Under the pieces are notes generated by a model. That model saw nothing but the letters and a program-made list of their open reading frames with translations. It was not told where the DNA came from and searched no databases. The position numbers and the translations under genes were made by a program. Positions 1 to 64,000 of a stretch of DNA of 64,000 nt are shown piece by piece (the stretch's first letter is position 1; each line of letters starts with the position of its first letter). Source of the DNA: an uncultured Clostridia bacterium (GTDB taxonomy: Bacteria; Bacillota; Clostridia; Oscillospirales; CAG-382); assembly GCA_944375955.1 (NCBI GenBank), contig CALWBE010000005.1:1-64000 (forward strand), written 5' to 3'.

Positions 1-812
1 TTGTTTTTCGGCTTGTGTATTCCGGGAGTGTCTATGAATACAAACTGATTGCACCCTGACGTGTAAATTCCTGTTATTTTATTCCTTGTGGTTTGAGGTT
101 TCTTTGAAACTATTGCGACCTTTTCTCCAAGTACCGCATTCATAAAAGTGCTCTTGCCTACATTCGGTCTTCCGACAATGCAAATAAAGCCTGTCCTCAT
201 CTCTTCACGGCTTATGTTATTCTTATTTTCCGCTTCAGCATTTTCAGTACCTTCAGGGCAAGCGGTATTATCAATCTCACATCCGTTAACTTCTGCGGTT
301 GCTGAAATCTCTTTACTTTTAACTTGCGGTACATAATTCCTGTCTAAGCCCATCTTTTCAAGAACAGCCTCACATGTTTCATTCATATATCTCTCGTCAT
401 CCGAACTTATTTCATGATCGTAACCAAGCAAATGAAGCACAGAATGCGCAGTCAAAAAAGCAATTTCTCTTTCAATTGAATGCCCATAGCTTTTTGCCTG
501 ACTCTCTGCCTTCTCAAGAGAAATAACTATATCGCCTATCGGCAAATATTCCTCAGGTTCGGGGGAATCCGGCAAACTGTCCTTCTCAAAGAGCGGGAAA
601 GACAAGACATCTGTTTCGCTGTCTTTTTTTCGGTATTGAGAATTAAGTTTTTTAATATTTTCATTGTCGGTAAAAATAACCGACACTTCACACGGAACCG
701 TAACTTTCTCTTTTTTCAAAACGGCGTTTACCGTCTTTTTTATTATATTTTTATACTCGTCTGTTGCCTGTATTTTTGACTGTTCGTTATTTATATATAT
801 CCTATTTTTCAT
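1..812 (-). CDS. YbeY-Era fusion protein, C-terminus beyond window
   Basis: One uninterrupted minus-strand frame starts with ATG at 812 and runs off the window at 1. Residues 1 to about 160 are the rRNA maturation endoribonuclease YbeY, with metal-binding histidines H123, H127 and H133 in the [11 protein letters not shown] motif. A polar, acidic linker (about 160-205) leads into the GTPase Era: P-loop GRPNVGKS at 214-221, switch I around TTR 241-243, and DTPG at 261-264. Era's KH domain would lie beyond the window. The start overlaps the end of phoH by 11 bases, the usual phoH-ybeY-era order. Both proteins act in 16S rRNA maturation and 30S assembly, so a fusion makes functional sense. M205, just before the Era domain, could be an internal start, but only a poor ribosome site precedes it. 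Confidence 0.9.
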
Positions 813-1788
813 TTTCGGATTTTTTTACCTTTCTTTGCTGTTCATATCTGTCATAAGCAAGAATTATCTTTTGCACGAGAGCATGACGCACGATATCACG
901 GTCAGTAAGCCTATGCACGCTTACACCGTCAACTCCTGCTATTATTTTTGATGCTTCTATAAGTCCGGAACGATGTCCTTCCGGAAGATCTATCTGCGTA
1001 ATATCCCCGGTTACAACTATTTTAGATCCGAAACCGAGACGCGTCAAAAACATTTTCATCTGTTCCGGTGTTGTATTCTGGGCTTCATCCAGTATAATAA
1101 ATGAATCATCAAGAGTGCGTCCTCTCATATATGCGAGAGGAGCAATCTCTATCGCGCCCTTCTCAACATTTCTTGCATATCCTTCTGCACCGAGCATTTC
1201 GTAAAGCGCATCATGCAGCGGACGAAGATAAGGATCTATTTTATTCTGTAAATCCCCGGGCAGAAATCCCAGTTTTTCTCCAGCCTCAACTGCCGGCCGT
1301 GTAAGCACTATACGGCTGACTTCTTTCTTTCTCAAAGCATTTACCGCCATTGCAACCGCAAGAAAAGTTTTTCCGGTTCCTGCCGGACCTATCCCGAGCA
1401 CAACCGTATTCTTTGAGATAGCCTCGATATATTTTCTTTGACCTATTGTCTTAGCCTTTATAGGCTTTCCGCGGCTTGTTATGCATACGCAGTCGGTTTC
1501 AAGTTTTGACAGCTCCTCCATATTTTCGTCATTTATCGATGAAATCGCATATCTGACATTTTGTTCTGTTATGCTGTCTGCGGTATTCAACAGCAGAGAC
1601 AAGCTTTCTATTACCGCAGCTGCCTTTCTTACACTGCCTTCATCCGAACCCACAACTTTTATATTTCCATCCCCTGCAAACAGAGAAACTCCGCATTCCT
1701 CTTCTATGATTTCAGCATTGCTGTCATACGATCCGAATATTGAAGATATTTTTTCATGCGAAAGATTCTCAACAATTTTTTCCGCCAT
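802..1788 (-). CDS. phoH: PhoH family ATPase
   Basis: This 328-residue protein is a PhoH-type P-loop ATPase, thought to act in RNA metabolism. A small nucleic-acid-binding N-terminal domain (about 1-110) precedes the ATPase core. Walker A is [10 protein letters not shown], the segment [20 protein letters not shown] is a PhoH hallmark, Walker B is [11 protein letters not shown], and the sensor segment is [12 protein letters not shown]. Length and order are typical. Its last codons overlap the ybeY-era start, suggesting translational coupling. yqfD and yqfC lie directly upstream on the same strand, so the four genes probably form one operon. Confidence 0.93.
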
Positions 1789-1863
1789 ATATTGTCCTTT
1801 CGATCAAATTATTCCTTTTATATTTTAACATAAAGCAATTTTCTTTTCAAGTGCTTTTACTAT

Positions 1864-3069
1864 TTAGTTTTCCCTTATTTCAAACGGTTTATCAATACCT
1901 ATATTTTCAATGCAGGAAAGTCTGACGGCAAAAATATAGCAATCGTCTTCTTCTTTAAATTCATTTTCCTCAGATAAAATTTCTGCGTCTTTCAAATATT
2001 CATTTTTCCATTTTATATAGTGCTCTTGAAATATTTTTTCAGCGCTTTCTTTATCTCTTTTACTTTCCTCTATATTTTCAACAGTATATCTATCAGTTAC
2101 AAGACTCACCGGAAGAGATATAGTTCCGAACAAAGACAGCTGTCTGCTTTCGGTATCAAGCTCTGCATTCTTGCCTTTTAACGCTATATTTCCTCCGTCT
2201 ATCGGCAAAACAAATCCGAGAACTTTAAGACTTTTCTTTTCATGTTCGGTCTTGCCTGTTTTTATATACGTCTCTTTCGGAATCCTCATTTCAAATACCG
2301 GAGAAGTTTCTGCAAATACAGTTCCTTTAGCGCGCCGCAGAATATAGCCTACTGTCCTTGTCTCAAAAAAAGATGATATTAAAAGCTGTCCCTTTAAAAC
2401 GCTGTCGCCGTTCTCAACTTCCTTACCGCCGCTATAAACATCTATACGGCTTATAACACCGTCGCATTTAGCAACTATATTACAGACATCTTTCTTGTCA
2501 GGCTGCCGTTCAGGCGGAACTTCTCTCTCCGATATTTCCATAACCGCAGTTGTTCCGTTTATATTAAGATGAGCAAACGACACTCTGTCGTCAAGCAGCA
2601 TATAATCGATGGTAAGCTGCTTTATATCTATATCGCTTTTTCTGCACCCCTCATATACTCCGAATGAATAGAGTGCTTCTCTTATTTCACGTTCCGGAAT
2701 AGTTTGATTGCCTATTACATCTATTCTCCATAAAGTGTCGGAAAATACCGCATCAAGAATTAAGCAAAGCACTGCTGCGCAGATAAGACCGCCGCGCAAG
2801 AAGAAATTTTTTAAAAGATACCACAATCCGGCAGTACGCAGCTTGTAATCAAGCTGCATTTCTCTAAGTTTTTCTGATATGGTCTTAACGTCTCCGCAGC
2901 CGCATGATAAAGTGATTTTTCCTTCAGAAACCTCACAGTCATAAAATCCCTGCTTTTTCAATAAGTTTAAGACCGTGATTTCACGCGGGTCACGGATAAA
3001 TATTTCAAACGACGCTTTTCCGACTATAAAATTTATTATTCTCCCAAGCATATTAAAATTACTCCTCAA
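1864..3069 (-). CDS. yqfD: Sporulation protein YqfD
   Basis: This 401-residue protein matches the YqfD sporulation family. A cytoplasmic N-terminal domain of about 90 residues precedes a single membrane segment near residues 92-108, followed by a long extracytoplasmic domain. That domain begins IDVIGNQTIPEREI, which resembles a POTRA-like fold, and continues with the conserved EISEREVPPE segment. It overlaps the end of yqfC by 11 bases, and the pair precedes phoH as in other Clostridia and Bacilli. It is expected in the mother cell during engulfment; the biochemical role is unknown. A possible later start is M7. Confidence 0.9.
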   Translation of the reverse strand: MRSNFNMLGRIINFIVGKASFEIFIRDPREITVLNLLKKQGFYDCEVSEGKITLSCGCGDVKTISEKLREMQLDYKLRTAGLWYLLKNFFLRGGLICAAVLCLILDAVFSDTLWRIDVIGNQTIPEREIREALYSFGVYEGCRKSDIDIKQLTIDYMLLDDRVSFAHLNINGTTAVMEISEREVPPERQPDKKDVCNIVAKCDGVISRIDVYSGGKEVENGDSVLKGQLLISSFFETRTVGYILRRAKGTVFAETSPVFEMRIPKETYIKTGKTEHEKKSLKVLGFVLPIDGGNIALKGKNAELDTESRQLSLFGTISLPVSLVTDRYTVENIEESKRDKESAEKIFQEHYIKWKNEYLKDAEILSEENEFKEEDDCYIFAVRLSCIENIGIDKPFEIREN

Positions 3070-3355
3070 AAGATACTGACTGTATCACGCCGCACACAAC
3101 AAGCGCCTGCTCATCCATAAGTTTTACTGTCAATGCACGTCCGGATACGGTTATTTTAACGCGGCGGCACACGGCTCGAACCGTTTCCGGAGTATACTCA
3201 GATATACGGCATCTTCCTTCAATAATAAGTTCCCTTCCGCAATACAGCTTTATCTGCGGATAACCGTCAAGTACGTCTACCGGGAGTCCGGTCTTTTCAG
3301 AAACAACCGTACTTACCCTGCGAAAATTATTTGATTTTTTTCTGTAATTCTTCAA
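3059..3355 (-). CDS. yqfC: Sporulation protein YqfC
   Basis: This 98-residue protein matches the small YqfC/YabP family, whose genes sit directly before yqfD. The segment YPQIKLYCGRELIIEGRCRI and the following beta-rich stretch are family-like. No membrane segment or signal peptide is visible. It is the first gene of the leftward yqfC-yqfD-phoH-ybeY/era group, and its stop overlaps the yqfD start. A sporulation promoter should lie between 3356 and 3418, but I could not assign -35 or -10 boxes with confidence. Confidence 0.85.
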   Translation of the reverse strand: MKNYRKKSNNFRRVSTVVSEKTGLPVDVLDGYPQIKLYCGRELIIEGRCRISEYTPETVRAVCRRVKITVSGRALTVKLMDEQALVVCGVIQSVSFEE

Positions 3356-3418
3356 GCTTTAACCCCGTATATATTAAAAAGAATCTATAATAAATTTTAT
3401 TGAGGCAAAAAGCGAAAT

Positions 3419-4342
3419 ATGTCAAAAAACATTTCGGTATTTTCAAAGCTTTGTATATATCTTTTTATGGCAGCCGCAGTTTTTATTTTTTACGAAGACG
3501 CAAAATCAAGCATAATGAATTCAGGCATGAGGTGTATAACATCTCTGCTTCCCGGGCTTTTCCCTATGATGGTTATGTCAAGACAAATATCATCATGTCT
3601 TGATTTTAAGAACGGGATATTATCAAAGCTCCTTTCAAAATTATCGGGTTTTTCACAAGGTTTGCTGCCTATATTTTTTATAGGTCTGTTATGCGGTTAT
3701 CCTGTTCCGGCAATAATATGCGCAAGCAGGTATGAATCAGGGCAAATATCAAGGGAAGAAGCTGAATTTGCTGCAGCATTGTGCAACAATGCAAGTCCGG
3801 CATTTATAATTTTTTTTATAGGAGCAGACATATACGGCAGCATCTCCGCCGGCATCGCTTTATATATATCACAGATATTTTCCGTCATTCTTGCCGCTCA
3901 TATAATAAAATGTCCCAATTCTTCCTCCGTGTGCCTCGGAATTGGAAAAGAAAGTCCGGCTGAAAGCATTGCACGAGCTTCAAAAAGCATGTTGGAGCTG
4001 TCCGGATTTGTTATCTTTTTTTCGCTTGCCGCCGACATGATCCGCCTTATACTTGAAAGAATATATCTTCCGCACATCATATGCAGCACTGTTTCAGGGC
4101 TCTTTGAAATAACAGGCGGAATAGCAGCAGCATCTCAGCTTGCCGAGCCCCAAAAAGCTCTTTTAATGTGTCTTTTTACTGCTACAGGAGGAATATCAGT
4201 ATACTTTCAGATATCCTCCGTATTATCAGCAACCGATATATCCATGAAAAAATATTTGAAGGCAAAAATCGTTACCGCCGCAATTATGTGTATTTCTTTT
4301 CCGTTTTTTATGAAAATTTTCCGGCTGTTATCTTTACTTTAA
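3419..4342 (+). CDS. YlbJ-like sporulation integral membrane protein
   Basis: This 307-residue protein has about eight hydrophobic segments and belongs to the nucleoside-recognition/Gate family that includes sporulation protein YlbJ. Family-like motifs are LFPMMVMSR, LLCGYPVPA and CNNASPAFIIFF, the last being the conserved asparagine-rich gate motif. It is divergent from the yqfC operon across a 63-base gap. YlbJ-type proteins are made under sporulation sigma factors and are suspected of transport across forespore membranes. The substrate is unknown. Another Gate-family transporter is the main alternative. Confidence 0.72.
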   Translation: MSKNISVFSKLCIYLFMAAAVFIFYEDAKSSIMNSGMRCITSLLPGLFPMMVMSRQISSCLDFKNGILSKLLSKLSGFSQGLLPIFFIGLLCGYPVPAIICASRYESGQISREEAEFAAALCNNASPAFIIFFIGADIYGSISAGIALYISQIFSVILAAHIIKCPNSSSVCLGIGKESPAESIARASKSMLELSGFVIFFSLAADMIRLILERIYLPHIICSTVSGLFEITGGIAAASQLAEPQKALLMCLFTATGGISVYFQISSVLSATDISMKKYLKAKIVTAAIMCISFPFFMKIFRLLSLL

Positions 4343-4395
4343 TAAAGTTACGTGATAAAATATCAATACAAATAAATTTTTGAGAGGATAAAAAT

Positions 4396-4875
4396 ATGAA
4401 AACTGCAGTAATAGAAATGGAAAACGGGAAAAAAATGGTTCTCGAGCTTTATCCTGAAACAGCACCCATAACTGTTGAAAATTTTGAAAAACTCGCAAAC
4501 AGCGGATTTTATAACGGACTTATTTTTCACCGGGTTATTGAGGGCTTTATGATTCAGGGAGGAGATCCCGAGGGTACCGGCTGCGGAGGCCCCGGATACA
4601 CTATAAAAGGTGAATTTTCATCCAACGGTATCAAAAACGACTTAAAGCACACGCGCGGAGTAATTTCAATGGCGCGCTCAATGATGCCTGATTCTGCCGG
4701 ATCGCAATTTTTCATAATGCATGAAGATGCTCCTCATCTTGACGGTCAGTATGCCGCATTCGGGAAAATGACTGACGGTTTTGACGTACTTGACGAAATA
4801 GCCACCTGTGATACCGACCGAAGCGACAGACCGTATGAAGAACAAAAAATCGCTAAGATAACTGTCACAAATTAA
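4396..4875 (+). CDS. Peptidyl-prolyl cis-trans isomerase, cyclophilin type
   Basis: This 159-residue cytoplasmic cyclophilin has the complete catalytic core: FHRVIEGFMIQGGDP carries the active-site arginine, SMARSMMPDSAGSQFFI the substrate-binding segment, and LDGQYAAFGKM the C-terminal motif. There is no signal peptide, so it is a soluble cytoplasmic folding catalyst. The ribosome site gagagg lies 11 bases before the ATG. It follows the YlbJ-like gene by 53 bases and ends just before a strong palindromic terminator. Confidence 0.95.
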   Translation: MKTAVIEMENGKKMVLELYPETAPITVENFEKLANSGFYNGLIFHRVIEGFMIQGGDPEGTGCGGPGYTIKGEFSSNGIKNDLKHTRGVISMARSMMPDSAGSQFFIMHEDAPHLDGQYAAFGKMTDGFDVLDEIATCDTDRSDRPYEEQKIAKITVTN

Positions 4876-4890
4876 AAAAATAACATTAAG

Positions 4891-4920
4891 AAAACGCGGC
4901 GAATATTCGCCGCGTTTTCT
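4891..4920. terminator. Bidirectional intrinsic terminator
   Basis: A perfect 14-base inverted repeat (4891-4918) of the form AAAACGCGGCGAAT and its complement lies between two convergent genes. It has A-rich sequence on one side and T-rich on the other, so it can serve both the cyclophilin gene and the solute-binding lipoprotein gene. Confidence 0.88.
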
Positions 4921-4935
4921 TACGCACATATTATT

Positions 4936-7404
4936 TTATTTGTTTTCGGAAATATAAAGCTCAACTCTGCTCTGAATAATATTTGCCACGTCATTAACGG
5001 ATTTCTTACCCGCAAAGAACGCGCCCGACTCCTCTTCGATTATTTTATTTATCTCGTCATCCGATCTTACAACAGCATCTACAGAATTTATAAGCTCATA
5101 TATTTTGTCAACATCTTCCTGAGTCACATAAATTCTCTGGTTATAAGCAGGTATATCAAATGCCGGCGAATCAAACGCAATATCTGCTGAAGCGTCGGTC
5201 GTTTCAGCTACAGCTGCGCCGACTCTGGGAAGAGGCGTTATTTCTCCGCTGTTTTCTCTATCTTCGTCGGCTTTCTTCATTTCCTCATATCTCTCAACTA
5301 CCTCTTTCGCCTTTTCATCAAGGACCGACTTCTTTACAGGGAAACCGTAGTAGCTTTCCTGATATTCATCGGAAAGAAGATATTTCATGAAATCCCATGC
5401 TTCCTGCTGCATAACAGATTTTGCGGACACTGCAATCTCGCATGCGGGACGAATATAAATTCCATCATCATCTCCCGGAACAGGATATCCTGCAAACGCA
5501 TAATTTTCTCCGTGCGTCCTCTTCATATACTGAATATCAAAATCACTAAGCTGCGCCGTTTCGAGAAGGATCTGCTTGTCAATAAACAGGTTGCTCTCGT
5601 CGCCTCCGTACGGATTGTTGTTGTAATACTCATCCCAGTCAAACTCTTCCGGGAAATCCTTCACAAACTCAAGATATTTTGCAAAATCATCAGACGCAAA
5701 ATCTCCGTATCCGTCGTTTGCTATAGTAAAGGCATTTATAATAGGCTCCCCGTAATATCCGGTAAGCATATCACTTCTTGTAAGATAATACATAAAAGGA
5801 GAAGCATCAGGGTATTTCTTGCAAAGATTTAAAAGATCGTCCATCGTAAACTTTATCTTGCCGTTAAAATATTCCTTGTCTCCGATAAGGCACTGAACGT
5901 AGAAAGACGGTATGAGGCTGTATACTTTTCCTTCCTCATCAGATGTTATCGTAAGAATATTTTCAAGATAATCTTCACGTTTAAAATCTTCGTCTTTATC
6001 CATATATACCGAAAGATCGGCAATCAGGGACTTTGAAGTATAATTGTCAAGAGGAAGTTCAGCCGCGTTAAACAAATCGGGAATATTTCCCTTGATTATA
6101 TCCTGGTTAAGCTTCTTTATGCCCGCTTCATAATCCTCATCTGTATTATACTGCGAATAATCGATATAGTTTATACGGCAGTCAGTACTCTGCTTATTGA
6201 AATCAATAATCGCATCTTTAAGGTTATCATCGAGATAAACAGAAGCAAAATCCATAGTGTATTTTTCTACGATATCATCATCCGAAACCTTTTCAAGAAT
6301 TGCAAATTTGGTATCTTCGTAGTTTTTTGTATATTCCATGATTAAAAATTTATCGCCCTGATATGAATCCATAATATTTACTCGGTTTGAATTAAGATCG
6401 GAGTTTATGAAATTCAGAATCTCTTTTGATTCTTGGGTATCTATATCATACAAATATACACCGCTTGACCCTGTATAGTAAACGGTATTTCCAACCCCCG
6501 GGAAGAACTCGTAAAAATCCACGTCGCCAAGATCTGCATAGTCTTCAAATTTACCGGTATTGACATCAAGCTTTTTAAACTTTCTAACCGGCGCGCTTCC
6601 ACCGTTATAATCATACACTATAGAAAGTGCAATTATAGTTCCGTCGTCAAGAGAGTCCATTTTATAAATATTTTCCGAGTCGCTTACAGTCATATCAAAT
6701 GTTGAGGCTATCGATCCGTCGTTTGCCAAAACTATCATTTTACTATTTGCGCCTATAATAAAATTGTTATTTACCGAATCATACAAAACATTTGATATCC
6801 AAGGGTTCTCTTCGCCCCCAAAACATGAATCAAGACTCGTTTCTGAAAGAATATTTTCCTCAAGATCGGTATGGTAAACCGTATAACTGTTTGTATAAAC
6901 ATAGTTTTGAGGATCGCTCCAGTCTGAAAAGCTCTTTTGAATAATATACCAAATAGTATGATCCGGAGCTACATATAAATTGCTCATATATTCGCTTGTA
7001 GACGATGTCGCGTTCGGATCGTATTCGGTATTTGAATCTTCATTTACAAACTTTTTTAAAATTTCACTTTTCCCGGTTTCAATGTCAGATTTTAAAAGAA
7101 CATTTCCGTATTCATAATTATTTTCACTGTTTTTACTGTAATAACCGTAAATATATAATCCGTCATCAGCTTCAAAAACTTGGTTTACACTGAAATAATC
7201 GTCTTCTCCTATACCGGGCATACTGACATCGATATAATTTGTCTTATACACGTTTTCCAGCGCTACAAGCTTTTCCTCTCTTTTTGCAGCTATCTCGGCT
7301 TCGCTCATTTCTCCGCTTTTTTTACAGGACGCCATAGTTACAAGAGCACACCCGCAAAGAAGTCCGGCAAGAATTCTTTTAAATCTGATCGTTGTTCTCT
7401 TCAT
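4936..7404 (-). CDS. Large extracellular solute-binding lipoprotein
   Basis: This 822-residue protein starts with a lipoprotein signal: basic residues, a hydrophobic stretch, and the lipobox VTMASC with lipidated C27. Residues of about 50-350 are repetitive and beta-rich, perhaps propeller-like. The rest resembles family 1 sugar-binding proteins, with segments such as DIIKGNIPDLFNAAELPL and, near 690, AWDFMKYLLSDEYQE. It is about twice the usual length because of the N-terminal half. It is the last gene of the five-gene ABC operon. Its start, with ribosome site aaggag, overlaps the upstream reading frame by 26 bases. A carbohydrate or glycopeptide ligand is likely but not readable. Confidence 0.85.
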   Translation of the reverse strand: MKRTTIRFKRILAGLLCGCALVTMASCKKSGEMSEAEIAAKREEKLVALENVYKTNYIDVSMPGIGEDDYFSVNQVFEADDGLYIYGYYSKNSENNYEYGNVLLKSDIETGKSEILKKFVNEDSNTEYDPNATSSTSEYMSNLYVAPDHTIWYIIQKSFSDWSDPQNYVYTNSYTVYHTDLEENILSETSLDSCFGGEENPWISNVLYDSVNNNFIIGANSKMIVLANDGSIASTFDMTVSDSENIYKMDSLDDGTIIALSIVYDYNGGSAPVRKFKKLDVNTGKFEDYADLGDVDFYEFFPGVGNTVYYTGSSGVYLYDIDTQESKEILNFINSDLNSNRVNIMDSYQGDKFLIMEYTKNYEDTKFAILEKVSDDDIVEKYTMDFASVYLDDNLKDAIIDFNKQSTDCRINYIDYSQYNTDEDYEAGIKKLNQDIIKGNIPDLFNAAELPLDNYTSKSLIADLSVYMDKDEDFKREDYLENILTITSDEEGKVYSLIPSFYVQCLIGDKEYFNGKIKFTMDDLLNLCKKYPDASPFMYYLTRSDMLTGYYGEPIINAFTIANDGYGDFASDDFAKYLEFVKDFPEEFDWDEYYNNNPYGGDESNLFIDKQILLETAQLSDFDIQYMKRTHGENYAFAGYPVPGDDDGIYIRPACEIAVSAKSVMQQEAWDFMKYLLSDEYQESYYGFPVKKSVLDEKAKEVVERYEEMKKADEDRENSGEITPLPRVGAAVAETTDASADIAFDSPAFDIPAYNQRIYVTQEDVDKIYELINSVDAVVRSDDEINKIIEEESGAFFAGKKSVNDVANIIQSRVELYISENK

Positions 7405-8494
7405 TGTCTTTTCTCCTTTTTTTAATATGAATTTGTTTAAGTTTTAACTTTGCTTCAGATATTTTTGCTCCGGCAAATAAGATGCCGGATTTTATCAATT
7501 TTTCTTTGTTTATAAACAAAATTGATATTACAAACAAAATATAAACCGCTACAACACCCGCCGTAACAGCAAATATAAAAGCTAAGGGCACACATGTCCT
7601 ATCAGCTATTCTCGCGGCATTCTCCCAATAAGGATAATAAACCGTACCGGTCTTTATAACCCGCTCTGATGATGATGAAAGATTTTTTACAATATTTACA
7701 ACTGAATACCTATCAGTATTTTGTAAAAATTCAATTTTACCTTCCGGAAAAGATACACATTCCTCAGCTATTTGAATTGCGTAATCTTTTACTGGATTCG
7801 GAAGTACAAGCTCATAACATGTAACATTAAGCTCCGGATCCAAAATCATAGAAAAATCCGAACTTATATACGCGCATGGCTCGTCAGCAGGATCCTCAGG
7901 TGTCCATTGCTTTTTTTCCTTTTCAGAAACAGGTCCGCTCGTCACTCCCAGCACCACGCATTCTCTGCCGCCCATAGTAACTTTCATACCGGCTACGTTT
8001 ATTCCTCCGAAAAGCTTAAATGCAAGAGCTTCATTGAGAATTACTCCGCTTTCCATAAGCTCATCTCCCGTATAATACCAGCCTGATGTCATTACATGCG
8101 GATGTATAAGGAAAAAATCAGATCCTGTACAATATGTACGTGCGTTTACAGACACTGAGCCTACAGAATATTCCTGCTCTGTCTCGGAAAATCCGCTGCT
8201 CAAAAATAGTTTAGCTCCTTCAGGCGCCGCATATGAATCTTCCGTAAGCTTTGTTTCTATGCTCTGTTCTATCTGAGGTATCTGAGCAAACGTAAATCCC
8301 GCGTCTTCCGCAATAAAACACGATATCTGACCGTATCTTACTTCACCGCTGTCACTTTGCCAGCGTTCGGCAGCGTACTGGCTTTCAAGTGAACCGGAAA
8401 TTCCGTTTTTTACAAGCATCGTTATTCCGAAAATCGCAAGCGATATTATAGATATAATAAGTCCTATAAGAAGCGCTTTTGAATATTTCTTCAT
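7379..8494 (-). CDS. MacB-periplasmic-core-like membrane protein
   Basis: This 371-residue protein has one N-terminal membrane segment (about 8-28), a large external domain, one C-terminal membrane segment (about 305-328) and a basic cytoplasmic tail. The external domain contains VILNEALAFKLFGG followed by a short beta-hairpin ending VVLGV, a pattern typical of the MacB/FtsX periplasmic core. Unlike FtsX/MacB permeases it has only two membrane segments and no ATPase partner nearby. It directly follows the HlyD-like gene, so the two probably form an envelope complex. The function is unknown. Confidence 0.6.
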   Translation of the reverse strand: MKKYSKALLIGLIISIISLAIFGITMLVKNGISGSLESQYAAERWQSDSGEVRYGQISCFIAEDAGFTFAQIPQIEQSIETKLTEDSYAAPEGAKLFLSSGFSETEQEYSVGSVSVNARTYCTGSDFFLIHPHVMTSGWYYTGDELMESGVILNEALAFKLFGGINVAGMKVTMGGRECVVLGVTSGPVSEKEKKQWTPEDPADEPCAYISSDFSMILDPELNVTCYELVLPNPVKDYAIQIAEECVSFPEGKIEFLQNTDRYSVVNIVKNLSSSSERVIKTGTVYYPYWENAARIADRTCVPLAFIFAVTAGVVAVYILFVISILFINKEKLIKSGILFAGAKISEAKLKLKQIHIKKRRKDNEENNDQI

Positions 8495-10866
8495 CAGCTT
8501 TTCACCAGCCTAACCTGCGAACCGTCCTCTATAGGTGCTGTAGAACTTGATATCACATATTCATATCCATAATCGCTTCCCGCATCAACTGCCGAATTTA
8601 TATTGTCCTTTGCAAGAACTGTTACTGGTATACGTTTTGCTATATATCTGCTTCCTAAAGGCGTGCTTTTGGCACTCGCTATAAGTATGTACTTGCCGTC
8701 GGCATCTTCTCTTATTGCACTGTTAGGAACTACAAGATTATATGACGATTGCCTTTCACCTATCGATACATTAAGTGTCTGACCGTTTGTTACTTCTCCG
8801 TCTATGTCTATTTCAACTATCTTGCCCTCATTAGGCTTGCTCGTGTCAGGCTTTATTGCCGAAACCGTCAGCTTTAATTCGTTTGCCCACCAATAACCGT
8901 CTACCGTTACTCTGTCTCCTACTGCGATGGCTCTGCTCTGCTCGGTCGTCACCGGTATTTCAAGAGTATATCCCTTTCCTGCAATTTCTATTTCAGCAAG
9001 AATGTCCCCGGCATTTACAGTACTTCCGGAATAAACATTAACCGCAGCTATTGTTCCGTCAAACTTTGATACAACCTCCATATCATATGTCTTTTCTCTT
9101 AGCTTTTCTACTTTTTCACGCTGTTTTTCAATAGCGGCAAGATCTCTCTCAAGCTCAAGATTAAATATCATATCTTCTTTATTTCCCTGTTCTTCTTGTT
9201 TGATAGCTTCCTTCTCCGCCGTTTCAATCTGTTTTTCAGTCGTCTTTATTTGTTCATCTATCTGATCGGGAGTTTCTGTAACCTTTGACTGAAGCTCTGT
9301 GAGCTTTTTATTTTCTTCATCATATTTTAAAGTTACTGCCTTAAGCTTTTCGTTTTCTTCCTTCAAAAGCGCATTTACTCTCTTTGTCTCATCTGATAAA
9401 AGCGAGTCAAGTTCCTTCTGTATAGTTTCGCTTTCCTTTTTGTACGCTTTTACACTTTGCTCGGCAGCAGTCACCGCATCTTTTGCTTCCTTAAGACGAT
9501 TGTCGTCGGTAGTAGCCTGATTAAGTTCAGCACGTGCCTTTGCAAGGGCCTTGCTATATTCGCTTACTGTCTGCTTCTGGCGGTCAAGATTTCGCTTTGC
9601 AGTAGTTATCTCACTGTCAGTAGCTGATGACGCATTCTCAAGATTATTCTTTGCTTCATCAAATTCAGCTTGAGCTATATCTACAGCATCGCTCGCTTCT
9701 TCTTTTGCCGATTTCGCATTTCTGTATGCGTTCAAAGCAGATATCTCTTTAGAATAGTCTGTCAACGCATCAAGCGCGTCTTTCGCACTCTGTATCCTAT
9801 CCGGATCTCCGCTCGCTAAAGCTTCGTTATATTCCTTAAGCGCTGCGTCATATATTTTCTGATCTTCAACAAGCTTATTGTATTCAGAATCAGAATCTAT
9901 ATTTCCTGAATACGCGTTCTGTGCAGCAGTCTTTGCACTTTCATACTCACTCTGCGCAGCCTCAAGCATACTCTTACTTTCCTCAAGTTCCTTTTCAGCA
10001 TCTTGGTATTTTTTCAAAAGCTTTTCATAAGATTCCGAGCTATTTACAAGAGCATCATAATCTTCCTGCATATATTCAAGCTCTGTATATGCGTCGTCAT
10101 ACGCCTTCTTTGCGCTTTCATAAGCAGAAAGTGCTGCACTGTATGACAGATCTATACTTCCTGATATCTCTTCGTATATATCATTTTTCTCAGCAAGTAT
10201 CTCTTCCGCTGCCTCAAGATTTTTCTTCGCCACCTCAAGCTCTTCAAGCTTTGCCGCCAATTCGGCAGAATCAGCAGCTTCTCCGTTTGTCAGCTCTGAC
10301 ACCTGCTGTTCAAGTTCGGATACCGACTGTGTATATTTATCACGTTCGTTCTGATATATTTTTACAAGTTCCTCAGAGCCTTTTACAAGATCCGTATTCT
10401 TTACAGCCTCGACTCTGTCTTCTTTAAGTTCCTTCAAAGTCTCATAAAGCTCTTCAAGATTGCTCTGCGTCTCGGTATCATCTGTCTTACCGAGTATCTT
10501 CATCTGATAGTTAAACTCCATCTCTTCAAGCGACTGCTCTGCCTGATCGAGTTCTGTATTCTCATAATCCTCAAGCGTAAACAGCGTCTGGCCCGGAACT
10601 ATTATATCGCCCGCTTTTACCAGTACACTTTCAATTTTTCTTGTTTCTTCAAGAACTACATTATAGTTCATATTTGCCTTTACAGTGCCAGTACCTGTAA
10701 CACTGGTCTTTATTTGGCCATATCCGGCATACTGTCCCGAAACTTCGGGAAGTGACCAGTTAAGTATTGTATTTGAAAAAAAGGTTAGCACAAGCATTAC
10801 CGTCAAAAAAATTATTGCGGCATTCTTTATCCAGCCTCTGTTTTTTATTTTTGCTTCGTTTTCCAT
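8494..10866 (-). CDS. HlyD-like adaptor with long coiled coil
   Basis: This 790-residue protein has an N-terminal membrane anchor (about 14-34), a split biotinyl/lipoyl-like hairpin (VVLEETRKIESVLVKAGDIIVPGQTL and its second half near SKFDGTIAAVNVYSGSTVNAGD), and a C-terminal barrel ending in the adaptor-type segment VVPNSAIRE. Between the lipoyl halves lie about 500 residues of Glu/Lys/Ala-rich coiled coil, unusually long for a membrane-fusion protein. In a Gram-positive cell such a hairpin could span much of the wall. It sits between the ABC permease genes and the MacB-like gene in one operon. Confidence 0.8.
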   Translation of the reverse strand: MENEAKIKNRGWIKNAAIIFLTVMLVLTFFSNTILNWSLPEVSGQYAGYGQIKTSVTGTGTVKANMNYNVVLEETRKIESVLVKAGDIIVPGQTLFTLEDYENTELDQAEQSLEEMEFNYQMKILGKTDDTETQSNLEELYETLKELKEDRVEAVKNTDLVKGSEELVKIYQNERDKYTQSVSELEQQVSELTNGEAADSAELAAKLEELEVAKKNLEAAEEILAEKNDIYEEISGSIDLSYSAALSAYESAKKAYDDAYTELEYMQEDYDALVNSSESYEKLLKKYQDAEKELEESKSMLEAAQSEYESAKTAAQNAYSGNIDSDSEYNKLVEDQKIYDAALKEYNEALASGDPDRIQSAKDALDALTDYSKEISALNAYRNAKSAKEEASDAVDIAQAEFDEAKNNLENASSATDSEITTAKRNLDRQKQTVSEYSKALAKARAELNQATTDDNRLKEAKDAVTAAEQSVKAYKKESETIQKELDSLLSDETKRVNALLKEENEKLKAVTLKYDEENKKLTELQSKVTETPDQIDEQIKTTEKQIETAEKEAIKQEEQGNKEDMIFNLELERDLAAIEKQREKVEKLREKTYDMEVVSKFDGTIAAVNVYSGSTVNAGDILAEIEIAGKGYTLEIPVTTEQSRAIAVGDRVTVDGYWWANELKLTVSAIKPDTSKPNEGKIVEIDIDGEVTNGQTLNVSIGERQSSYNLVVPNSAIREDADGKYILIASAKSTPLGSRYIAKRIPVTVLAKDNINSAVDAGSDYGYEYVISSSTAPIEDGSQVRLVKS

Positions 10867-10867
10867 A

Positions 10868-11767
10868 TCAGTCTTTTAAACCTCCCGAACTAGATATTCC
10901 TTCAACCAAATATTCTTCTCCGTATAAAAACAGAAGTAATGTAGGTATCATATATATTACCGCAACACAAAACGCCAAGCTTATTTCTCCGGTATTTATT
11001 TCCGATAAAAAAACTGAAAGCGGCATTTTTTCACGGTCTGTAAGCAGTACAAGAAACTGTTCAACCATATTCCAGTAATCAATAAAAATAAGTATTACTA
11101 CAGAAAAGAGAGAGCTGCGGCATGACGGAATACATATTTTTGTACATATCTGCCATTCTCCCGCACCATCCAAACGGGCAGCCTCTATTATACTTTCCGG
11201 AATTCTCCTCATGCTTTTTGTCAGCAGAAAAACCGCAAAAGGAGAAAATATTCCCGGAAGAATTACCGCCCACCTCGTCTCAAGTATACCTAAAAAGTCC
11301 GAAACAAGATAATTCGGAACAAGCGTTACCTGATACGGCATAAACATCAGAACAATATATGCAAAAAACAGGAACTCCCTGCCCTTCCCGCGGTAACGGG
11401 CAAAACCATATGACGCAAGACACGCAACGATTACCTGAAATACAACTATTGGCACAACAAGTATTACTGCGTTCCAAAATTTTAAAAGGTAATCCGGGCT
11501 TTTAAACAGAACTGTGTAATATTGCTGAAAAGTAACCATATCTGGAATAAGCTTAAGGTTGACTTTTTCTGATATGTATGTTTTGCCACCGGCGTCTCCA
11601 GTAGCAAAAACAGCTCCGTAATTGGCTGATATTTCTGATTCCGACATAAATGAATTTGTTATTGTAAATACTGTCGGGAACAAAAACAGAAGCGAAAATG
11701 CAAAAACCAAAATAAAAGTTACGGCGATTGCAGCTTTTTTTCTGACTGACAAGAGTATTTTTTTCAT
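10868..11767 (-). CDS. ABC sugar-type permease (MalG-like)
   Basis: This 299-residue membrane protein resembles MalG/UgpE-type carbohydrate permeases. It has six hydrophobic segments and the EAA loop EAARLDGAGEWQICTKICIP, which contacts the ATPase. Its start overlaps the upstream permease by 4 bases, consistent with translational coupling. The operon has no ATPase gene, so a shared MsmK-type ATPase encoded elsewhere is likely to energise it. Confidence 0.9.
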   Translation of the reverse strand: MKKILLSVRKKAAIAVTFILVFAFSLLFLFPTVFTITNSFMSESEISANYGAVFATGDAGGKTYISEKVNLKLIPDMVTFQQYYTVLFKSPDYLLKFWNAVILVVPIVVFQVIVACLASYGFARYRGKGREFLFFAYIVLMFMPYQVTLVPNYLVSDFLGILETRWAVILPGIFSPFAVFLLTKSMRRIPESIIEAARLDGAGEWQICTKICIPSCRSSLFSVVILIFIDYWNMVEQFLVLLTDREKMPLSVFLSEINTGEISLAFCVAVIYMIPTLLLFLYGEEYLVEGISSSGGLKD

Positions 11768-12717
11768 TGTTCCACATCCTTTCCAAACTTGTTCTCAACA
11801 ATGAAAAGTATTCCTACTATTGCCACCATTACGATAAACATTACAATCGACGCGGCAGAAAGCTTCTGATAGTCGAGTTTTCTGAACATATTATTCATAT
11901 AATGCTGCAGGGTATATAAAGTATTGTACGGATAATTTCCCGTCAGCAGATATACCTCACGGAATATCTTAAATGAATTTATCAACGAAAGAATTACCAC
12001 AAACAGAATGGAAGGCGACAGATATCTGAGTTTTATAGAGAAAAATATACGTGAGCTTCCCGCTCCGTCAACTTGTGCTGCCTCTATCGGATACTTGGGA
12101 ATATTACCTATTGCCGCCATAAATATTATCATATTATATCCGATGTTCTTCCAAAGGAAAAGCAGTACTACGACATAAATACTGAACTCTGATTTCAGCC
12201 AGTCGACCGGCTGACCTCCAAGCAGTGTTACAATATTAGAAAGAACTCCTTCATGATGAAAAACGACCTGCCATATCAAAACGACCGAAGCGACCGGCAC
12301 CATCATAGGACATAAAAGGAATGTACGTATTTTGCTTTTCATGGGAATTTCATGCTCAAGTACAATAGCAAGCAGTAAAGGTACGATTACTGCAAGCGGC
12401 ACCGATATTAATGATATGGTCAAGGTATTTGTAGCCGCTTGCTTAAATGCCGAATTTTCAAAAAGTCCTATAAAATTGTTTATTCCCACAAATTCCTTGT
12501 TGATAGGGTTATCTATAAACGAATAATATATTATAACTGCAAACGGAGCTGCAAAAAACACAAGCACTCCGAGAAAACTTGGTAAAATAAAAAAAGCCGA
12601 AAAACGTTTTGCTCTCTTCAGCTCGCTGAATTGTTTTGTCTTTTTATTTCTAAAGCATGTGCTGCAATTTAATTTTTTTTGCTTTGGCACTGCTGATATC
12701 TTTGTTTTTTTCCGCAT
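11764..12717 (-). CDS. ABC sugar-type permease (MalF-like)
   Basis: This 317-residue permease is the MalF/UgpA-like partner of the next gene. An N-terminal lysine-rich stretch of about 40 residues, including two cysteines, precedes the first membrane segment. The EAA loop is EAAQVDGAGSSRIFFSIKLRY. It is the first gene of the operon, about 120 bases downstream of a good promoter on the same strand. Confidence 0.9.
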   Translation of the reverse strand: MRKKTKISAVPKQKKLNCSTCFRNKKTKQFSELKRAKRFSAFFILPSFLGVLVFFAAPFAVIIYYSFIDNPINKEFVGINNFIGLFENSAFKQAATNTLTISLISVPLAVIVPLLLAIVLEHEIPMKSKIRTFLLCPMMVPVASVVLIWQVVFHHEGVLSNIVTLLGGQPVDWLKSEFSIYVVVLLFLWKNIGYNMIIFMAAIGNIPKYPIEAAQVDGAGSSRIFFSIKLRYLSPSILFVVILSLINSFKIFREVYLLTGNYPYNTLYTLQHYMNNMFRKLDYQKLSAASIVMFIVMVAIVGILFIVENKFGKDVEQ

Positions 12718-12844
12718 TTTGCCATAACCTCAGATAAAAAAATACCATTTTTGTCTTTTTATTTTTCTGTCATTTTTTAGACGATTAGACTATATAAATG
12801 TTCCGATATTTAGTTGTTTTTTTTACTGTTTTTATTACATATAC

Positions 12845-12873
12845 AGAATACCATAAATATATATTTTAGTCAA
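12845..12873 (-). promoter_or_regulatory. Sigma-A-like promoter of the ABC operon
   Basis: On the minus strand TTGACT (12873-12868) and TATTCT (12850-12845) are separated by exactly 17 bases. It would start a transcript near 12838 with a leader of about 120 bases before the first permease gene. It lies back to back with the manA promoter. Confidence 0.6.
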
Positions 12874-12909
12874 GCAGATTCATTGTCGTAATTGGTAAAT
12901 GTTTATTTA

Positions 12910-12938
12910 TTGACAGGCTTTAATTTTGATAGTATAAT
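12910..12938 (+). promoter_or_regulatory. Sigma-A promoter of manA
   Basis: A consensus TTGACA (12910-12915) and consensus TATAAT (12933-12938) are 17 bases apart, 31 bases before the manA ATG. This is one of the best promoters in the window. Confidence 0.88.
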
Positions 12939-12969
12939 TAATAAAAAATTTATCCTACGGAGGGAAAAA

Positions 12970-13899
12970 ATGTATCCGCTGAAATTAAAATCTGTTCTTA
13001 AAGATATTATATGGGGCGGCACTGCTTTGTCGGAAAAATACGGCAAAGGAACAGCAGGACAAAAAATCGCTGAAGCATGGGTGCTTTCATGCCGCGCAGA
13101 CGGTGAAAATATAATTGAAAACGGCGACCTTGCCGGAAAACCTCTCAGCATTATATATAAAGATAAAAACGCATTTCCTCTTTTGATAAAACTTATTGAT
13201 GCTCATGATAAGCTTTCAGTGCAGGTTCATCCAAATGATGAATATGCAAAAAAGGAAGGTTTGCCTGCCGGGAAAACAGAAATGTGGTATATTCTTGATG
13301 CTAAACCCGGTGCAAAGCTTGTTTACGGCTTAAAAAAAGATATTGACCTTTCTAATGATAACTTGAAGTTGGCAGCAAAAAACGGAACCTTAGAACAGTA
13401 TCTGAACTTCCGTGAGGTAAAAAAAGGTGACGTACTTTTTATTCCTTCAGGACTTGTACACGCTATCGGCGATGGAATACTAATCGCTGAAGTGCAGCAA
13501 AACTCAAATACGACATACAGGATATATGACTACGGTCGAAAGGACGCGAATGGAAAATGCAGAGAGCTGCATATCGACAAAGCGGCAGAAGTTATTGACC
13601 GCAGTCTCCCGGTATCCGACACCTCGGTTTGCATTACCGAAAAATCCGATGCTGTTTTGCGTGAGACTCTGTGTTCCTGCGACTGTTTTACTGTTGAAAA
13701 ATTGAATTTAAACAGATATGAATACGAAATTTCTTCAGATAAAATGCTTTTTGCTCTCTGTACCGAAGGCTGCGGAGAGTTCTCACATGAAGGGAGCCGT
13801 TATAAATTTGTTAAAGGCGACGGATATCTTTTCCCCGCCGGGATAGGCAAGTTTTCCATAATTTCCGACGAATGCGAACTTCTTTTTGCATATAAATAA
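12970..13899 (+). CDS. manA: Mannose-6-phosphate isomerase, class I
   Basis: This 309-residue cupin enzyme interconverts mannose 6-phosphate and fructose 6-phosphate. The start at 12970 is chosen because of the ribosome site ggaggg; an upstream in-frame ATG would overlap the promoter. Zinc-ligand motifs are visible: LSVQVHPND with both Gln and His, the glutamate in KTEMWYIL, and the His in IPSGLVHAIG. Active-site residues follow in EVQQNSNTTYRIYDYGR. Length fits the short Firmicutes ManA. It is monocistronic, flanked by its own promoter and terminator. Confidence 0.95.
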   Translation: MYPLKLKSVLKDIIWGGTALSEKYGKGTAGQKIAEAWVLSCRADGENIIENGDLAGKPLSIIYKDKNAFPLLIKLIDAHDKLSVQVHPNDEYAKKEGLPAGKTEMWYILDAKPGAKLVYGLKKDIDLSNDNLKLAAKNGTLEQYLNFREVKKGDVLFIPSGLVHAIGDGILIAEVQQNSNTTYRIYDYGRKDANGKCRELHIDKAAEVIDRSLPVSDTSVCITEKSDAVLRETLCSCDCFTVEKLNLNRYEYEISSDKMLFALCTEGCGEFSHEGSRYKFVKGDGYLFPAGIGKFSIISDECELLFAYK

Positions 13900-13944
13900 T
13901 TTATAACTAATAAAATTATTTTCGATAAAATTCTAAAACGTAAG

Positions 13945-13984
13945 AGAAAAGCCGCGGCAGTATTTATCCTGCCGCGGCTTTTCT
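13945..13984. terminator. Bidirectional intrinsic terminator
   Basis: A GC-rich 16-base inverted repeat, AGAAAAGCCGCGGCAG and its complement, has an eight-base loop. It lies between the convergent manA and sipL-like genes, with A-tracts and T-tracts on the flanks that serve both. Confidence 0.88.
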
Positions 13985-13997
13985 CCGCCGTACCCTC

Positions 13998-15548
13998 TTA
14001 ATGCAGTATTACCGCTTTCTTGCCGTCAAAAAATTCACCTTCTATGCCGTTTTCCGCACGCAGCCGTTCGCATGAAACAAAGTGATCCTTTGCAACTTTC
14101 CATACACTCTCGCCTGCCTGAGGATAATAAAGCGTAAATCCGCTCTTTCTGCAGCTTTTGCCTCCTTCGCATTTTGAATATCCACTGATTATTTCTATAT
14201 TTTCTTCATTAAGCGCCGCGCAGTTTTCATTTACCCACAGCCTTAAAACAAGTTCTCCGCTTATAAGCTCGCATTCATACCTACACACCGACGACAGATT
14301 ATACCAGCGCAGTTTATTTCCGGAAAGCGAATAGGGTATATTTTCTGCTGGTATCTTTATATTTACCACAGATGTCTGAGATTCTATTTCTCCGTTTTCT
14401 TTCATTCCCAAAACTGACAAAAGTCCGCGTGCCGGAATAAATACATATCCTTCGGAAAACTCAGGATTTCCGAAAGACATCCTAAGCGACGACGATACGA
14501 TATCCGTTATCCCTCTCAGCTCAAACTTTATCCTATCAGCAAACTCAAGAATACCGGTGAAAGCATCCGCAAGAGACAAAACTCTGATATTCTTTCTTTC
14601 AGGTTCTATACAGCATTCGGTTGAATATATGTCCGTAAATATCGTGCACTCTTCATTCTTAAACGCCATTGCAGTAATATCTATACCCGCACCGACATTT
14701 ATCAGCTTCTGCTCTCCGAAATTATCAGATGTACTGTCGGCAGACAGAGACATAAGATTTGCTTCTGCAATAATCTTCCATGAGCTGTCTGTTCCCGGAA
14801 TATCTATTTCTGTTTTAAATGGGATTGCTTTCTCCATACTCACATATTCTGATGTTTCTCCTGTCTTTGATTCATAAAGGCAGTGGAAAGTAAGCTCGCC
14901 GGAAATATCAGCAATTCCGTCAGAATGACTTATAGACTTTATACATACTGATGCTTCTGCAGATACTATATCCGATATTTCAGGCATATCGTCATCAACT
15001 TTTATATCTTCGGATATATTGTATGGGTTATCCTCGGATATTCTTGCCGACGCATTCATTATGTCTTTTCTTAAATATTCTATTTCGCAGTCTGGAGTCT
15101 CATCGCTGTCACGGCAATATGTATCCTGTGAGATATCAATAACTTCACAGGAAAGCATAAACTTTGAGCGTGAACATATCTTTCTCTGTGCAGAAAGCTT
15201 CGACGATGCAGACGGCGGAACAGTACGAACAAGCACATATAAATTTTCCAAATCTCTTTCGGCTGGGATAGGAAAATCAAATGATTTTGAAAAATCGTCC
15301 TTAAAAACTACGCACTTCAGCAAACCGCTGTTTTCAGATACATACAGAACCGTGTATACTATCTCACCGTATATCGTCACGCCGTCGTGTTCCACTGACT
15401 TGTCAAGAATTTTAACTCTCGCTTCAGTTTTTACAATTCTCTGAATATTCGGCATATATTCGGAAAGCGAGTATTCCGTTTCGTTCTCTATCTCGCATTT
15501 GTCGGAGTAAACAGTCTCAAAGGGGCAAATTTTAGTATTGATCTCCAT
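13998..15548 (-). CDS. SipL-like spore coat morphogenesis protein (DUF3794 + LysM)
   Basis: This 516-residue protein has repeated DUF3794 (SPOCS) modules over residues 1-460, each with segments such as VYGEIVYTVLYVSE or ISGELTFHCLYES. A C-terminal LysM-like domain follows (about 470-516: YYPQAGESVWKVAKDHFVSCERLRAENGI). This architecture matches SipL of Clostridioides difficile, which uses its LysM domain to bind the coat ATPase SpoIVA. The next gene downstream of its promoter region is a spoVM-like micro-ORF, which fits a coat-assembly role. Whether it is the SipL orthologue or a paralogous DUF3794 protein is unsettled. Confidence 0.8.
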   Translation of the reverse strand: MEINTKICPFETVYSDKCEIENETEYSLSEYMPNIQRIVKTEARVKILDKSVEHDGVTIYGEIVYTVLYVSENSGLLKCVVFKDDFSKSFDFPIPAERDLENLYVLVRTVPPSASSKLSAQRKICSRSKFMLSCEVIDISQDTYCRDSDETPDCEIEYLRKDIMNASARISEDNPYNISEDIKVDDDMPEISDIVSAEASVCIKSISHSDGIADISGELTFHCLYESKTGETSEYVSMEKAIPFKTEIDIPGTDSSWKIIAEANLMSLSADSTSDNFGEQKLINVGAGIDITAMAFKNEECTIFTDIYSTECCIEPERKNIRVLSLADAFTGILEFADRIKFELRGITDIVSSSLRMSFGNPEFSEGYVFIPARGLLSVLGMKENGEIESQTSVVNIKIPAENIPYSLSGNKLRWYNLSSVCRYECELISGELVLRLWVNENCAALNEENIEIISGYSKCEGGKSCRKSGFTLYYPQAGESVWKVAKDHFVSCERLRAENGIEGEFFDGKKAVILH

Positions 15549-15606
15549 TATAATGTCTCCTTTTTACTCTATTCTGATTAAAGTATATTCGGAGAAACCT
15601 CATTTA

Positions 15607-15690
15607 TTACTTTTTTCCGTTTTTATTTTTTACAAAAGCCGAAAGAATTTTCCTAAAAAGACCGTTAGGCTGAAACACAACTATTTTCAT
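15607..15690 (-). CDS. SpoVM-like spore morphogenesis micropeptide
   Basis: A 27-codon ORF starts with ATG at 15690, preceded by a perfect AGGAGG ribosome site at 15706-15701 with ten bases of spacing, and ends at TAA 15609-15607. The product begins MKIVVFQPNGLFRKILSAF and ends in a basic tail. That matches the SpoVM pattern: 26 or so residues, MKxxxI/V start, a helix-disturbing Pro/Gly at positions 8-10, and an amphipathic basic helix that binds the curved forespore membrane and recruits SpoIVA. It sits just upstream of the sipL-like gene, whose product family also binds SpoIVA. The call rests on pattern and context only. Confidence 0.65.
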   Translation of the reverse strand: MKIVVFQPNGLFRKILSAFVKNKNGKK

Positions 15691-15704
15691 AATCAAAAAG
15701 CCTC

Positions 15705-15851
15705 CTACTTTGAAAAATACAAAAAACCGACTAATATCAGCAGCACAGCCTCAAGGCAAACCATCACTATCGGCGGCAAAAAGCATGCCAGCAATACCAT
15801 TACCCCGGCAGCCATGATACATATACCTATAAGCTTTGAGTTCTTTTTCAT
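15705..15851 (-). CDS. Small hydrophobic membrane protein
   Basis: A 48-residue ORF starts at ATG 15851, preceded by the ribosome site gaggag. It is almost entirely two membrane segments (about 7-24 and 26-45) with the short charged N-terminus MKKNSK. Its stop overlaps the ribosome site of the spoVM-like ORF, so the two are probably co-transcribed. The family is not recognised. Similar small proteins are common near sporulation genes, but no function can be assigned. Confidence 0.6.
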   Translation of the reverse strand: MKKNSKLIGICIMAAGVMVLLACFLPPIVMVCLEAVLLILVGFLYFSK

Positions 15852-15968
15852 GAATGCTCCTCGCTTATTCGTTTTATACTTTATTTTATGCAAAATACTC
15901 TGAAATGACAACAAAAGTCAAATATAAAATAACAAAAAAACCTGCATTTTACAGGTAAAACAAAATTT

Positions 15969-16012
15969 TAAGGGCGCCGTACATTTATTTTTTATATACG
16001 GCACCCTTTATT
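15969..16012 (-). terminator. Probable terminator of the MATE gene
   Basis: An imperfect hairpin pairs AAGGGCGCCGTA with TACGGCACCCTT across an AT-rich loop, downstream of the leftward MATE gene. T-rich sequence follows on the minus strand. Confidence 0.65.
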
Positions 16013-16038
16013 TTTATTTAACTGAACTTTAATATAGC

Positions 16039-17364
16039 TTATTTCCAATCGAGATTTTTTAAAAGCCTTCTCAAAAATACTGTTGCAAGAATAACCGACA
16101 TTATCTCGGCAGCCGGAAATGACAGCCATACAAATTCGATTTTTCCGGTAAGCGACATTAAGAACGCAAAAGGAATAAGAACGACAAGCTGCCTTCCGAG
16201 TGAAAGGAACAAGCTGTAAATACTTTTTCCAAGAGCCTGGAAAACAGATGACGCCACTATGCTGAATCCTGCAAAAATAAAGCTTAAGCTTATTATGCGC
16301 AGCGCTACTGTTCCTATATCAAGCATCGCCTTTGACGGCTCGAATATTTTGAGAAGCTTATCAGGAAATACCTGACACAATAAAAGTCCTAACAGCATTA
16401 TTGCCACCGCGTAAATTACTGCATATTTTATTGTGCTGTGCATTCTTTCTTTGCGGCGTGCACCATAGTTATAAGCTACTATCGGTATCATTCCGTTATT
16501 TAATCCGAATACCGGCATAAATACAAAACTCTGTAGTTTAAAATACGCTCCGAAAACCGCTACCGCAGTTGTTGAGAATCCCATAAGTATTTTATTCATG
16601 CAAAGCGTCATTACTGAACCTATTGACGCCATAAGTATTGAAGGCACACCTATAAAAAGAATATCTTTTATTTCAAGAAAATTAGGAGCAAGATTTGATA
16701 ACTTTATACGCAGTTCTTTATTATATTTTATATTAAGCACAAGTCCCAGAAGCCCCGCAACTGTCTGGCCTATGACCGTTGCATATGCAGCTCCTGCAAC
16801 TTCAAGTCTCGGAGCACCATATAGACCGAGGATCAATATTGGGTCGAGAATTATATTTATAACCGCGCCTACTCCCTGAACGATCATACTTAAAACAGTT
16901 CTGCCTGTTGCCTGAAGCATTTTTTCAAAAGTAAGCTCAAGAAAAAGGCCAAAAGACATCGCAAGACATATCTCAAAATACTGCTTACCGTATTCTAATA
17001 TTATATTGCTGTCTGTCTGCGTTCTCATAAAAAGAGTCGGCATTGATACTCCTACGATAAAAAAGATAACAAAGCTTATCAAATTAAGCAAAAGTCCCTG
17101 CATCGCAAGCTTATCCGCTCTTTTATAGTTCTGCTGTCCCAGTGATTTTGAAATCAGCGCGTTCATACCTACGCCGACCCCCACACCGACCGCTATCATG
17201 AGATTCTGTATTGGGAAGACTAATGATACTGCCGTAAATGCGTCCTCAGATATCTGAGATACGAAAATACTGTCTACAATATTGTAAAGAGCCTGCACAA
17301 GCATCGATATCATCATAGGAATAGACATTGATAATAGCAGCTTGTTTACAGGCATAGTTCCCAT
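16039..17364 (-). CDS. MATE family multidrug exporter
   Basis: This 441-residue protein has twelve hydrophobic segments and the two-fold repeat of the MATE family. The N-terminal half starts with PVNKLLLSMSIPMMISMLVQALYNIVDSIFVS, and the second half contains the matching Asn/Pro-rich GLNNGMIPIVAYNYGA. It would exchange cations for drugs or metabolites at the cytoplasmic membrane. It is probably monocistronic; the flanking metallopeptidase ORF lies 115 bases upstream. The substrate cannot be inferred. Confidence 0.93.
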   Translation of the reverse strand: MGTMPVNKLLLSMSIPMMISMLVQALYNIVDSIFVSQISEDAFTAVSLVFPIQNLMIAVGVGVGVGMNALISKSLGQQNYKRADKLAMQGLLLNLISFVIFFIVGVSMPTLFMRTQTDSNIILEYGKQYFEICLAMSFGLFLELTFEKMLQATGRTVLSMIVQGVGAVINIILDPILILGLYGAPRLEVAGAAYATVIGQTVAGLLGLVLNIKYNKELRIKLSNLAPNFLEIKDILFIGVPSILMASIGSVMTLCMNKILMGFSTTAVAVFGAYFKLQSFVFMPVFGLNNGMIPIVAYNYGARRKERMHSTIKYAVIYAVAIMLLGLLLCQVFPDKLLKIFEPSKAMLDIGTVALRIISLSFIFAGFSIVASSVFQALGKSIYSLFLSLGRQLVVLIPFAFLMSLTGKIEFVWLSFPAAEIMSVILATVFLRRLLKNLDWK

Positions 17365-17479
17365 CTTATTCTCGCTTGTACTTATTACTTGTTTTTCATT
17401 GTTACTGTTAATGACAAATCAACCTCCATTTCAACAAACATCGATAATTCTAACACAACCGATATTTTGTGTATTTTAA

Positions 17480-18040
17480 CTATTTATGAACAATTGGTAA
17501 ATTATAGAGTTTTTTTATAGGATACTCTTTTAACAGTTTTTTTCTCTCTTTGTAATCAGGCATGTATTTTTCTATTTCTGAATAAAACGCACCTGAATGG
17601 TTTTTATGCTTTATATGGCACAGCTCGTGCAAGAGGACATAATCTATTGCCTTTTCAGGATACGCAAACAAATAACATGAAAAACTAAGTCTGTTTGTTC
17701 CGCTGCAGCTTCCAAAACGTGTTTTTGCGCGGGTGATACGCCATGAAACGGGTATAAATCCCGTAATATCCGAAAAATAAGAAAGCCGGGCAGGAATATA
17801 TCCCCTGCCCTTGCTTTTAAGCTGTCTTATCATATTTTCATGCTCATATTCGGAAAAGAAATCTATTTCATCTGATCTTATTCGCTTTGCTTTTTCTATA
17901 AATTCCTCATGTCTATTCACGAAATTTTCAATAAAAACAGAAGACACACTAAAAGGCGCTTTAACAATAGTGTTAAGATCTTTATCTACTGAGATAGAAA
18001 TAGTTCTTCTCCTCATGCGAACTACTTTGTAATCAGTCAT
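17480..18040 (-). CDS. YgjP-type (DUF45) metallopeptidase
   Basis: This 186-residue protein matches the YgjP/DUF45 family of small zinc-dependent peptidase-like proteins. The zinc motif HELCHIKHKNHSGAFY provides the HExxH helix and a third ligand. The upstream segment TRFGSCSGTNRLSFSCYLFAYPE is also typical. Family members are about 230 residues, so this is a short version. It follows the putP remnant by 8 bases on the same strand. The cellular role of the family is poorly known. Confidence 0.85.
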   Translation of the reverse strand: MTDYKVVRMRRRTISISVDKDLNTIVKAPFSVSSVFIENFVNRHEEFIEKAKRIRSDEIDFFSEYEHENMIRQLKSKGRGYIPARLSYFSDITGFIPVSWRITRAKTRFGSCSGTNRLSFSCYLFAYPEKAIDYVLLHELCHIKHKNHSGAFYSEIEKYMPDYKERKKLLKEYPIKKLYNLPIVHK

Positions 18041-18048
18041 TCTGCTAA

Positions 18049-18395
18049 TTAACGGCCTGATGCGACTTTGTCATATGTATCGCATATTTCTTTTTCAGGA
18101 GCGGGTGTACAAAGGCTGACAACAACATTTACTGCAAGAGCAACTACAAACGCCGGGAGAAGCTCATATATTGCAAATGCCCCGCCAAGCTTTGCAATAA
18201 TAAATTTCCATATGAAAACCATTGCACCGCCTGATATCATTCCTGCAATAGCTCCCCACTTGTTTGAACGCTTCCAAAACAAGGCAAGAAGAATGACCGG
18301 TCCAAACGACGCTCCAAATCCCGCCCATGCAAATGATACTATTGTAAATATAATTGAATCTTCTTCATTTGGGACAATCATCATAGCAATAATTA
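18049..18395 (-). pseudogene. C-terminal remnant of sodium/proline symporter
   Basis: An open frame of about 111 residues matches only the last membrane segments of a PutP/SSS-family sodium symporter, which is normally about 500 residues. The diagnostic part is SFAWAGFGASFGPVILLALFWKR. Similarity begins within a membrane helix (LIIAMMIVPN) right where the upstream Gfo/Idh/MocA gene ends. The other 390 or so residues are absent from the window. This looks like a deletion or insertion junction near 18394. The fragment has no plausible ribosome site and is unlikely to function. Confidence 0.85.
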
Positions 18396-19535
18396 ATTAT
18401 AAATAAAAAGACTTCTTTCCTCCGCTCCGCCTGAATAAATATCAGCCGCTAAGGGAATTGGACGTTCAAAATCGGTAGAAAGTAGTTTTACTTTTTTGTC
18501 ATCTGTGCATGCCAGTATTGCGTTTATGATTTCTAAAGCGTGATAACCCATTTCAAAAGAAATACGCGGCGGGCGACCCGTTCTCAGCGCCCAAGCCATA
18601 TCCGCAGCCCCTATTCCCCTGCTGTTTGTTTTATAAGGAAAATACAGTGGAATTTGTGTTGACATGTCATTTTTTTCTAAAATGATACTGTCACCGAACA
18701 AATTCGGGTCTCCTATTGATAAAATTCCGCGCGTGCCGTATATTTTAAACTCATTCCTTCCGGTGTCATACTCTGAAGATATATTCATTGAACCGAAAAC
18801 TCCGTTTTTAAACTGCATAACTGCAGAAAATGTGTTTGGAGTGTTCACGGTAAACAAATCATCAAACTTTGAATTTCTTGGATTTAGATATGGTCTTTCA
18901 GCATTTCTTGTTTTAGCATAACCACATACACTTTCCACAGGCCCAAAAATGTTAAATAATTCATGCAGATAGTATCCGCCCATATCATAAGGGATACCGC
19001 CTCCTTCATACATTACCGAGTATTTTCGTGCCGCGTCGTCATCATCAGATTTTATCATATGATATCCGCGTGTAAGAGTAGCCTGTGCTTGAATCGGTTC
19101 GCCTATCAATCCGATGTCGATAATATATCTTGCAGTCTGCATTCCTGCACCAAGAAAGGTATCCGGCGCAGAGGCAAACATAAGATTTTTCTCTTTTCGT
19201 ATACGGTTTAGCTCCTGCGCTTCATCCATTGTAATACACATCATTTTTTCGCAGTAACAATGCTTCCCGGCATTTAGTATTTCTCGATTTACCTCATAGT
19301 GCGCCGAAGCGTATGTCAAATTGACAATAAGCTCAATTTCCGGATCATTTAAAATCTCATGATTTGTCATTTTCCGTATACCATACTTTTCTGCCTGCCG
19401 TTGTGCTTTTTCTTCAACAATATCGCTGCAGCCTATAAGCTCGGTGATGTAAAATTTATTTTTAAGATTTTCAAGATATATGTCTGAAATCATGCCGCAG
19501 CCGATAACGCCTACTTTAACCGGTTTGTATTTCAT
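18393..19535 (-). CDS. Gfo/Idh/MocA family oxidoreductase
   Basis: This 380-residue NAD(P)-dependent dehydrogenase has the Rossmann motif VGVIGCGMISDIYL at residues 8-21, and YCEKMMC at the position of the usual EKP catalytic-lysine motif. The C-terminal alpha/beta domain follows, with the typical GGGIPYDMGGYYLHEL segment. It is the second gene after the TIM-barrel isomerase (2-base gap), with a divergent AraC regulator. Such modules oxidise or epimerise sugars or inositols, and some open C-glycosides. Its stop lies at the breakpoint with the putP remnant, so the module may have been inserted as a unit. Confidence 0.88.
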   Translation of the reverse strand: MKYKPVKVGVIGCGMISDIYLENLKNKFYITELIGCSDIVEEKAQRQAEKYGIRKMTNHEILNDPEIELIVNLTYASAHYEVNREILNAGKHCYCEKMMCITMDEAQELNRIRKEKNLMFASAPDTFLGAGMQTARYIIDIGLIGEPIQAQATLTRGYHMIKSDDDDAARKYSVMYEGGGIPYDMGGYYLHELFNIFGPVESVCGYAKTRNAERPYLNPRNSKFDDLFTVNTPNTFSAVMQFKNGVFGSMNISSEYDTGRNEFKIYGTRGILSIGDPNLFGDSIILEKNDMSTQIPLYFPYKTNSRGIGAADMAWALRTGRPPRISFEMGYHALEIINAILACTDDKKVKLLSTDFERPIPLAADIYSGGAEERSLFIYN

Positions 19536-19537
19536 GA

Positions 19538-20320
19538 TTAAAGTCCTGCCTCTCTCAGATAGCGAAAAGATGATTCAACGCAGTCAAATGCGTTTCTGCC
19601 GTAGCACTCGTCCTGTTCTATGGCATAGCTCTTAACGTTATTTTTTTTGCAAAGATCAATAATCGGCTTCCAGCTTAAGTTACCTTCGCCAACTGGGGCA
19701 AACTTAATAGGCCGTGCTTCAAGCTTTTCCCGATACGATCCGATCCCAAAATCCTTTACATGTATATAATCGTAACGATCCTTGTATTTTTCAAGAAATT
19801 CACAGATATTTTTTCCCCCCGAATGTATCCAATGTGTGTCAGGAATGATCTGTATGACTTCATTATCGCTTTCGCTCAAAAATATCTCAATACCTGTTTT
19901 TTCGCCAAAGCGTATGAATTCAAACGCATGGAAATGATATAGCAGTTTTTTTTCGTGTTTTTTCAATTCCGCAGATACTTCATTTAGGTAATGTGCGTAC
20001 ATTTTGTAGCCCGCCGGAGACGATGCCAGACTAGCCGGTATGGAATCAATGCGTATATAATCCGTTTGGAACAGCTCGCATTGAAAAAGAATCTTCTTAA
20101 TACTTTTTTCAATTTCCAGAGACGGACAAAAAACAGAATCATTTTCAATTCCGTTTTCATCAAAAATTTTTTTAACTGCCATTGCATCTATACCTTCAGG
20201 TATTGAATATTGCAATTTTTTAAACCCAATTTTCCCGAGACGTTCTACTGTTAATGCCAAATCGTACTCAGATCCTGTATGTTCACGCATTGTGTACATC
20301 TGTAGAGATATTTTACTCAT
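19538..20320 (-). CDS. Sugar phosphate isomerase/epimerase-like TIM-barrel protein
   Basis: This 260-residue protein belongs to the xylose-isomerase-like TIM-barrel superfamily. The opening KISLQMYTMREH, the metal-site segments QIIPDTHWIHSGG and YIHVKDFGIGS, and the final AIEQDECYG are typical. It is the first gene of a two-gene operon with the Gfo/Idh/MocA dehydrogenase, and the two probably act on the same sugar-like substrate. The AraC gene is divergent across a 164-base gap. The substrate is unknown. Confidence 0.85.
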   Translation of the reverse strand: MSKISLQMYTMREHTGSEYDLALTVERLGKIGFKKLQYSIPEGIDAMAVKKIFDENGIENDSVFCPSLEIEKSIKKILFQCELFQTDYIRIDSIPASLASSPAGYKMYAHYLNEVSAELKKHEKKLLYHFHAFEFIRFGEKTGIEIFLSESDNEVIQIIPDTHWIHSGGKNICEFLEKYKDRYDYIHVKDFGIGSYREKLEARPIKFAPVGEGNLSWKPIIDLCKKNNVKSYAIEQDECYGRNAFDCVESSFRYLREAGL

Positions 20321-20411
20321 ATTTGCTTCCTCCGATATCTTTTTGATAAAGAAATAATATCATACGATATTGCGTTTGAAAATGTATTTTACAATAAAAT
20401 TATTGTATTTT

Positions 20412-20440
20412 TTGATAGCATATGTTATTATAACTATAAC
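20412..20440 (+). promoter_or_regulatory. Candidate promoter of the AraC gene
   Basis: TTGATA (20412-20417) and TATAAC (20435-20440) are 17 bases apart, 44 bases before the ATG at 20485. The surrounding divergent gap would be the expected site for AraC-type operators, but no clear direct repeat was identified. Confidence 0.45.
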
Positions 20441-20484
20441 AACACATATGTATGTTTTCTTTATATGAAAGGAAGCAGAAGACA

Positions 20485-21291
20485 ATGAATCCTATTTGTT
20501 TTGAAGATTTAATCAAGTGTGATTTTAATTTTTGGAAAGCCGAGGCGTTTCGGCAGTACTGGAAAAACGAATCGGTATTTAGCTACATGCAAATTCCACG
20601 TCCAAATAACGGTTTGACACTTATTTGCTGCGATATGGCAATATATAATCTGAAAAACGGAATAAAGCTAACCGCAAAAAAAGGTGATGTCGTATTTATT
20701 GCCAAAAATGCCCGGTATGAGGTTACATTTTTTGGGGGAAATCAACCGTCTCACGCTACCGTTCTTTTTAATTTCTTGCTTTTGGATAATAATGGAAAAG
20801 AAATTAATTTTGATACCCCGCTGAAAATAATATGCGCCAATTCCGACAGCAATATTTACCATCAGTTTCATGAGCTAAGCAAAATTTTTAAAAATGAAAT
20901 ATATAAAGGTCCCTATTTTAAAATCATAATGTATGAATTGATTTCCAATTTATCTAAAAAAACTGTTTATATTAACGGCACCGATGGAATTTCTAAAGGA
21001 TTGGAATACATTAACAGTCATTTGAATGAGAACATTAAAATTTCCGACATTGCGTCCATGTGTATGATGTCTGAAGCTTCTTTTAGACAGAAATTCAAGA
21101 AACAAATGCGTACAAGTCCGATAAAATATATAACTAAAGTAAAAATTGAAAAAGCAATACAGCTTTTGGTCAGCAGCGAACTGTCAATTGAAGAAATTTC
21201 ACATACACTAAGCTTTTATGATACTGCATATTTTTACAAAGTATTTAAAAATATTACAGGGACTCTACCGTCTGCATACAGGCAGCCTTAA
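20485..21291 (+). CDS. AraC family transcriptional regulator
   Basis: This 268-residue protein has an N-terminal cupin-like sensor domain (about 30-110, GIKLTAKKGDVVFIAKNARYEV) and a C-terminal double helix-turn-helix. The second half has the family pattern: LNENIKISDIASMCMMSEASFRQKFKK, then a segment ending in SFYDTAYFYKVFKNITGTLPSAYRQ. The start at 20485 is supported by the ribosome site aaaggaag; an upstream in-frame ATG adds 11 residues without one. It is divergent from the isomerase/dehydrogenase pair and is the likely regulator of it. The gene looks AT-richer than its neighbours. Confidence 0.9.
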   Translation: MNPICFEDLIKCDFNFWKAEAFRQYWKNESVFSYMQIPRPNNGLTLICCDMAIYNLKNGIKLTAKKGDVVFIAKNARYEVTFFGGNQPSHATVLFNFLLLDNNGKEINFDTPLKIICANSDSNIYHQFHELSKIFKNEIYKGPYFKIIMYELISNLSKKTVYINGTDGISKGLEYINSHLNENIKISDIASMCMMSEASFRQKFKKQMRTSPIKYITKVKIEKAIQLLVSSELSIEEISHTLSFYDTAYFYKVFKNITGTLPSAYRQP

Positions 21292-21605
21292 GTATATTGC
21301 GGAATAAATCCGGCATATAATATGCATAGTATTTTCTTGTCTGAAGAAAACAGGGCTTTTATCAATCGGAGCGTTTAACCCCCGGCGTTATGTAAATGTG
21401 CGTTATATATTCATAAAGTATTTTTTTATGCTTCAGTACTTTTTTCTTTATCGTTCAAATATATATGAACGATTTTAATGTTTCTCGTAAAAGACATACG
21501 ATAAAAATTCTGTAAAGTCTTCTTTGTTTTTAAAATAATCATAAAAAAGCCGCTATGCCTCAGGTATCATCTTGATTTTTGCATCGCGGCTATTATTTTT
21601 TATGC
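21292..21605. other. Intergenic region with bidirectional terminator
   Basis: No ORF with a ribosome site is seen in these 314 bases. The right part holds a hairpin (about 21548-21592) pairing AGCCGCTATGC with GCATCGCGGCT with one mismatch, flanked by A- and T-rich tracts, suited to terminate the leftward YkvI-like gene and readthrough from araC. The left part shows nothing recognisable. Confidence 0.55.
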
Positions 21606-22682
21606 TCATTTATTGCTACAGTTTTTTATCTTTATATGAATAAAGTGCTCAAGCATGCATAAAAGTGCCAAAATTCCAAAATAACCACATACAGGATATA
21701 CAGTTCCTATCAGCTCGCCGAAGCCTAAAAGACTTCCTGCATAAACAAATGCCGAAATTGCAGCCGCTGCTGCAAATCTGCTTACGCGAAATGAAGTTTT
21801 TACTGCTATATAATGTACTGCTGCAACGATTGACGATGTCGCAGTTCCAAGCATTCCCAAAAACAAAAGAAAAGCATATATTATCTCTAACAAAGGCGAT
21901 ATTTTACCTGCAACTGCAAGCATTGGAAGCTGTTCGGTGCATGCATCTGGATATAATGACAGCGATACAAAAATACACAGCGCTATAACAAACAGTATGA
22001 CGCATCCAAGTGCTATTCCCTTATAAACACGCCTTGGCGACAAGACTGTCTTCCCCAAAGGAGCAAGTATCTCCGCTGACGAAAAAAGATTATATGAAAC
22101 AAATGTCAGCGCGGAAACAGGCCAGCTTCCCAAAAGCGGATTGATCTCGTCAGAAACTGATTCCGCTGCTACGCGAAGATTAGTCACGGGAAAATAAATA
22201 TATGCCGCCGCGCTTACAGCAACTGTAAAAATCACGAGTAGCGGCACAGTAAGCGAAAAAACGGCGACCATACGTTCATGTCCACCGAGAACAAGTATAA
22301 AAACCAAAATACAGAATAGTGCAGACGAGACAATTCTTGAAACTCCAATAGTCTGTTCTGATAAAGCTCCTATGCCGGCAGCCATTATTACGGCGATCCC
22401 GGTAAGAAAAAAGATTTCGGCCACTCCTATGAACGCCCTTAAAAATCCTATGGGTTTTCTTATTATCAGAGCCTCACTTTCTCCAAGCCCGCTGATTCCC
22501 GCGAGTCTCATTAAAAGCACTCCGAATTCAAAAAGCAAAAGAATTGCGAGAAAAAGTCCAAAAAGTCCCTTCAACCCGAAAGATACAAAAAACTGCCACA
22601 TTTCCTGCCCGGAAACATATCCTGCGCCGAGAAAACATCCGGCAAAAGTGAAAGCTATTCGGAGCGAATTAAAATTAACCAT
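21606..22682 (-). CDS. YkvI-like membrane transporter
   Basis: This 358-residue integral membrane protein has about ten hydrophobic segments and resembles the YkvI family, distantly related to LeuT-fold transporters. It opens with LRIAFTFAGCFLGAGYVSGQEMWQFF, where the broken first helix with glycines is typical. The substrate is unknown. It is monocistronic, with a consensus promoter 117-145 bases upstream. Confidence 0.75.
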   Translation of the reverse strand: MVNFNSLRIAFTFAGCFLGAGYVSGQEMWQFFVSFGLKGLFGLFLAILLLFEFGVLLMRLAGISGLGESEALIIRKPIGFLRAFIGVAEIFFLTGIAVIMAAGIGALSEQTIGVSRIVSSALFCILVFILVLGGHERMVAVFSLTVPLLVIFTVAVSAAAYIYFPVTNLRVAAESVSDEINPLLGSWPVSALTFVSYNLFSSAEILAPLGKTVLSPRRVYKGIALGCVILFVIALCIFVSLSLYPDACTEQLPMLAVAGKISPLLEIIYAFLLFLGMLGTATSSIVAAVHYIAVKTSFRVSRFAAAAAISAFVYAGSLLGFGELIGTVYPVCGYFGILALLCMLEHFIHIKIKNCSNK

Positions 22683-22798
22683 AAATTCTACCCTCCGTCA
22701 ATTATGCTTTCAAAGCAAAAAAAGAACTGGCTTTTTCCGCACTATACGTTGAATACACATATTCTTCCGTATTATAGTCGGTTTTTTTACCATATTTT

Positions 22799-22827
22799 AT
22801 TATATTAATACCCGGCATGTTTGTCAA
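22799..22827 (-). promoter_or_regulatory. Sigma-A promoter of the YkvI-like gene
   Basis: On the minus strand, consensus TTGACA (22827-22822) and consensus TATAAT (22804-22799) are 17 bases apart. It implies a leader of about 110 bases before the gene. Confidence 0.8.
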
Positions 22828-23098
22828 TCCCCATATGTGTATAAAATTTATATAAATTGTTCAAATACTCGGTTTTTAATCCTACTTTTTTCATATGATT
22901 GTCTTGCTTATATATGACCTATTGGTTTTAAAAACAATTTTTTTAAGTTTTTTAGCGTCAAATATTTTTGACATGACTGTGTCTTTTAATCATACTGCAA
23001 GAGTATGTTTTTCCAAATAGTACCGTTGCTTTTAGCTGCTTTGTGCAAAATCTTCAATTTCTCAGATATTTTTTATTTAAAATATTATGTTTAGCGTA

Positions 23099-23127
23099 TT
23101 GACATGAGATGTAAATAGTTGTATTAT
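23099..23127 (+). promoter_or_regulatory. Sigma-A promoter for HAD gene and possibly the BMC locus
   Basis: Consensus TTGACA (23099-23104) and TATTAT (23122-23127) are 17 bases apart, 52 bases before the first HAD start codon. No comparable promoter was identified between the HAD gene and the glycyl radical enzyme 39 bases later, so this may drive the whole locus. Confidence 0.65.
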
Positions 23128-23179
23128 TATATTGTATTAGGATGTAAATTTATGATAACTGTTTTTTGTCTGACGTGGG

Positions 23180-23980
23180 GTGCATGCTTTGGTTAAATTA
23201 GTTGTCAGCGATGTCGACGGCACGCTGATTTATAAAGGCTCATATTTGAATACGGCACGTTTCCCTGTCATGCTTAAAAATCTCGGCGATCTTAATATTC
23301 CTTTCTGCGTCGCAACCGGCAGGCATTACCGAGAGCTTAAGAAATTGTTTGGAAATTACTGCGACACTATTCTTTGCGTCTGCTGTGACGGAGCTTACGC
23401 CGTATTTGCAAACAAGCTCTTATTCGGCATTCCGGTCGGCACCGAGGCTGTGAAAAATTTTTTTGACGCATTTGTCGGGAAAAACATTCCGGTTGAATTC
23501 CATTCGCCGGATACAACATATATTTTGGGCGGTTCACCGCTTTTCCATTCAAAAGAAAAATCCCGGCTTTCAGAAATTAAGGTCATAAGTTCGCCTGATG
23601 AAGCAGAAGGTGAAATTTTTATGATTTCGGTTTACGGAAACATCTGCACAAACGCAGACTTAAAAAAATTTGCCTTGCCGGGAAATCTGCGTGTTTCCTA
23701 TTCGTCCGGTAATATTTCCGAGTTTGTAAGCTCAAATGCTTCAAAGTACGGTTCGGTATCAAAAATAGCCAGCAGCTGCGGAATCTCCGAAAAAGACATT
23801 TTATTTTTCGGCGACGGGCAAAGCGACGCTGAACTTATAGAAAAGTGCGCCTTATCATATACAACATACTGTGCAGACAGAAAAGTTTTTCGACTGACAG
23901 GAAATCATACCCGTGACGTTATAGGCACTTTGATACGGCTTTCTTCGGAATGGAAAAAGCAAAAGCAAAAGCAAAATTGA
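23180..23980 (+). CDS. Cof-type HAD hydrolase
   Basis: This 266-residue protein is a HAD-superfamily phosphatase with a Cof/type IIB cap. The nucleophile motif VVSDVDGTL lies at about 8-16, motif II is VATGRHY, and motif IV is FFGDGQSDAE. The start is GTG at 23180 or TTG at 23189; neither has a strong ribosome site. It ends in a lysine/glutamine tail encoded by a short AAAGCA repeat. It lies 39 bases before the glycyl radical enzyme on the same strand and may be co-transcribed with the BMC genes. The phosphate-ester substrate is not readable. Confidence 0.85.
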   Translation: MHALVKLVVSDVDGTLIYKGSYLNTARFPVMLKNLGDLNIPFCVATGRHYRELKKLFGNYCDTILCVCCDGAYAVFANKLLFGIPVGTEAVKNFFDAFVGKNIPVEFHSPDTTYILGGSPLFHSKEKSRLSEIKVISSPDEAEGEIFMISVYGNICTNADLKKFALPGNLRVSYSSGNISEFVSSNASKYGSVSKIASSCGISEKDILFFGDGQSDAELIEKCALSYTTYCADRKVFRLTGNHTRDVIGTLIRLSSEWKKQKQKQN

Positions 23981-24019
23981 AAAAACAATTTAGTAAAAAG
24001 TAAAGTAAAGAGGCGGATC

Positions 24020-26548
24020 ATGAAAAAATACACAGTTACTGACATCCCTAGAACTGAGAGGATCAAAAAACTTATTGACAACCTGTATGCGAAAATGCCA
24101 GTTATTGAAGCTGACAGAGGCATACTTGTCACCGAATCTTACAAAAGCACTGAAAACGAACCTATAATCTCAAGACGTGCGAAAGCTTTCATGCATATAT
24201 GCAAAAATATTCCGATCACTATACGTGACTTTGAACTTATTGTCGGAAGTGCCACAAAAAATCCGCGCGGATGTCAGGTATTTCCTGAATATTCATTTGA
24301 ATGGCTTGAAAATGAGTTTGACACTGTTGCTACCCGCACTGCTGATCCTTTTTATATTTCCGATGAAACAAAAGCAACTCTCCATGAAGTGTACAAGTAC
24401 TGGAAAGGAAAAACGACAAGCGATCTTGCAACATCATATATGTCGCCTGAAACTCTCAAGGCAATAGAACACAATATTTTTACTCCAGGTAATTATTTTT
24501 ACAACGGCATAGGTCATGTTACTGTAAATTACGGAAAAATCCTTGAAAAAGGTCTTGACGGAATTATCAGCGAGGCAAAGGAAGCTCTTTCGGCTATTTC
24601 GCCCGAAGATCCGTCTTACATAAAAAGATCTCAGTTTTTAAATGCAGTTATACTCAGCTGCGAAGCCGCTGAGATATATGCTGCAAGATACGCTGCTCTT
24701 GCCCTTGAACTTGCAAAAAAAGAAACCGATTCCGCACGCCGAGGCGAACTTTTAGTCATTGCTTCAAACTGTTCAAGAGTTCCGAAAGAAGGAGCTCGCA
24801 GCTTCTACGAAGCTTGCCAATCTTTCTGGTTTATTCAGATGCTTCTGCAGGTCGAATCAAGCGGACACTCAATTTCTCCGGGAAGATTTGATCAATATAT
24901 GTATCCGTATTTTAAAAACGATTTAGAAGCAGGCAAAATCACCCGCGAAGCAGCTCAGGAACTCATGGACTGCATATGGGTAAAACTTAATGATCTTAAT
25001 AAAGTCCGCGACGCGGCTTCTGCCGAAGGCTTTGCCGGATACAGTCTTTTCCAGAACCTTATAGCGGGAGGTCAGACAAAAGACGGATTTGACGCGACAA
25101 ATGATCTTTCATTCATGTGCATACAGGCAACAATGCATGTAAGACTTCCGCAGCCTTCATTTTCTGTGAGGGTCTGGAATGGTACTCCGCATGAATTTAT
25201 GATAAAAGCGGCAGAGCTTACACGAACCGGCGTAGGTCTTCCGGCATATTACAACGATGAAGTTATTATACCGTCGCTTTTAAGCCGCGGACTTTCTATA
25301 GAAGACGCACGCGACTACAATATTATAGGCTGTGTTGAGCCACAGAAATCCGGAAAAACAGACGGCTGGCACGATGCTGCGTTCTACAATATGTGCAGAC
25401 CTCTTGAGCTTGTTTTCTCAGACGGCTATGATGACGGTGAATTCATAGGAGTTCATACCGGCGACGTAACCAAAATGAAGACCTTTGAGGAATTTTATAA
25501 CGCATACAAGGCCCAAAACAATTATATGCTTAAGCTTCTTGTAAATGCAGACAACTCAATCGACGTAGCTCACAGTGAACGCTGTCCGCTGCCCTTCCAG
25601 TCAAGTATGGTTGAAGACTGTATCGGACGCGGAAAAAGTCTTCAGGAAGGCGGAGCAATTTACAACTTTACAGGTCCTCAGGGCTTCGGCATAGCAAATA
25701 TGGCAGATTCGCTTTATGCTGTAAAAACACTTGTTTTTGATCAGAAAAAAATTACAATGTACGAGTTGAAAGACGCCATCGATCACAATTTCGGAGAAGA
25801 TATTCCCGACAAAATCGCCGAAGCAAAAACTCAAAAAGAAATCAAGAAAATTGCAGATTCCGGAAAAACAATCACTGATTCCATGATAATGGAAACATAC
25901 AAAAAGATAAAAACTTCAGGAATGCAGCCATATCAGCGTGCAAAATACCGCAAAGTGCGCGAACTTATAGACTCTATACCGAAATTTGGAAACGATATTC
26001 CCGAGATTGACGCGTTCGCACGGGATGTAGCATATACATATACCCGTCCGCTTGAAAAATTCCGCAATCCCAGAGGAGGCATTTTCCAGGCAGGTCTTTA
26101 CCCTGTTTCGGCAAATGTTCCGCTCGGAGCGCAGACCGGAGCAACTCCTGACGGCAGACTTGCATATACTCCCGTCGCAGACGGCGTTTCACCGTCTGCC
26201 GGAAAAGATGTTCACGGTCCGACATCAAGCGCCAATTCTGTTTCAAAACTTGACCATGGAATAGCTTCAAACGGTACCTTATTCAACATGAAATTTCACC
26301 CGTCTGCTCTTGAAGGACGTTCTGGACTTGAAAGTTTTGTTGCTCTTATCCGTGCGTATTTTGATCAGAAAGGCAGTCATATGCAGTTTAATGTAGTAAG
26401 CCGCGAAACTTTGCGAGACGCGCAGGCTCATCCTGAAAACTATAAATCGCTTGTAGTAAGGGTGGCCGGATACAGCGCTCTCTTTACCACGCTTTCCAAA
26501 TCCCTTCAGGACGATATAATAAACCGTACTGAGCAAATGAGTTTTTAA
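24020..26548 (+). CDS. Glycyl radical diol dehydratase-like enzyme
   Basis: This 842-residue glycyl radical enzyme is the signature enzyme of the BMC locus. The catalytic thiyl cysteine is C438 in GCVEPQ, with the general-base glutamate two residues later, and the radical glycine is G817 in RVAGYSALF. GIGHVTVNY places a histidine (H166) near the position of the substrate-binding His164 of B12-independent glycerol dehydratase, and KTDGWHDA follows the cysteine as in the diol dehydratases. This, plus the adjacent fuculose-phosphate-type aldolase, favours 1,2-propanediol dehydration to propanal. Glycerol dehydratase or choline lyase is less likely. No N-terminal encapsulation peptide is evident. 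The ribosome site agaggcgg precedes the ATG. Confidence 0.88.
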   Translation: MKKYTVTDIPRTERIKKLIDNLYAKMPVIEADRGILVTESYKSTENEPIISRRAKAFMHICKNIPITIRDFELIVGSATKNPRGCQVFPEYSFEWLENEFDTVATRTADPFYISDETKATLHEVYKYWKGKTTSDLATSYMSPETLKAIEHNIFTPGNYFYNGIGHVTVNYGKILEKGLDGIISEAKEALSAISPEDPSYIKRSQFLNAVILSCEAAEIYAARYAALALELAKKETDSARRGELLVIASNCSRVPKEGARSFYEACQSFWFIQMLLQVESSGHSISPGRFDQYMYPYFKNDLEAGKITREAAQELMDCIWVKLNDLNKVRDAASAEGFAGYSLFQNLIAGGQTKDGFDATNDLSFMCIQATMHVRLPQPSFSVRVWNGTPHEFMIKAAELTRTGVGLPAYYNDEVIIPSLLSRGLSIEDARDYNIIGCVEPQKSGKTDGWHDAAFYNMCRPLELVFSDGYDDGEFIGVHTGDVTKMKTFEEFYNAYKAQNNYMLKLLVNADNSIDVAHSERCPLPFQSSMVEDCIGRGKSLQEGGAIYNFTGPQGFGIANMADSLYAVKTLVFDQKKITMYELKDAIDHNFGEDIPDKIAEAKTQKEIKKIADSGKTITDSMIMETYKKIKTSGMQPYQRAKYRKVRELIDSIPKFGNDIPEIDAFARDVAYTYTRPLEKFRNPRGGIFQAGLYPVSANVPLGAQTGATPDGRLAYTPVADGVSPSAGKDVHGPTSSANSVSKLDHGIASNGTLFNMKFHPSALEGRSGLESFVALIRAYFDQKGSHMQFNVVSRETLRDAQAHPENYKSLVVRVAGYSALFTTLSKSLQDDIINRTEQMSF

Positions 26549-26578
26549 TAAAAGCTGAAAAATGTCGGATGGTAACAA

Positions 26579-27370
26579 ATGATAGAACAATTTGAAAACG
26601 TAACCGGAAGAATTTTTGATATACAGAAATTTTCAGTGCATGACGGTCCGGGCATAAGAACAATAGTGTTTTTAAAAGGCTGTTATCTCAGATGCCGCTG
26701 GTGCTGTAATCCTGAATCGCAGGAATATCATATAGAAAAAATGATCCGTAACGGAAAAGAAGTAACTGTCGGCAGAGACGTTACGGTAGGCGAAGTTATG
26801 GAAGATATCCTGAAAGATGTTCCCTATTACCGACGTTCCGGCGGAGGTGTAACTCTTTCAGGCGGCGAAGCTTTAGCTCAGCCTGATTTCGCAGTAGCTC
26901 TGCTTTCCGCATGCAAGGAGTACGGGCTAAACACTGCAATCGAAACAACCGGATTTGCCGATTTTTCTGTGATAGAAAGATATATTCCCGTATGCGATCT
27001 GTTCCTTATGGATATAAAACATACTGACAGCGCAAAACATAAAGAATTTACAACCCAACCCAATGAAATTATTCTCGAAAATGCTGTTAAAATAGCTCAT
27101 AAAGCAAAAAAACTTATAATCAGAGTACCGGTAATTCCCACATTCAACGATACTCCGGAAGAGATAAGTTCTATCGCAAATTTTGCAAAATCTTTAGGAA
27201 CGGTAACAGAACTGCATCTGCTTCCATATCACCGTCTCGGTTATGATAAGTATGTAGGATTATCAAGGGAATACAAAATGGGAGATATTCCGGTTCCTTC
27301 CAAGGAACATATGGAAATACTGCGATCCGCAGCTATGGCTTCCGGACTTGATATAATAATAGGCGGATAA
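26579..27370 (+). CDS. Glycyl radical enzyme activase (radical SAM)
   Basis: This 263-residue radical SAM protein would install the glycyl radical on the upstream enzyme. The cluster ligands are C35, C39 and C42 in the CX3CX2C motif, followed by SAM-binding RRSGGGVTLSGGEAL. Between these two motifs there are only about 40 residues and no further cysteine beyond C43. The inserted ferredoxin-like domain with auxiliary 4Fe-4S clusters, common in activases of BMC-associated dehydratases, is therefore absent, and the protein is of the compact pyruvate-formate-lyase-activase size. It starts 30 bases after the dehydratase stop, so the two are co-transcribed. Confidence 0.92.
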   Translation: MIEQFENVTGRIFDIQKFSVHDGPGIRTIVFLKGCYLRCRWCCNPESQEYHIEKMIRNGKEVTVGRDVTVGEVMEDILKDVPYYRRSGGGVTLSGGEALAQPDFAVALLSACKEYGLNTAIETTGFADFSVIERYIPVCDLFLMDIKHTDSAKHKEFTTQPNEIILENAVKIAHKAKKLIIRVPVIPTFNDTPEEISSIANFAKSLGTVTELHLLPYHRLGYDKYVGLSREYKMGDIPVPSKEHMEILRSAAMASGLDIIIGG

Positions 27371-27434
27371 TTTACACGTATATAAAGATATTAGTTTAAA
27401 TTCTACTATGATTTATAATGAATATTGAGGTACT

Positions 27435-27836
27435 ATGAATACTGGAAATATTGAAAAAATACTTGCTGCGAGTTCTCATTCCGGTGAAGACAAGCTTCGT
27501 ATAATTCAGGAACTTGTTCCCGGTAAGCAAATAACACTTGCACATATAATCGCCAATCCGGACAGTGATCTTTACAGAAAGCTGGGACTTGATCCTCGGA
27601 TTGATTATTCTCACTCAGCTATCGGAGTTTTGACAGTCAGCCCAAGTGAAACCACAATAATCGCCGCTGATATCTGTATGAAAGCAGCAGAAATTGATCT
27701 TGGATTTGTAGACCGTTTCAGCGGCACTCTTGTAATAACCGGGACTATTTCAGACGTAGAAGCTGCCTTTCGCGCTGCTACAGAATACGCCGAACAAAAA
27801 CTCGGTTTTACCGTATGTGAAGTTACACGCACGTAG
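27435..27836 (+). CDS. PduU/EutS-type circularly permuted BMC-H shell protein
   Basis: This 133-residue shell protein has the permuted BMC fold of PduU and EutS. The strand/turn segment IQELVPGKQITLAHIIANP near the N-terminus and a later block IGVLTVSPSETTIIAADICMKAA match that family. These hexamers are usually capped by a small beta-barrel and may anchor the PduV-like GTPase, whose gene follows after 3 bases. The ribosome site is gaggt. An N-terminal 20 residues rich in polar amino acids precede the fold. Confidence 0.88.
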   Translation: MNTGNIEKILAASSHSGEDKLRIIQELVPGKQITLAHIIANPDSDLYRKLGLDPRIDYSHSAIGVLTVSPSETTIIAADICMKAAEIDLGFVDRFSGTLVITGTISDVEAAFRAATEYAEQKLGFTVCEVTRT

Positions 27837-27839
27837 TTT

Positions 27840-28268
27840 ATGAAAAAACTTATACTAATTGGTAGAAGCGAAAGCGGTAAAACAACCCTTATGCAGGCTC
27901 TTCGTGGCGAAGAAATTCACTATGCAAAAACTCAATCAGTTAATTACTCCGACATTCTTATAGATACTCCCGGAGAATACCTTCAGTCAAAAAATCTCGG
28001 AGGTGCACTTGCAGTTTACTCATATGAGGCAGACGTCGTAGGACTTTTAATAAGCGCTACAGAACCGTATTCCCTGTTCAGCCCGAATATTGTCTCACTT
28101 GCTACAAGAGAAGTAATAGGTATAGTAACAAAAATAGATCTTCCTAATGCTAATGTGCCGCTTGCAGACAGATGGCTTAAAATTGCAGGTTGCAAAAAAA
28201 TTTTTCATGTCGATTCCACACATTCATACGGTGTTTCGGAAATACTCGACTACTTAATACAACGCTGA
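27840..28268 (+). CDS. PduV/EutP-like small GTPase
   Basis: This 142-residue protein is a Ras-like P-loop GTPase of the EutP/PduV family. Walker A is GRSESGKTT at residues 8-16, the G3 motif is DTPGEY and the G4 motif is TKID. Such proteins associate with the BMC exterior, and one role proposed for PduV is compartment positioning. It directly follows the PduU-like gene, the usual partner. Confidence 0.9.
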   Translation: MKKLILIGRSESGKTTLMQALRGEEIHYAKTQSVNYSDILIDTPGEYLQSKNLGGALAVYSYEADVVGLLISATEPYSLFSPNIVSLATREVIGIVTKIDLPNANVPLADRWLKIAGCKKIFHVDSTHSYGVSEILDYLIQR

Positions 28269-28360
28269 AGAATCTTTCAGCATAAAAATTCAGTAAGCAC
28301 GGCGAAAGCCCACTTAAAATAAATGAAAGTCCATAAATACTATAAAAAGGAGATTTAAAA

Positions 28361-29164
28361 ATGGCTTCAGAGTACGCAATTAAAGTTCAAATGTGCGAAA
28401 TCGGAAAAAGAATCTATGACCGCGGTATGGTAGCGTCAAATGACGGTAACATTTCAGTCAAAATAGGCGAAGATACTTTTCTTTGCACTCCTACAGGTGT
28501 ATCAAAAGGCTTTATGACCCCGGAATACATCTGTAAAGTTAACGCAAAAGGTGAAGTTATTGAAGCAAGCGAAGGTTTTCGTCCTTCTTCTGAAATAAAA
28601 ATGCATATGCGTGTTTACAAGGAAAGACCTGATGTTAAATCGGTTGTTCATGCTCATCCTATGTACGCTACCGGTTTTGCAATAGCCGGAATCCCTCTTA
28701 CAGCGCAGATTATGCCTGAGGCTGTAATTGCTCTCGGATGTGTTCCGATCGCCGAATACGGCTGTCCTTCCACAGAAGAAATTCCGGATGCAGTGTCAAA
28801 ATACCTTCAGCACTACGACGCTGTGCTTCTTGCCAACCACGGTGCTCTCGCATTTTCTGACTCGCTCCTCAACGCATATCACAAAATGGAATCAGTTGAA
28901 TTCTACGCTCAGCTGCTCTTTATTTCAACTATGCTCGGCGGACCGAAAGAATTGACCGACGAACAGGTTCAGCAGCTTTATGAAATCCGCCGTAAATTCG
29001 GCATGAAAGGCAAACATCCGGCAGATCTTTGTCCTAACATAGCGGCAGGAAAACCGAGATGTCCAAATTGTGACGGCAGCTGTTCAACTTCAACGTCAGC
29101 TTCAAAGGACTCTGATGTTATCGCTGAAATTACAAAAAGAGTTCTCGCACAACTCGGTAAATAA
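28361..29164 (+). CDS. Class II aldolase (fuculose-1-phosphate type) with encapsulation peptide
   Basis: This 267-residue zinc aldolase has the FucA/AraD signature: catalytic glutamate E78 in PSSEIKMH, zinc ligands H97 and H99 in HAHPMY, and H160 in LLANHGAL. FucA-type enzymes split fuculose 1-phosphate or rhamnulose 1-phosphate into DHAP and L-lactaldehyde. The protein is about 50 residues longer than E. coli FucA. The extra tail has C224, C234, C237 and C241 (the last three as CPNCDGSC), then a Ser/Thr-rich linker, then an amphipathic helix DVIAEITKRVLAQLGK, which is a typical BMC encapsulation peptide. The ribosome site aaaggag is strong. Lactaldehyde formation inside the shell is inferred. 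Confidence 0.88.
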   Translation: MASEYAIKVQMCEIGKRIYDRGMVASNDGNISVKIGEDTFLCTPTGVSKGFMTPEYICKVNAKGEVIEASEGFRPSSEIKMHMRVYKERPDVKSVVHAHPMYATGFAIAGIPLTAQIMPEAVIALGCVPIAEYGCPSTEEIPDAVSKYLQHYDAVLLANHGALAFSDSLLNAYHKMESVEFYAQLLFISTMLGGPKELTDEQVQQLYEIRRKFGMKGKHPADLCPNIAAGKPRCPNCDGSCSTSTSASKDSDVIAEITKRVLAQLGK

Positions 29165-29181
29165 TTTCTTATAAAACTGTT

Positions 29182-29682
29182 ATGCGGAATAATGATATTA
29201 TAAAAATTGCTGACAAAGTAGCCTCGGAAATGAAATGCTTAAAGGCTGTTGCTTCTTATGACACAATAACTCTTGCGCTTGCAAAACGTATTGCATCACG
29301 AATTGAGAAAAAAGCATCTGAAATGGGTGTCCGCGCAGTTATTGCAATATGCAGTGTCGGTGCCCGCCCTGTTCTTACAGAATGCATGGACGATTCATAT
29401 ATTGCAAGTTATGATGTGGCAGAAGGCAAAGCTTTTACATCAGTTTCTCTTAAAATGTCAACAATTAAGCTTAAAACTCTTTCTCAGCCTCACGGACCGC
29501 TGTACGGTATACAAAACACGAATAACGGCAAAATCGTTATTTTCGGAGGCGGAGAACCGCTCATTCTTGAAGGTAAAATAATAGGCGGCCTGGGAGTAAG
29601 CGGAGGAAGTGAAGAACAGGATACGGCTCTTGCCTCATATGGAGCTTCGTGTCTTGCAGAAGAAGCACATAAATGCTTATAA
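29182..29682 (+). CDS. GlcG/HbpS (PduO C-terminal domain) family protein
   Basis: This 166-residue protein matches the GlcG/HbpS/PduO-C family, with the characteristic C-terminal GGGEPLILEGKIIGGLGVSGG. Family members bind haem or cofactors, and free-standing copies are frequent in BMC loci; their precise role is unknown. The N-terminus contains a helix (IIKIADKVASEMKCL) that loosely resembles an encapsulation peptide. It lies 18 bases after the aldolase and 16 before the zinc dehydrogenase. Confidence 0.82.
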   Translation: MRNNDIIKIADKVASEMKCLKAVASYDTITLALAKRIASRIEKKASEMGVRAVIAICSVGARPVLTECMDDSYIASYDVAEGKAFTSVSLKMSTIKLKTLSQPHGPLYGIQNTNNGKIVIFGGGEPLILEGKIIGGLGVSGGSEEQDTALASYGASCLAEEAHKCL

Positions 29683-29698
29683 TGGAGTGTTAATTAAT

Positions 29699-30922
29699 AT
29701 GGATTACAATAAGGATAATATTGAAGAAATTGTAAAAAAAGTTCTTGAGGGTATGCGCGGTACATCTGAGCCGGCTTCGCCTGCACCGGTTGCCGCAAAA
29801 AGCGCATCATCCGGTAAAATTCCTTCAACAGCACGTGTCGCAATGCTAACCGGTATAGAAAAGTTCGAAATCAAGAATTTTCCGATTCCAGAAGTAGGCG
29901 ACGACGATATTCTCGTAAAAGTGGAAGGCTGCGGAGTTTGCGGAACCGACGCTCATGAATACAAAAGAGATCCCTTCGGACTTATTCCCGTCGCCCTTGG
30001 TCACGAGGGTACAGGCGAAATAGTGAAGATGGGTAAAAATGTCAGCAAAGACAGTGCCGGCAAGCCTCTTGCTGTAGGTGATAAGGTCGTTACCTGCATG
30101 ATCTTTAAAGACAATCCCGACATCACAATGTTTGATTTAAATAAGCAAAATGTAGGAGGCGCAGATGTCTACGGTTTGCTTCCTGACGATGATGTTCATC
30201 TCAACGGATGGTTTTCAGATTATATTTTAGTCAGAGGCGGATCTACCATTTTTAATGTAAGCGACCTTGATCTTGATTCGCGCATACTTATCGAACCCTG
30301 CGCAGTTTTAGTACACGCTGTAGAACGTGCAAAAACTACAGGTATACTTCGCTTTAACAGCAGAGTTGCAGTTCAGGGCTGCGGTCCTATCGGACTTATT
30401 TGCATTGCTGTTTTACGTACAATGGGCATTGAAAATATCGTTGCAGTAGACGGAAACGAAAAACGTCTTGCTTTTGCTCAGCGCATGGGTGCGACAAAAA
30501 CGGTAAATTTTGCGGAATACAAAGGTATCGACGCGCTTTCCGGCGCAGTAAAAGATGCATTCGGAGGATATCTCGCCGACTTTGCTTTCCAATGTACAGG
30601 AAATCCCGTAGCGCACGCCAATATCTATAAATTTATCCGTAACGGCGGAGGTCTGTGCGAACTCGGATTCTTTATCAACGGCGGCGATGCGACTATCAAC
30701 CCGCACTTTGATATTTGCTCAAAAGAAATTACTATTGTCGGATCATGGGTATATACTCTCAGAGATTACGCGACAACTTTTGATTTCTTAAAAAGAGCAA
30801 ATGCAATAGGTCTTCCTATAAAAGAACTTATTACGCATAAATTCCCGCTTGAACAGATAAATGACGCCTTCGTTACAAATGTAAAGATGGAAGGTCTTAA
30901 GATTGCGGTCGTCAATAAATAA
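29699..30922 (+). CDS. Zinc alcohol dehydrogenase with N-terminal encapsulation peptide
   Basis: This 407-residue medium-chain dehydrogenase has catalytic zinc ligands C81 (CGVCGTD) and H102/E103 (GHEGTGE), and a Rossmann motif VQGCGPIGL. The usual four-cysteine structural-zinc lobe is missing, as in sorbitol dehydrogenases. Residues 1-50 are an add-on: helix NIEEIVKKVLEGMR followed by an Ala/Pro/Ser linker, a classic BMC encapsulation peptide. The ATG at 29699 is chosen because of ggagtg before it; a longer in-frame start would overlap glcG. It replaces the aldehyde dehydrogenase usually found here. It may reduce lactaldehyde to 1,2-propanediol, or oxidise a polyol to supply NADH inside the shell. 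Confidence 0.85.
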   Translation: MDYNKDNIEEIVKKVLEGMRGTSEPASPAPVAAKSASSGKIPSTARVAMLTGIEKFEIKNFPIPEVGDDDILVKVEGCGVCGTDAHEYKRDPFGLIPVALGHEGTGEIVKMGKNVSKDSAGKPLAVGDKVVTCMIFKDNPDITMFDLNKQNVGGADVYGLLPDDDVHLNGWFSDYILVRGGSTIFNVSDLDLDSRILIEPCAVLVHAVERAKTTGILRFNSRVAVQGCGPIGLICIAVLRTMGIENIVAVDGNEKRLAFAQRMGATKTVNFAEYKGIDALSGAVKDAFGGYLADFAFQCTGNPVAHANIYKFIRNGGGLCELGFFINGGDATINPHFDICSKEITIVGSWVYTLRDYATTFDFLKRANAIGLPIKELITHKFPLEQINDAFVTNVKMEGLKIAVVNK

Positions 30923-30961
30923 TCTTACATAAACATACATGTACCGAAAGGATTATGAAAG

Positions 30962-31276
30962 ATGGCAGACGCAGTAGGCATAATAGAGGTTTACGGTCTT
31001 GTGGCAGCTTTCGCTGCGCTTGACGCAGGATGCAAAGCCGCAAATGTTACCGCAGAAACCTTTGATAAAAACAAGCCGAAAAATCCCGATAAGCTGAAGG
31101 TTCCGCTTATTGTAGCCGTAAAATTTAGAGGCAGTGTCGAGGCTGTAAAGGCAGCAGTTGAAGCTGCTGAAACCGCGGCTAACGGAGTTTCGGGAGTAGT
31201 AACAAAACACATTATAGCGCGTCCTGAACATGATACAGAAAACATGTTAAAATTATCAGGACTTGACAAAAAATAA
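30962..31276 (+). CDS. BMC-H shell protein with lysine-rich pore-loop insertion
   Basis: This 104-residue single-domain shell protein keeps the BMC fold (IIEVYGLVAAFAALDAGCKAANV at the start, HIIARPEHD at the end). At the position of the canonical pore loop (KIGSG in its neighbours) it has a longer stretch, FDKNKPKNPDKLKVP, with five lysines. This would ring the hexamer pore with positive charge. It is the first of four tandem BMC-H genes. The ribosome site is gaaagga. Confidence 0.88.
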   Translation: MADAVGIIEVYGLVAAFAALDAGCKAANVTAETFDKNKPKNPDKLKVPLIVAVKFRGSVEAVKAAVEAAETAANGVSGVVTKHIIARPEHDTENMLKLSGLDKK

Positions 31277-31312
31277 AAAAATTATTTCTTAAATTTAAGG
31301 AGGATCCCCAAA

Positions 31313-31588
31313 ATGGCACAGGAAGCATTAGGAATGATCGAAACAAGAGGACTTGTCGCTGCTATCGAAGCAGCTGACGCTATGGTAAAATCCGCTGAAG
31401 TTACTCTTATCGGTACCGAAAAGATCGGTTCCGGACTCGTAAGCGTTATGGTTCGCGGAGATGTCGGAGCAGTAAAGGCAGCAGTTGAGGCAGGAAGTCA
31501 GGCAGCTTCCACACTCGGAGAGCTTATAGCTACACATGTAATTCCGAGACCTCATGCTGACGTTGAAAAAATTCTTCCCAAATTCTAA
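31313..31588 (+). CDS. BMC-H shell protein, PduA/EutM type
   Basis: This 91-residue canonical hexameric shell protein has the segments [20 protein letters not shown], pore loop EKIGSGLVS and terminal [14 protein letters not shown]. It has the strongest ribosome site of the cluster, aaggagg, in keeping with a major facet component. It is nearly identical to the core of the fourth BMC-H gene downstream, which suggests a recent duplication. Confidence 0.94.
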
Positions 31589-31624
31589 TTTTCCGATAAA
31601 TAAAAAAGGAACGGATAAAATCAT

Positions 31625-31912
31625 ATGAAATCTTTGGGACTTGTCGAAGTTTCAGGCGTTGTGGCTGCGGTTGACGCTCTCGATATAATGTGCAAAAGCT
31701 CAAATGTGTCTTTTGTTACATGGGAGAGAAAACTTGGAGGAAGACTCGTCACTATAATAGTGACCGGAGATGTGTCAGATGTGACTGAAGCGGTAGAATG
31801 TGTAAAGAGAAATTGTATTTCCCCTCCATGTGCGTCATTCGTTATCGCCAATCCTCATGAAGAAACCGTCCGAATCGTTCAGCTCTCGGCGTCAAGGCTG
31901 AAAAAGAACTGA
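31625..31912 (+). CDS. BMC-H shell protein, divergent
   Basis: This 95-residue single-domain shell protein starts MKSLGLVEVSGVVAAVDALD and ends with FVIANPHEETVRI. Its pore loop is ERKLGGRLV, differing from the KIGSG of its neighbours, and it contains extra cysteines (C22, C58, C64, C69 region). It probably forms a minor hexamer with different pore selectivity. Confidence 0.88.
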   Translation: MKSLGLVEVSGVVAAVDALDIMCKSSNVSFVTWERKLGGRLVTIIVTGDVSDVTEAVECVKRNCISPPCASFVIANPHEETVRIVQLSASRLKKN

Positions 31913-31931
31913 TTAACAAGAGGTAAATTTC

Positions 31932-32369
31932 ATGGCTGAAAAGAATGAAAAATCCGAGTCAAAAAAAACCACAGGAAGTTCCGCTGACTCTCAGCGTACA
32001 ACTTCCAGAACAAAAAAATCAACTGTTAATATTAACACAAAAAATAATAATATCAATTCTACTGAAAATAGTCTAACGGAGGTAAAAGTTATGACACAGC
32101 AGGCTTTAGGAATGATTGAAACAAGAGGACTCGTTGCTGCTATAGAGGCGGCTGATGCTATGCTTAAAGCGGCAAACGTTGAACTTGTCGGCACCGAAAA
32201 AATCGGTTCCGGACTCGTAAGCGTTATGGTTCGCGGAGATGTCGGCGCTGTAAAAGCTGCAGTTGAAGCCGGTTCTTCTTCCGCTGAGCGTCTCGGAGAA
32301 GTTATAGCTACTCATGTAATCCCCAGACCTCATGCCGATGTTGAAAAAATTCTTCCCATACTTAAATAA
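31932..32369 (+). CDS. BMC-H shell protein with N-terminal extension, possible dual start
   Basis: The full frame (145 residues) has a 53-residue polar, Lys/Ser/Thr/Asn-rich extension followed by a canonical 92-residue BMC-H domain starting [12 protein letters not shown]. An ATG at 32091 (M54) sits exactly at the domain start and has its own ribosome site. The outer ATG at 31932 has a moderate site, agaggt. Both a long and a short form may be made, as known for PduB/PduB'. The domain is nearly identical to the second BMC-H, with pore loop EKIGSG. The extension may bind cargo or stay disordered on one shell face. Confidence 0.85.
32076..32093 (+). promoter_or_regulatory. Internal ribosome-binding site and start codon
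   Basis: ACGGAGG (32076-32082) lies eight bases before ATG 32091, inside the extended BMC-H frame. It is a stronger site than the one serving the outer start at 31932, so the short form could be the main product. Confidence 0.7.
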
Positions 32370-32443
32370 TTAAATATTAATTAAAAAAGAAGTATTTTTT
32401 CACAAACTGCAGACGTCCGTCAATTTTAAATTAGGTATCTTTT

Positions 32444-32533
32444 CGGGACAATTACCTTGCTTAACTAAGGTTTTGTCCCGGCGGCCGGCTGCATTTAAAA
32501 CAATTAACTCCCGGCAGGGCAAGATCCCTCCGG
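32444..32533 (+). promoter_or_regulatory. Structured RNA leader before eutN-like gene
   Basis: Within the 179-base gap after the BMC-H genes, CGGGACAA (32444-32451) pairs with TTGTCCCG (32473-32480), enclosing an inner ACCTT/AAGGT stem. A second possible stem GCCGG/CCGGC and a short AGGG/CCCT stem follow, then the ribosome site aaaggtgag. No T-tract follows the main stem, so a simple terminator is unlikely. It does not match a riboswitch I recognise. It may set mRNA stability or shell stoichiometry. Confidence 0.5.
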
Positions 32534-32548
32534 AAAAAAGGTGAGTTT

Positions 32549-32815
32549 ATGATAATTGGCAAAGTCGTCGGAAAGGTTGTTTCTACACGGAAAAATGAGG
32601 CCCTTGTCGGCTGTAAGTTTCTTGTAGTGGAGATCCTCTCCTCAATGACGAATGATAAATCAAAAATGGTAGCCGTCGACAATGTCGGCGCGGGTATCGG
32701 CGACATTGTATTGGTAGCACAGGGCAGTGCCGCGCGACTCACATGCGGAGACGGTACAACACCGATTGACGCGGCAGTCGTGGGTATTGTTGACGACGGC
32801 ACCGGACTGGAGTAA
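32549..32815 (+). CDS. BMC-P pentameric vertex protein (EutN/CcmL family)
   Basis: This 88-residue protein belongs to the EutN/CcmL/PduN family that caps shell vertices. MIIGKVVGKVVSTRKNEAL at the start and VAVDNVGAGIGDIVLVAQGSAAR in the middle are diagnostic. It is the only vertex protein in the locus. It lies after a structured leader and 9 bases before the PduS-like gene. Confidence 0.94.
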   Translation: MIIGKVVGKVVSTRKNEALVGCKFLVVEILSSMTNDKSKMVAVDNVGAGIGDIVLVAQGSAARLTCGDGTTPIDAAVVGIVDDGTGLE

Positions 32816-32824
32816 TTAATAATT

Positions 32825-34156
32825 ATGGTATTGACAGAACTTGTTGAAATAATGAAGAAAAACGGTGTTGCCGGAGCTGGCGGAGCCGGATTTCCTTCTT
32901 ACGCAAAGCTTGATAAGCGTGCGGACACCATAATCTTAAACTGTGCTGAATGTGAACCTTTATTAAAGCTACACAGACAAGTGCTTGAAAAATATGCTTT
33001 TGAAATTCTTTCAACTCTAAATGAAATCGCAGAAGCAGTTGAAGCCGAGCACATAATTATAGCGATAAAGGCAGCTTACAAAGGCGCAGTAGACGCCGTA
33101 AAGGCAAATCTTGACAGATTTCCGAAAGCTTCTATCGGCATTTTGCCGGAAGTTTATCCTGCCGGAGACGAAGTCATTACGATTTATGAAACGACCAAAC
33201 GCGTAGTAGCTCCGGGAGCTCTTCCCATTACTGTAGGAGTTACTGTTTTCAATGTTGAAACTATTCTTAATGTCTACAAGGCAATACATAACGCCGAACC
33301 GGTAATAACTAAATATATAACAATTGCCGGTGAAGTTAAAAATCCGATAACACTTAAGGCTCCTCTCGGAATGACATATGCCGAACTTATTGAGCTTGCA
33401 GGCGGAACAACGGTTTCGGACTATGCCCTTATTGGCGGCGGTCCTATGACAGGAAAAGTAGTTTCTCCGACAGATGTAGTTACAAAAACATCAAATGCGG
33501 TTCTTGTGCTTCCGGAAAATCATCCGTTGATTTCAAAGAAGCTTGCAAAGATTCAGATAGACATGAAACGTGCCATGGCAGCCTGCTGCCAATGCAGAAT
33601 GTGTACCGATCTTTGCTCAAGACATCTTTTAGGGCATCCGATACAGCCTCATGCTTTTATGCGCTCGGCAACAAGCGGTGTAACGAAAGATGTAGGACCT
33701 TTTATAAATACCATGTTCTGCTCGCAGTGCGGAATATGCGAACTTTATGCCTGCGGACAAAACCTTTCGCCGAGAACTCTTATCGGTGAATATAAGGCAG
33801 GTCTGCGCAAAGCCGGCGTAAAAATTGATCCGGCTGATATCAAATTTGAACAGGTCAATCCTCAAAGAGAACAGAGACTTGTTCCAATGCACCGTCTTAC
33901 GGCAAGGCTCGGACTTACAAGATATGATGTCCCCGCTCCCCTTCAAGACGAGACTATAAAAGCTTCAAAAGTTAAAATAATGCTAAGCCAATCTATCGGA
34001 GTACCGGCATCCGCTGCAGTAAAAAAAGGAGACAAAGTCTCTGCCGGTCAAATAATTGGAGAAGCTGCCGAAGGCAAGCTGTCTATGCCGATACATGCTT
34101 CAATCTCAGGAAAAGTTGCTGAGGTGAATGATAAGTTTATTATTATTGAAGCATAA
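32825..34156 (+). CDS. PduS-like Fe-S flavoprotein (RnfC-related)
   Basis: This 443-residue protein is related to PduS and to the N-terminal part of RnfC. It starts with GVAGAGGAGFPSYAKL and AECEPLL, which bind flavin/NADH, followed by an SLBB-type segment and two cysteine clusters for 4Fe-4S centres (CCQCRMCTDLC near 257-267 and CSQCGICELYAC near 302-313). A C-terminal barrel is fused at the end. PduS proteins pass electrons across the shell, probably through the PduT-like protein encoded next. In a locus with no B12 enzyme its role is more likely NADH recycling or activase reduction than cobalamin reduction. Confidence 0.9.
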   Translation: MVLTELVEIMKKNGVAGAGGAGFPSYAKLDKRADTIILNCAECEPLLKLHRQVLEKYAFEILSTLNEIAEAVEAEHIIIAIKAAYKGAVDAVKANLDRFPKASIGILPEVYPAGDEVITIYETTKRVVAPGALPITVGVTVFNVETILNVYKAIHNAEPVITKYITIAGEVKNPITLKAPLGMTYAELIELAGGTTVSDYALIGGGPMTGKVVSPTDVVTKTSNAVLVLPENHPLISKKLAKIQIDMKRAMAACCQCRMCTDLCSRHLLGHPIQPHAFMRSATSGVTKDVGPFINTMFCSQCGICELYACGQNLSPRTLIGEYKAGLRKAGVKIDPADIKFEQVNPQREQRLVPMHRLTARLGLTRYDVPAPLQDETIKASKVKIMLSQSIGVPASAAVKKGDKVSAGQIIGEAAEGKLSMPIHASISGKVAEVNDKFIIIEA

Positions 34157-34180
34157 TGCAGCGTTTATATTTTTGTGATG

Positions 34181-34291
34181 GGCGCTTGGCTCGCCTTATC
34201 GCAAATTCGGTTTTTTGCCCCACAAAAATTCCGGATTTTCAGATGTGTGGGGAGAAAGGAAACTTTTCATCACGTTTTTCGGTGATGAAAA
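34181..34291 (+). promoter_or_regulatory. Structured RNA leader before pduT-like gene
   Basis: Four consecutive hairpins can be drawn in the 151-base gap: GGCG/CGCC (34181-34195), GCAAA/TTTGC (34201-34218), CCCCAC/GTGGGG enclosing AAAAT/ATTTT (34218-34252), and a 10-base TTTTCATCAC stem (34264-34291). The last one lies just before the start codon. No known riboswitch is recognised. Confidence 0.5.
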
Positions 34292-34307
34292 ATCACGGTT
34301 ACTATCA

Positions 34308-34856
34308 ATGAGTAAAGCAATCGGAATGGTTGAACTTCAAACTGTTTCCGCCGGAATACAAAGTGCCGATATGATGCTTAAAACCGCTGAGGTGGAAGTG
34401 ATTGAAAGCCAGCCTGTCTGTCCGGGCAAATACATTGTAATAATTACCGGAGAACTCAGCGCAGTAAAAGCGTCTGTCGATTCTGTAGTTGCAAGATTTG
34501 ATTCCAAAATAATGGGCAGTTTCGTGCTCGGCAATCCGCATGAGTCTATTTTCCCGGCTCTTTACGGAGCAACTAAAGTCGAAGATGTAAAAGCTCTCGG
34601 TGTTCTTGAAACTTTTAATGCCGCTGATATTATTACGGCAGCTGACGCCGCTGCTAAAACTTCTCTCGTAGACCTTATAGAACTCCGTGTCGCACGCGGT
34701 ATGTGCGGAAAGTCATATATGCTCATAACCGGTGATGTCGCTGCTGTTTCCGCCGCTATAGAAAAGGCACAGCAGGAAGTAAGCGAAAACGGTATGCTGC
34801 TTGACAGCTCCATAATTCCTAACCCGGATAAACGTCTTTGGGAATCTATTCTTTGA
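34308..34856 (+). CDS. PduT-like tandem BMC-T shell protein with Fe-S cysteine
   Basis: This 182-residue protein consists of two BMC domains (about 1-88 and 92-182), forming a pseudohexameric trimer. C38 in QPVCPGKY sits at the position that in PduT ligates a 4Fe-4S cluster at the threefold pore, one cysteine per subunit. This with the PduS-like gene just upstream indicates an electron conduit through the shell. The start at 34308 is chosen because the BMC domain begins there (SKAIGMVEL); its ribosome site is weak and is preceded by a hairpin. The in-frame upstream extension looks non-coding. Confidence 0.9.
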   Translation: MSKAIGMVELQTVSAGIQSADMMLKTAEVEVIESQPVCPGKYIVIITGELSAVKASVDSVVARFDSKIMGSFVLGNPHESIFPALYGATKVEDVKALGVLETFNAADIITAADAAAKTSLVDLIELRVARGMCGKSYMLITGDVAAVSAAIEKAQQEVSENGMLLDSSIIPNPDKRLWESIL

Positions 34857-34911
34857 TTTTCATTGCAGTTTTTTATGACGCTACAATAAAATAAGAGGAA
34901 AATAAAGTAAA

Positions 34912-36060
34912 ATGAACACTTTCTGTCTTCCTACAAGCGTATATTTTGATGAAAATGCCCTCGACAAGCTTAAGGAATATAAAAACCTGAATGCCGTTAT
35001 TTTTACAGATCCATTTATGGTTAAAAGCGGAACCGCAAACCGCATAGCTGAAAAATTATCGTCTTGCTCAAATGTTTCGGTTTTCGGCGAAGTTCAGCCG
35101 GATCCTCCTATAGAGCTTATTGCTAAGGGTCTTGATTTTCTGATAAATGCAAACGCTGACATAGTAGTAGCTCTCGGCGGCGGGTCGTCTATAGACGCAG
35201 CCAAAGCCGTGATACTTATGGCTAAACGCTCAGGCAAAAAACAAAATATTAAGCTTATCGCCGTTCCTACAACAAGCGGAACGGGTTCGGAAGTAACTCA
35301 ATTTGCCGTAATAACAGACAAGTCCGCCGGGGTAAAATATCCTCTCGTACATGAGGATCTGCAGCCTGATGTTGCAATTCTCGATCCGGAGCTTGTACGC
35401 ACGGCTCCGCCTTCAATAACCGCGGATACCGGATTTGATGTTATGACACATGCGCTTGAAGCCTATATTTCTACTTCTGCAAACGAGTTCTCCGATGCGC
35501 TTGCCGAAAAGGCTCTTGAACTTGCTTTTAAATATCTTCCACAGGCTTACAAAGACGGCAATGATCTTTATGCGCGTGATAAAATGCACAAAGCTTCATG
35601 TCTTGCCGGAATGTCGTTTAATATTGTAAGTCTCGGTGTAAATCACGGTATCGCTCATGCACTTGGAGCAAAATTTCACATTCCTCATGGCAGAGCAAAC
35701 GCTATGCTCTTGCCTCATGTTATGAGATACAATGCAGATCTTCCGGCAGCTTTTGTTTCAGGTAATACAAATTATACAAAAGCCGCCGTAAAACTTGCAA
35801 AAATCGCCGGTATAGCCGGAATAAAATCTGCTAACATTAAGCTTGCGGTAAATTCTTTATGCGATTATATCGCTGCGATGGAACGCAGCTGCGGAATTCC
35901 TGAAACTCTTGCCAAAGCGGGAGTATCAAAGGATGATTATGAAGCAAACAAAGAATCAATAATAACAAGCGCTCTTAATGACGCTTGTACCGCTGCAAAT
36001 CCGAGAAAAATAACACGTGACAGTGTTAATGAAATACTTTCGTTTATCGACAGATTTTAA
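34912..36060 (+). CDS. Iron-containing alcohol dehydrogenase (PduQ/FucO-like)
   Basis: This 382-residue group III dehydrogenase has the NAD-binding GGGSSIDAAK and the iron-site region MTHALEAY and NHGIAHALGAKFHIPHGRANA. It is the last gene of the BMC operon and precedes a strong hairpin. PduQ-like enzymes reduce propanal to 1-propanol, and FucO-like enzymes reduce lactaldehyde to 1,2-propanediol. Sequence reading alone does not decide between them. No encapsulation peptide is visible at either end. Confidence 0.9.
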   Translation: MNTFCLPTSVYFDENALDKLKEYKNLNAVIFTDPFMVKSGTANRIAEKLSSCSNVSVFGEVQPDPPIELIAKGLDFLINANADIVVALGGGSSIDAAKAVILMAKRSGKKQNIKLIAVPTTSGTGSEVTQFAVITDKSAGVKYPLVHEDLQPDVAILDPELVRTAPPSITADTGFDVMTHALEAYISTSANEFSDALAEKALELAFKYLPQAYKDGNDLYARDKMHKASCLAGMSFNIVSLGVNHGIAHALGAKFHIPHGRANAMLLPHVMRYNADLPAAFVSGNTNYTKAAVKLAKIAGIAGIKSANIKLAVNSLCDYIAAMERSCGIPETLAKAGVSKDDYEANKESIITSALNDACTAANPRKITRDSVNEILSFIDRF

Positions 36061-36077
36061 TTGTAAGTTAACTACAA

Positions 36078-36125
36078 ACATAATTTTATGACCTGCGGTA
36101 AAAACGGCAGGTCATAAAATTATGT
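36078..36125 (+). terminator. Perfect 19-base inverted repeat, end of BMC operon
   Basis: ACATAATTTTATGACCTGC (36078-36096) pairs perfectly with its complement (36107-36125) across a ten-base loop. It lies 18 bases after the last BMC gene and 62 bases before mntP. A true T-tract is short, so it could also act as an RNA stabiliser. Confidence 0.75.
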
Positions 36126-36187
36126 TAAAATTTAATGTGCGCTTCGATAAAATGAAGGTATATTACTCAAAAGGAATTTATTACAAT

Positions 36188-36808
36188 ATGGGAATACTTG
36201 AAATATTTTTCACCGGCATCGGTCTTTCGATGGATGCGCTTGCCGTATCCGTATGCAAGGGACTTTCAATAAAAAAACTCCGTTTCAATACCGCTTTTAT
36301 GATTGCGTTCTTTTTCGGAATTTTTCAGGCTGCAATGCCGCTTATAGGCTGGCTTTTGGGAATACGCTTTAAGCAATATATAGAAACGTTTGATCATTGG
36401 ATAGCTTTTGGTCTTCTGTTATTCATAGGCGGTAAAATGCTTGCAGATTCCTTTAAAAATGATGATCCTGAAGTATCCAAAACAAATTCCTGCAATGAGA
36501 GCAAAATCAACATAAAAGAGCTTACCGTTCTCGCGGTCGCTACAAGCATAGATGCTCTTGCAGTAGGTATAGCAATGGCATGTCTTGAAGGCGGTATAAA
36601 TATTTTTGCAGCAATATCCGTCATCGGCGTCACAACTTTTGTCCTTTGTCTTATAGGTGTTTTTGCCGGAAATAGATTCGGCAATCATCTTGAGAAAAAT
36701 GCATCTATTGCCGGGGGAACAATCCTTATACTTATAGGTATGAAAATCCTTCTTGAGCATCTCGGCATACTAGACAGATTTTTTAACTGGCTTACAAAAA
36801 TATTTTAA
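36188..36808 (+). CDS. mntP: Manganese efflux pump MntP
   Basis: This 206-residue membrane protein matches MntP (DUF204), with six hydrophobic segments in two repeats. Each half carries the conserved aspartate motif: GLSMDALAVSVCKGL and VATSIDALAVGIAMA. It exports manganese. The start at 36188 is preceded by aaaagga; an earlier in-frame ATG adds 22 residues overlapping the hairpin and is unlikely. No yybP-ykoY manganese riboswitch is recognisable in the leader. Confidence 0.93.
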   Translation: MGILEIFFTGIGLSMDALAVSVCKGLSIKKLRFNTAFMIAFFFGIFQAAMPLIGWLLGIRFKQYIETFDHWIAFGLLLFIGGKMLADSFKNDDPEVSKTNSCNESKINIKELTVLAVATSIDALAVGIAMACLEGGINIFAAISVIGVTTFVLCLIGVFAGNRFGNHLEKNASIAGGTILILIGMKILLEHLGILDRFFNWLTKIF

Positions 36809-36823
36809 AGGGCGGTAATTAAA

Positions 36824-37306
36824 ATGAAGAATACTTCTTTGTGCTATATCGAAAAAAACGGAAAATATCTAATGCTACACCGCACAAAAAAAGAAAACGA
36901 TGAAAATCGCGACAAATGGATAGGTATCGGTGGAAAATTCGAAGACGGCGAAAGTCCAGAAGAATGTATGCTACGTGAAGTTTATGAGGAAACAGGCCTT
37001 AAAATAACTGATTACAAATTCAGAGCCGTCATAACATTTGTAAATGATATTTATCAAACTGAATATATGCATTTGTTTACTGCAAGCGGTTTCACGGGAA
37101 ATATTTCCGAGTGTAGTGAAGGCGAACTTGAGTGGGTAGAAAAGGAAAAACTTTATGATCTTGCATTATGGGAAGGTGATAAAATCTTTCTTCGTCTTAT
37201 ATCAGATAACAATCACCCGTTTTTTTCTCTTAAACTTGTATACAGTAAAGACAAATTGAAGGATGCAATACTTAACGGCAAAAAAATTTTAAAAAATAAA
37301 ATTTAA
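36824..37306 (+). CDS. Nudix hydrolase, MutT-like
   Basis: This 160-residue protein has the full Nudix box, starting GGKFEDGE and ending REVYEETGL. Such enzymes in Firmicutes often hydrolyse 8-oxo-dGTP or related nucleotides. It follows mntP by 15 bases, so the two may be co-transcribed. The substrate is not decided by sequence. Confidence 0.9.
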   Translation: MKNTSLCYIEKNGKYLMLHRTKKENDENRDKWIGIGGKFEDGESPEECMLREVYEETGLKITDYKFRAVITFVNDIYQTEYMHLFTASGFTGNISECSEGELEWVEKEKLYDLALWEGDKIFLRLISDNNHPFFSLKLVYSKDKLKDAILNGKKILKNKI

Positions 37307-37310
37307 ATAC

Positions 37311-37339
37311 TTGAAAAATCAAATATTATGTGATATACT
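37311..37339 (+). promoter_or_regulatory. Promoter of the pheST T-box transcript
   Basis: TTGAAA (37311-37316) and TATACT (37334-37339) are 17 bases apart. They lie immediately after the Nudix gene stop and about 40 bases before the T-box leader. Confidence 0.7.
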
Positions 37340-37382
37340 TATAAAAATCAATAGAATATTTATAAATCTTGATTTAAACACG

Positions 37383-37645
37383 ATGAAAAAGAGCGCCGCG
37401 TTCACGGCAGATATTTAAAGAGAGGATTCGGTCGGTGAAAGAATCTTATCTGAGAACGTCAGGCTTTTCGCTTTGGAGTGGTGCGGATGAATTATTAAAT
37501 AAAGTAGTCCGCAACGGTATGCCACGTTACGGCAATAAAGCTTTGTTGAGCTTAAAGTGTGCCTTTTAAGGCAAATCAGGGTGGTACCGCGGCATAATGT
37601 CATAATGTCGTCCCTATGGTTATTTATCCATGGGGTTTTTTTGTT
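37383..37645 (+). ncRNA. T-box riboswitch (Phe) controlling pheST
   Basis: The leader shows a stem I with the GATTC/GAATC distal hairpin (around 37427-37445), a likely UUC phenylalanine specifier at 37467-37469, and the invariant antiterminator AGGGTGGTACCGCGG at 37578-37592. A terminator hairpin (CCCTATGG with CCATGGGG) and a T-run follow at about 37612-37642. Uncharged tRNA-Phe would stabilise the antiterminator and allow pheST transcription. The specifier assignment is from position and from the downstream gene. Confidence 0.92.
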
Positions 37646-37713
37646 TTTCCGTGACTTAACACTGAAAAAAATAGGCAAAAATAAAATATATTATCATAAA
37701 AAGGAGTTACATC

Positions 37714-38748
37714 ATGAAAGAAAAGCTTCATGCGCTATATGCCAAAGCAATGGAAGAAGTTGCTTCATTGAACACATCAGATGAACAAATTTCAAAAAGC
37801 CTTGAAGATTTTAAAGTAAAGTATCTTGGCAAAAAAAGCGAACTTGTATCTATAATGAAGGAAATGGGTTCGTTATCAAAGGAAGAGCGCCCTATAATGG
37901 GACAGCTTGCAAATGATGTCAGAAGTAAAATTGAAAAAGCATACGGCGAAGCTAAAGAAAAAGTGTCAAAACTTGAACTTGCAGCAAAGCTTCAGGCTGA
38001 AACGATCGACGTTACTCTTCCCGGAAAATGCATAGCACCCGGTAAAGCTCATCCTATAAGCGCCGTTCAGAGCGAAATAGAAGATATTTTTATAGGTCTT
38101 GGTTTTGAAATTGTAGACGGACCGGAAGTTGAATACGATTATTATAATTTTACTGCCCTTAATATTCCTCCGGAGCACCCTGCAAGAGACACTCAGGATA
38201 CTTTCTATATAAATTCTAATGTTCTTTTGCGCACTCAGACATCGTCTGTACAAATCCATGTAATGGAAAATAAAAAGCCTCCTATCCGTGTTATCTCTCC
38301 GGGAAGAGTTTATCGTTCTGACGCGATAGACGCTACTCACTCACCTATGTTTCATCAGGTAGAAGGCCTTGTCGTCGATAAAGGTATTACTATGGGAGAT
38401 CTGAAAGGTACACTTGAACTGTTTTCTCAAAATATGTTTGGAGAAAATACAAAAATACGTTTTCGTCCTCATCATTTTCCTTTCACAGAACCGTCTGCTG
38501 AAGTCGATGTTTCATGTTTTGCCTGCGGCGGAAAAGGCTGCCGCCTGTGCAAAGGAGAAGGCTGGATAGAAATTCTCGGGGCCGGTATGGTTCATCCAGA
38601 CGTTTTAAAAAGATGCGGTATCGATCCTGAAGAATATTCGGGCTTTGCCTTCGGTATGGGTATTGAGCGTATTGTTATGAAAAAATACAATATTGATGAT
38701 ATGCGTTTGCTTTATGAAAACGATATTCGTTTTCTGTCACAGTTTTAA
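37714..38748 (+). CDS. pheS: Phenylalanyl-tRNA synthetase alpha subunit
   Basis: This 344-residue class II synthetase subunit has an N-terminal coiled coil (about 1-90), motif 1 near [17 protein letters not shown], motif 2 [28 protein letters not shown] and motif 3 [13 protein letters not shown]. It contains the two CxxC-like pairs around [12 protein letters not shown] common in bacterial PheS. It pairs with PheT as an alpha2-beta2 enzyme. It lies just after the Phe T-box, with ribosome site aaggag. Confidence 0.97.
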
Positions 38749-38763
38749 GGAGGTGTAACTTAT

Positions 38764-41139
38764 ATGGTTTTATCTATGAATTGGCTTTCTGATTATGTAA
38801 AAATAAACGCATCTCCAAAAGAATTCTCAGACCGTATGACAGATACAGGTTCAAAAGTTGAAGGTTTTGAAGTTCTCGGAGAAAAAATTAAAAATGTTGT
38901 CGTAGGAAAAATTCTTTCGATCGAGAAACATCCAGACTCTGATCACCTTCTTATATGTCAGATAGATGAAGGTACGGGAGACTCCGTTCAGATTATTACA
39001 GGAGCTCACAATATTTCTGTAGGTGATCTTGTGCCTGTTGCAAAACATGATTCATATCTCCCTGACGGAACTCATATCAAATCCGGAAAGCTCAGAGGGC
39101 TGCCTTCTAACGGAATGTTATGTTCTTTAGGTGAGCTTGGACTTACAAGTCATGATTTCCCTTATGCGCAGGAAGATGGAATTTTTATTCTCCAGGAAGA
39201 CTGTAAACCGGGTGACGATATACGCGATGTACTCGATCTCAACGATATTGTCGTCGAATTTGAAATAACTCCCAACCGCCCCGACTGTCTTTCTGTTATT
39301 GGTCTTGCAAGAGAAGCGGCAGCCTCTTATAATGTTCCCATGACTCTTTCAAAACCAAGAGTAAAAAATGTATCGAAAGACAATATAAATGATTATCTTT
39401 CAGTTGAGGTAAAAGATAACGATCTTTGTCCAAGATATACTGCAAGAATGGTAAAAAATATTAAAATAAAGCCGTCTCCCAAGTGGCTTCGTACACGCCT
39501 GCGTAACAGCGGAGTACGTCCCATAAATAATATTGTCGACATAACAAACTATGTTTGCTTAGAATACGGTCAGCCTATGCATGCCTTTGACTATGAGTAT
39601 CTCAAAGGCGGGAAAATAATAGTACGCCGCGCTGAAAAAGGCGAAAAAATAACAACGCTTGATGACATTGAAAGAAATTTAAGTGAAAAAATGCTTGTTA
39701 TTTCCGACGCTGAAAAAGCTGTTGCCATTGCCGGAGTAATGGGCGGTCAAAACAGTGAAATCAACAACGATACAAAAACTATAGTTTTTGAAAGCGCAAA
39801 TTTTTACGGTCCGTCAGTAAGAACAACCTCGCGCAGTATAGGCTTAAGAACTGAGGCAAGCGGAAGATATGAAAAAGGACTCGATCCGGAAAATACACTA
39901 CCCGCTGTTGAAAGAGCATGCGAACTTATCGAGCTCTTGGATGCCGGAGAAGTTGTAGACGGAATAATTGACGTTTATGGGAAAAAGGCTGTTCAGGCAG
40001 AAATTGACTTTGAGCCTGAAAAAATAAACCGTTTTCTCGGAACTGAAATTCCTGAAAAGTTTATGCTTGATACTTTTAAAATGCTGGATATTGAATATAA
40101 AAACGGGAAACTTTATCCCCCGTCATTCAGAGCTGATTTGCTCTGTATGCAGGATATTGCCGAAGAAGTTGTGAGAATATACGGATATAATGCTATCAAA
40201 TCATCTAAATTTGTAGCTGAATCTCTTGTAGGAAGGCGCAATGACAGGCAAAAATATCTTGCTGATATAAATAGACTGCTTAGGGGCCTTGGTCTTTATG
40301 AAATACAGACATATTCGTTTATAAGTCCTAAATATTATGAAAAGATAAATCTGCCGGAAGAAAAACGCCGCTCTGTTATCATCTCAAATCCCTTGGGTGA
40401 GGATACAAGCGTTATGAGAACAACTGCTCTTCCGGGTATGCTTGAAGCACTTTCCACAAACCGAAGAAAAAGAATAAGTTCATGCGGACTTTACGAAATG
40501 GCAAAGATTTATATTCCTAAGGAAGAAGATTCCCTGGCAGAAGAACGCATATCCACAACAATAGTTTTTTATGGCTCAGGAGACTTCTATACGATAAAAG
40601 GGTATATAGAAGAACTGCTTGCTATGTCAGGAATAAAAAAATACAATGTTTCGGCAGAAAAAAATAATCCGTCTTATCATCCCGGAAGATGCGCTGCTTT
40701 TTCGGTTAACGACAAGGTAATTGCAATAATAGGTCAATTACATCCATCTGTAATGGGAAATTATGATTTCGACTGCCCCGTCTATGCTGCAGAAATAGAT
40801 ACTGAATATCTTATAACTGCAAAAAATACCGTACGCGAATATAAGCCGCTTCCTAAATTTCCTGCTATAACAAGAGATCTGTCTTTAGTTTGCGAAAAAT
40901 CTCTTGAAGCTGGTACTATTCAAAAAGCTATATCAAAATATGCCGGAAATCTTCTTGAATCAGTTTCTGTATTCGATGTGTATACGGATGCAAAACTTGG
41001 CGAAAATAAGAAAAGTATTGCTTACAGTCTTGCTCTGCGCTCACCCGATAAGACACTTTCAGATGAAGAAGGCGACAATGTAGTTGAAAAGATTCTTAAA
41101 GGTCTTGAAAAAGACTTTGATATTAAACTTAGAAGCTGA
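38764..41139 (+). CDS. pheT: Phenylalanyl-tRNA synthetase beta subunit
   Basis: This 791-residue subunit has an N-terminal tRNA-binding OB domain (about 40-150, ILSIEKHPDSDHLLICQID), the B3/B4 editing domain, B5 (about 400-475), the catalytic-like core, and the C-terminal anticodon-binding FDX-ACB domain starting near YKPLPKFPAITRDLSLV. Length is standard. It follows pheS by 15 bases and is followed by a terminator. Confidence 0.97.
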   Translation: MVLSMNWLSDYVKINASPKEFSDRMTDTGSKVEGFEVLGEKIKNVVVGKILSIEKHPDSDHLLICQIDEGTGDSVQIITGAHNISVGDLVPVAKHDSYLPDGTHIKSGKLRGLPSNGMLCSLGELGLTSHDFPYAQEDGIFILQEDCKPGDDIRDVLDLNDIVVEFEITPNRPDCLSVIGLAREAAASYNVPMTLSKPRVKNVSKDNINDYLSVEVKDNDLCPRYTARMVKNIKIKPSPKWLRTRLRNSGVRPINNIVDITNYVCLEYGQPMHAFDYEYLKGGKIIVRRAEKGEKITTLDDIERNLSEKMLVISDAEKAVAIAGVMGGQNSEINNDTKTIVFESANFYGPSVRTTSRSIGLRTEASGRYEKGLDPENTLPAVERACELIELLDAGEVVDGIIDVYGKKAVQAEIDFEPEKINRFLGTEIPEKFMLDTFKMLDIEYKNGKLYPPSFRADLLCMQDIAEEVVRIYGYNAIKSSKFVAESLVGRRNDRQKYLADINRLLRGLGLYEIQTYSFISPKYYEKINLPEEKRRSVIISNPLGEDTSVMRTTALPGMLEALSTNRRKRISSCGLYEMAKIYIPKEEDSLAEERISTTIVFYGSGDFYTIKGYIEELLAMSGIKKYNVSAEKNNPSYHPGRCAAFSVNDKVIAIIGQLHPSVMGNYDFDCPVYAAEIDTEYLITAKNTVREYKPLPKFPAITRDLSLVCEKSLEAGTIQKAISKYAGNLLESVSVFDVYTDAKLGENKKSIAYSLALRSPDKTLSDEEGDNVVEKILKGLEKDFDIKLRS

Positions 41140-41171
41140 TAAGTTTAAATTATATCATTATATCTGAAAAT

Positions 41172-41220
41172 TACTGCGGAAATAACTGTTTGCTGACGTT
41201 TTTCCGCAGTATATTTCTTT
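41172..41220 (+). terminator. Intrinsic terminator of pheST
   Basis: TACTGCGGAAA (41172-41182) pairs with TTTCCGCAGTA (41201-41211), followed by a T-rich run. Confidence 0.85.
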
Positions 41221-41328
41221 TTATTCATAATAAAATTAAAAAATTATTGATTTTTAATAAAATACTATTGCATTTATTGGGTAAATATATTATCATATAT
41301 ATATTAAGCAGGAGAATGGAGTGATATT

Positions 41329-41586
41329 ATGCAATTATCTAAAAAGAATAAAACTATTACTTTTTCTACAGCAAAACTGGAAAAAGAAATGGAAATGAAA
41401 AGTATTCTTACCAGTGTTTACGATTCTCTTAAAGAAAAGGGGTATGATCCTATAAATCAAATTGTAGGTTATATACTTTCGGAAGATCCAACCTATATTA
41501 CCAATTATAATAATGCACGCGCTCTTATACGCAAGATAGACCGTGACGAGCTTATGCGCGCGCTTGTAAGCTATTATTTGCAATGA
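41329..41586 (+). CDS. ireB: IreB family regulatory phosphoprotein
   Basis: This 85-residue protein belongs to the IreB/DUF965 family, a substrate of the PASTA kinase IreK in enterococci that affects antimicrobial tolerance. The segment [27 protein letters not shown] is near invariant, and the N-terminal threonines (ITFST) are at the phosphorylated position. The next gene is unusual: ireB normally precedes ruvX (yqgF), which is not here. Confidence 0.93.
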
Positions 41587-41659
41587 TTTCCTGATTTTTG
41601 CAAAAAAACCGATATCACTCTTTATTTTCTTTCATATTTGCTCGGAGGTCATAATACAT

Positions 41660-41941
41660 ATGGAACAAAATATTTTAACATACAAAGGTCAGCCTTTGGC
41701 GCGCTGCGGTAATAAAATATACTACGGTGATCCGTCACAAAAGGCAATACTTGTCTTGACTATACTTGAATCAAAAACCCAAAACGGTGATGATGTTCCT
41801 TCAAGAGTTCTGATTCAGATACAAAGCACCGATCCGGCTCTTGAGCTAAGTCCTAAAAAAATTATAAAAGAAGCAGAAAAATCTACTCTTTCTGATGCAA
41901 TAGAGATTGGAACAATCTGGCTTCAGAGAGAATTAAAATAA
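41660..41941 (+). CDS. Small conserved-looking protein of unknown function
   Basis: I do not recognise this 93-residue protein. It has no signal peptide or membrane segment. A strand-rich N-terminus (ILTYKGQPLARCGNKIYYGD) is followed by a putative helix near the C-terminus. The ribosome site cggaggt is good and the frame is clean. It lies between ireB and a capA-like gene, where ruvX and DUF1292 genes often stand in other Clostridia, and a hairpin follows it, so it probably ends an ireB transcript. Confidence 0.75.
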   Translation: MEQNILTYKGQPLARCGNKIYYGDPSQKAILVLTILESKTQNGDDVPSRVLIQIQSTDPALELSPKKIIKEAEKSTLSDAIEIGTIWLQRELK

Positions 41942-41950
41942 ATCATACTA

Positions 41951-41984
41951 AATTCCTGCGAATTTTCTTTGCAGGAATTTTTAA
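41951..41984 (+). terminator. Intrinsic terminator after the ireB pair
   Basis: AATTCCTGC (41951-41959) pairs with GCAGGAATT (41971-41979), followed by TTTAATAAA. It ends ten bases before the ribosome site of the capA-like gene. Confidence 0.75.
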
Positions 41985-42005
41985 TAAATATTATTGGAGG
42001 CAACA

Positions 42006-43349
42006 ATGAAAAACAAAAAAAATAATTCTAACACCCCTTTTTTTCTTATTATAATGATTCCCCTTTTACTCGTTCTTATTTTCGCTTTGGTTGCCGCTTC
42101 AAAATCAGGAGGATTGTACGAAGTCTCAGACAACAATTCAGATATTACGGATATTGACTCACAGAAAAATCAAAATTTAGATGAAACAAAGCATTCCGGA
42201 CAAAATAAAATAGATAATGAAGTAATCCCTGAACCTAAGAAGGAATACAGAAACATAACTTTTGCTGCTGCCGGTGATATACTCGTTCATACGAACGTAT
42301 ACAAATATGCGTCACAACTTGCACAAGGTACGGATGCCGAATATGATTTTAAACCAATGTTTGCAAATATAAAAGAAATAATATCGTCGGCAGATCTCGC
42401 ATATGTTAATCAGGAAACCCCCTGTGCAGGTAAAGAGCGCGGATATTCCGGATATCCGACCTTTAACACTCCCGACGAAATAGCCGACGCCGTGCTGGAT
42501 ACCGGTTTTGATATAGTAAATATAGCAAACAACCACATGTTAGATAAAGGAGAGAGCGGTCTTGCACGCAACATAGACTTTTGGAGCTCTAAAGATATAA
42601 CTCTCCTCGGCGGATTTAAAAATGAAGAAGATTATAATACAATAAGAATAGTTGAACAAGACGGTGTTAAAATAGCTTTTCTTTCTTACACATACGGCAC
42701 AAACTATCTTGTGCTTCCTGCCTCAAGCGAATATGTAATTCCTTATGAGAACGCAGATGAAATCGACAGGCAGACTAAGGAAGCGCGCGAGCTTGCGGAT
42801 GTCGTCATAGTTTCAATGCACTGGGGAAATGAAGACAATTTTACCCCAAGTGAAAATCAGAAAAATCTTGCCCAGCTTATGGCAAACAACGGCGTTGACG
42901 TAATACTCGGAATGCACCCTCATGTTCTTCAGCCTATTGAATGGATTGATCGTCCCGACGGAGGCAAAACTTTATGCGTATATTCTTTAGGAAATCTCAT
43001 ATCTACAATGATGTACGGAAGAAATATGTTAGGCGGAATCGTCACATTTGAAATAAATGAGACCGACAACGGATTTTTAATTGAAAATGTCGAGCTTATA
43101 CCAACCATGACATATTATCAAAGCGGTTTTTCTTCGCCCACTATTTATCTCTATAAAGATTTCACACCGGAAATGCAGGCAAATCATGGTGCGCACCGCT
43201 ATGACAGCTATATGTCGCAAAGCTATCTTGACAATATTATAAAGACCACTATTGACAGACAGTTTATAAAAGACAGCTTTTATGACACGATATACGGGGA
43301 AACAAATACTTCAGTCAATACTGACTCTACAAACTCAAGCGCAGCGTGA
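42006..43349 (+). CDS. CapA family metallophosphatase-like protein
   Basis: This 447-residue protein has an N-terminal membrane anchor (about 10-30), a charged linker, and a CapA/PgsA-type domain from about residue 80. Family motifs are AAAGDILVH, NIANNHMLDKG, VSMHWGNED and GMHPHVLQPIE, which form a two-metal site. CapA proteins are linked to poly-gamma-glutamate capsules, but many lone copies have unknown roles, and no capBC genes are present here. The ATG at 42006 follows the ribosome site ttggagg; the in-frame TTG at 41994 is part of that site. Confidence 0.88.
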   Translation: MKNKKNNSNTPFFLIIMIPLLLVLIFALVAASKSGGLYEVSDNNSDITDIDSQKNQNLDETKHSGQNKIDNEVIPEPKKEYRNITFAAAGDILVHTNVYKYASQLAQGTDAEYDFKPMFANIKEIISSADLAYVNQETPCAGKERGYSGYPTFNTPDEIADAVLDTGFDIVNIANNHMLDKGESGLARNIDFWSSKDITLLGGFKNEEDYNTIRIVEQDGVKIAFLSYTYGTNYLVLPASSEYVIPYENADEIDRQTKEARELADVVIVSMHWGNEDNFTPSENQKNLAQLMANNGVDVILGMHPHVLQPIEWIDRPDGGKTLCVYSLGNLISTMMYGRNMLGGIVTFEINETDNGFLIENVELIPTMTYYQSGFSSPTIYLYKDFTPEMQANHGAHRYDSYMSQSYLDNIIKTTIDRQFIKDSFYDTIYGETNTSVNTDSTNSSAA

Positions 43350-43369
43350 TTTTACGGCGGTAATTGCAG

Positions 43370-44401
43370 ATGAGACAGCTTACTGTAGGTAAAAACGACG
43401 CGGGGCAACGGGCAGATAAATTTCTTTCAAAAGCTCTCGTAAATCTTCCGTCTTCTCTTTTATATAAGTTTCTAAGAAAAAAATGCATAAAACTAAATGG
43501 AAAAAAATGCGAAGCTAATACCATATTAAAAGACGGAGATATTTTTTCTCTTTATATAAGTGATGAATTTTTCCCGCTGAAATCAATTGAAGAAAACTCA
43601 AAATATCAAGCGGCTTATCTTGATCTTACTCCGGAAAAAGATATAGCTTATGAAGATGAAAATATATTAGTTTTGGATAAAAAATCCGGAATAACTGTAC
43701 ATCCCGGTTATGACGGAGAAAAGATGCCGAAATCCGGAAATGATATATATTTAATTGATCTTATTCTCGGCTATCTTTATAAGAAAAAAGAGTATGTTCC
43801 GGAAGAAGAAAACAGCTTTTGTCCGGCCTTGTGCAACAGACTTGACAGAAATACCGCAGGTCTTATAATATGCGCGAAAAATGCCGAAGCTCTGCGTATA
43901 ATGAACCAGAAAATAAAAGACCGAGAACTTAAAAAGCTGTATTACTGCGAAGTTTGTGGAATTTTTCAAAAAAAAGAAGCAGTTCTTTCAGATTTTCTTT
44001 ATAAGGATAAAGAAACAAACAGAGTATATATCTTTAAAACCCGCGAAGAAGCAAAACAAAAAATGGAAATAAAATATGACGATGATATAAAAACTGTCAT
44101 AACCAAATATACCGTAAAAGGCGAAAAAAATAGTTCTTCCCTTCTGCTTGTAGATCTTATAACCGGCAGAACGCACCAAATACGAGCTCATCTCGCGTAC
44201 TACGGTCATCCTCTTATAGGAGACGGAAAATACGGTATCATTCACTCAAAAAGGTCAGCCGATATGCGTCAGGCTCTTTATTCATACAGCATTGAATTTT
44301 CTTTTTCCTCTGACGCCGGTATTTTATCATATCTTGACGGTAAAAAAATCTGCGGAAAACCGCAGGAATTCATGAAAAAATATAACCTGAAAAAATATTA
44401 A
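43370..44401 (+). CDS. RluA family rRNA/tRNA pseudouridine synthase
   Basis: This 343-residue enzyme has an N-terminal S4 RNA-binding domain (about 10-70) and a catalytic domain with the active-site aspartate in CNRLDRNTAGL. The segments LVDLITGRTHQIRAHLAYYGHPLIGD and an inserted basic stretch follow. It isomerises uridine in rRNA or tRNA; whether it is RluC- or RluD-like cannot be settled by eye. The start at 43370 uses the site ggcgg; an in-frame TTG six bases earlier is an alternative. Confidence 0.92.
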   Translation: MRQLTVGKNDAGQRADKFLSKALVNLPSSLLYKFLRKKCIKLNGKKCEANTILKDGDIFSLYISDEFFPLKSIEENSKYQAAYLDLTPEKDIAYEDENILVLDKKSGITVHPGYDGEKMPKSGNDIYLIDLILGYLYKKKEYVPEEENSFCPALCNRLDRNTAGLIICAKNAEALRIMNQKIKDRELKKLYYCEVCGIFQKKEAVLSDFLYKDKETNRVYIFKTREEAKQKMEIKYDDDIKTVITKYTVKGEKNSSSLLLVDLITGRTHQIRAHLAYYGHPLIGDGKYGIIHSKRSADMRQALYSYSIEFSFSSDAGILSYLDGKKICGKPQEFMKKYNLKKY

Positions 44402-44434
44402 GTATATATCGTATTAAAAATATACATGCCAACA

Positions 44435-44465
44435 AACTGCGGATAGGAAAAACCTATCCGCAGTT
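44435..44465. terminator. Bidirectional intrinsic terminator
   Basis: AACTGCGGATAGG (44435-44447) pairs perfectly with its complement (44453-44465) across a five-base loop. It lies between convergent genes. Confidence 0.88.
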
Positions 44466-44471
44466 ATTCTT

Positions 44472-46388
44472 TTATCTATTCTTTCTGTAATATTCTCCGT
44501 AAACCTTTTCAAACCATTGCTCGCTGTCGGGTATCTTTGAAACTTTATCGATCCGGGATTCCGTCCTTCCGTTTTTATATTTTACTTTTATCAATGAAGA
44601 CACATCGCTTTCAGTTTGAATGTTTGACATATTATCAAAGACATTTTCATTTTCCGCAGTAAGAAAACTTCCGCGGCTTATAAATCCCTCGTCTCTGTAT
44701 TTTTTCATTGCTTCCAGCACACACAACGCTGATATAAGTATGTCGCGCAGTGTCAGAACTTCAAAAATAAGCGTTCTATCCGACACGCTGTTTTCCTCAT
44801 AAAACTTTTTTATTCTCTCTGATACATAATCGTACGTGAAAGAAATTTTTCCGTCTATACGTACAAACGCCGCAAATTTGCTCATCATTTCAGCTACATT
44901 CCGCTTGTTTTTCATTATCGAAGACAATTCTGATTTACCTGATGTAAGCTTTTTGCACATTTTTATAAATGCTTCGGTCTGTCTTTTATCAGCTTCGCTG
45001 AAACACACACTCCTTCTTTTCTGCTTTACAATATGTTCAGCAGCCCTTAATGAAGATACCTGAGTTGAATTAAGCGCGGTTCCTCCAGGTCTTGAAACGC
45101 CGAATACTCCTGCACATTCACCTGCAGCATATAGCCCATCTATACACGTCATATAATTTACGTCACAGTCAATTCCCCCGTTGTTATGCTGTGCACATAC
45201 AGAGATCGCAAGCAGTTCCTTTTTTAAATCTATACCGGCTTTTTCAATATATAGCCTATAGGCACGCTCGTTCATTTTTATAAGCTTATCTATCGGTCTT
45301 TCAATATCCATTACGCCGCTGTTCTCAAGATATCCGCGCGCTTCTTCCCCTAAAAGATTAGGTGAATATCCACTGTCATTTTTAGTAAAATCAAGATACA
45401 CCTTATTTCCTTTGCAAATTTCTTTATATACTGCAATATCAATAAGCGAACTTCTGTTTTCTCCGCACAGCTTAGACGGACAAAACGGCCAATTATAACC
45501 TTTTTGAAAAATCAGATCATATCTTTCTTCACCTATATATTCGTGCAAAAACTCTTTTTCATTACCATAACAGTCGACAGATATAAAACGCGGTATAACC
45601 TGCATATAACTTCCGGATAAATTCCATCTGAAATCGGTAGATGCAATTCCGTACTGCCATTCAGTAAGATTTACGCCCTCGCATCCGGCTTCCATTGCAA
45701 GTCCAAGCGAACCGCTGTGGCATTTGGGATATACGCTCTCTGAATAAATTCCTGACGGTCCTCCTGTGGCAAGCACGATATTCGGTGCCATATATACCGA
45801 AATATCTCCGGTTTCAGTATCTGCGCAAATCACACCGCGTACCTTATTATTCTTTACTATCAATTTTACGGCGCGTTTATTTTCAATAATATCTATATTT
45901 TTGCTTTTTACTGCTCTTATAAGAGCTTCTGCCATAAAACGGGAAGTCAAAGGACCGCATGAAGTTGCTCTCCTTCTGAAATCGTGATCTGTCCTGTAAC
46001 CCACATACTCCCCGTATTCGTTTTGAGGGAAATCCACTCCGAGCGATATCAATTTATAAAAACACTTCAAAGACATTGCCGCTTCAGTAAGACAATGATA
46101 TCCTTCGGCACACCCACCGGAATAAAGGGTATTTGCCATATCATAGACGCTGTCCTGTTCGTCGCCTGCTACAGACAGCTTATAATATGTCTGCTTATCT
46201 GAACCGGTATTTATCGATGTACTTAACATAATACCATTTGTTATAACTGCTATATCGCGCGATCCTAAATCATAAAGCGAATCAGCACAGTTTAAACCTG
46301 CGCAGCCGCTTCCTATAATGACAGATTTATACAAGAAAATGTTTATATTTTCTCCGTCTATGTTGCAGAAATCTGCTTTTTTTAACAT
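44472..46388 (-). CDS. FrdA-like FAD-dependent oxidoreductase
   Basis: This 638-residue flavoprotein resembles fumarate reductase/L-aspartate oxidase family subunits. The dinucleotide-binding motif is IIGSGCAGLNCA (about 25-36), RRATSCGPLTSRFMAEAL follows, and QHNNGGIDCD corresponds to the active-site His-Gly-Gly segment. The FAD-anchoring end is YAAGECAGVFGVSRPGGTALN. There is no signal peptide, so it is probably cytoplasmic. It is divergent from an old-yellow-enzyme/SDR/TIM cluster across 97 bases and probably belongs to the same pathway. The substrate is unknown; no iron-sulfur or cytochrome partner is nearby. Confidence 0.85.
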   Translation of the reverse strand: MLKKADFCNIDGENINIFLYKSVIIGSGCAGLNCADSLYDLGSRDIAVITNGIMLSTSINTGSDKQTYYKLSVAGDEQDSVYDMANTLYSGGCAEGYHCLTEAAMSLKCFYKLISLGVDFPQNEYGEYVGYRTDHDFRRRATSCGPLTSRFMAEALIRAVKSKNIDIIENKRAVKLIVKNNKVRGVICADTETGDISVYMAPNIVLATGGPSGIYSESVYPKCHSGSLGLAMEAGCEGVNLTEWQYGIASTDFRWNLSGSYMQVIPRFISVDCYGNEKEFLHEYIGEERYDLIFQKGYNWPFCPSKLCGENRSSLIDIAVYKEICKGNKVYLDFTKNDSGYSPNLLGEEARGYLENSGVMDIERPIDKLIKMNERAYRLYIEKAGIDLKKELLAISVCAQHNNGGIDCDVNYMTCIDGLYAAGECAGVFGVSRPGGTALNSTQVSSLRAAEHIVKQKRRSVCFSEADKRQTEAFIKMCKKLTSGKSELSSIMKNKRNVAEMMSKFAAFVRIDGKISFTYDYVSERIKKFYEENSVSDRTLIFEVLTLRDILISALCVLEAMKKYRDEGFISRGSFLTAENENVFDNMSNIQTESDVSSLIKVKYKNGRTESRIDKVSKIPDSEQWFEKVYGEYYRKNR

Positions 46389-46404
46389 CGTCTGCTCCTT
46401 TTTA

Positions 46405-46433
46405 TTGAAAAATTATCACAATTAACGTATAAT
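46405..46433 (+). promoter_or_regulatory. Promoter of the OYE-SDR-TIM operon
   Basis: TTGAAA (46405-46410) and TATAAT (46428-46433) are 17 bases apart, 52 bases before the OYE start, within the divergent gap. Confidence 0.72.
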
Positions 46434-46485
46434 TACAAATAAAACATATAGTTTCATTATAACATCATAAAAAAGGAATTACAAG

Positions 46486-47811
46486 ATGCAAAACTTTGAT
46501 AACGATTACTACAATTCTTCAATATATGCTGATATTCTGAAAAATACAAATTTTATTGTTCCAAAACTTCATATGCCTTACAGCAAAGATTTTTCCCTTC
46601 TTTCGAAAGAAAAAAAAATATCCGGGAAAATCGCTGCAAACCGAATCTGCTATCAGCCTATGGAAGGACAGGATGCAGATGAAAACGGCGATCCGTCAGA
46701 GTTAACATTTCAAAGGTATAAAACTCTATCATACGGCGGTGCCGGCATCATATGGATTGAAGCAGTATCTATACTTCCGGAAGCACGCAGCAACAAACAT
46801 CAACTTATGATAAATGAGCATAATTTGGATAAATACAAGCGTCTTGCGGAAATATCAAAAGAAACATGCTTTAAAAACAACGGTTACGAACCGATTATAA
46901 TACTTCAGTTGAATCATTCGGGAAGGTACTCAAAGCCTGACGGAAAACCCCACCCCATTATAGCAATGGAAAATAAATACTTTTATAATCCCGAATTCTC
47001 ATATACTTTAGCTACAGATGATTATCTAAACTCTTTACCTCAAATATTTGCAGATAAGGCTATATTATGCGAGAGCGCCGGTTTTGACGGTATAGATATA
47101 AAATGCTGTCACGGATATCTTTACTCAGAACTGCTTTCAGCATATGACCGTAAAGGGAAATACGGCGGTTCTTTTGAAAACCGCACGCGCCTTCTTATTG
47201 ATACTTTTGACATATGCAGAAATTCAATAAAGCGTGATACAATTCTATCCTGCAGACTTAATATATATGACGGATACAATACTCCTTACAGCTTCGGAAA
47301 CGATAAAAACAACCTTGAAAAATATGATCTTTCTGAACCTAAGCTTCTCATTGAAAAGCTTTATTCCCACGGTCTTGATCTTTTAAATGTCACAATGGGA
47401 AGTCCATATGTAAATCCCGATGTATCCCGTCCGTACCGTCCTGGTATAGACAAGCCCAAAACAAATGCTATAAATGCGTTATACAGGCTGTTCTCCGGCG
47501 CTGCCGATATACATCACGCTTTTCCTAAAATTCCTTTGGTAAATACCGGCGTTTCCGGTCTTTGCGGAAAATGCGCATATGCCGCTGCAGGCATGATTGA
47601 AGAAGATATGACCGATTTTGTAGGATTTGGGCGGATGAATTTCGCATATCCTAACATTGCGCGTGATATTTTATCTAATAATTATAACGAGAAAAAATGC
47701 TGCGTAGCATGTTCAGGATGTTCAACACTTAAAAAGAACGGCTTGCTTTCAGGCTGCATAATAAGAAATGAAAAATATAAGGAAATTTATAAGGAGTTTG
47801 CAAAAAAATGA
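46486..47811 (+). CDS. NADH:flavin oxidoreductase (old yellow enzyme family)
   Basis: This 441-residue protein has an FMN-binding TIM barrel with ANRICYQPMEGQDADENG at the start and the substrate-site LQLNHSGRYSKPDG. It has DGIDIKCCHGYLYSELLSAYDRKGKYGG in mid-barrel. A C-terminal cysteine cluster CVACSGCSTLKKNGLLSGC resembles the 4Fe-4S motif of the 2,4-dienoyl-CoA reductase/BaiCD subgroup, but the FAD/NADH domain of those long enzymes is absent. It probably reduces a C=C bond using electrons from a separate flavoprotein, perhaps the divergent FrdA-like protein. Its stop overlaps the SDR start by 4 bases. Confidence 0.86.
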   Translation: MQNFDNDYYNSSIYADILKNTNFIVPKLHMPYSKDFSLLSKEKKISGKIAANRICYQPMEGQDADENGDPSELTFQRYKTLSYGGAGIIWIEAVSILPEARSNKHQLMINEHNLDKYKRLAEISKETCFKNNGYEPIIILQLNHSGRYSKPDGKPHPIIAMENKYFYNPEFSYTLATDDYLNSLPQIFADKAILCESAGFDGIDIKCCHGYLYSELLSAYDRKGKYGGSFENRTRLLIDTFDICRNSIKRDTILSCRLNIYDGYNTPYSFGNDKNNLEKYDLSEPKLLIEKLYSHGLDLLNVTMGSPYVNPDVSRPYRPGIDKPKTNAINALYRLFSGAADIHHAFPKIPLVNTGVSGLCGKCAYAAAGMIEEDMTDFVGFGRMNFAYPNIARDILSNNYNEKKCCVACSGCSTLKKNGLLSGCIIRNEKYKEIYKEFAKK

Positions 47812-48575
47812 AAACTGCTGTTATAACAGGTTCCTCTCGAGGAATAGGCTTTTCCATTGCAGAGGCACTGCATGATATGGGATATTTTGTCGTTCTCAAT
47901 TCTTCTTCATATAAAAAGGAAACGGAAGATAAATTTTTAAAAAGATTCGGAAAAGATTTCAGTTATATTTTCGGCGATATAAAGCAGCGCAGCACATGGA
48001 ACTCTCTTATTGGCGCCGCAGAAAAAACCGGAAGGCTGGATCTTCTTGTTAACAATGCAGGAATTGCTCCTCCGGTAAGAGAGGATATTCTTATTTCAAA
48101 AGAAGAAAATTTTGACATAGTTATTTCTACAAATTTGAAAGCAACATATTTTTTAACACAGACAGCGGCAAATTTTATGATTAAATCGCTTAGCACCAAT
48201 AAATATGACGATTATCGTCCTCGTATTATAAATATCGGCTCAATGTCCGCATATGTATCTTCAACAAACCGAGGAGAATACTGCATATCAAAAGCAGGGG
48301 TATCAATGGTTACGGCGCTTTTCGCCGACAGGCTTGCTGAATTTAATATACCGGTCTTTGAAATCCGTCCCGGAATAATCAAAACTGACATGACAAGCGC
48401 AGTTACTGAAAAATATGATAAATTGATATATTCCGGCAATGCTTCCGCTACCCGCCGCTGGGGTATGCCTTCGGATATATCAAAAATCGTTTCGTCGATA
48501 GCATCAGGTGCCTTTGATTTTTCTACCGGACAAATTTTCGACGCCGACGGCGGATTCCACATAAGAAGGTTGTAA
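47808..48575 (+). CDS. Short-chain dehydrogenase/reductase
   Basis: This 255-residue classical SDR has TGSSRGIGFSIA as the cofactor motif, NNAGIAPP, and the catalytic residues Ser (INIGSMSAY), Tyr and Lys (YCISKAGV). The C-terminal SGQIFDADGGF-like ending (STGQIFDADGGFHIRRL) is typical. It overlaps the upstream OYE gene (ATGA) and precedes the TIM-barrel gene by 7 bases. Substrate unknown. Confidence 0.93.
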   Translation: MKTAVITGSSRGIGFSIAEALHDMGYFVVLNSSSYKKETEDKFLKRFGKDFSYIFGDIKQRSTWNSLIGAAEKTGRLDLLVNNAGIAPPVREDILISKEENFDIVISTNLKATYFLTQTAANFMIKSLSTNKYDDYRPRIINIGSMSAYVSSTNRGEYCISKAGVSMVTALFADRLAEFNIPVFEIRPGIIKTDMTSAVTEKYDKLIYSGNASATRRWGMPSDISKIVSSIASGAFDFSTGQIFDADGGFHIRRL

Positions 48576-48582
48576 TAAAAAC

Positions 48583-49356
48583 ATGAACATAGGAATGACC
48601 TCTGTTACTTTTCGAAATAAAAATATATCTGAAATAGTAAATATAGCAAAAAAAGCAAATATTGATACTATAGAATGGGGCGGCGATATACATTGTCCGC
48701 CGGACAATCCCGACAAGGCTGTGCTTGCCGCACAGCTTACCGTTGAGCACGGATTAAAAATATCATCATACGGATCATATTTTAAACTCGGAGTATCAAA
48801 TATCAGTGAATTTGAATCTGTATGCTCCAGTGCTAAACTGCTTTCAGCTCCTGTTGTGAGGATATGGGGATTTAATAAAAGTCCAGCTGAAACTTCGCGT
48901 GATGAATATGATAAATGTGTATCCGAAGCAAAAATTTTATCAGATACCGCAAAAAAATATTCGCTTACCGTTTGTTTTGAGTATCACAGAAATACTCTCA
49001 CACAAGATTCAAACAGTGCGCAGAGACTTATATATGACATCGGAAAAGAGAACATGAAGCTTTACTGGCAGCCCAATCCAGATATATCTCATGAAAAAAA
49101 CTGTTCTGAATTAAAATGCGTTTTGCCGTATGTAATAAACATACACTGTTTCCACTGGATAAATGAAGAAAACGAGAAAAATGCAAGGCATCTGCTGTCT
49201 GAGGGCAAAAAAGACTGGAATAATTATATTTCAATAGCTTCACAATCACGCAAGATTCAGAATATGATTATTGAATTTGTAAAAGATGACAGTGATGAAA
49301 ATTTTCTTAATGACGCAGTATTTCTTAAAAATCTTATAAAAACATCTAATATATAA
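48583..49356 (+). CDS. Sugar phosphate isomerase/epimerase-like TIM-barrel protein
   Basis: This 257-residue protein belongs to the xylose-isomerase-like TIM-barrel superfamily. NIGMTSVTFRNKNISEIVNIAKKANIDTIEWGGD opens the barrel, and CFEYHRNTLTQD and LYWQPNPDISH carry potential metal ligands. It is the last gene of the operon, followed by a terminator. It may isomerise or lyse the product of the two reductases. It differs clearly from the 19538-20320 homologue. Confidence 0.85.
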   Translation: MNIGMTSVTFRNKNISEIVNIAKKANIDTIEWGGDIHCPPDNPDKAVLAAQLTVEHGLKISSYGSYFKLGVSNISEFESVCSSAKLLSAPVVRIWGFNKSPAETSRDEYDKCVSEAKILSDTAKKYSLTVCFEYHRNTLTQDSNSAQRLIYDIGKENMKLYWQPNPDISHEKNCSELKCVLPYVINIHCFHWINEENEKNARHLLSEGKKDWNNYISIASQSRKIQNMIIEFVKDDSDENFLNDAVFLKNLIKTSNI

Positions 49357-49372
49357 AACAAATAATAATGAG

Positions 49373-49417
49373 CGCTCAACGACAATAATTTTTTATATCC
49401 GTTGAGCGTTTTTTTAT
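49373..49417 (+). terminator. Intrinsic terminator
   Basis: CGCTCAACG (49373-49381) pairs with CGTTGAGCG (49400-49408), followed by a run of seven T. Confidence 0.88.
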
Positions 49418-49519
49418 AAAGCAATTAAAATTGCAATTGTTTTATAATACTAAAACAAACATGAAAAAACACAAAGTGCATATAATTTATCATGACAAAA
49501 ATATATACGGAGACTAAAA

Positions 49520-50623
49520 ATGTGCAATTATGAAGACATATCCAAAAGATATGCAAAAAGTTCAGGGTTTGACTATGCCTTGCCGTATCACAGTACTGCG
49601 GAAGACAATATATCACCGGGAATAACTCCTCAAATGCTGTATAAGCATTATGGATATGATCCTAATAAAGATTTTACCGGGAAAAATATATCTATAGGTA
49701 TAGTAACTGCTTTTGGGAACGATACAATACAAGAAGACCTTTACGATTTCAGCAAAGCTTTCTTTCTGCCGCAAACAAAGCTTTCAATAGTAAAAGGGAC
49801 ACGCAAAGCTTTTTACACCGCTCATACAAAGGATTTATGGGCTCTTGAGACTGCTCTTGACGCAGAATGGGCGCATGCTTTTGCACCTGATGCAGAAATA
49901 AAGTGCTATTTTGCAGATTCGGATGATTTTAACGACATATTCTATATGATAAAAAAAGCCGGAAATGAATGTGATATAGTATCATTAAGTTTCGGCAAAA
50001 CCGAATTTGCCGGTCAGACAGAATATGAAAAAAACTTTGCGGATTCAAAAGCACTCTTTATATGCGCGTCAGGCGGAAGCAAAAAAGTCTGTTATCCTGC
50101 TGCATCAAGTTCAGTTATCGCTGTTGGAGGCTCAAGTATTTATTTTGACCGTGACGGTAGCCTAATTGGAAATGAGAGTATATGGCAAGACTCCTGTTAC
50201 GGTCAGAGCAGATATATCAGTATTCCGGAACATCAGAAAAACCTATCTGATATAGAATTAGATAACAAGAAATTTCGGACAATACCCGATCTTTCATTCT
50301 TTGCCTATGGCAACAAAGGAGCAGCTGTATATTTTAAAGGAAAGCGGAAGGATGTTTTCGGAACAAGCATATCTGCGCCATGCATAGCCGGATTTTGTGC
50401 CTGCATAGCCCAGGCGGATAAAAGCATACTTACAGAAAAAGCCGCTTATTTTTATAATCTTTCGAAAAAATATAACGATTTTAAAAACAAACATAATTGC
50501 TTCTTAAGACTTTGTCACTCGCAGAATAACGAATCAATATGTTTTGACATTCGCTTCGGACTGGGCGTTCCGGACATGTCTGAAATTCTTAAAAATGCTT
50601 GCTCTGAAAAAAGTTTCGGATAA
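49520..50623 (+). CDS. Sedolisin-like (S53) serine-carboxyl peptidase, no signal peptide
   Basis: This 367-residue protein matches the catalytic domain of S53 peptidases. The Glu-x3-Asp pair is E110/D114 in WALETALDAEWAHA, and the nucleophile is S283 in GTSISAP. Typical segments TPQMLYKHYGYDP and AVGGSSIYFDRDG are present. Most sedolisins are secreted with a large pro-domain; here the N-terminus (MCNYEDISKRYAKSSGFDYA) shows neither signal peptide nor pro-domain, so it seems cytoplasmic. The ASGGS segment differs from the ASGDSG common in the family. The final RFGLGVPDM fits the C-terminal calcium region. A weak hairpin follows. The gene stands alone. Confidence 0.85.
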   Translation: MCNYEDISKRYAKSSGFDYALPYHSTAEDNISPGITPQMLYKHYGYDPNKDFTGKNISIGIVTAFGNDTIQEDLYDFSKAFFLPQTKLSIVKGTRKAFYTAHTKDLWALETALDAEWAHAFAPDAEIKCYFADSDDFNDIFYMIKKAGNECDIVSLSFGKTEFAGQTEYEKNFADSKALFICASGGSKKVCYPAASSSVIAVGGSSIYFDRDGSLIGNESIWQDSCYGQSRYISIPEHQKNLSDIELDNKKFRTIPDLSFFAYGNKGAAVYFKGKRKDVFGTSISAPCIAGFCACIAQADKSILTEKAAYFYNLSKKYNDFKNKHNCFLRLCHSQNNESICFDIRFGLGVPDMSEILKNACSEKSFG

Positions 50624-50638
50624 AATTACTTAATTAAA

Positions 50639-50671
50639 AAAGCGCAGTCTGCCAAAAGGCGGCCGCGCTTA
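50639..50671. terminator. Weak bidirectional hairpin
   Basis: AAGCGC pairs with GCGCTT and GCC with GGC across a loop, with a bulge, between the convergent peptidase and uracil-DNA glycosylase genes. No long T-tract follows. Confidence 0.45.
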
Positions 50672-50699
50672 TATATATTTAAAATATTTGTTTACAAGG

Positions 50700-51257
50700 T
50701 TATGCCTCATACATACGCTTTATCTCAAGCATATCTTTTAACATATCCTCACGTTTAGACGGATCATGCAAAAGAGCCGACGGATGATAAACAGCGCACA
50801 TGTTAAAAGCTCCTCTCTGAAACCACACCCCATGTTCTTTTGTTATATGAAAATCAGATTTTATTAAACGCTTTGCTGACACCCTTCCCAAACAAACAAT
50901 TATTTTAGGGGAAACTAATCGCGTCTGTTCTCGAAGATATCCTATACATGCGTCTTCTTCTTCAGGCTTGGGATCCCTGTTTTTAGGAGGACGGCATTTT
51001 AATATATTCGCAATATAAACATCATTTCTGTCAATACCTACGGAAACCAGATATTTATCGAAAAGCTGTCCCGCTGCTCCTACAAAAGGAATTCCCGTCA
51101 TATCCTCCCTCTCTCCGGGAGCTTCTCCGACAAACATAAGCTTGGCATTTTTATTTCCGGTACCAAAAACCGTATTAGTCTTTGTTTTTCCTAAAGGGCA
51201 TAGCTCGCACCTGCCGCATCTTGCTTCCAGTTCTGTCCATTTTTCTTTATCGTCCAT
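50700..51257 (-). CDS. Family 4 uracil-DNA glycosylase
   Basis: This 185-residue Fe-S enzyme removes uracil from DNA. CGRCELC near the N-terminus and the later pair in LKCRPPKNRDPKPEEEDAC supply the 4Fe-4S cysteines. The active-site motif is GEAPGEREDMTGIPFVGAAG and the C-terminal one is YHPSALL. Length is typical of the family. The ATG at 51257 is preceded by a weak ribosome site. It follows the mecA-like gene on the same strand. Confidence 0.94.
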   Translation of the reverse strand: MDDKEKWTELEARCGRCELCPLGKTKTNTVFGTGNKNAKLMFVGEAPGEREDMTGIPFVGAAGQLFDKYLVSVGIDRNDVYIANILKCRPPKNRDPKPEEEDACIGYLREQTRLVSPKIIVCLGRVSAKRLIKSDFHITKEHGVWFQRGAFNMCAVYHPSALLHDPSKREDMLKDMLEIKRMYEA

Positions 51258-51332
51258 AAATACCCTCTAAAACAAGCTTTTAAAGATATTATATAATATA
51301 ATTTTGAAAAAAGAAAGAGGCTTTTATTAAAT

Positions 51333-51944
51333 TCAGCCCATGATTTTTTCTACTGCGCATTCCGCGCATACCAAATGGCAGTGTTCGCATATATAAGCCT
51401 TCATTTCAGGAGTTACCGTAAACATTTTTCCGTAATCCGCCGCAAAAGAATAATCCTTTTTTTCTCCGCAGAATTTTTTATTTATGTACGAAGGCAATTT
51501 TCGTTGAGAATTGAATACTAATATAAAACTGTCTCCCGTTCCTGAATAAAGCGAAGAATCTCCACAAAATCCGGCAGTTTTCAGTCTTCCGCAAAGCATA
51601 TACAATTTATCAGCATCGTCTGTAACACATGCGAGATCCTCGTTTTCATTTTCTGTCTGTGCTATGCATGTGTCACTTTTGCCGTCTTTCTCCGAAAAAT
51701 CCGCGTTCTTTGTTATAAATAACTCGCATCCACCGTCTGCCGAAGGAAACACCCTGACAAACAACCTGCCGTTTCCCGCATTAAATCCTGTCTTTATATA
51801 TGCTATATCAAGCAGTTCCCATATAAAACGCTTTGTTCTTGTTTTTGTATAGTCAAGACTCTCTGCGTCAAGTCCGTTTTCATATAACTCTTCTCGTGAT
51901 ATACTTATTTTTATGTTTTTGCTGTTTATATATGTTATGTCCAC
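51333..51944 (-). CDS. MecA-like adaptor protein
   Basis: This 203-residue protein resembles MecA/YpbH adaptors of the ClpC protease. The N-terminal domain (about 1-60: ISISREELYENGLDAESLDYTKTRTKRFIWELLDIA) would bind substrates, a charged linker follows, and the C-terminal domain (about 105-190) would bind ClpC. The last residues include CEHCHLVCAEC, two CxxC pairs resembling a zinc knuckle, not seen in the MecA proteins I know. Its targets are unknown. Confidence 0.8.
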   Translation of the reverse strand: MDITYINSKNIKISISREELYENGLDAESLDYTKTRTKRFIWELLDIAYIKTGFNAGNGRLFVRVFPSADGGCELFITKNADFSEKDGKSDTCIAQTENENEDLACVTDDADKLYMLCGRLKTAGFCGDSSLYSGTGDSFILVFNSQRKLPSYINKKFCGEKKDYSFAADYGKMFTVTPEMKAYICEHCHLVCAECAVEKIMG

Positions 51945-52304
51945 AGAATTTTACCTCTCAGGATTTCTCATGTATTTTATACTATTATTATAATACTTTC
52001 GTTACACTTTTGTCACCGTATAATTTAAGGTATAAAAGGAAAAATGCGGAAAACATTTTTTATTTGAATTATTTGTTAAAAAAAAGTCATTATTTGTTAA
52101 AAATATAATTAACGAACAAATATTGAATTCTATGTAAATACTTTCTCAAAAAGCTGTCAAAATCCTATTATCAGAAGTTTTTATATTGAAATCTGAAAAA
52201 TTTTATAGTATAATAAGTAATTGTAGAATTACGCATTTTATATGTCAAATATATTAAATATCTGCGTATAATGCAATATTTTTTAATGAAAGGAAGCAAT
52301 CGAT
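51945..52304. other. Intergenic region with rnf promoter
   Basis: These 360 bases are very AT-rich and separate the divergent mecA-like gene and rnf operon. Apart from the promoter at 52186-52214 I see no ORF with a ribosome site, RNA gene or riboswitch. The rnf leader of about 85 bases carries no obvious structured element. Confidence 0.5.
52186..52214 (+). promoter_or_regulatory. Promoter of the rnf operon
   Basis: TTGAAA (52186-52191) and consensus TATAAT (52209-52214) are 17 bases apart, about 90 bases before rnfC. Confidence 0.75.
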
Positions 52305-53618
52305 ATGGCGATCACATTCTCCGGCGGTATTCATGTTGATGGCTGCAAAGGTACAAGTACTAAACCTATAGAAGATATGCCTGCCCCTGAATTTGTAGCA
52401 CTCCCGCTTCAGCAGCATATAGGCGCGCCGGTAAAAGCCGTAGTTTCAGCGGGCGACCATGTTAAAATGGGACAAGTTATCGGACGAAATGACAATGCTC
52501 TTTCATGTCCAGTTCATGCAAGCGTTTCAGGAACAGTAGAACGGATAGAAACAAGAAATTCTTATATAGGAGCCGGTAAAACTGAATTTATAATTATTAA
52601 AAACGACGGAAATTATGACCTCTGCGAGGACATAAAACCTTTGGAAAAAAATGTTACCGATCTTACCTGTGATGAGATAGTAAATTCAGTCCGAGAAGCC
52701 GGCATATCAGGTATGGGTGGCGCAACTTTTCCTGCATATGCAAAGATTCAGTCGGCAATAGGAAAAGCAACCGAAGTCATTGTCAACTGTGCTGAATGCG
52801 AACCTTTTATTACTGCTAACCACCGTCTTTTGCTCGAACATCCTATGGATGTCATAAACGGTGTTAAAATACTTCTTATTGCACTCGGTGTACATAAAGC
52901 CACCTTTGCTATCGAAGACAACAAGAAAAATGCAGCAAAAGTTCTTGAAGAACTTGTTGCAGATGACGAAATGTTTTCGGTAAAATTACTAAAAACCAAA
53001 TATCCCCAAGGCGATGAGCGGCAGATAGTATATGCTTTAAACGGCATTGAAATACCGACGGGAAAACTTCCAGCTGATGTAGGATGCGTTATATTCAATG
53101 CTGAAACCTGCGCTTCTATATATCATGCTGTCGTTGAGGGCATGCCTCTGATTTCCAGAATAGTTACAATCGATGGAGACTGTATCGCCGAATCTAAAAA
53201 TCTGCGCATACCGCTCGGAACATCATACCGCGATATAATTGAGTTCTGCGGCGGAATAAAAGGAAATCTTTCAAAAATAATAAACGGCGGTCCTATGATG
53301 GGTACAGCGCAATGGGATCTCGATGCTACGGTAACAAAAGGTACTTCCGCGCTTTTATTTTTCTCTGATAAATATGAAAAGAAAACACAGCCATGCTGTA
53401 TTCACTGCGGAAAATGCGTTTCGGTATGTCCGATGCACCTTGAGCCTGTATATCTTTCCATGTTTTCAAAAGCATCAGTGCTTGATAAATGTTTGGATTA
53501 TAATATAATGAGCTGCATGGAATGCGGTTGCTGTTCATACATATGCCCCGGAAATGTTCCAATAGTTCAGTATATTCGAGAAGCAAAAGACAAAATAAAA
53601 GCTAAACAGAAAAAGTGA
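52305..53618 (+). CDS. rnfC: Rnf complex subunit C
   Basis: This 437-residue subunit is the NADH/flavin entry of the Rnf ferredoxin:NAD+ oxidoreductase. Motifs are GISGMGGATFPAYAKI and NCAECEPFITANHRL, and two 4Fe-4S clusters come from CCIHCGKCVSVCP and CMECGCCSYICP. An N-terminal barrel-like segment precedes. It is soluble and binds the membrane subunits. It is first in the rnfCDGEAB operon, the usual clostridial order. The ribosome site is aaagga. Confidence 0.96.
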   Translation: MAITFSGGIHVDGCKGTSTKPIEDMPAPEFVALPLQQHIGAPVKAVVSAGDHVKMGQVIGRNDNALSCPVHASVSGTVERIETRNSYIGAGKTEFIIIKNDGNYDLCEDIKPLEKNVTDLTCDEIVNSVREAGISGMGGATFPAYAKIQSAIGKATEVIVNCAECEPFITANHRLLLEHPMDVINGVKILLIALGVHKATFAIEDNKKNAAKVLEELVADDEMFSVKLLKTKYPQGDERQIVYALNGIEIPTGKLPADVGCVIFNAETCASIYHAVVEGMPLISRIVTIDGDCIAESKNLRIPLGTSYRDIIEFCGGIKGNLSKIINGGPMMGTAQWDLDATVTKGTSALLFFSDKYEKKTQPCCIHCGKCVSVCPMHLEPVYLSMFSKASVLDKCLDYNIMSCMECGCCSYICPGNVPIVQYIREAKDKIKAKQKK

Positions 53619-53641
53619 TTATATAATTGAGAGGTAATATT

Positions 53642-54619
53642 ATGGACTTTTTAAAGGTCACTTCTTCGCCTCATATGCGACATGAAGATTCTACACGAAT
53701 CATAATGATTGATGTTATTATAGCTTTATGTCCGGCTCTTATATGGGCGATATATATTTTCGGCGTCAGGGCGCTTACAATAACACTTGTGTCTGTCCTT
53801 TCGGCAGTACTGTTTGAATTTCTATACCGCCTTATTATGAAAAAAAGTCAGAGTATCGGCGATTTTTCTGCTGCGGTTACAGGAATGCTGCTTGCTTTTT
53901 CTCTTCCTGTTTCTGTTCCGCTGTGGATGCCCGTTGTCGGTTCATTTTTTGCTATTGTGATCGTAAAACAGCTTTATGGAGGAATAGGCAAAAACGTTGT
54001 GAATCCTGCACTTGCCGCTCGCGTATTTTTATTTTTGGCATTTCCTTCTGAAATGGCGGCATTTACAAAACCGTTTGAAAAGCTTCCTATATTTGCAAAT
54101 ACAGATATCATAGCAACTGCTACTCCTCTTGCCAGTCTTAAGGAAGGGACAGCCCCATCACAAAGAACTTTTGATTTATTTCTCGGAAATAACCCCGGAT
54201 GCATCGGAGAAGTTTCTGTACTTCTTCTTGCTGCCGGCGCTCTATATCTGCTGGCAAGAAAAATAATAACATGGCATATTCCGGTAGCTTATATAGCAAC
54301 CGCTGCGGTAATATCTTATATTTTCCCCGGCAGCGGCATGGACGCAGTACAGTATGTTATCTGCGAGCTGTGCACCGGCGGACTTATTCTCGGAGCTTTC
54401 TTCATGGCAACCGACTATACCACAAGTCCGGTATCTGCAAAAGGAAGAATAATTTACGGAATAGGCTGCGGACTTATCACAATGTTCATACGTATATGCG
54501 GAGGTTATCCCGAAGGAGTTTCTTTTGCTATTCTTGTAATGAACTGCCTTGCCTGGTACATAGATAAATTTACAAAACCACGTGTGTTCGGAGGTGCTAA
54601 GAAAAATGAAAAAAAATAA
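53642..54619 (+). CDS. rnfD: Rnf complex subunit D
   Basis: This 325-residue membrane subunit has about ten hydrophobic segments. The covalent FMN site lies in ATATPLASL, where a threonine carries the flavin as in NqrB. The start at 53642 follows the ribosome site gagagg; an in-frame ATG 15 bases earlier is less likely. Its end overlaps the rnfG start by 14 bases. Confidence 0.95.
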   Translation: MDFLKVTSSPHMRHEDSTRIIMIDVIIALCPALIWAIYIFGVRALTITLVSVLSAVLFEFLYRLIMKKSQSIGDFSAAVTGMLLAFSLPVSVPLWMPVVGSFFAIVIVKQLYGGIGKNVVNPALAARVFLFLAFPSEMAAFTKPFEKLPIFANTDIIATATPLASLKEGTAPSQRTFDLFLGNNPGCIGEVSVLLLAAGALYLLARKIITWHIPVAYIATAAVISYIFPGSGMDAVQYVICELCTGGLILGAFFMATDYTTSPVSAKGRIIYGIGCGLITMFIRICGGYPEGVSFAILVMNCLAWYIDKFTKPRVFGGAKKNEKK

Positions 54620-55346
54620 TTCCTCCGTTGTTTACATTTTAAATATAGCTATTCGCCTTGTCGTTATATGCGCCGTGATAGCTTTACTCGTAGCAACCGT
54701 AAACTATTATACGGCTCCTGTTATAGAAGAAAATAACCGTATCGCTACGGCAAATGCAATCTCCGCTCTCTTCGGAAATAAAGAAAATATCAGCTATGAA
54801 GAAATTAAAGATGTTTCCATTCCAGAAGATCAAATAAATACAGTCGATACAATTTACAGCGTAAAAGACTATGACGGTGTTTTTCTTGGATACAGCGTAA
54901 AATTATCTCCTACCGGATTTAAAGGTGACGTAGATCTTATTACAGCATTTGATACTGACGGATTTATTATCGGTGTTGAAATCACCTCTACAAACGACGA
55001 AACAAGCGGTATAGGAACAAAGGTCGCTTCAAAAGATTTTACAAATCAGTTTATAGAAACAGCCGACAATCAAATTTCAGATTCACCTGAAGAATATATT
55101 ATTTCAGGTGCAACTAAAACTTCAAAGCCTGTTTCGCAGTCAATCATAACTGCAAAATCAATAATATCAAAGCTTATATCAAATGCTGATAATAATGTTG
55201 AATTAACACCGAATAATAAAGTTGAAAATCCTCAGCTGAACGTTCCTGAAACAAACGTAAACAACAATGCCGAAGCTGATATTGACAATACAGGCACACT
55301 GGATGAAAATAGCTCCGAAAATACTGACGGGGAGGTTATAAATTAA
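54606..55346 (+). CDS. rnfG: Rnf complex subunit G
   Basis: This 246-residue subunit has one N-terminal membrane helix (about 10-32) and an extracytoplasmic FMN-binding domain. Covalent flavin attachment is expected at the threonine of SGATKTS. The start at 54606 follows ggaggtg, within the end of rnfD. The last 40 residues are Asn/Glu-rich, low-complexity and probably disordered. Confidence 0.95.
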   Translation: MKKNNSSVVYILNIAIRLVVICAVIALLVATVNYYTAPVIEENNRIATANAISALFGNKENISYEEIKDVSIPEDQINTVDTIYSVKDYDGVFLGYSVKLSPTGFKGDVDLITAFDTDGFIIGVEITSTNDETSGIGTKVASKDFTNQFIETADNQISDSPEEYIISGATKTSKPVSQSIITAKSIISKLISNADNNVELTPNNKVENPQLNVPETNVNNNAEADIDNTGTLDENSSENTDGEVIN

Positions 55347-55978
55347 TGATAAACATCAAAAAAATGTTTGCAAATGGAATTATAAACGAAAATCCTACTT
55401 TTGTGCAGCTCCTCGGCATGTGCCCTACTCTTGCAGTTACTACTTCTGCATTAAACGGTCTCGGAATGGGAGTTACAGTAATATTTGTTCTTACTTTGTC
55501 AAACTTCCTTATATCTTTGCTTCGCAAATTTATACCTCAGCAAGTTCGTATAGCATCATATATAGTTATTATTTCAGGCGTTGTTACGGCAATACAGCTG
55601 CTTATAAAAGCTTATTTCCCGGACCTTGACAAATCCCTTGGACTTTTTATTCCGCTTATAGTTGTTAACTGCATAATTCTTGCACGTGCAGAAGCTTTTG
55701 CCTCCAAAAATGGAATTCTGCCTTCAATATTTGACGGATTGTTTATGGGACTCGGCTTTACAATAGCTCTTACAATTCTCGGTATTGTCCGCGAACTTTT
55801 GGGCGCCGGTACTATTTTCGGTTTTGATATTCTTCTAAGATTCGGATATACACCGATATTATTCTTTATATTGCCTGCCGGAGCTTTTATCACGCTTGGA
55901 GTACTTATAGCAGCAGTTAATTCGATTCGTCAAAAGGCTGCCGAATGCAAAAGAAAGAAGGAGGCTGAAAAATCATGA
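55346..55978 (+). CDS. rnfE: Rnf complex subunit E
   Basis: This 210-residue membrane protein has six hydrophobic segments and is a homologue of RnfA. NPTFVQLLGMCPTLAVTTSALNG with its conserved cysteine probably helps to bind the intramembrane FeS centre shared with RnfA. It overlaps rnfG and rnfA by one and four bases. Confidence 0.96.
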   Translation: MINIKKMFANGIINENPTFVQLLGMCPTLAVTTSALNGLGMGVTVIFVLTLSNFLISLLRKFIPQQVRIASYIVIISGVVTAIQLLIKAYFPDLDKSLGLFIPLIVVNCIILARAEAFASKNGILPSIFDGLFMGLGFTIALTILGIVRELLGAGTIFGFDILLRFGYTPILFFILPAGAFITLGVLIAAVNSIRQKAAECKRKKEAEKS

Positions 55979-56559
55979 GTATTTCAGCTATACTGTCTCT
56001 GATAGTTACAGCTATTCTCGCTGAAAATTATATTTTTTCCAAATTTCTCGGCTGCTGTCCTTTCCTTGGACTTTCAGAAAATCCTTCAAATGCCCTTGGC
56101 ATGGGGTGTGCGGTCACTTTCGTAATGACTCTGTCATCACTTATAACAAGCCTTATAAACAAATATATACTCATAGCTTTTGATCTCGAATATCTGCAAA
56201 CTATCGCATTTATTCTTGTTATTGCAGCGCTTGTTCAGCTTATAGAAATGTTTCTTAAAAAATCAGTTCCTGCGCTTTATTCTGCGCTCGGAATATATCT
56301 TCCGCTTATCACAACCAACTGCGCTATACTTGGTGCTGCTCTGCTGTGTGTTCAAAGCGGATATGATCCGTTGACCTCTACTATCTATGGCTTTGCCTCC
56401 GGGCTTGGATTTACTCTTGCAATAGTAGTATTTGCCGGGGTACGCGAAAAAGTCGCTTTTGCGGATATTCCTAAATCTTTTGCCGGATTCCCGATTGCTC
56501 TTGTTACCGCAGGTCTTCTTGCGATGGCTTTTGCAGGTTTCTCGGGGATTTCCGTTTAA
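55975..56559 (+). CDS. rnfA: Rnf complex subunit A
   Basis: This 194-residue membrane protein has six hydrophobic segments. The segment ENYIFSKFLGCCPFLGLSENP contains the conserved cysteine of the intramembrane cluster, and TNCAILGAALL the second. It pairs with RnfE in inverted topology. Confidence 0.96.
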   Translation: MSISAILSLIVTAILAENYIFSKFLGCCPFLGLSENPSNALGMGCAVTFVMTLSSLITSLINKYILIAFDLEYLQTIAFILVIAALVQLIEMFLKKSVPALYSALGIYLPLITTNCAILGAALLCVQSGYDPLTSTIYGFASGLGFTLAIVVFAGVREKVAFADIPKSFAGFPIALVTAGLLAMAFAGFSGISV

Positions 56560-56613
56560 AATTTATTTTCTCGCGTTCACGCCAGTAGCTAAGAAAGGAT
56601 ATAGGTATTTTAA

Positions 56614-57483
56614 ATGACTCAGATATTAACCGCTTTCGGCTGGTTTGCCGCAATTGCAGCGGTCCTCGGAATAATACTTGCTGCGGCATCAAAAATTTTC
56701 TTTGTAAAGACAGATGAGCGTATTGAAAAAATAAAAGAGTGCCTACCCGGTGCAAACTGCGGAGGCTGCGGATATGCCGGATGTGAAGCTTTAGCGTGTG
56801 CTATCGCTAAAGGTGAAGCTCCGGTTAACGCATGCAACAGCTGTTCTGACGAAGATATAAAAAATATATCTAAAATTATGGGAATTTCAGAAGATATCAA
56901 AACAGTTCGCATGAGAGCACAGGTTATGTGCTCAGGCACAAAAGATCTCGCCAAGAAAAAATATATCTATGAAGGTGTATCCGACTGCGTCGCCGCTAAC
57001 CGTCTTTCGGGCGGAGACAAAGTTTGTCCCAACGGCTGCATTGGCTTGGGCACCTGTGTTGCAGCATGCAAGTTCGATGCTATTAGAATAATCAACGGCG
57101 TCGCAGCAATAGATTATGAAAAATGCAGATCTTGCGGCGCCTGCGTTTCCGCATGTCCTAAAAAGCTGATACGCCTTGTTCCTGAAAATATTCCCTATTG
57201 GGTAGGATGTATGTCGGCAGACAAAGGGGCTATTACACGTTCTTACTGTGATGCGGGTTGTATCGGATGTAAATTATGTGAGAAAAACTGCGAATCCGGT
57301 GCAATAAAGGTTACAAACAATGTCGCTGAGATAGATTATACAAAATGCGTCGGCTGCGGTAAATGCGAAAGTGTTTGTCCAAGAAAAATAATATGGTCTG
57401 CATATAAAAAAGCCTCAGTTGAAACTGCAGAACCGGCAAACCCGGAAAGTATTAAATCACCGGCCGAAACAGATGTAAAGTAA
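56614..57483 (+). CDS. rnfB: Rnf complex subunit B
   Basis: This 289-residue subunit accepts electrons from ferredoxin. It has an N-terminal membrane helix (about 8-28), a cluster motif CLPGANCGGCGYAGC, and several ferredoxin-type 4Fe-4S motifs downstream (for example CRSCGACVSACP, CIGCKLCEKNC and CVGCGKCESVCP). A Pro/Glu-rich tail ends the protein. With the other subunits it couples ferredoxin oxidation to NAD+ reduction and Na+ or H+ export. Confidence 0.96.
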   Translation: MTQILTAFGWFAAIAAVLGIILAAASKIFFVKTDERIEKIKECLPGANCGGCGYAGCEALACAIAKGEAPVNACNSCSDEDIKNISKIMGISEDIKTVRMRAQVMCSGTKDLAKKKYIYEGVSDCVAANRLSGGDKVCPNGCIGLGTCVAACKFDAIRIINGVAAIDYEKCRSCGACVSACPKKLIRLVPENIPYWVGCMSADKGAITRSYCDAGCIGCKLCEKNCESGAIKVTNNVAEIDYTKCVGCGKCESVCPRKIIWSAYKKASVETAEPANPESIKSPAETDVK

Positions 57484-57495
57484 ATACAATACGGC

Positions 57496-57540
57496 AAAAC
57501 AGCGGTCTTATAAAATTTATAAGACCGCTGTTTTTTATTT
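57496..57540 (+). terminator. Intrinsic terminator of the rnf operon
   Basis: AAAACAGCGGTCTTATAAA (57496-57514) pairs perfectly with the following complement, which merges into TTTTTTATTTTT. Confidence 0.9.
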
Positions 57541-57605
57541 TTACATATTTTATTCTAATAACCGCAGTTTATTACTATACGAAATAATTAGATCGATTTT
57601 TAAAA

Positions 57606-57650
57606 TAAAAGCGCACCACAAACAATTAAATTTATGCTGCGCCTTTTCAT
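57606..57650 (-). terminator. Probable terminator of the acidic CD1247-type gene
   Basis: An imperfect hairpin pairs AAAGCGCA with TGCGCCTTT across an AT-rich loop, 40 bases after the leftward gene. T-rich sequence follows on the minus strand. Confidence 0.6.
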
Positions 57651-57688
57651 ATAGAATTTAATACAGTACAAAATACTGCCGATGTAAT

Positions 57689-58027
57689 TTATTTGTCCTG
57701 ACCACATGTAGAGCAATCATCATTGCAGTCTATACAGCATTCCGGCATATCTTCTTCGTCGTCATCTTCATCATATTCGTCGAAGTCTTCTCCGCCGTCG
57801 TCATCGTCACCGTAAAGATCTGCTTCAACCGCTCCCAAATCTTCGTCAAGTTCATCGGCGAAATCGTAAAGAGTATCAAGGTCGTCCTCAATTTCGGAAA
57901 CCTCTGTAGTAAGATCGCCGAGAATGTCAACAATGAGAGAAAGCAGCTTGCCCTCTTTTGTAGTAGTATCATATTCCATGCCTTCCATAACACCTTTAAG
58001 ATGTGCAACCTTTTCTGCTGTTGTCAT
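57689..58027 (-). CDS. Acidic CD1247-N-terminal-domain protein
   Basis: This 112-residue protein starts with the segment AEKVAHLKGVMEGMEYDTTTKEGKLL, typical of the clostridial family named after C. difficile CD1247. A coiled-coil-like acidic part follows, then a run of about 30 mostly Asp/Glu residues. The C-terminus has six cysteines in the pattern CC, CxxxxC, CxxC, perhaps a metal-binding knuckle. Function unknown. It lies just downstream of efp on the same strand. Confidence 0.82.
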   Translation of the reverse strand: MTTAEKVAHLKGVMEGMEYDTTTKEGKLLSLIVDILGDLTTEVSEIEDDLDTLYDFADELDEDLGAVEADLYGDDDDGGEDFDEYDEDDDEEDMPECCIDCNDDCSTCGQDK

Positions 58028-58062
58028 AAACCACGCCTCACTTTCTAAATACTGTTTATTTT

Positions 58063-58629
58063 TTATTTATTTGTTACTCTTTCGAGATATTCGCTTGTTC
58101 TTGTATCGATCTTTAAAACATCGCCTATGTTTATAAAAAGAGGAACCTTTATCTCGGCACCTGTTTCAAGAGTAGCCGGCTTAGATGCGCCTGTAGCTGT
58201 ATCTCCCTTAAATCCGGGTTCTGTCTCAGTAACTTCAAGCTCAACAAAAATCGGAGGTTCTACTGCAAATACGTTTCCTTTATATGATACTATCTTGCAA
58301 TTGACGTTCTCTTTTACAAACTTAAAGTTATCTGACAGCTTATCAGCACTTATCGGAATCTGTTCAAAACTTTCAAGATCCATAAAGTAATAAAGATCTC
58401 CGTCGTTATAAAGATACTGCATATCTTTTCTTTCTACATATGCCTGCTGTACTTTGGCTGTGGGATTGTAAGTTTTTTCAATTACAGATCCGGTAATAAC
58501 ATTGCGAAGCTTGGTACGGACAAATGCCGCGCCCTTACCCGGCTTTACATGCTGAAATTCAACAACCTGAAGCACCTGGCCGTCCTCTTCAAAGGTTACG
58601 CCGTTTCTGAAATCGCCTGCTGAAATCAT
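58063..58629 (-). CDS. efp: Translation elongation factor P
   Basis: This 188-residue protein is EF-P, which relieves ribosome stalling at polyproline. The KOW-like N-terminal domain holds the functional loop with lysine in [14 protein letters not shown], and two OB domains follow, ending with the signature [17 protein letters not shown]. It is the standard length. It lies downstream of the M24 peptidase gene, the common clostridial pairing. Confidence 0.97.
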
Positions 58630-58706
58630 TTATGTTTCCTCCAAAAAAATATTATATACCTTACACCGTTATACTACGGCAAATTTTACCTTGTGGTAAA
58701 AATGTA

Positions 58707-59798
58707 TTACTTTAATATTATAATCTCTTTTGTACTATTTGTCAAGTTTTTATATCCATTTTCAGTTAAAAATACTACGTCTTCTATCCGCACTCCGCAT
58801 TTCCCTTCAATATATATCCCCGGTTCCACACTAACAACAGCTCCTGCCGGAACCTTCTCTTTCTCTGACGGACTGAAATTCGGCGATTCATGTATCTCAA
58901 GTCCCAAAGAATGTCCGGTGCTATGCCCGAAACAACCTTGATATCCCGCAGAATATATAACTTCGCGCGCTGCCGCATCAACATCTCTTCCGTTTACATT
59001 TCCCGTTATCCTTGAAAATGCAGCCTCCTGCGCTTTAAGAACAGTATCATATATCTTTATCATCTCTACGTTAGGCTTTCCGACACATAATGTACGAGTC
59101 ATATCAGAACAATATCCGTCAAATCGAGCGCCGAAATCAAGCGTTAAAAAACCGTCTGAAACGACAGTCTCGTCAGGTTCTCCGTGCGGCATCGAACTTT
59201 TTCTGCCCGAAACGCATATAGTATCAAATGCTAATCCGTCAGCTCCGTTTTTACGCATATAATATTCCAGTTCAAGTGCGATATCTCTTTCTCTCATTCC
59301 GCGCTTAATATACGATACTATATAAGAAAAAGCCTTATCTGTTATTTCCTGTGCTTTTATCATTCTTTCAAGCTCATATTGGTCTTTTACTGCTCGCTGC
59401 TTGTCTATAAGTCCTCCTGCCGGAATAAATTCTATTTCATTAAATTCTTCACGCAATATGCAAAACTCGCTGCATGTCATATGCCGGTCTTCATAAATAA
59501 GCTTTGAGATTTTTTCTTCGGAAAGTATCGGCTCTATAAGATCCTTTCTTTTTTTGTCTATTTCTCTAATATTTACAAGCTTTGAAATTTTTCCTTCTTG
59601 CTGAAGATTTTTCGCCTTTTCATAATATCTGAAATCAAGAAATAACTCGCACCGTCCTGATGAAATATACCCAAAACCGGCAGTGGAACAAAAATTGTAT
59701 ACATATCTTCTCGTAATATCGGATGTAATAAGCAATGCTATGTCTTTTTCTGAAATACTTTCCATTACCTTCTCTATACGTCTGTCAAGATATTTCAT
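58707..59798 (-). CDS. M24 family aminopeptidase P-like peptidase
   Basis: This 363-residue protein has an N-terminal creatinase-like domain (1-125) and a pita-bread metallopeptidase domain. Metal ligands appear in LDFGARFDGYCSDMTRTL (two Asp), GHSTGHSLGLEIHE (His), VEPGIYI (Glu) and RIEDVVFLTENG (Glu). It is probably a cytoplasmic Xaa-Pro aminopeptidase or dipeptidase and lies directly upstream of efp. Confidence 0.95.
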   Translation of the reverse strand: MKYLDRRIEKVMESISEKDIALLITSDITRRYVYNFCSTAGFGYISSGRCELFLDFRYYEKAKNLQQEGKISKLVNIREIDKKRKDLIEPILSEEKISKLIYEDRHMTCSEFCILREEFNEIEFIPAGGLIDKQRAVKDQYELERMIKAQEITDKAFSYIVSYIKRGMRERDIALELEYYMRKNGADGLAFDTICVSGRKSSMPHGEPDETVVSDGFLTLDFGARFDGYCSDMTRTLCVGKPNVEMIKIYDTVLKAQEAAFSRITGNVNGRDVDAAAREVIYSAGYQGCFGHSTGHSLGLEIHESPNFSPSEKEKVPAGAVVSVEPGIYIEGKCGVRIEDVVFLTENGYKNLTNSTKEIIILK

Positions 59799-59803
59799 TT
59801 AAA

Positions 59804-60676
59804 TCATCCCCGTTCATTTTTTATTCGGAAATATTCATTTTTCATTGCAAGCGCATCTTCTGCCTGTGTTCCGTCAGATTCACATATTATTGTAGGACTT
59901 ACTCCTATTTCGGATATCGTTTTCATGAGCGGCTCAAAATCTGGTCCGTATGTGCTGTCGGTAAATGTAAGATGCCTTTTTTCCCCTCCCGCAGTATACT
60001 CTATCTTGGAAAAATGACAGTGCAGATCCTCAGCTATTTCTGCCCCGCATATATCAGATACTGTGTCAAAAATTCTTTTATAATCATCAGAGGACGCAAA
60101 AACCCCTCCTCGCTCACGCGCGTTCATATGACCAAAATCTATGACCGGAACAACCGTAGAATCTACGCTGCACATCGCAAGTACTTCTTCTAAAGTTCCC
60201 AGCTGATTTACCTTTCCCATAGTCTCTATGCCAAGTTTAAATCCATAAAGATCGTTTTCCGACAAAATGTTCAATGCGTGAAAAATGGCTTCTTTAGCAT
60301 ATTCTACAGCAATTTTCCTGTCAAGCTTTGCCGTACTTCCTGCATGTATTACCATAAGTTCTCCGCCCATAGCTGCAAGAGCCTGGGCTGACGCTAATAT
60401 GTATTTTGAACTTCCTTTTCTTTTTTCCTCATCTACCGATGACAATGATATATAATACGGCGCATGAATGGAAAGCTTTATGCCGTATTTTTTTGCCTCC
60501 TCGCCGATCTTTCTGAAAGTTTCCGCCGACGCTGAAACACCGTTTCCGGCTTCATACTCATATGCGTCAAGACCGATTTCGCTTATATATTTCGGAGCAT
60601 CTATCGTACTTTTATAACCCGCGGCATAAAAGCTGTCGCTGTTTCCTCCCGGACCGAAAAGTGCTTTTTTATTCAT
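59804..60676 (-). CDS. Endonuclease IV-like TIM-barrel protein
   Basis: This 290-residue protein resembles endonuclease IV (Nfo), which cleaves DNA at abasic sites with three zinc ions. Ligand-like segments are LSIHAPYYIS, VIHAGST, LGIETMG, VIDFGHMNAR and DLHCHFSKIEY. The sequence has the GPGG opening and length of the family, but the HCHFSK part departs from the HLNDSK of classical Nfo, so it may be a paralogue. It lies 5 bases upstream of the M24 gene. Confidence 0.82.
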   Translation of the reverse strand: MNKKALFGPGGNSDSFYAAGYKSTIDAPKYISEIGLDAYEYEAGNGVSASAETFRKIGEEAKKYGIKLSIHAPYYISLSSVDEEKRKGSSKYILASAQALAAMGGELMVIHAGSTAKLDRKIAVEYAKEAIFHALNILSENDLYGFKLGIETMGKVNQLGTLEEVLAMCSVDSTVVPVIDFGHMNARERGGVFASSDDYKRIFDTVSDICGAEIAEDLHCHFSKIEYTAGGEKRHLTFTDSTYGPDFEPLMKTISEIGVSPTIICESDGTQAEDALAMKNEYFRIKNERG

Positions 60677-60705
60677 CTTATATTATTTCCTTCTCCTGTA
60701 TCTTA

Positions 60706-61206
60706 TTATTTTTTATTTCTGTGCAAATATAAAGCTAAAAACGGAATTTCCAATTTTCTTTTTAATTTGAAAAACACACTTTGCTTATCCTTTATCGGAT
60801 AAACAAATACTGCCGGGCAACCGGCAAAATGAGCAGCTAAAACATCGGTAAAAATCTGATCGCCTACAGCTGCGCATTGATTTGGCTCAAGTTTTCTTTT
60901 CCGCATGGCTTCCCGGTAATATTTAATTCGCGGTTTTGACGCCCCGGCATAATAACAGTAACCTGTCTTCTCCGCGTATTTTTTTACCCTATCCTCTTTA
61001 TTGTTTGATATGAAAACAATATCTATACCGTTATCAGCAACAAGCTTAAACCACTTTTTATTTTCTTCAGTAGGGTATTCATCATCATATGTAACAAGGG
61101 TATTGTCAATATCAAGCAGAAGCAGCCGAATCCCTTTATCAGTGAAATATTTAATAGGAATTTCATATACGGTTTTACATACGAGATCAGGTATTAAAAG
61201 TGCCAT
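60706..61206 (-). CDS. YqeG family HAD phosphatase
   Basis: This 166-residue protein has the HAD nucleophile LLLDIDNTLV, motif II VFISNNKE and motif III/IV around AVGDQIFTDVLAA, as in YqeG and the mitochondrial PGP phosphatase GEP4. The start at 61206 follows ggagaaag. A second in-frame ATG at 61281, also with a good ribosome site (aaaggatc), would add 25 hydrophobic residues, giving a possible membrane-anchored form. It may hydrolyse phosphatidylglycerol phosphate or nucleotides. Confidence 0.87.
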   Translation of the reverse strand: MALLIPDLVCKTVYEIPIKYFTDKGIRLLLLDIDNTLVTYDDEYPTEENKKWFKLVADNGIDIVFISNNKEDRVKKYAEKTGYCYYAGASKPRIKYYREAMRKRKLEPNQCAAVGDQIFTDVLAAHFAGCPAVFVYPIKDKQSVFFKLKRKLEIPFLALYLHRNKK

Positions 61207-61413
61207 ACTTTCTCCAAAAATAAAAATTAAAGCGGGCCGCGGCATAAAAACGAAAATAAGCAACGCGAATATATTCCGCATGTAGATCCTTTCTTACCGG
61301 AAAACTTGAATACCCATAAAAAAGAACTTTCATATGCCTAAAAAGCTTAAATGCAGCAGCCCGATACATAGTCTGACTATAATTAGGATGTAAATCCTAT
61401 TTTTTTAAAAATT

Positions 61414-63597
61414 TTACTCTGCCTGTTCAGCATTATCGCCGCTGGCAGTTTCTGTTTCTGTTTCTGTTTCTGTTTCTGTTTCTGTTTCTGTTTCAGCAGC
61501 CGATTCTTCTGACGTTCCAGTTTCTGATGAAGCGGAAGCATCCTCTTGTCCATCTTCGGGAACAAGAAGCGCCTTAATTGATAAGCTTACCTTCTTATTT
61601 TCCTCATCTACAGAAGTGATCTTTGCACTTACCGTCTCTCCAACAGAAAGCACATCGGCAGGTTTTTGGATCTTCTGTTCACATATCTGTGAGATATGAA
61701 TAAGTCCGTCAACTCCGGGAACTATTTCCGCAAATGCTCCGAACGGCATAAGGCTGACTATTTTAACATCGGCAATATCTCCCACGGAATATTTTTCCTT
61801 GAAAATATTCCAAGGATTTGTTTCTTCAGTCTTATAACCGAGAGATATTCTCTTCTTTTCGGGATCTATAGCTTTTACAAAAACATCAATAGTATCTCCG
61901 ACTTTTACAACATCAGAAGGATGCTTTATGTGTTTCCATGAAAGCTCAGTAATGTGTACCATTCCATCTACTCCGCCGAGATCCACAAATGCTCCGTATG
62001 CTGTAAGTGACTTTACTACGCCGGTATATTTCTTTCCGACTTCAACTGTCTCCCAGAACTTATTCTGAAGAGCTTTTCTCTCTTCGCGTATGACAGTTCT
62101 CATAGAACCTACTGCTCTTCTTCTCTGCTCGTTGATATCAATTATCTTTATCTTGCCAGTATTGCCGACAAGCTTTGACAGATCTTCTTCTGTAGGTGCA
62201 TTTTCACTTCTCGGAAGAGTGGTATGAGATGCCGGAACAAATACTCTGTTAGGTCCGGTCTGGAATATTACACCGCCTCTTACAGCCTCTACTACCTTGC
62301 CTTCAAGAACAGTTGAATTTTCATATGCATCTTTAAGCAAATTCCAGTTTTTGTCAACATCCATGCGCTTTTTTGAAAGCGAAACGATCCCTTCGGCATC
62401 GTTAAACTTAACAACCACAACATCTATTTTATCTCCAACCTTAAAGTTGTCTTCAACATTAAAGTCCGGATCGAAGCTGAGTTCGGAATAAGGAATAATG
62501 CCTGTCTGCTTAATACCGAGATCAACATGAACCTCTGTCGGCGTAACCGAAGTGATAACTCCCTGTACCCTTTCTCCTGCTCTAATAGTCTTATATGACG
62601 CGTTGAGCATTTCCTCAAATGTCATAGAATCCTTGATAACAGGGTTTTCGTTTTCAGTTGTTGCATCAGAATTGATTGCGATTTCATTTGCCATTCTGAT
62701 TTGTACCTCCTCTATTATATCATCAGGCGTTGACGCGCCTGCTGTTATTCCTGCGGTAAAAATTCCGCAAAAATTTTCCCTGAAAATTTCGCCTATTTTA
62801 TCAAAAGGCACGTCTTCAACCGTTTCTGCAAAATATGTGTATCTGCAAAGATCCTTACATATTTCGTATAGCTTCTTTGAATTAGAGCTTTGACGTGCTC
62901 CGAGCACAAGCATTACATCCGATATTGACGCAAGCTTTGCAGCTTCAAGCTGGCGATTTTCAGTGACACTACATATTGTACCAAAAATTTTCGGTTTTGT
63001 ATATAGTTTTTTTATAATTTTTTGGCAATTTTCATATTTTTTTAAGTTGAAGGTTGTCTGGCTTACCATTATCGGCTCTTTTTCTACAATATTTGACATA
63101 TTCTTGCAGTAATCAGACAGTTCTTCCTCATCTGTGAAAATACGCACTTCTCCATTGGCATAACTTTTTATGCCCTCTACCTCCGGATGATTCTTATCGC
63201 CTATTATAATAGTTAATGTTTCAGCATCTGAATTTTCAGAAACAATATTGTGTATTTTCTTCACATAAGGGCAGGTTGCATCTACATATTTTACCGCTTT
63301 TTTATCAAGCATTTCCGACAATTCTTTTTTTATGCCGTGAGCACGTATAACAAATACTGCATCGGGATATTTTTCCGCCGTATCAATTATTTCATCTTCG
63401 CCGCATATAAATACGCCGCGTTTCTTTAATCTTTCTATATAAGTCGGATTATGTATAAGCTCACCTATTGTAAAAATATGTTTATTTCCTTCCGATATGA
63501 GCTTTTCTACAATCTCTACCGCTCTGCGTACTCCGAAACAAAAACCGGAATTTTTTGCAAGAACGATTCTATTTGATTTTTCTTTGCTTTCAATCAT
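61414..63597 (-). CDS. IspH-ribosomal protein S1 fusion
   Basis: This 727-residue protein joins two functions, as known in Clostridia. Residues 1-285 are HMBPP reductase (IspH) of the MEP isoprenoid pathway: cluster cysteines in SGFCFGVRRA, VDATCPYVKK and GTICSVTENRQ, with substrate-binding GELIHNPTY and KNHPEVEG. Four S1 RNA-binding domains follow (about 335-405, 420-490, 507-577 and 594-664), the third and fourth most canonical (GKKYTGVVKSLTAYGAFVDL; GDIADVKIVSLMPFGAFAEI). An acidic tail with eight Glu-Thr repeats ends the protein. ATG 63597 overlaps the plsC stop, showing translational coupling; a start 30 bases earlier would overlap plsC further. Confidence 0.95.
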   Translation of the reverse strand: MIESKEKSNRIVLAKNSGFCFGVRRAVEIVEKLISEGNKHIFTIGELIHNPTYIERLKKRGVFICGEDEIIDTAEKYPDAVFVIRAHGIKKELSEMLDKKAVKYVDATCPYVKKIHNIVSENSDAETLTIIIGDKNHPEVEGIKSYANGEVRIFTDEEELSDYCKNMSNIVEKEPIMVSQTTFNLKKYENCQKIIKKLYTKPKIFGTICSVTENRQLEAAKLASISDVMLVLGARQSSNSKKLYEICKDLCRYTYFAETVEDVPFDKIGEIFRENFCGIFTAGITAGASTPDDIIEEVQIRMANEIAINSDATTENENPVIKDSMTFEEMLNASYKTIRAGERVQGVITSVTPTEVHVDLGIKQTGIIPYSELSFDPDFNVEDNFKVGDKIDVVVVKFNDAEGIVSLSKKRMDVDKNWNLLKDAYENSTVLEGKVVEAVRGGVIFQTGPNRVFVPASHTTLPRSENAPTEEDLSKLVGNTGKIKIIDINEQRRRAVGSMRTVIREERKALQNKFWETVEVGKKYTGVVKSLTAYGAFVDLGGVDGMVHITELSWKHIKHPSDVVKVGDTIDVFVKAIDPEKKRISLGYKTEETNPWNIFKEKYSVGDIADVKIVSLMPFGAFAEIVPGVDGLIHISQICEQKIQKPADVLSVGETVSAKITSVDEENKKVSLSIKALLVPEDGQEDASASSETGTSEESAAETETETETETETETETASGDNAEQAE
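61448..61495 (-). repeat. Hexanucleotide repeat in the ispH-rpsA tail
   Basis: Seven GTTTCT units plus one GTTTCA unit (plus strand) form an in-frame microsatellite. On the coding strand it encodes eight Glu-Thr dipeptides. Being a multiple of three, copy changes would alter tail length without breaking the frame. Confidence 0.95.
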
Positions 63598-64000
63598 TTT
63601 AACCCGTATTCTTCCCACATATCGCATATGCGTCCAAAAACCTTATCGGATGCCTCTTTAAACTGCGTCTTTCCGCCTTCATTCAATTCAAGTTCGTCAT
63701 ATTTTATTGGCTTGCCTATAACTACGTAATTTTTTTTAAACGCCTTTACTTTTCCGTATCTATTCGCTATTGCTAAAGGCAAAACGTCACATTTTGCATG
63801 ATATACGCACATGCCTAATCCGCCTTTGATTTCTGTAAATCGCGGATTCACTCCTTTTCGCCGCGTTCCCTGAGGGAAAATACCAACGCTGTTGCCTTTT
63901 GAAAGAAAATCTATTGTCGTTTTTATAGCCCGTATATCGTTATTACCTCGGTTTACAGGAAAAGCTCCGAGTGCTTTTATTATCCCACCCAATATAGGAA
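63594..64000 (-). CDS. plsC: 1-acyl-glycerol-3-phosphate acyltransferase, N-terminus beyond window
   Basis: Only the C-terminal 135 or so residues lie in the window; the N-terminus with the HX4D motif is to the right. PILGGIIKALGAFPVNRG and GIFPQGTRRKG are the second and third acyltransferase motifs. The enzyme makes phosphatidic acid at the membrane. The stop overlaps the ispH-rpsA start by four bases, the common clostridial plsC-ispH order. Confidence 0.92.
   Translation of the reverse strand, partial: PILGGIIKALGAFPVNRGNNDIRAIKTTIDFLSKGNSVGIFPQGTRRKGVNPRFTEIKGGLGMCVYHAKCDVLPLAIANRYGKVKAFKKNYVVIGKPIKYDELELNEGGKTQFKEASDKVFGRICDMWEEYGLK

Follow-up and report, generated by a model that had tools for sequence, protein, structure and literature searches.

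RESULTS

A short conserved ORF lies between a membrane-protein gene and a sipL-like gene

The window, i.e. the whole 64,000-nt stretch of DNA analysed here, carries on its minus strand a cluster of three genes, in which a 27-residue spoVM-like ORF is encoded between a two-helix membrane-protein gene and a sipL-like gene. The features of the locus are as follows.

13943 to 13986, minus strand: intrinsic-terminator-like hairpin after sipL at the cluster end, with an 18-pair stem and a T tail
13998 to 15548, minus strand: sipL-like gene, 516 aa, with SPOCS (PF12673) domains and a C-terminal LysM-like region
15607 to 15690, minus strand: putative spoVM ORF, 27 codons plus stop; peptide MKIVVFQPNGLFRKILSAFVKNKNGKK
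15701 to 15706, minus strand: AGGAGG ribosome-binding site of spoVM, read from the sequence, overlapping the end of the upstream membrane-protein gene
15705 to 15851 (15708 to 15851 without the stop), minus strand: two-helix membrane-protein gene, 48 codons plus stop; MKKNSKLIGICIMAAGVMVLLACFLPPIVMVCLEAVLLILVGFLYFSK
15882 to 15889 (approximate), minus strand: candidate -10 element CATAAAAT of a mother-cell sigma-E/sigma-K type promoter, predicted from the sequence
15940 to 15956, minus strand: small terminator-like hairpin between a MATE gene and the cluster, with a weak consensus match

The ORF starts with ATG at 15690 and ends with TAA at 15609-15607 on the minus strand, and a TTG two codons 5′ of the ATG is a possible alternative start. 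An earlier note on this DNA had described a short ORF at 15607-15690 with a perfect AGGAGG site, and both were confirmed, the motif being separated from the ATG by a 10-nt spacer; AGGAGG was found at the equivalent position in only 2 of the 360 ATG ORFs of 20–35 codons in the window. Peptide searching retrieved copies with 74%, 70% and 61% identity in three same-genus genomes, each with the same sipL-like gene immediately 3′ of the spoVM copy. Four other peptide matches (L006, L007, L008 and L010), low-scoring and located inside other genes or across stops, were dropped. A genus-level SipL alignment scan placed among the genus mates the MAGs SIG695 and SIG660 (Oscillospiraceae bacterium) and RGIG7446 (water buffalo colon). 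In 14 close pairs of relatives, the changes in spoVM at codon positions 1, 2 and 3 numbered 49, 27 and 135, respectively, a third-position excess as expected for a protein under purifying selection. The 27-residue ORF is a real coding sequence.

The ORF resembles canonical SpoVM

SpoVM is a tiny protein by which the spore coat is anchored. A canonical test profile was constructed from 27 rpmB-linked SpoVMs, leaving out the window and its relatives as well as L154, a false-positive ‘SpoVM’ match. With this profile, the window ORF ranked first of 1369 short window ORFs (E = 1.8e-4, the next being 0.75). The NCBI SpoVM model NF033436, its sole NCBIfam match, yielded 10.6 bits, below the 31-bit cut-off, so that the label ‘overlooked’ given to this ORF is plausible; the cut-off itself is a detection threshold and not a biological property. 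Among 26 sipL-linked relatives, 21 matched NF033436 at E ≤1 (best 4e-10). Profile searching of the PDB gave no match. An iterated profile run over 5139 short ORFs from the relatives’ sipL loci separated members (E of about 0.002 or lower) from chance matches (0.84) by a clean gap; at E ≤0.01, 164 of the 391 class genomes contained a match. The rpmB neighbourhood is the canonical spoVM site (PMC5607322), and in other orders SpoVM matches were located ≤300 nt from rpmB in 27 of 48 loci examined. The match to the canonical profile, together with the conservation of the ORF and the NF033436 matches of its relatives, supports the SpoVM identity.

The window peptide shares with the SpoVMs of Bacillus subtilis and Clostridioides difficile, and with NF033436, its length (27 aa versus about 26 residues of the known SpoVM), an N-terminal MKIVV-x-(K/Q)-P block and a putative C-terminal basic amphipathic helix; as in both species, it is present along with SpoIVA and in a sporulation context. 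It differs from NF033436 in scoring below the cut-off, in having Pro8-Asn9 in place of Pro9, and in lying beside sipL rather than rpmB. Its helix has a hydrophobic moment of 0.49 versus a family median of 0.56, and 7.8% of shuffles reach this value, so is only moderately special. Based on the sequence comparisons, the window ORF is very probably spoVM, in the form of a diverged member.

By searching its own genome with NF033436, no match was obtained, not even to the window ORF itself, and the purpose-built SpoVM profile found no spoVM besides the window ORF in this 94%-complete genome. Nor does a spoVM occur at the rpmB locus of the genome, which is flanked by hprK-like and ftsZ genes (named by eye from the translations). 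SpoIVA (E = 1.4e-116) and Spo0A (Spo0A_C, E = 3.2e-46) are both encoded, so the genome has key sporulation genes. There is thus no second detectable spoVM in the 94%-complete genome. The earlier note had called the ORF SpoVM-like and held that a clear spoVM elsewhere in the genome, with no conservation of this ORF, would speak against it; no other spoVM was detectable and the ORF is conserved, which along with the canonical-profile match and the NF033436 matches of the relatives supports the claim.

Pro9 is common but not universal in SpoVM

Pro9 has been reported as the only invariant residue of SpoVM and essential for curvature sensing (PMC5607322). The window SpoVM has P8-N9, and its genus mates have P8-A9 or P8-G9. 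In family f23, no proline was found at position 8 or 9 in the four distinct SpoVM sequences read (L043, L106, L111 and L113), and several rpmB-linked SpoVMs are likewise without Pro9 (L119, L122, L123, L148 and L156). Its absence in several rpmB-linked SpoVMs means that Pro9 is common but not universal, so does not define the family. The homologues at L119 and L156 have no proline at either position 8 or position 9. Such natural variants without Pro9 provide material for curvature-sensing studies.

A two-helix membrane-protein gene precedes spoVM across Clostridia

The two-helix membrane-protein gene, a third cluster member that the earlier note had missed, is located directly 5′ of spoVM in the window, with a 14-nt gap. 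Of 914 ORFs, the window copy scored best against a profile of 17 rpmB-linked homologues (E = 9e-11, 48-aa form). Homologues stand 5′ of spoVM whether the locus is linked to sipL, to rpmB or to neither. A two-TM ORF was found directly upstream in 72 of 94 spoVM loci versus 11 of 411 control gene starts. Joining a genome-wide search with alignment A4 of the membrane protein to a separate genome-wide spoVM search, we found the membrane gene directly 5′ of spoVM on the same strand in 77 of 77 genomes having both among the matches listed, with gaps of 14–307 nt; some of these loci supplied profile sequences, and co-location was not built in, as both searches scan whole genomes.

In alignment A4 (26 sequences), Pro26 between the helices is invariant and Gly42 near-invariant. 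AlphaFold2 predicted a helical hairpin (residues 2–24 and 27–47, pLDDT 86.9). No Pfam or NCBIfam match was obtained for the window protein, its relatives having scattered weak matches only. Of the 391 class genomes, 142 had a member of the family at E ≤1e-3; in a phylum-wide sample of 249 genomes, it was detected in 9 beside the window’s own at E ≤1e-4. The family is concentrated in Clostridia. Members directly 5′ of spoVM across Clostridia (the window and loci L043–L208) are two-helix proteins of 45–58 aa. What is new here is this conserved, unnamed partner gene of spoVM, a larger result than the diverged SpoVM itself.

According to Ribis et al. (2017), C. difficile CD25622 encodes a 50-aa product without known function, is conserved primarily in Peptostreptococcaceae and is cotranscribed with spoVM, which lies 3′ of it (PMC5607322). 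From its published size and position, CD25622 is probably a member of the class-wide hairpin family: both are proteins of about 50 residues encoded directly 5′ of spoVM, whereas the published range of CD25622 is primarily the Peptostreptococcaceae and the hairpin family is class-wide and can adjoin sipL in the window’s order. A CD25622 insertion, polar on spoVM, resembled a spoVM mutant, and spoVM is largely dispensable in C. difficile (PMC5607322), so that in this species the hairpin protein may be of little consequence.

A candidate mother-cell type -10 element is enriched upstream of the hairpin genes

In the window, about 30 nt separate CATAAAATA from the start codon of the membrane-protein gene downstream. 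Upstream of the hairpin genes, CATANNNTA was found in 26 of 71 cases versus a mean of 3.8 and a maximum of 11 in 300 shuffles. The literal sigma-E pattern ATA-N15-18-CATANNNT was not enriched, occurring in 1 of 72 hairpin-gene upstream regions, so that only the -10-like part is enriched.

A MATE-family efflux transporter gene (16039-17364, minus strand) is encoded upstream of the cluster, and likewise in two genus mates (L089 and L090); the terminator-like hairpin between the MATE gene and the cluster suggests a separate transcription unit. At the other end, a class I mannose-6-phosphate isomerase gene (12892-13899, plus strand) is convergent with sipL, a strong terminator-like hairpin being common to both.

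spoVM is frequently placed 5′ of sipL in the window’s order

The neighbour of spoVM had been called sipL-like in the earlier note, and its product matched PF12673 with an E value of 1.8e-19 (70.2 bits versus the 23.6 cut-off), bearing this out. A weak, sub-threshold LysM match lies at residues 477–502 (14.0 bits versus 20.9, E = 0.05), where Trp483 is invariant in alignment A2. Compared with C. difficile SipL (CD3567), the protein has a similar size and the same SPOCS domains plus C-terminal LysM-like region; the differences are its sub-threshold LysM match and its location next to spoVM, for which rpmB rather than sipL is the reported neighbour in C. difficile. Apparent second SipLs in L059 and probably in L108 were artefacts, the SipL HMM having been contaminated by a kinase ORF from L059.

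In the window’s order, spoVM was located directly 5′ of sipL in 42 of the 91 genomes with both genes located, adjacency being counted with PF12673 by joining genome-wide searches. The linked cases, 30 co-oriented and 12 divergent, are distributed over 13 of 23 families, and all 42 are on the 5′ side of sipL; hence the adjacency that the earlier note had pointed to is a real and recurrent arrangement. About half of the order’s genomes have spoVM not linked to sipL, and the loci of this order that were read showed no rpmB (L28) close to spoVM; at 20 non-linked loci, spoVM lies at neither rpmB nor sipL. In family f25 (L104, L107, L108, L110 and L112), spoVM likewise adjoins neither gene. In this order, spoVM is away from the rpmB site and frequently beside sipL, a placement of which no description was found in the papers searched.

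We infer that the cluster may work as a coat-assembly unit. A tentative alternative, to be taken seriously while being the less probable of the two, is that the gene is spoVM and its adjacency to sipL is functionally meaningless, the hairpin-spoVM pair moving as a unit and having reached sipL by rearrangement; this would fit the location of the pair, which adjoins rpmB in other orders and also occupies additional, unclassified sites in the window’s order. However, the invariable 5′ placement in two orientations and 13 families suggests retention or repeated formation, and in C. difficile SpoIVA is the protein through which both SpoVM and SipL act.

Far less probable is that the ORF encodes a short amphipathic peptide other than SpoVM, either one that targets membranes or a leader by which sipL is regulated. 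Its NF033436 score far under the cut-off and its missing Pro9 agree with such a peptide, and the location just 5′ of sipL would fit a leader, but no window ORF scores better against the profile of rpmB-linked SpoVMs, SpoVM is preceded by this partner gene at rpmB loci too, and the 12 genomes of the order in which spoVM is divergent from sipL rule out a leader role there. That this is a chance ORF with a good ribosome-binding site, as its very small size and the 2-in-360 occurrence of AGGAGG might allow, is refuted by the conservation in genus and order, and also runs against the third-position bias and the profile match, so is hardly credible.

The partner gene as a signpost to distant SpoVMs

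Among the matches listed, 20 genomes had the membrane gene without spoVM, and in 14 of them a SpoVM-like ORF was found right after the membrane gene, such as the diverged MKIVAIKLPKFLSSFIKFIFRKS in L172. Family f45 (L169, L170 and L209–L223) behaved differently from these: the membrane gene adjoins rpmB in all 17 loci read, no SpoVM-like ORF follows it in any of the 17, and SpoIVA is present in 7 of 7 genomes tested. This pattern suggests that spoVM was apparently lost in f45 with the partner kept, the latter seeming able to outlast SpoVM, unless a strongly diverged copy of SpoVM is encoded at another site. At L188 (genome G371, window’s order), sipL immediately follows the membrane gene and the space between them holds no SpoVM-like ORF, spoVM having apparently been lost from the three-gene cluster.

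Whether clostridia in which no SpoVM is detected nonetheless encode a distant version was a question that Galperin et al. (2012) did not settle (PMC3533761). The upstream membrane gene and sipL serve as signposts to distant SpoVMs, and so bear on this question.

DISCUSSION

SpoVM recognises positive curvature and recruits SpoIVA (PMC5607322, PMC6436350, PMC12004969). In C. difficile, SpoVM binds SpoIVA and spoVM is sigma-E dependent (PMC5607322), the LysM of SipL binds SpoIVA (PMC6436350), and sigma-E controls spoIVA, sipL and spoVM (PMC5607322, PMC6436350, PMC12004969). By reference to these findings, the locus is most likely a small mother-cell operon of a membrane hairpin protein, spoVM and sipL. 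During sporulation, a sigma-E/K-type promoter would transcribe the three genes together in the mother cell. Synthesis of the 48-residue hairpin protein would shortly precede that of SpoVM, in the same membrane. SpoVM would enter the outer forespore membrane, which is convex, in the form of an amphipathic helix and would there capture the SpoIVA ATPase encoded elsewhere; SipL would bind SpoIVA via its C-terminal LysM region and drive encasement. The hairpin protein, at a guess, might be a membrane partner placing or stabilising SpoVM, or else a partly redundant anchor. That it assists the placement or stability of SpoVM at the forespore, or acts as its substitute there, is, in our judgement, an even bet.

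Equally balanced, in our estimation, is the broader proposal that the hairpin protein is a clostridia-wide, undescribed spore basement-layer component, working with SpoVM and able to outlive it. If true, its persistence after spoVM loss would help to explain the dispensability of SpoVM in C. difficile. Altogether, the results draw attention to a family of small proteins, hitherto uncharacterised, that is linked with coat assembly throughout Clostridia.
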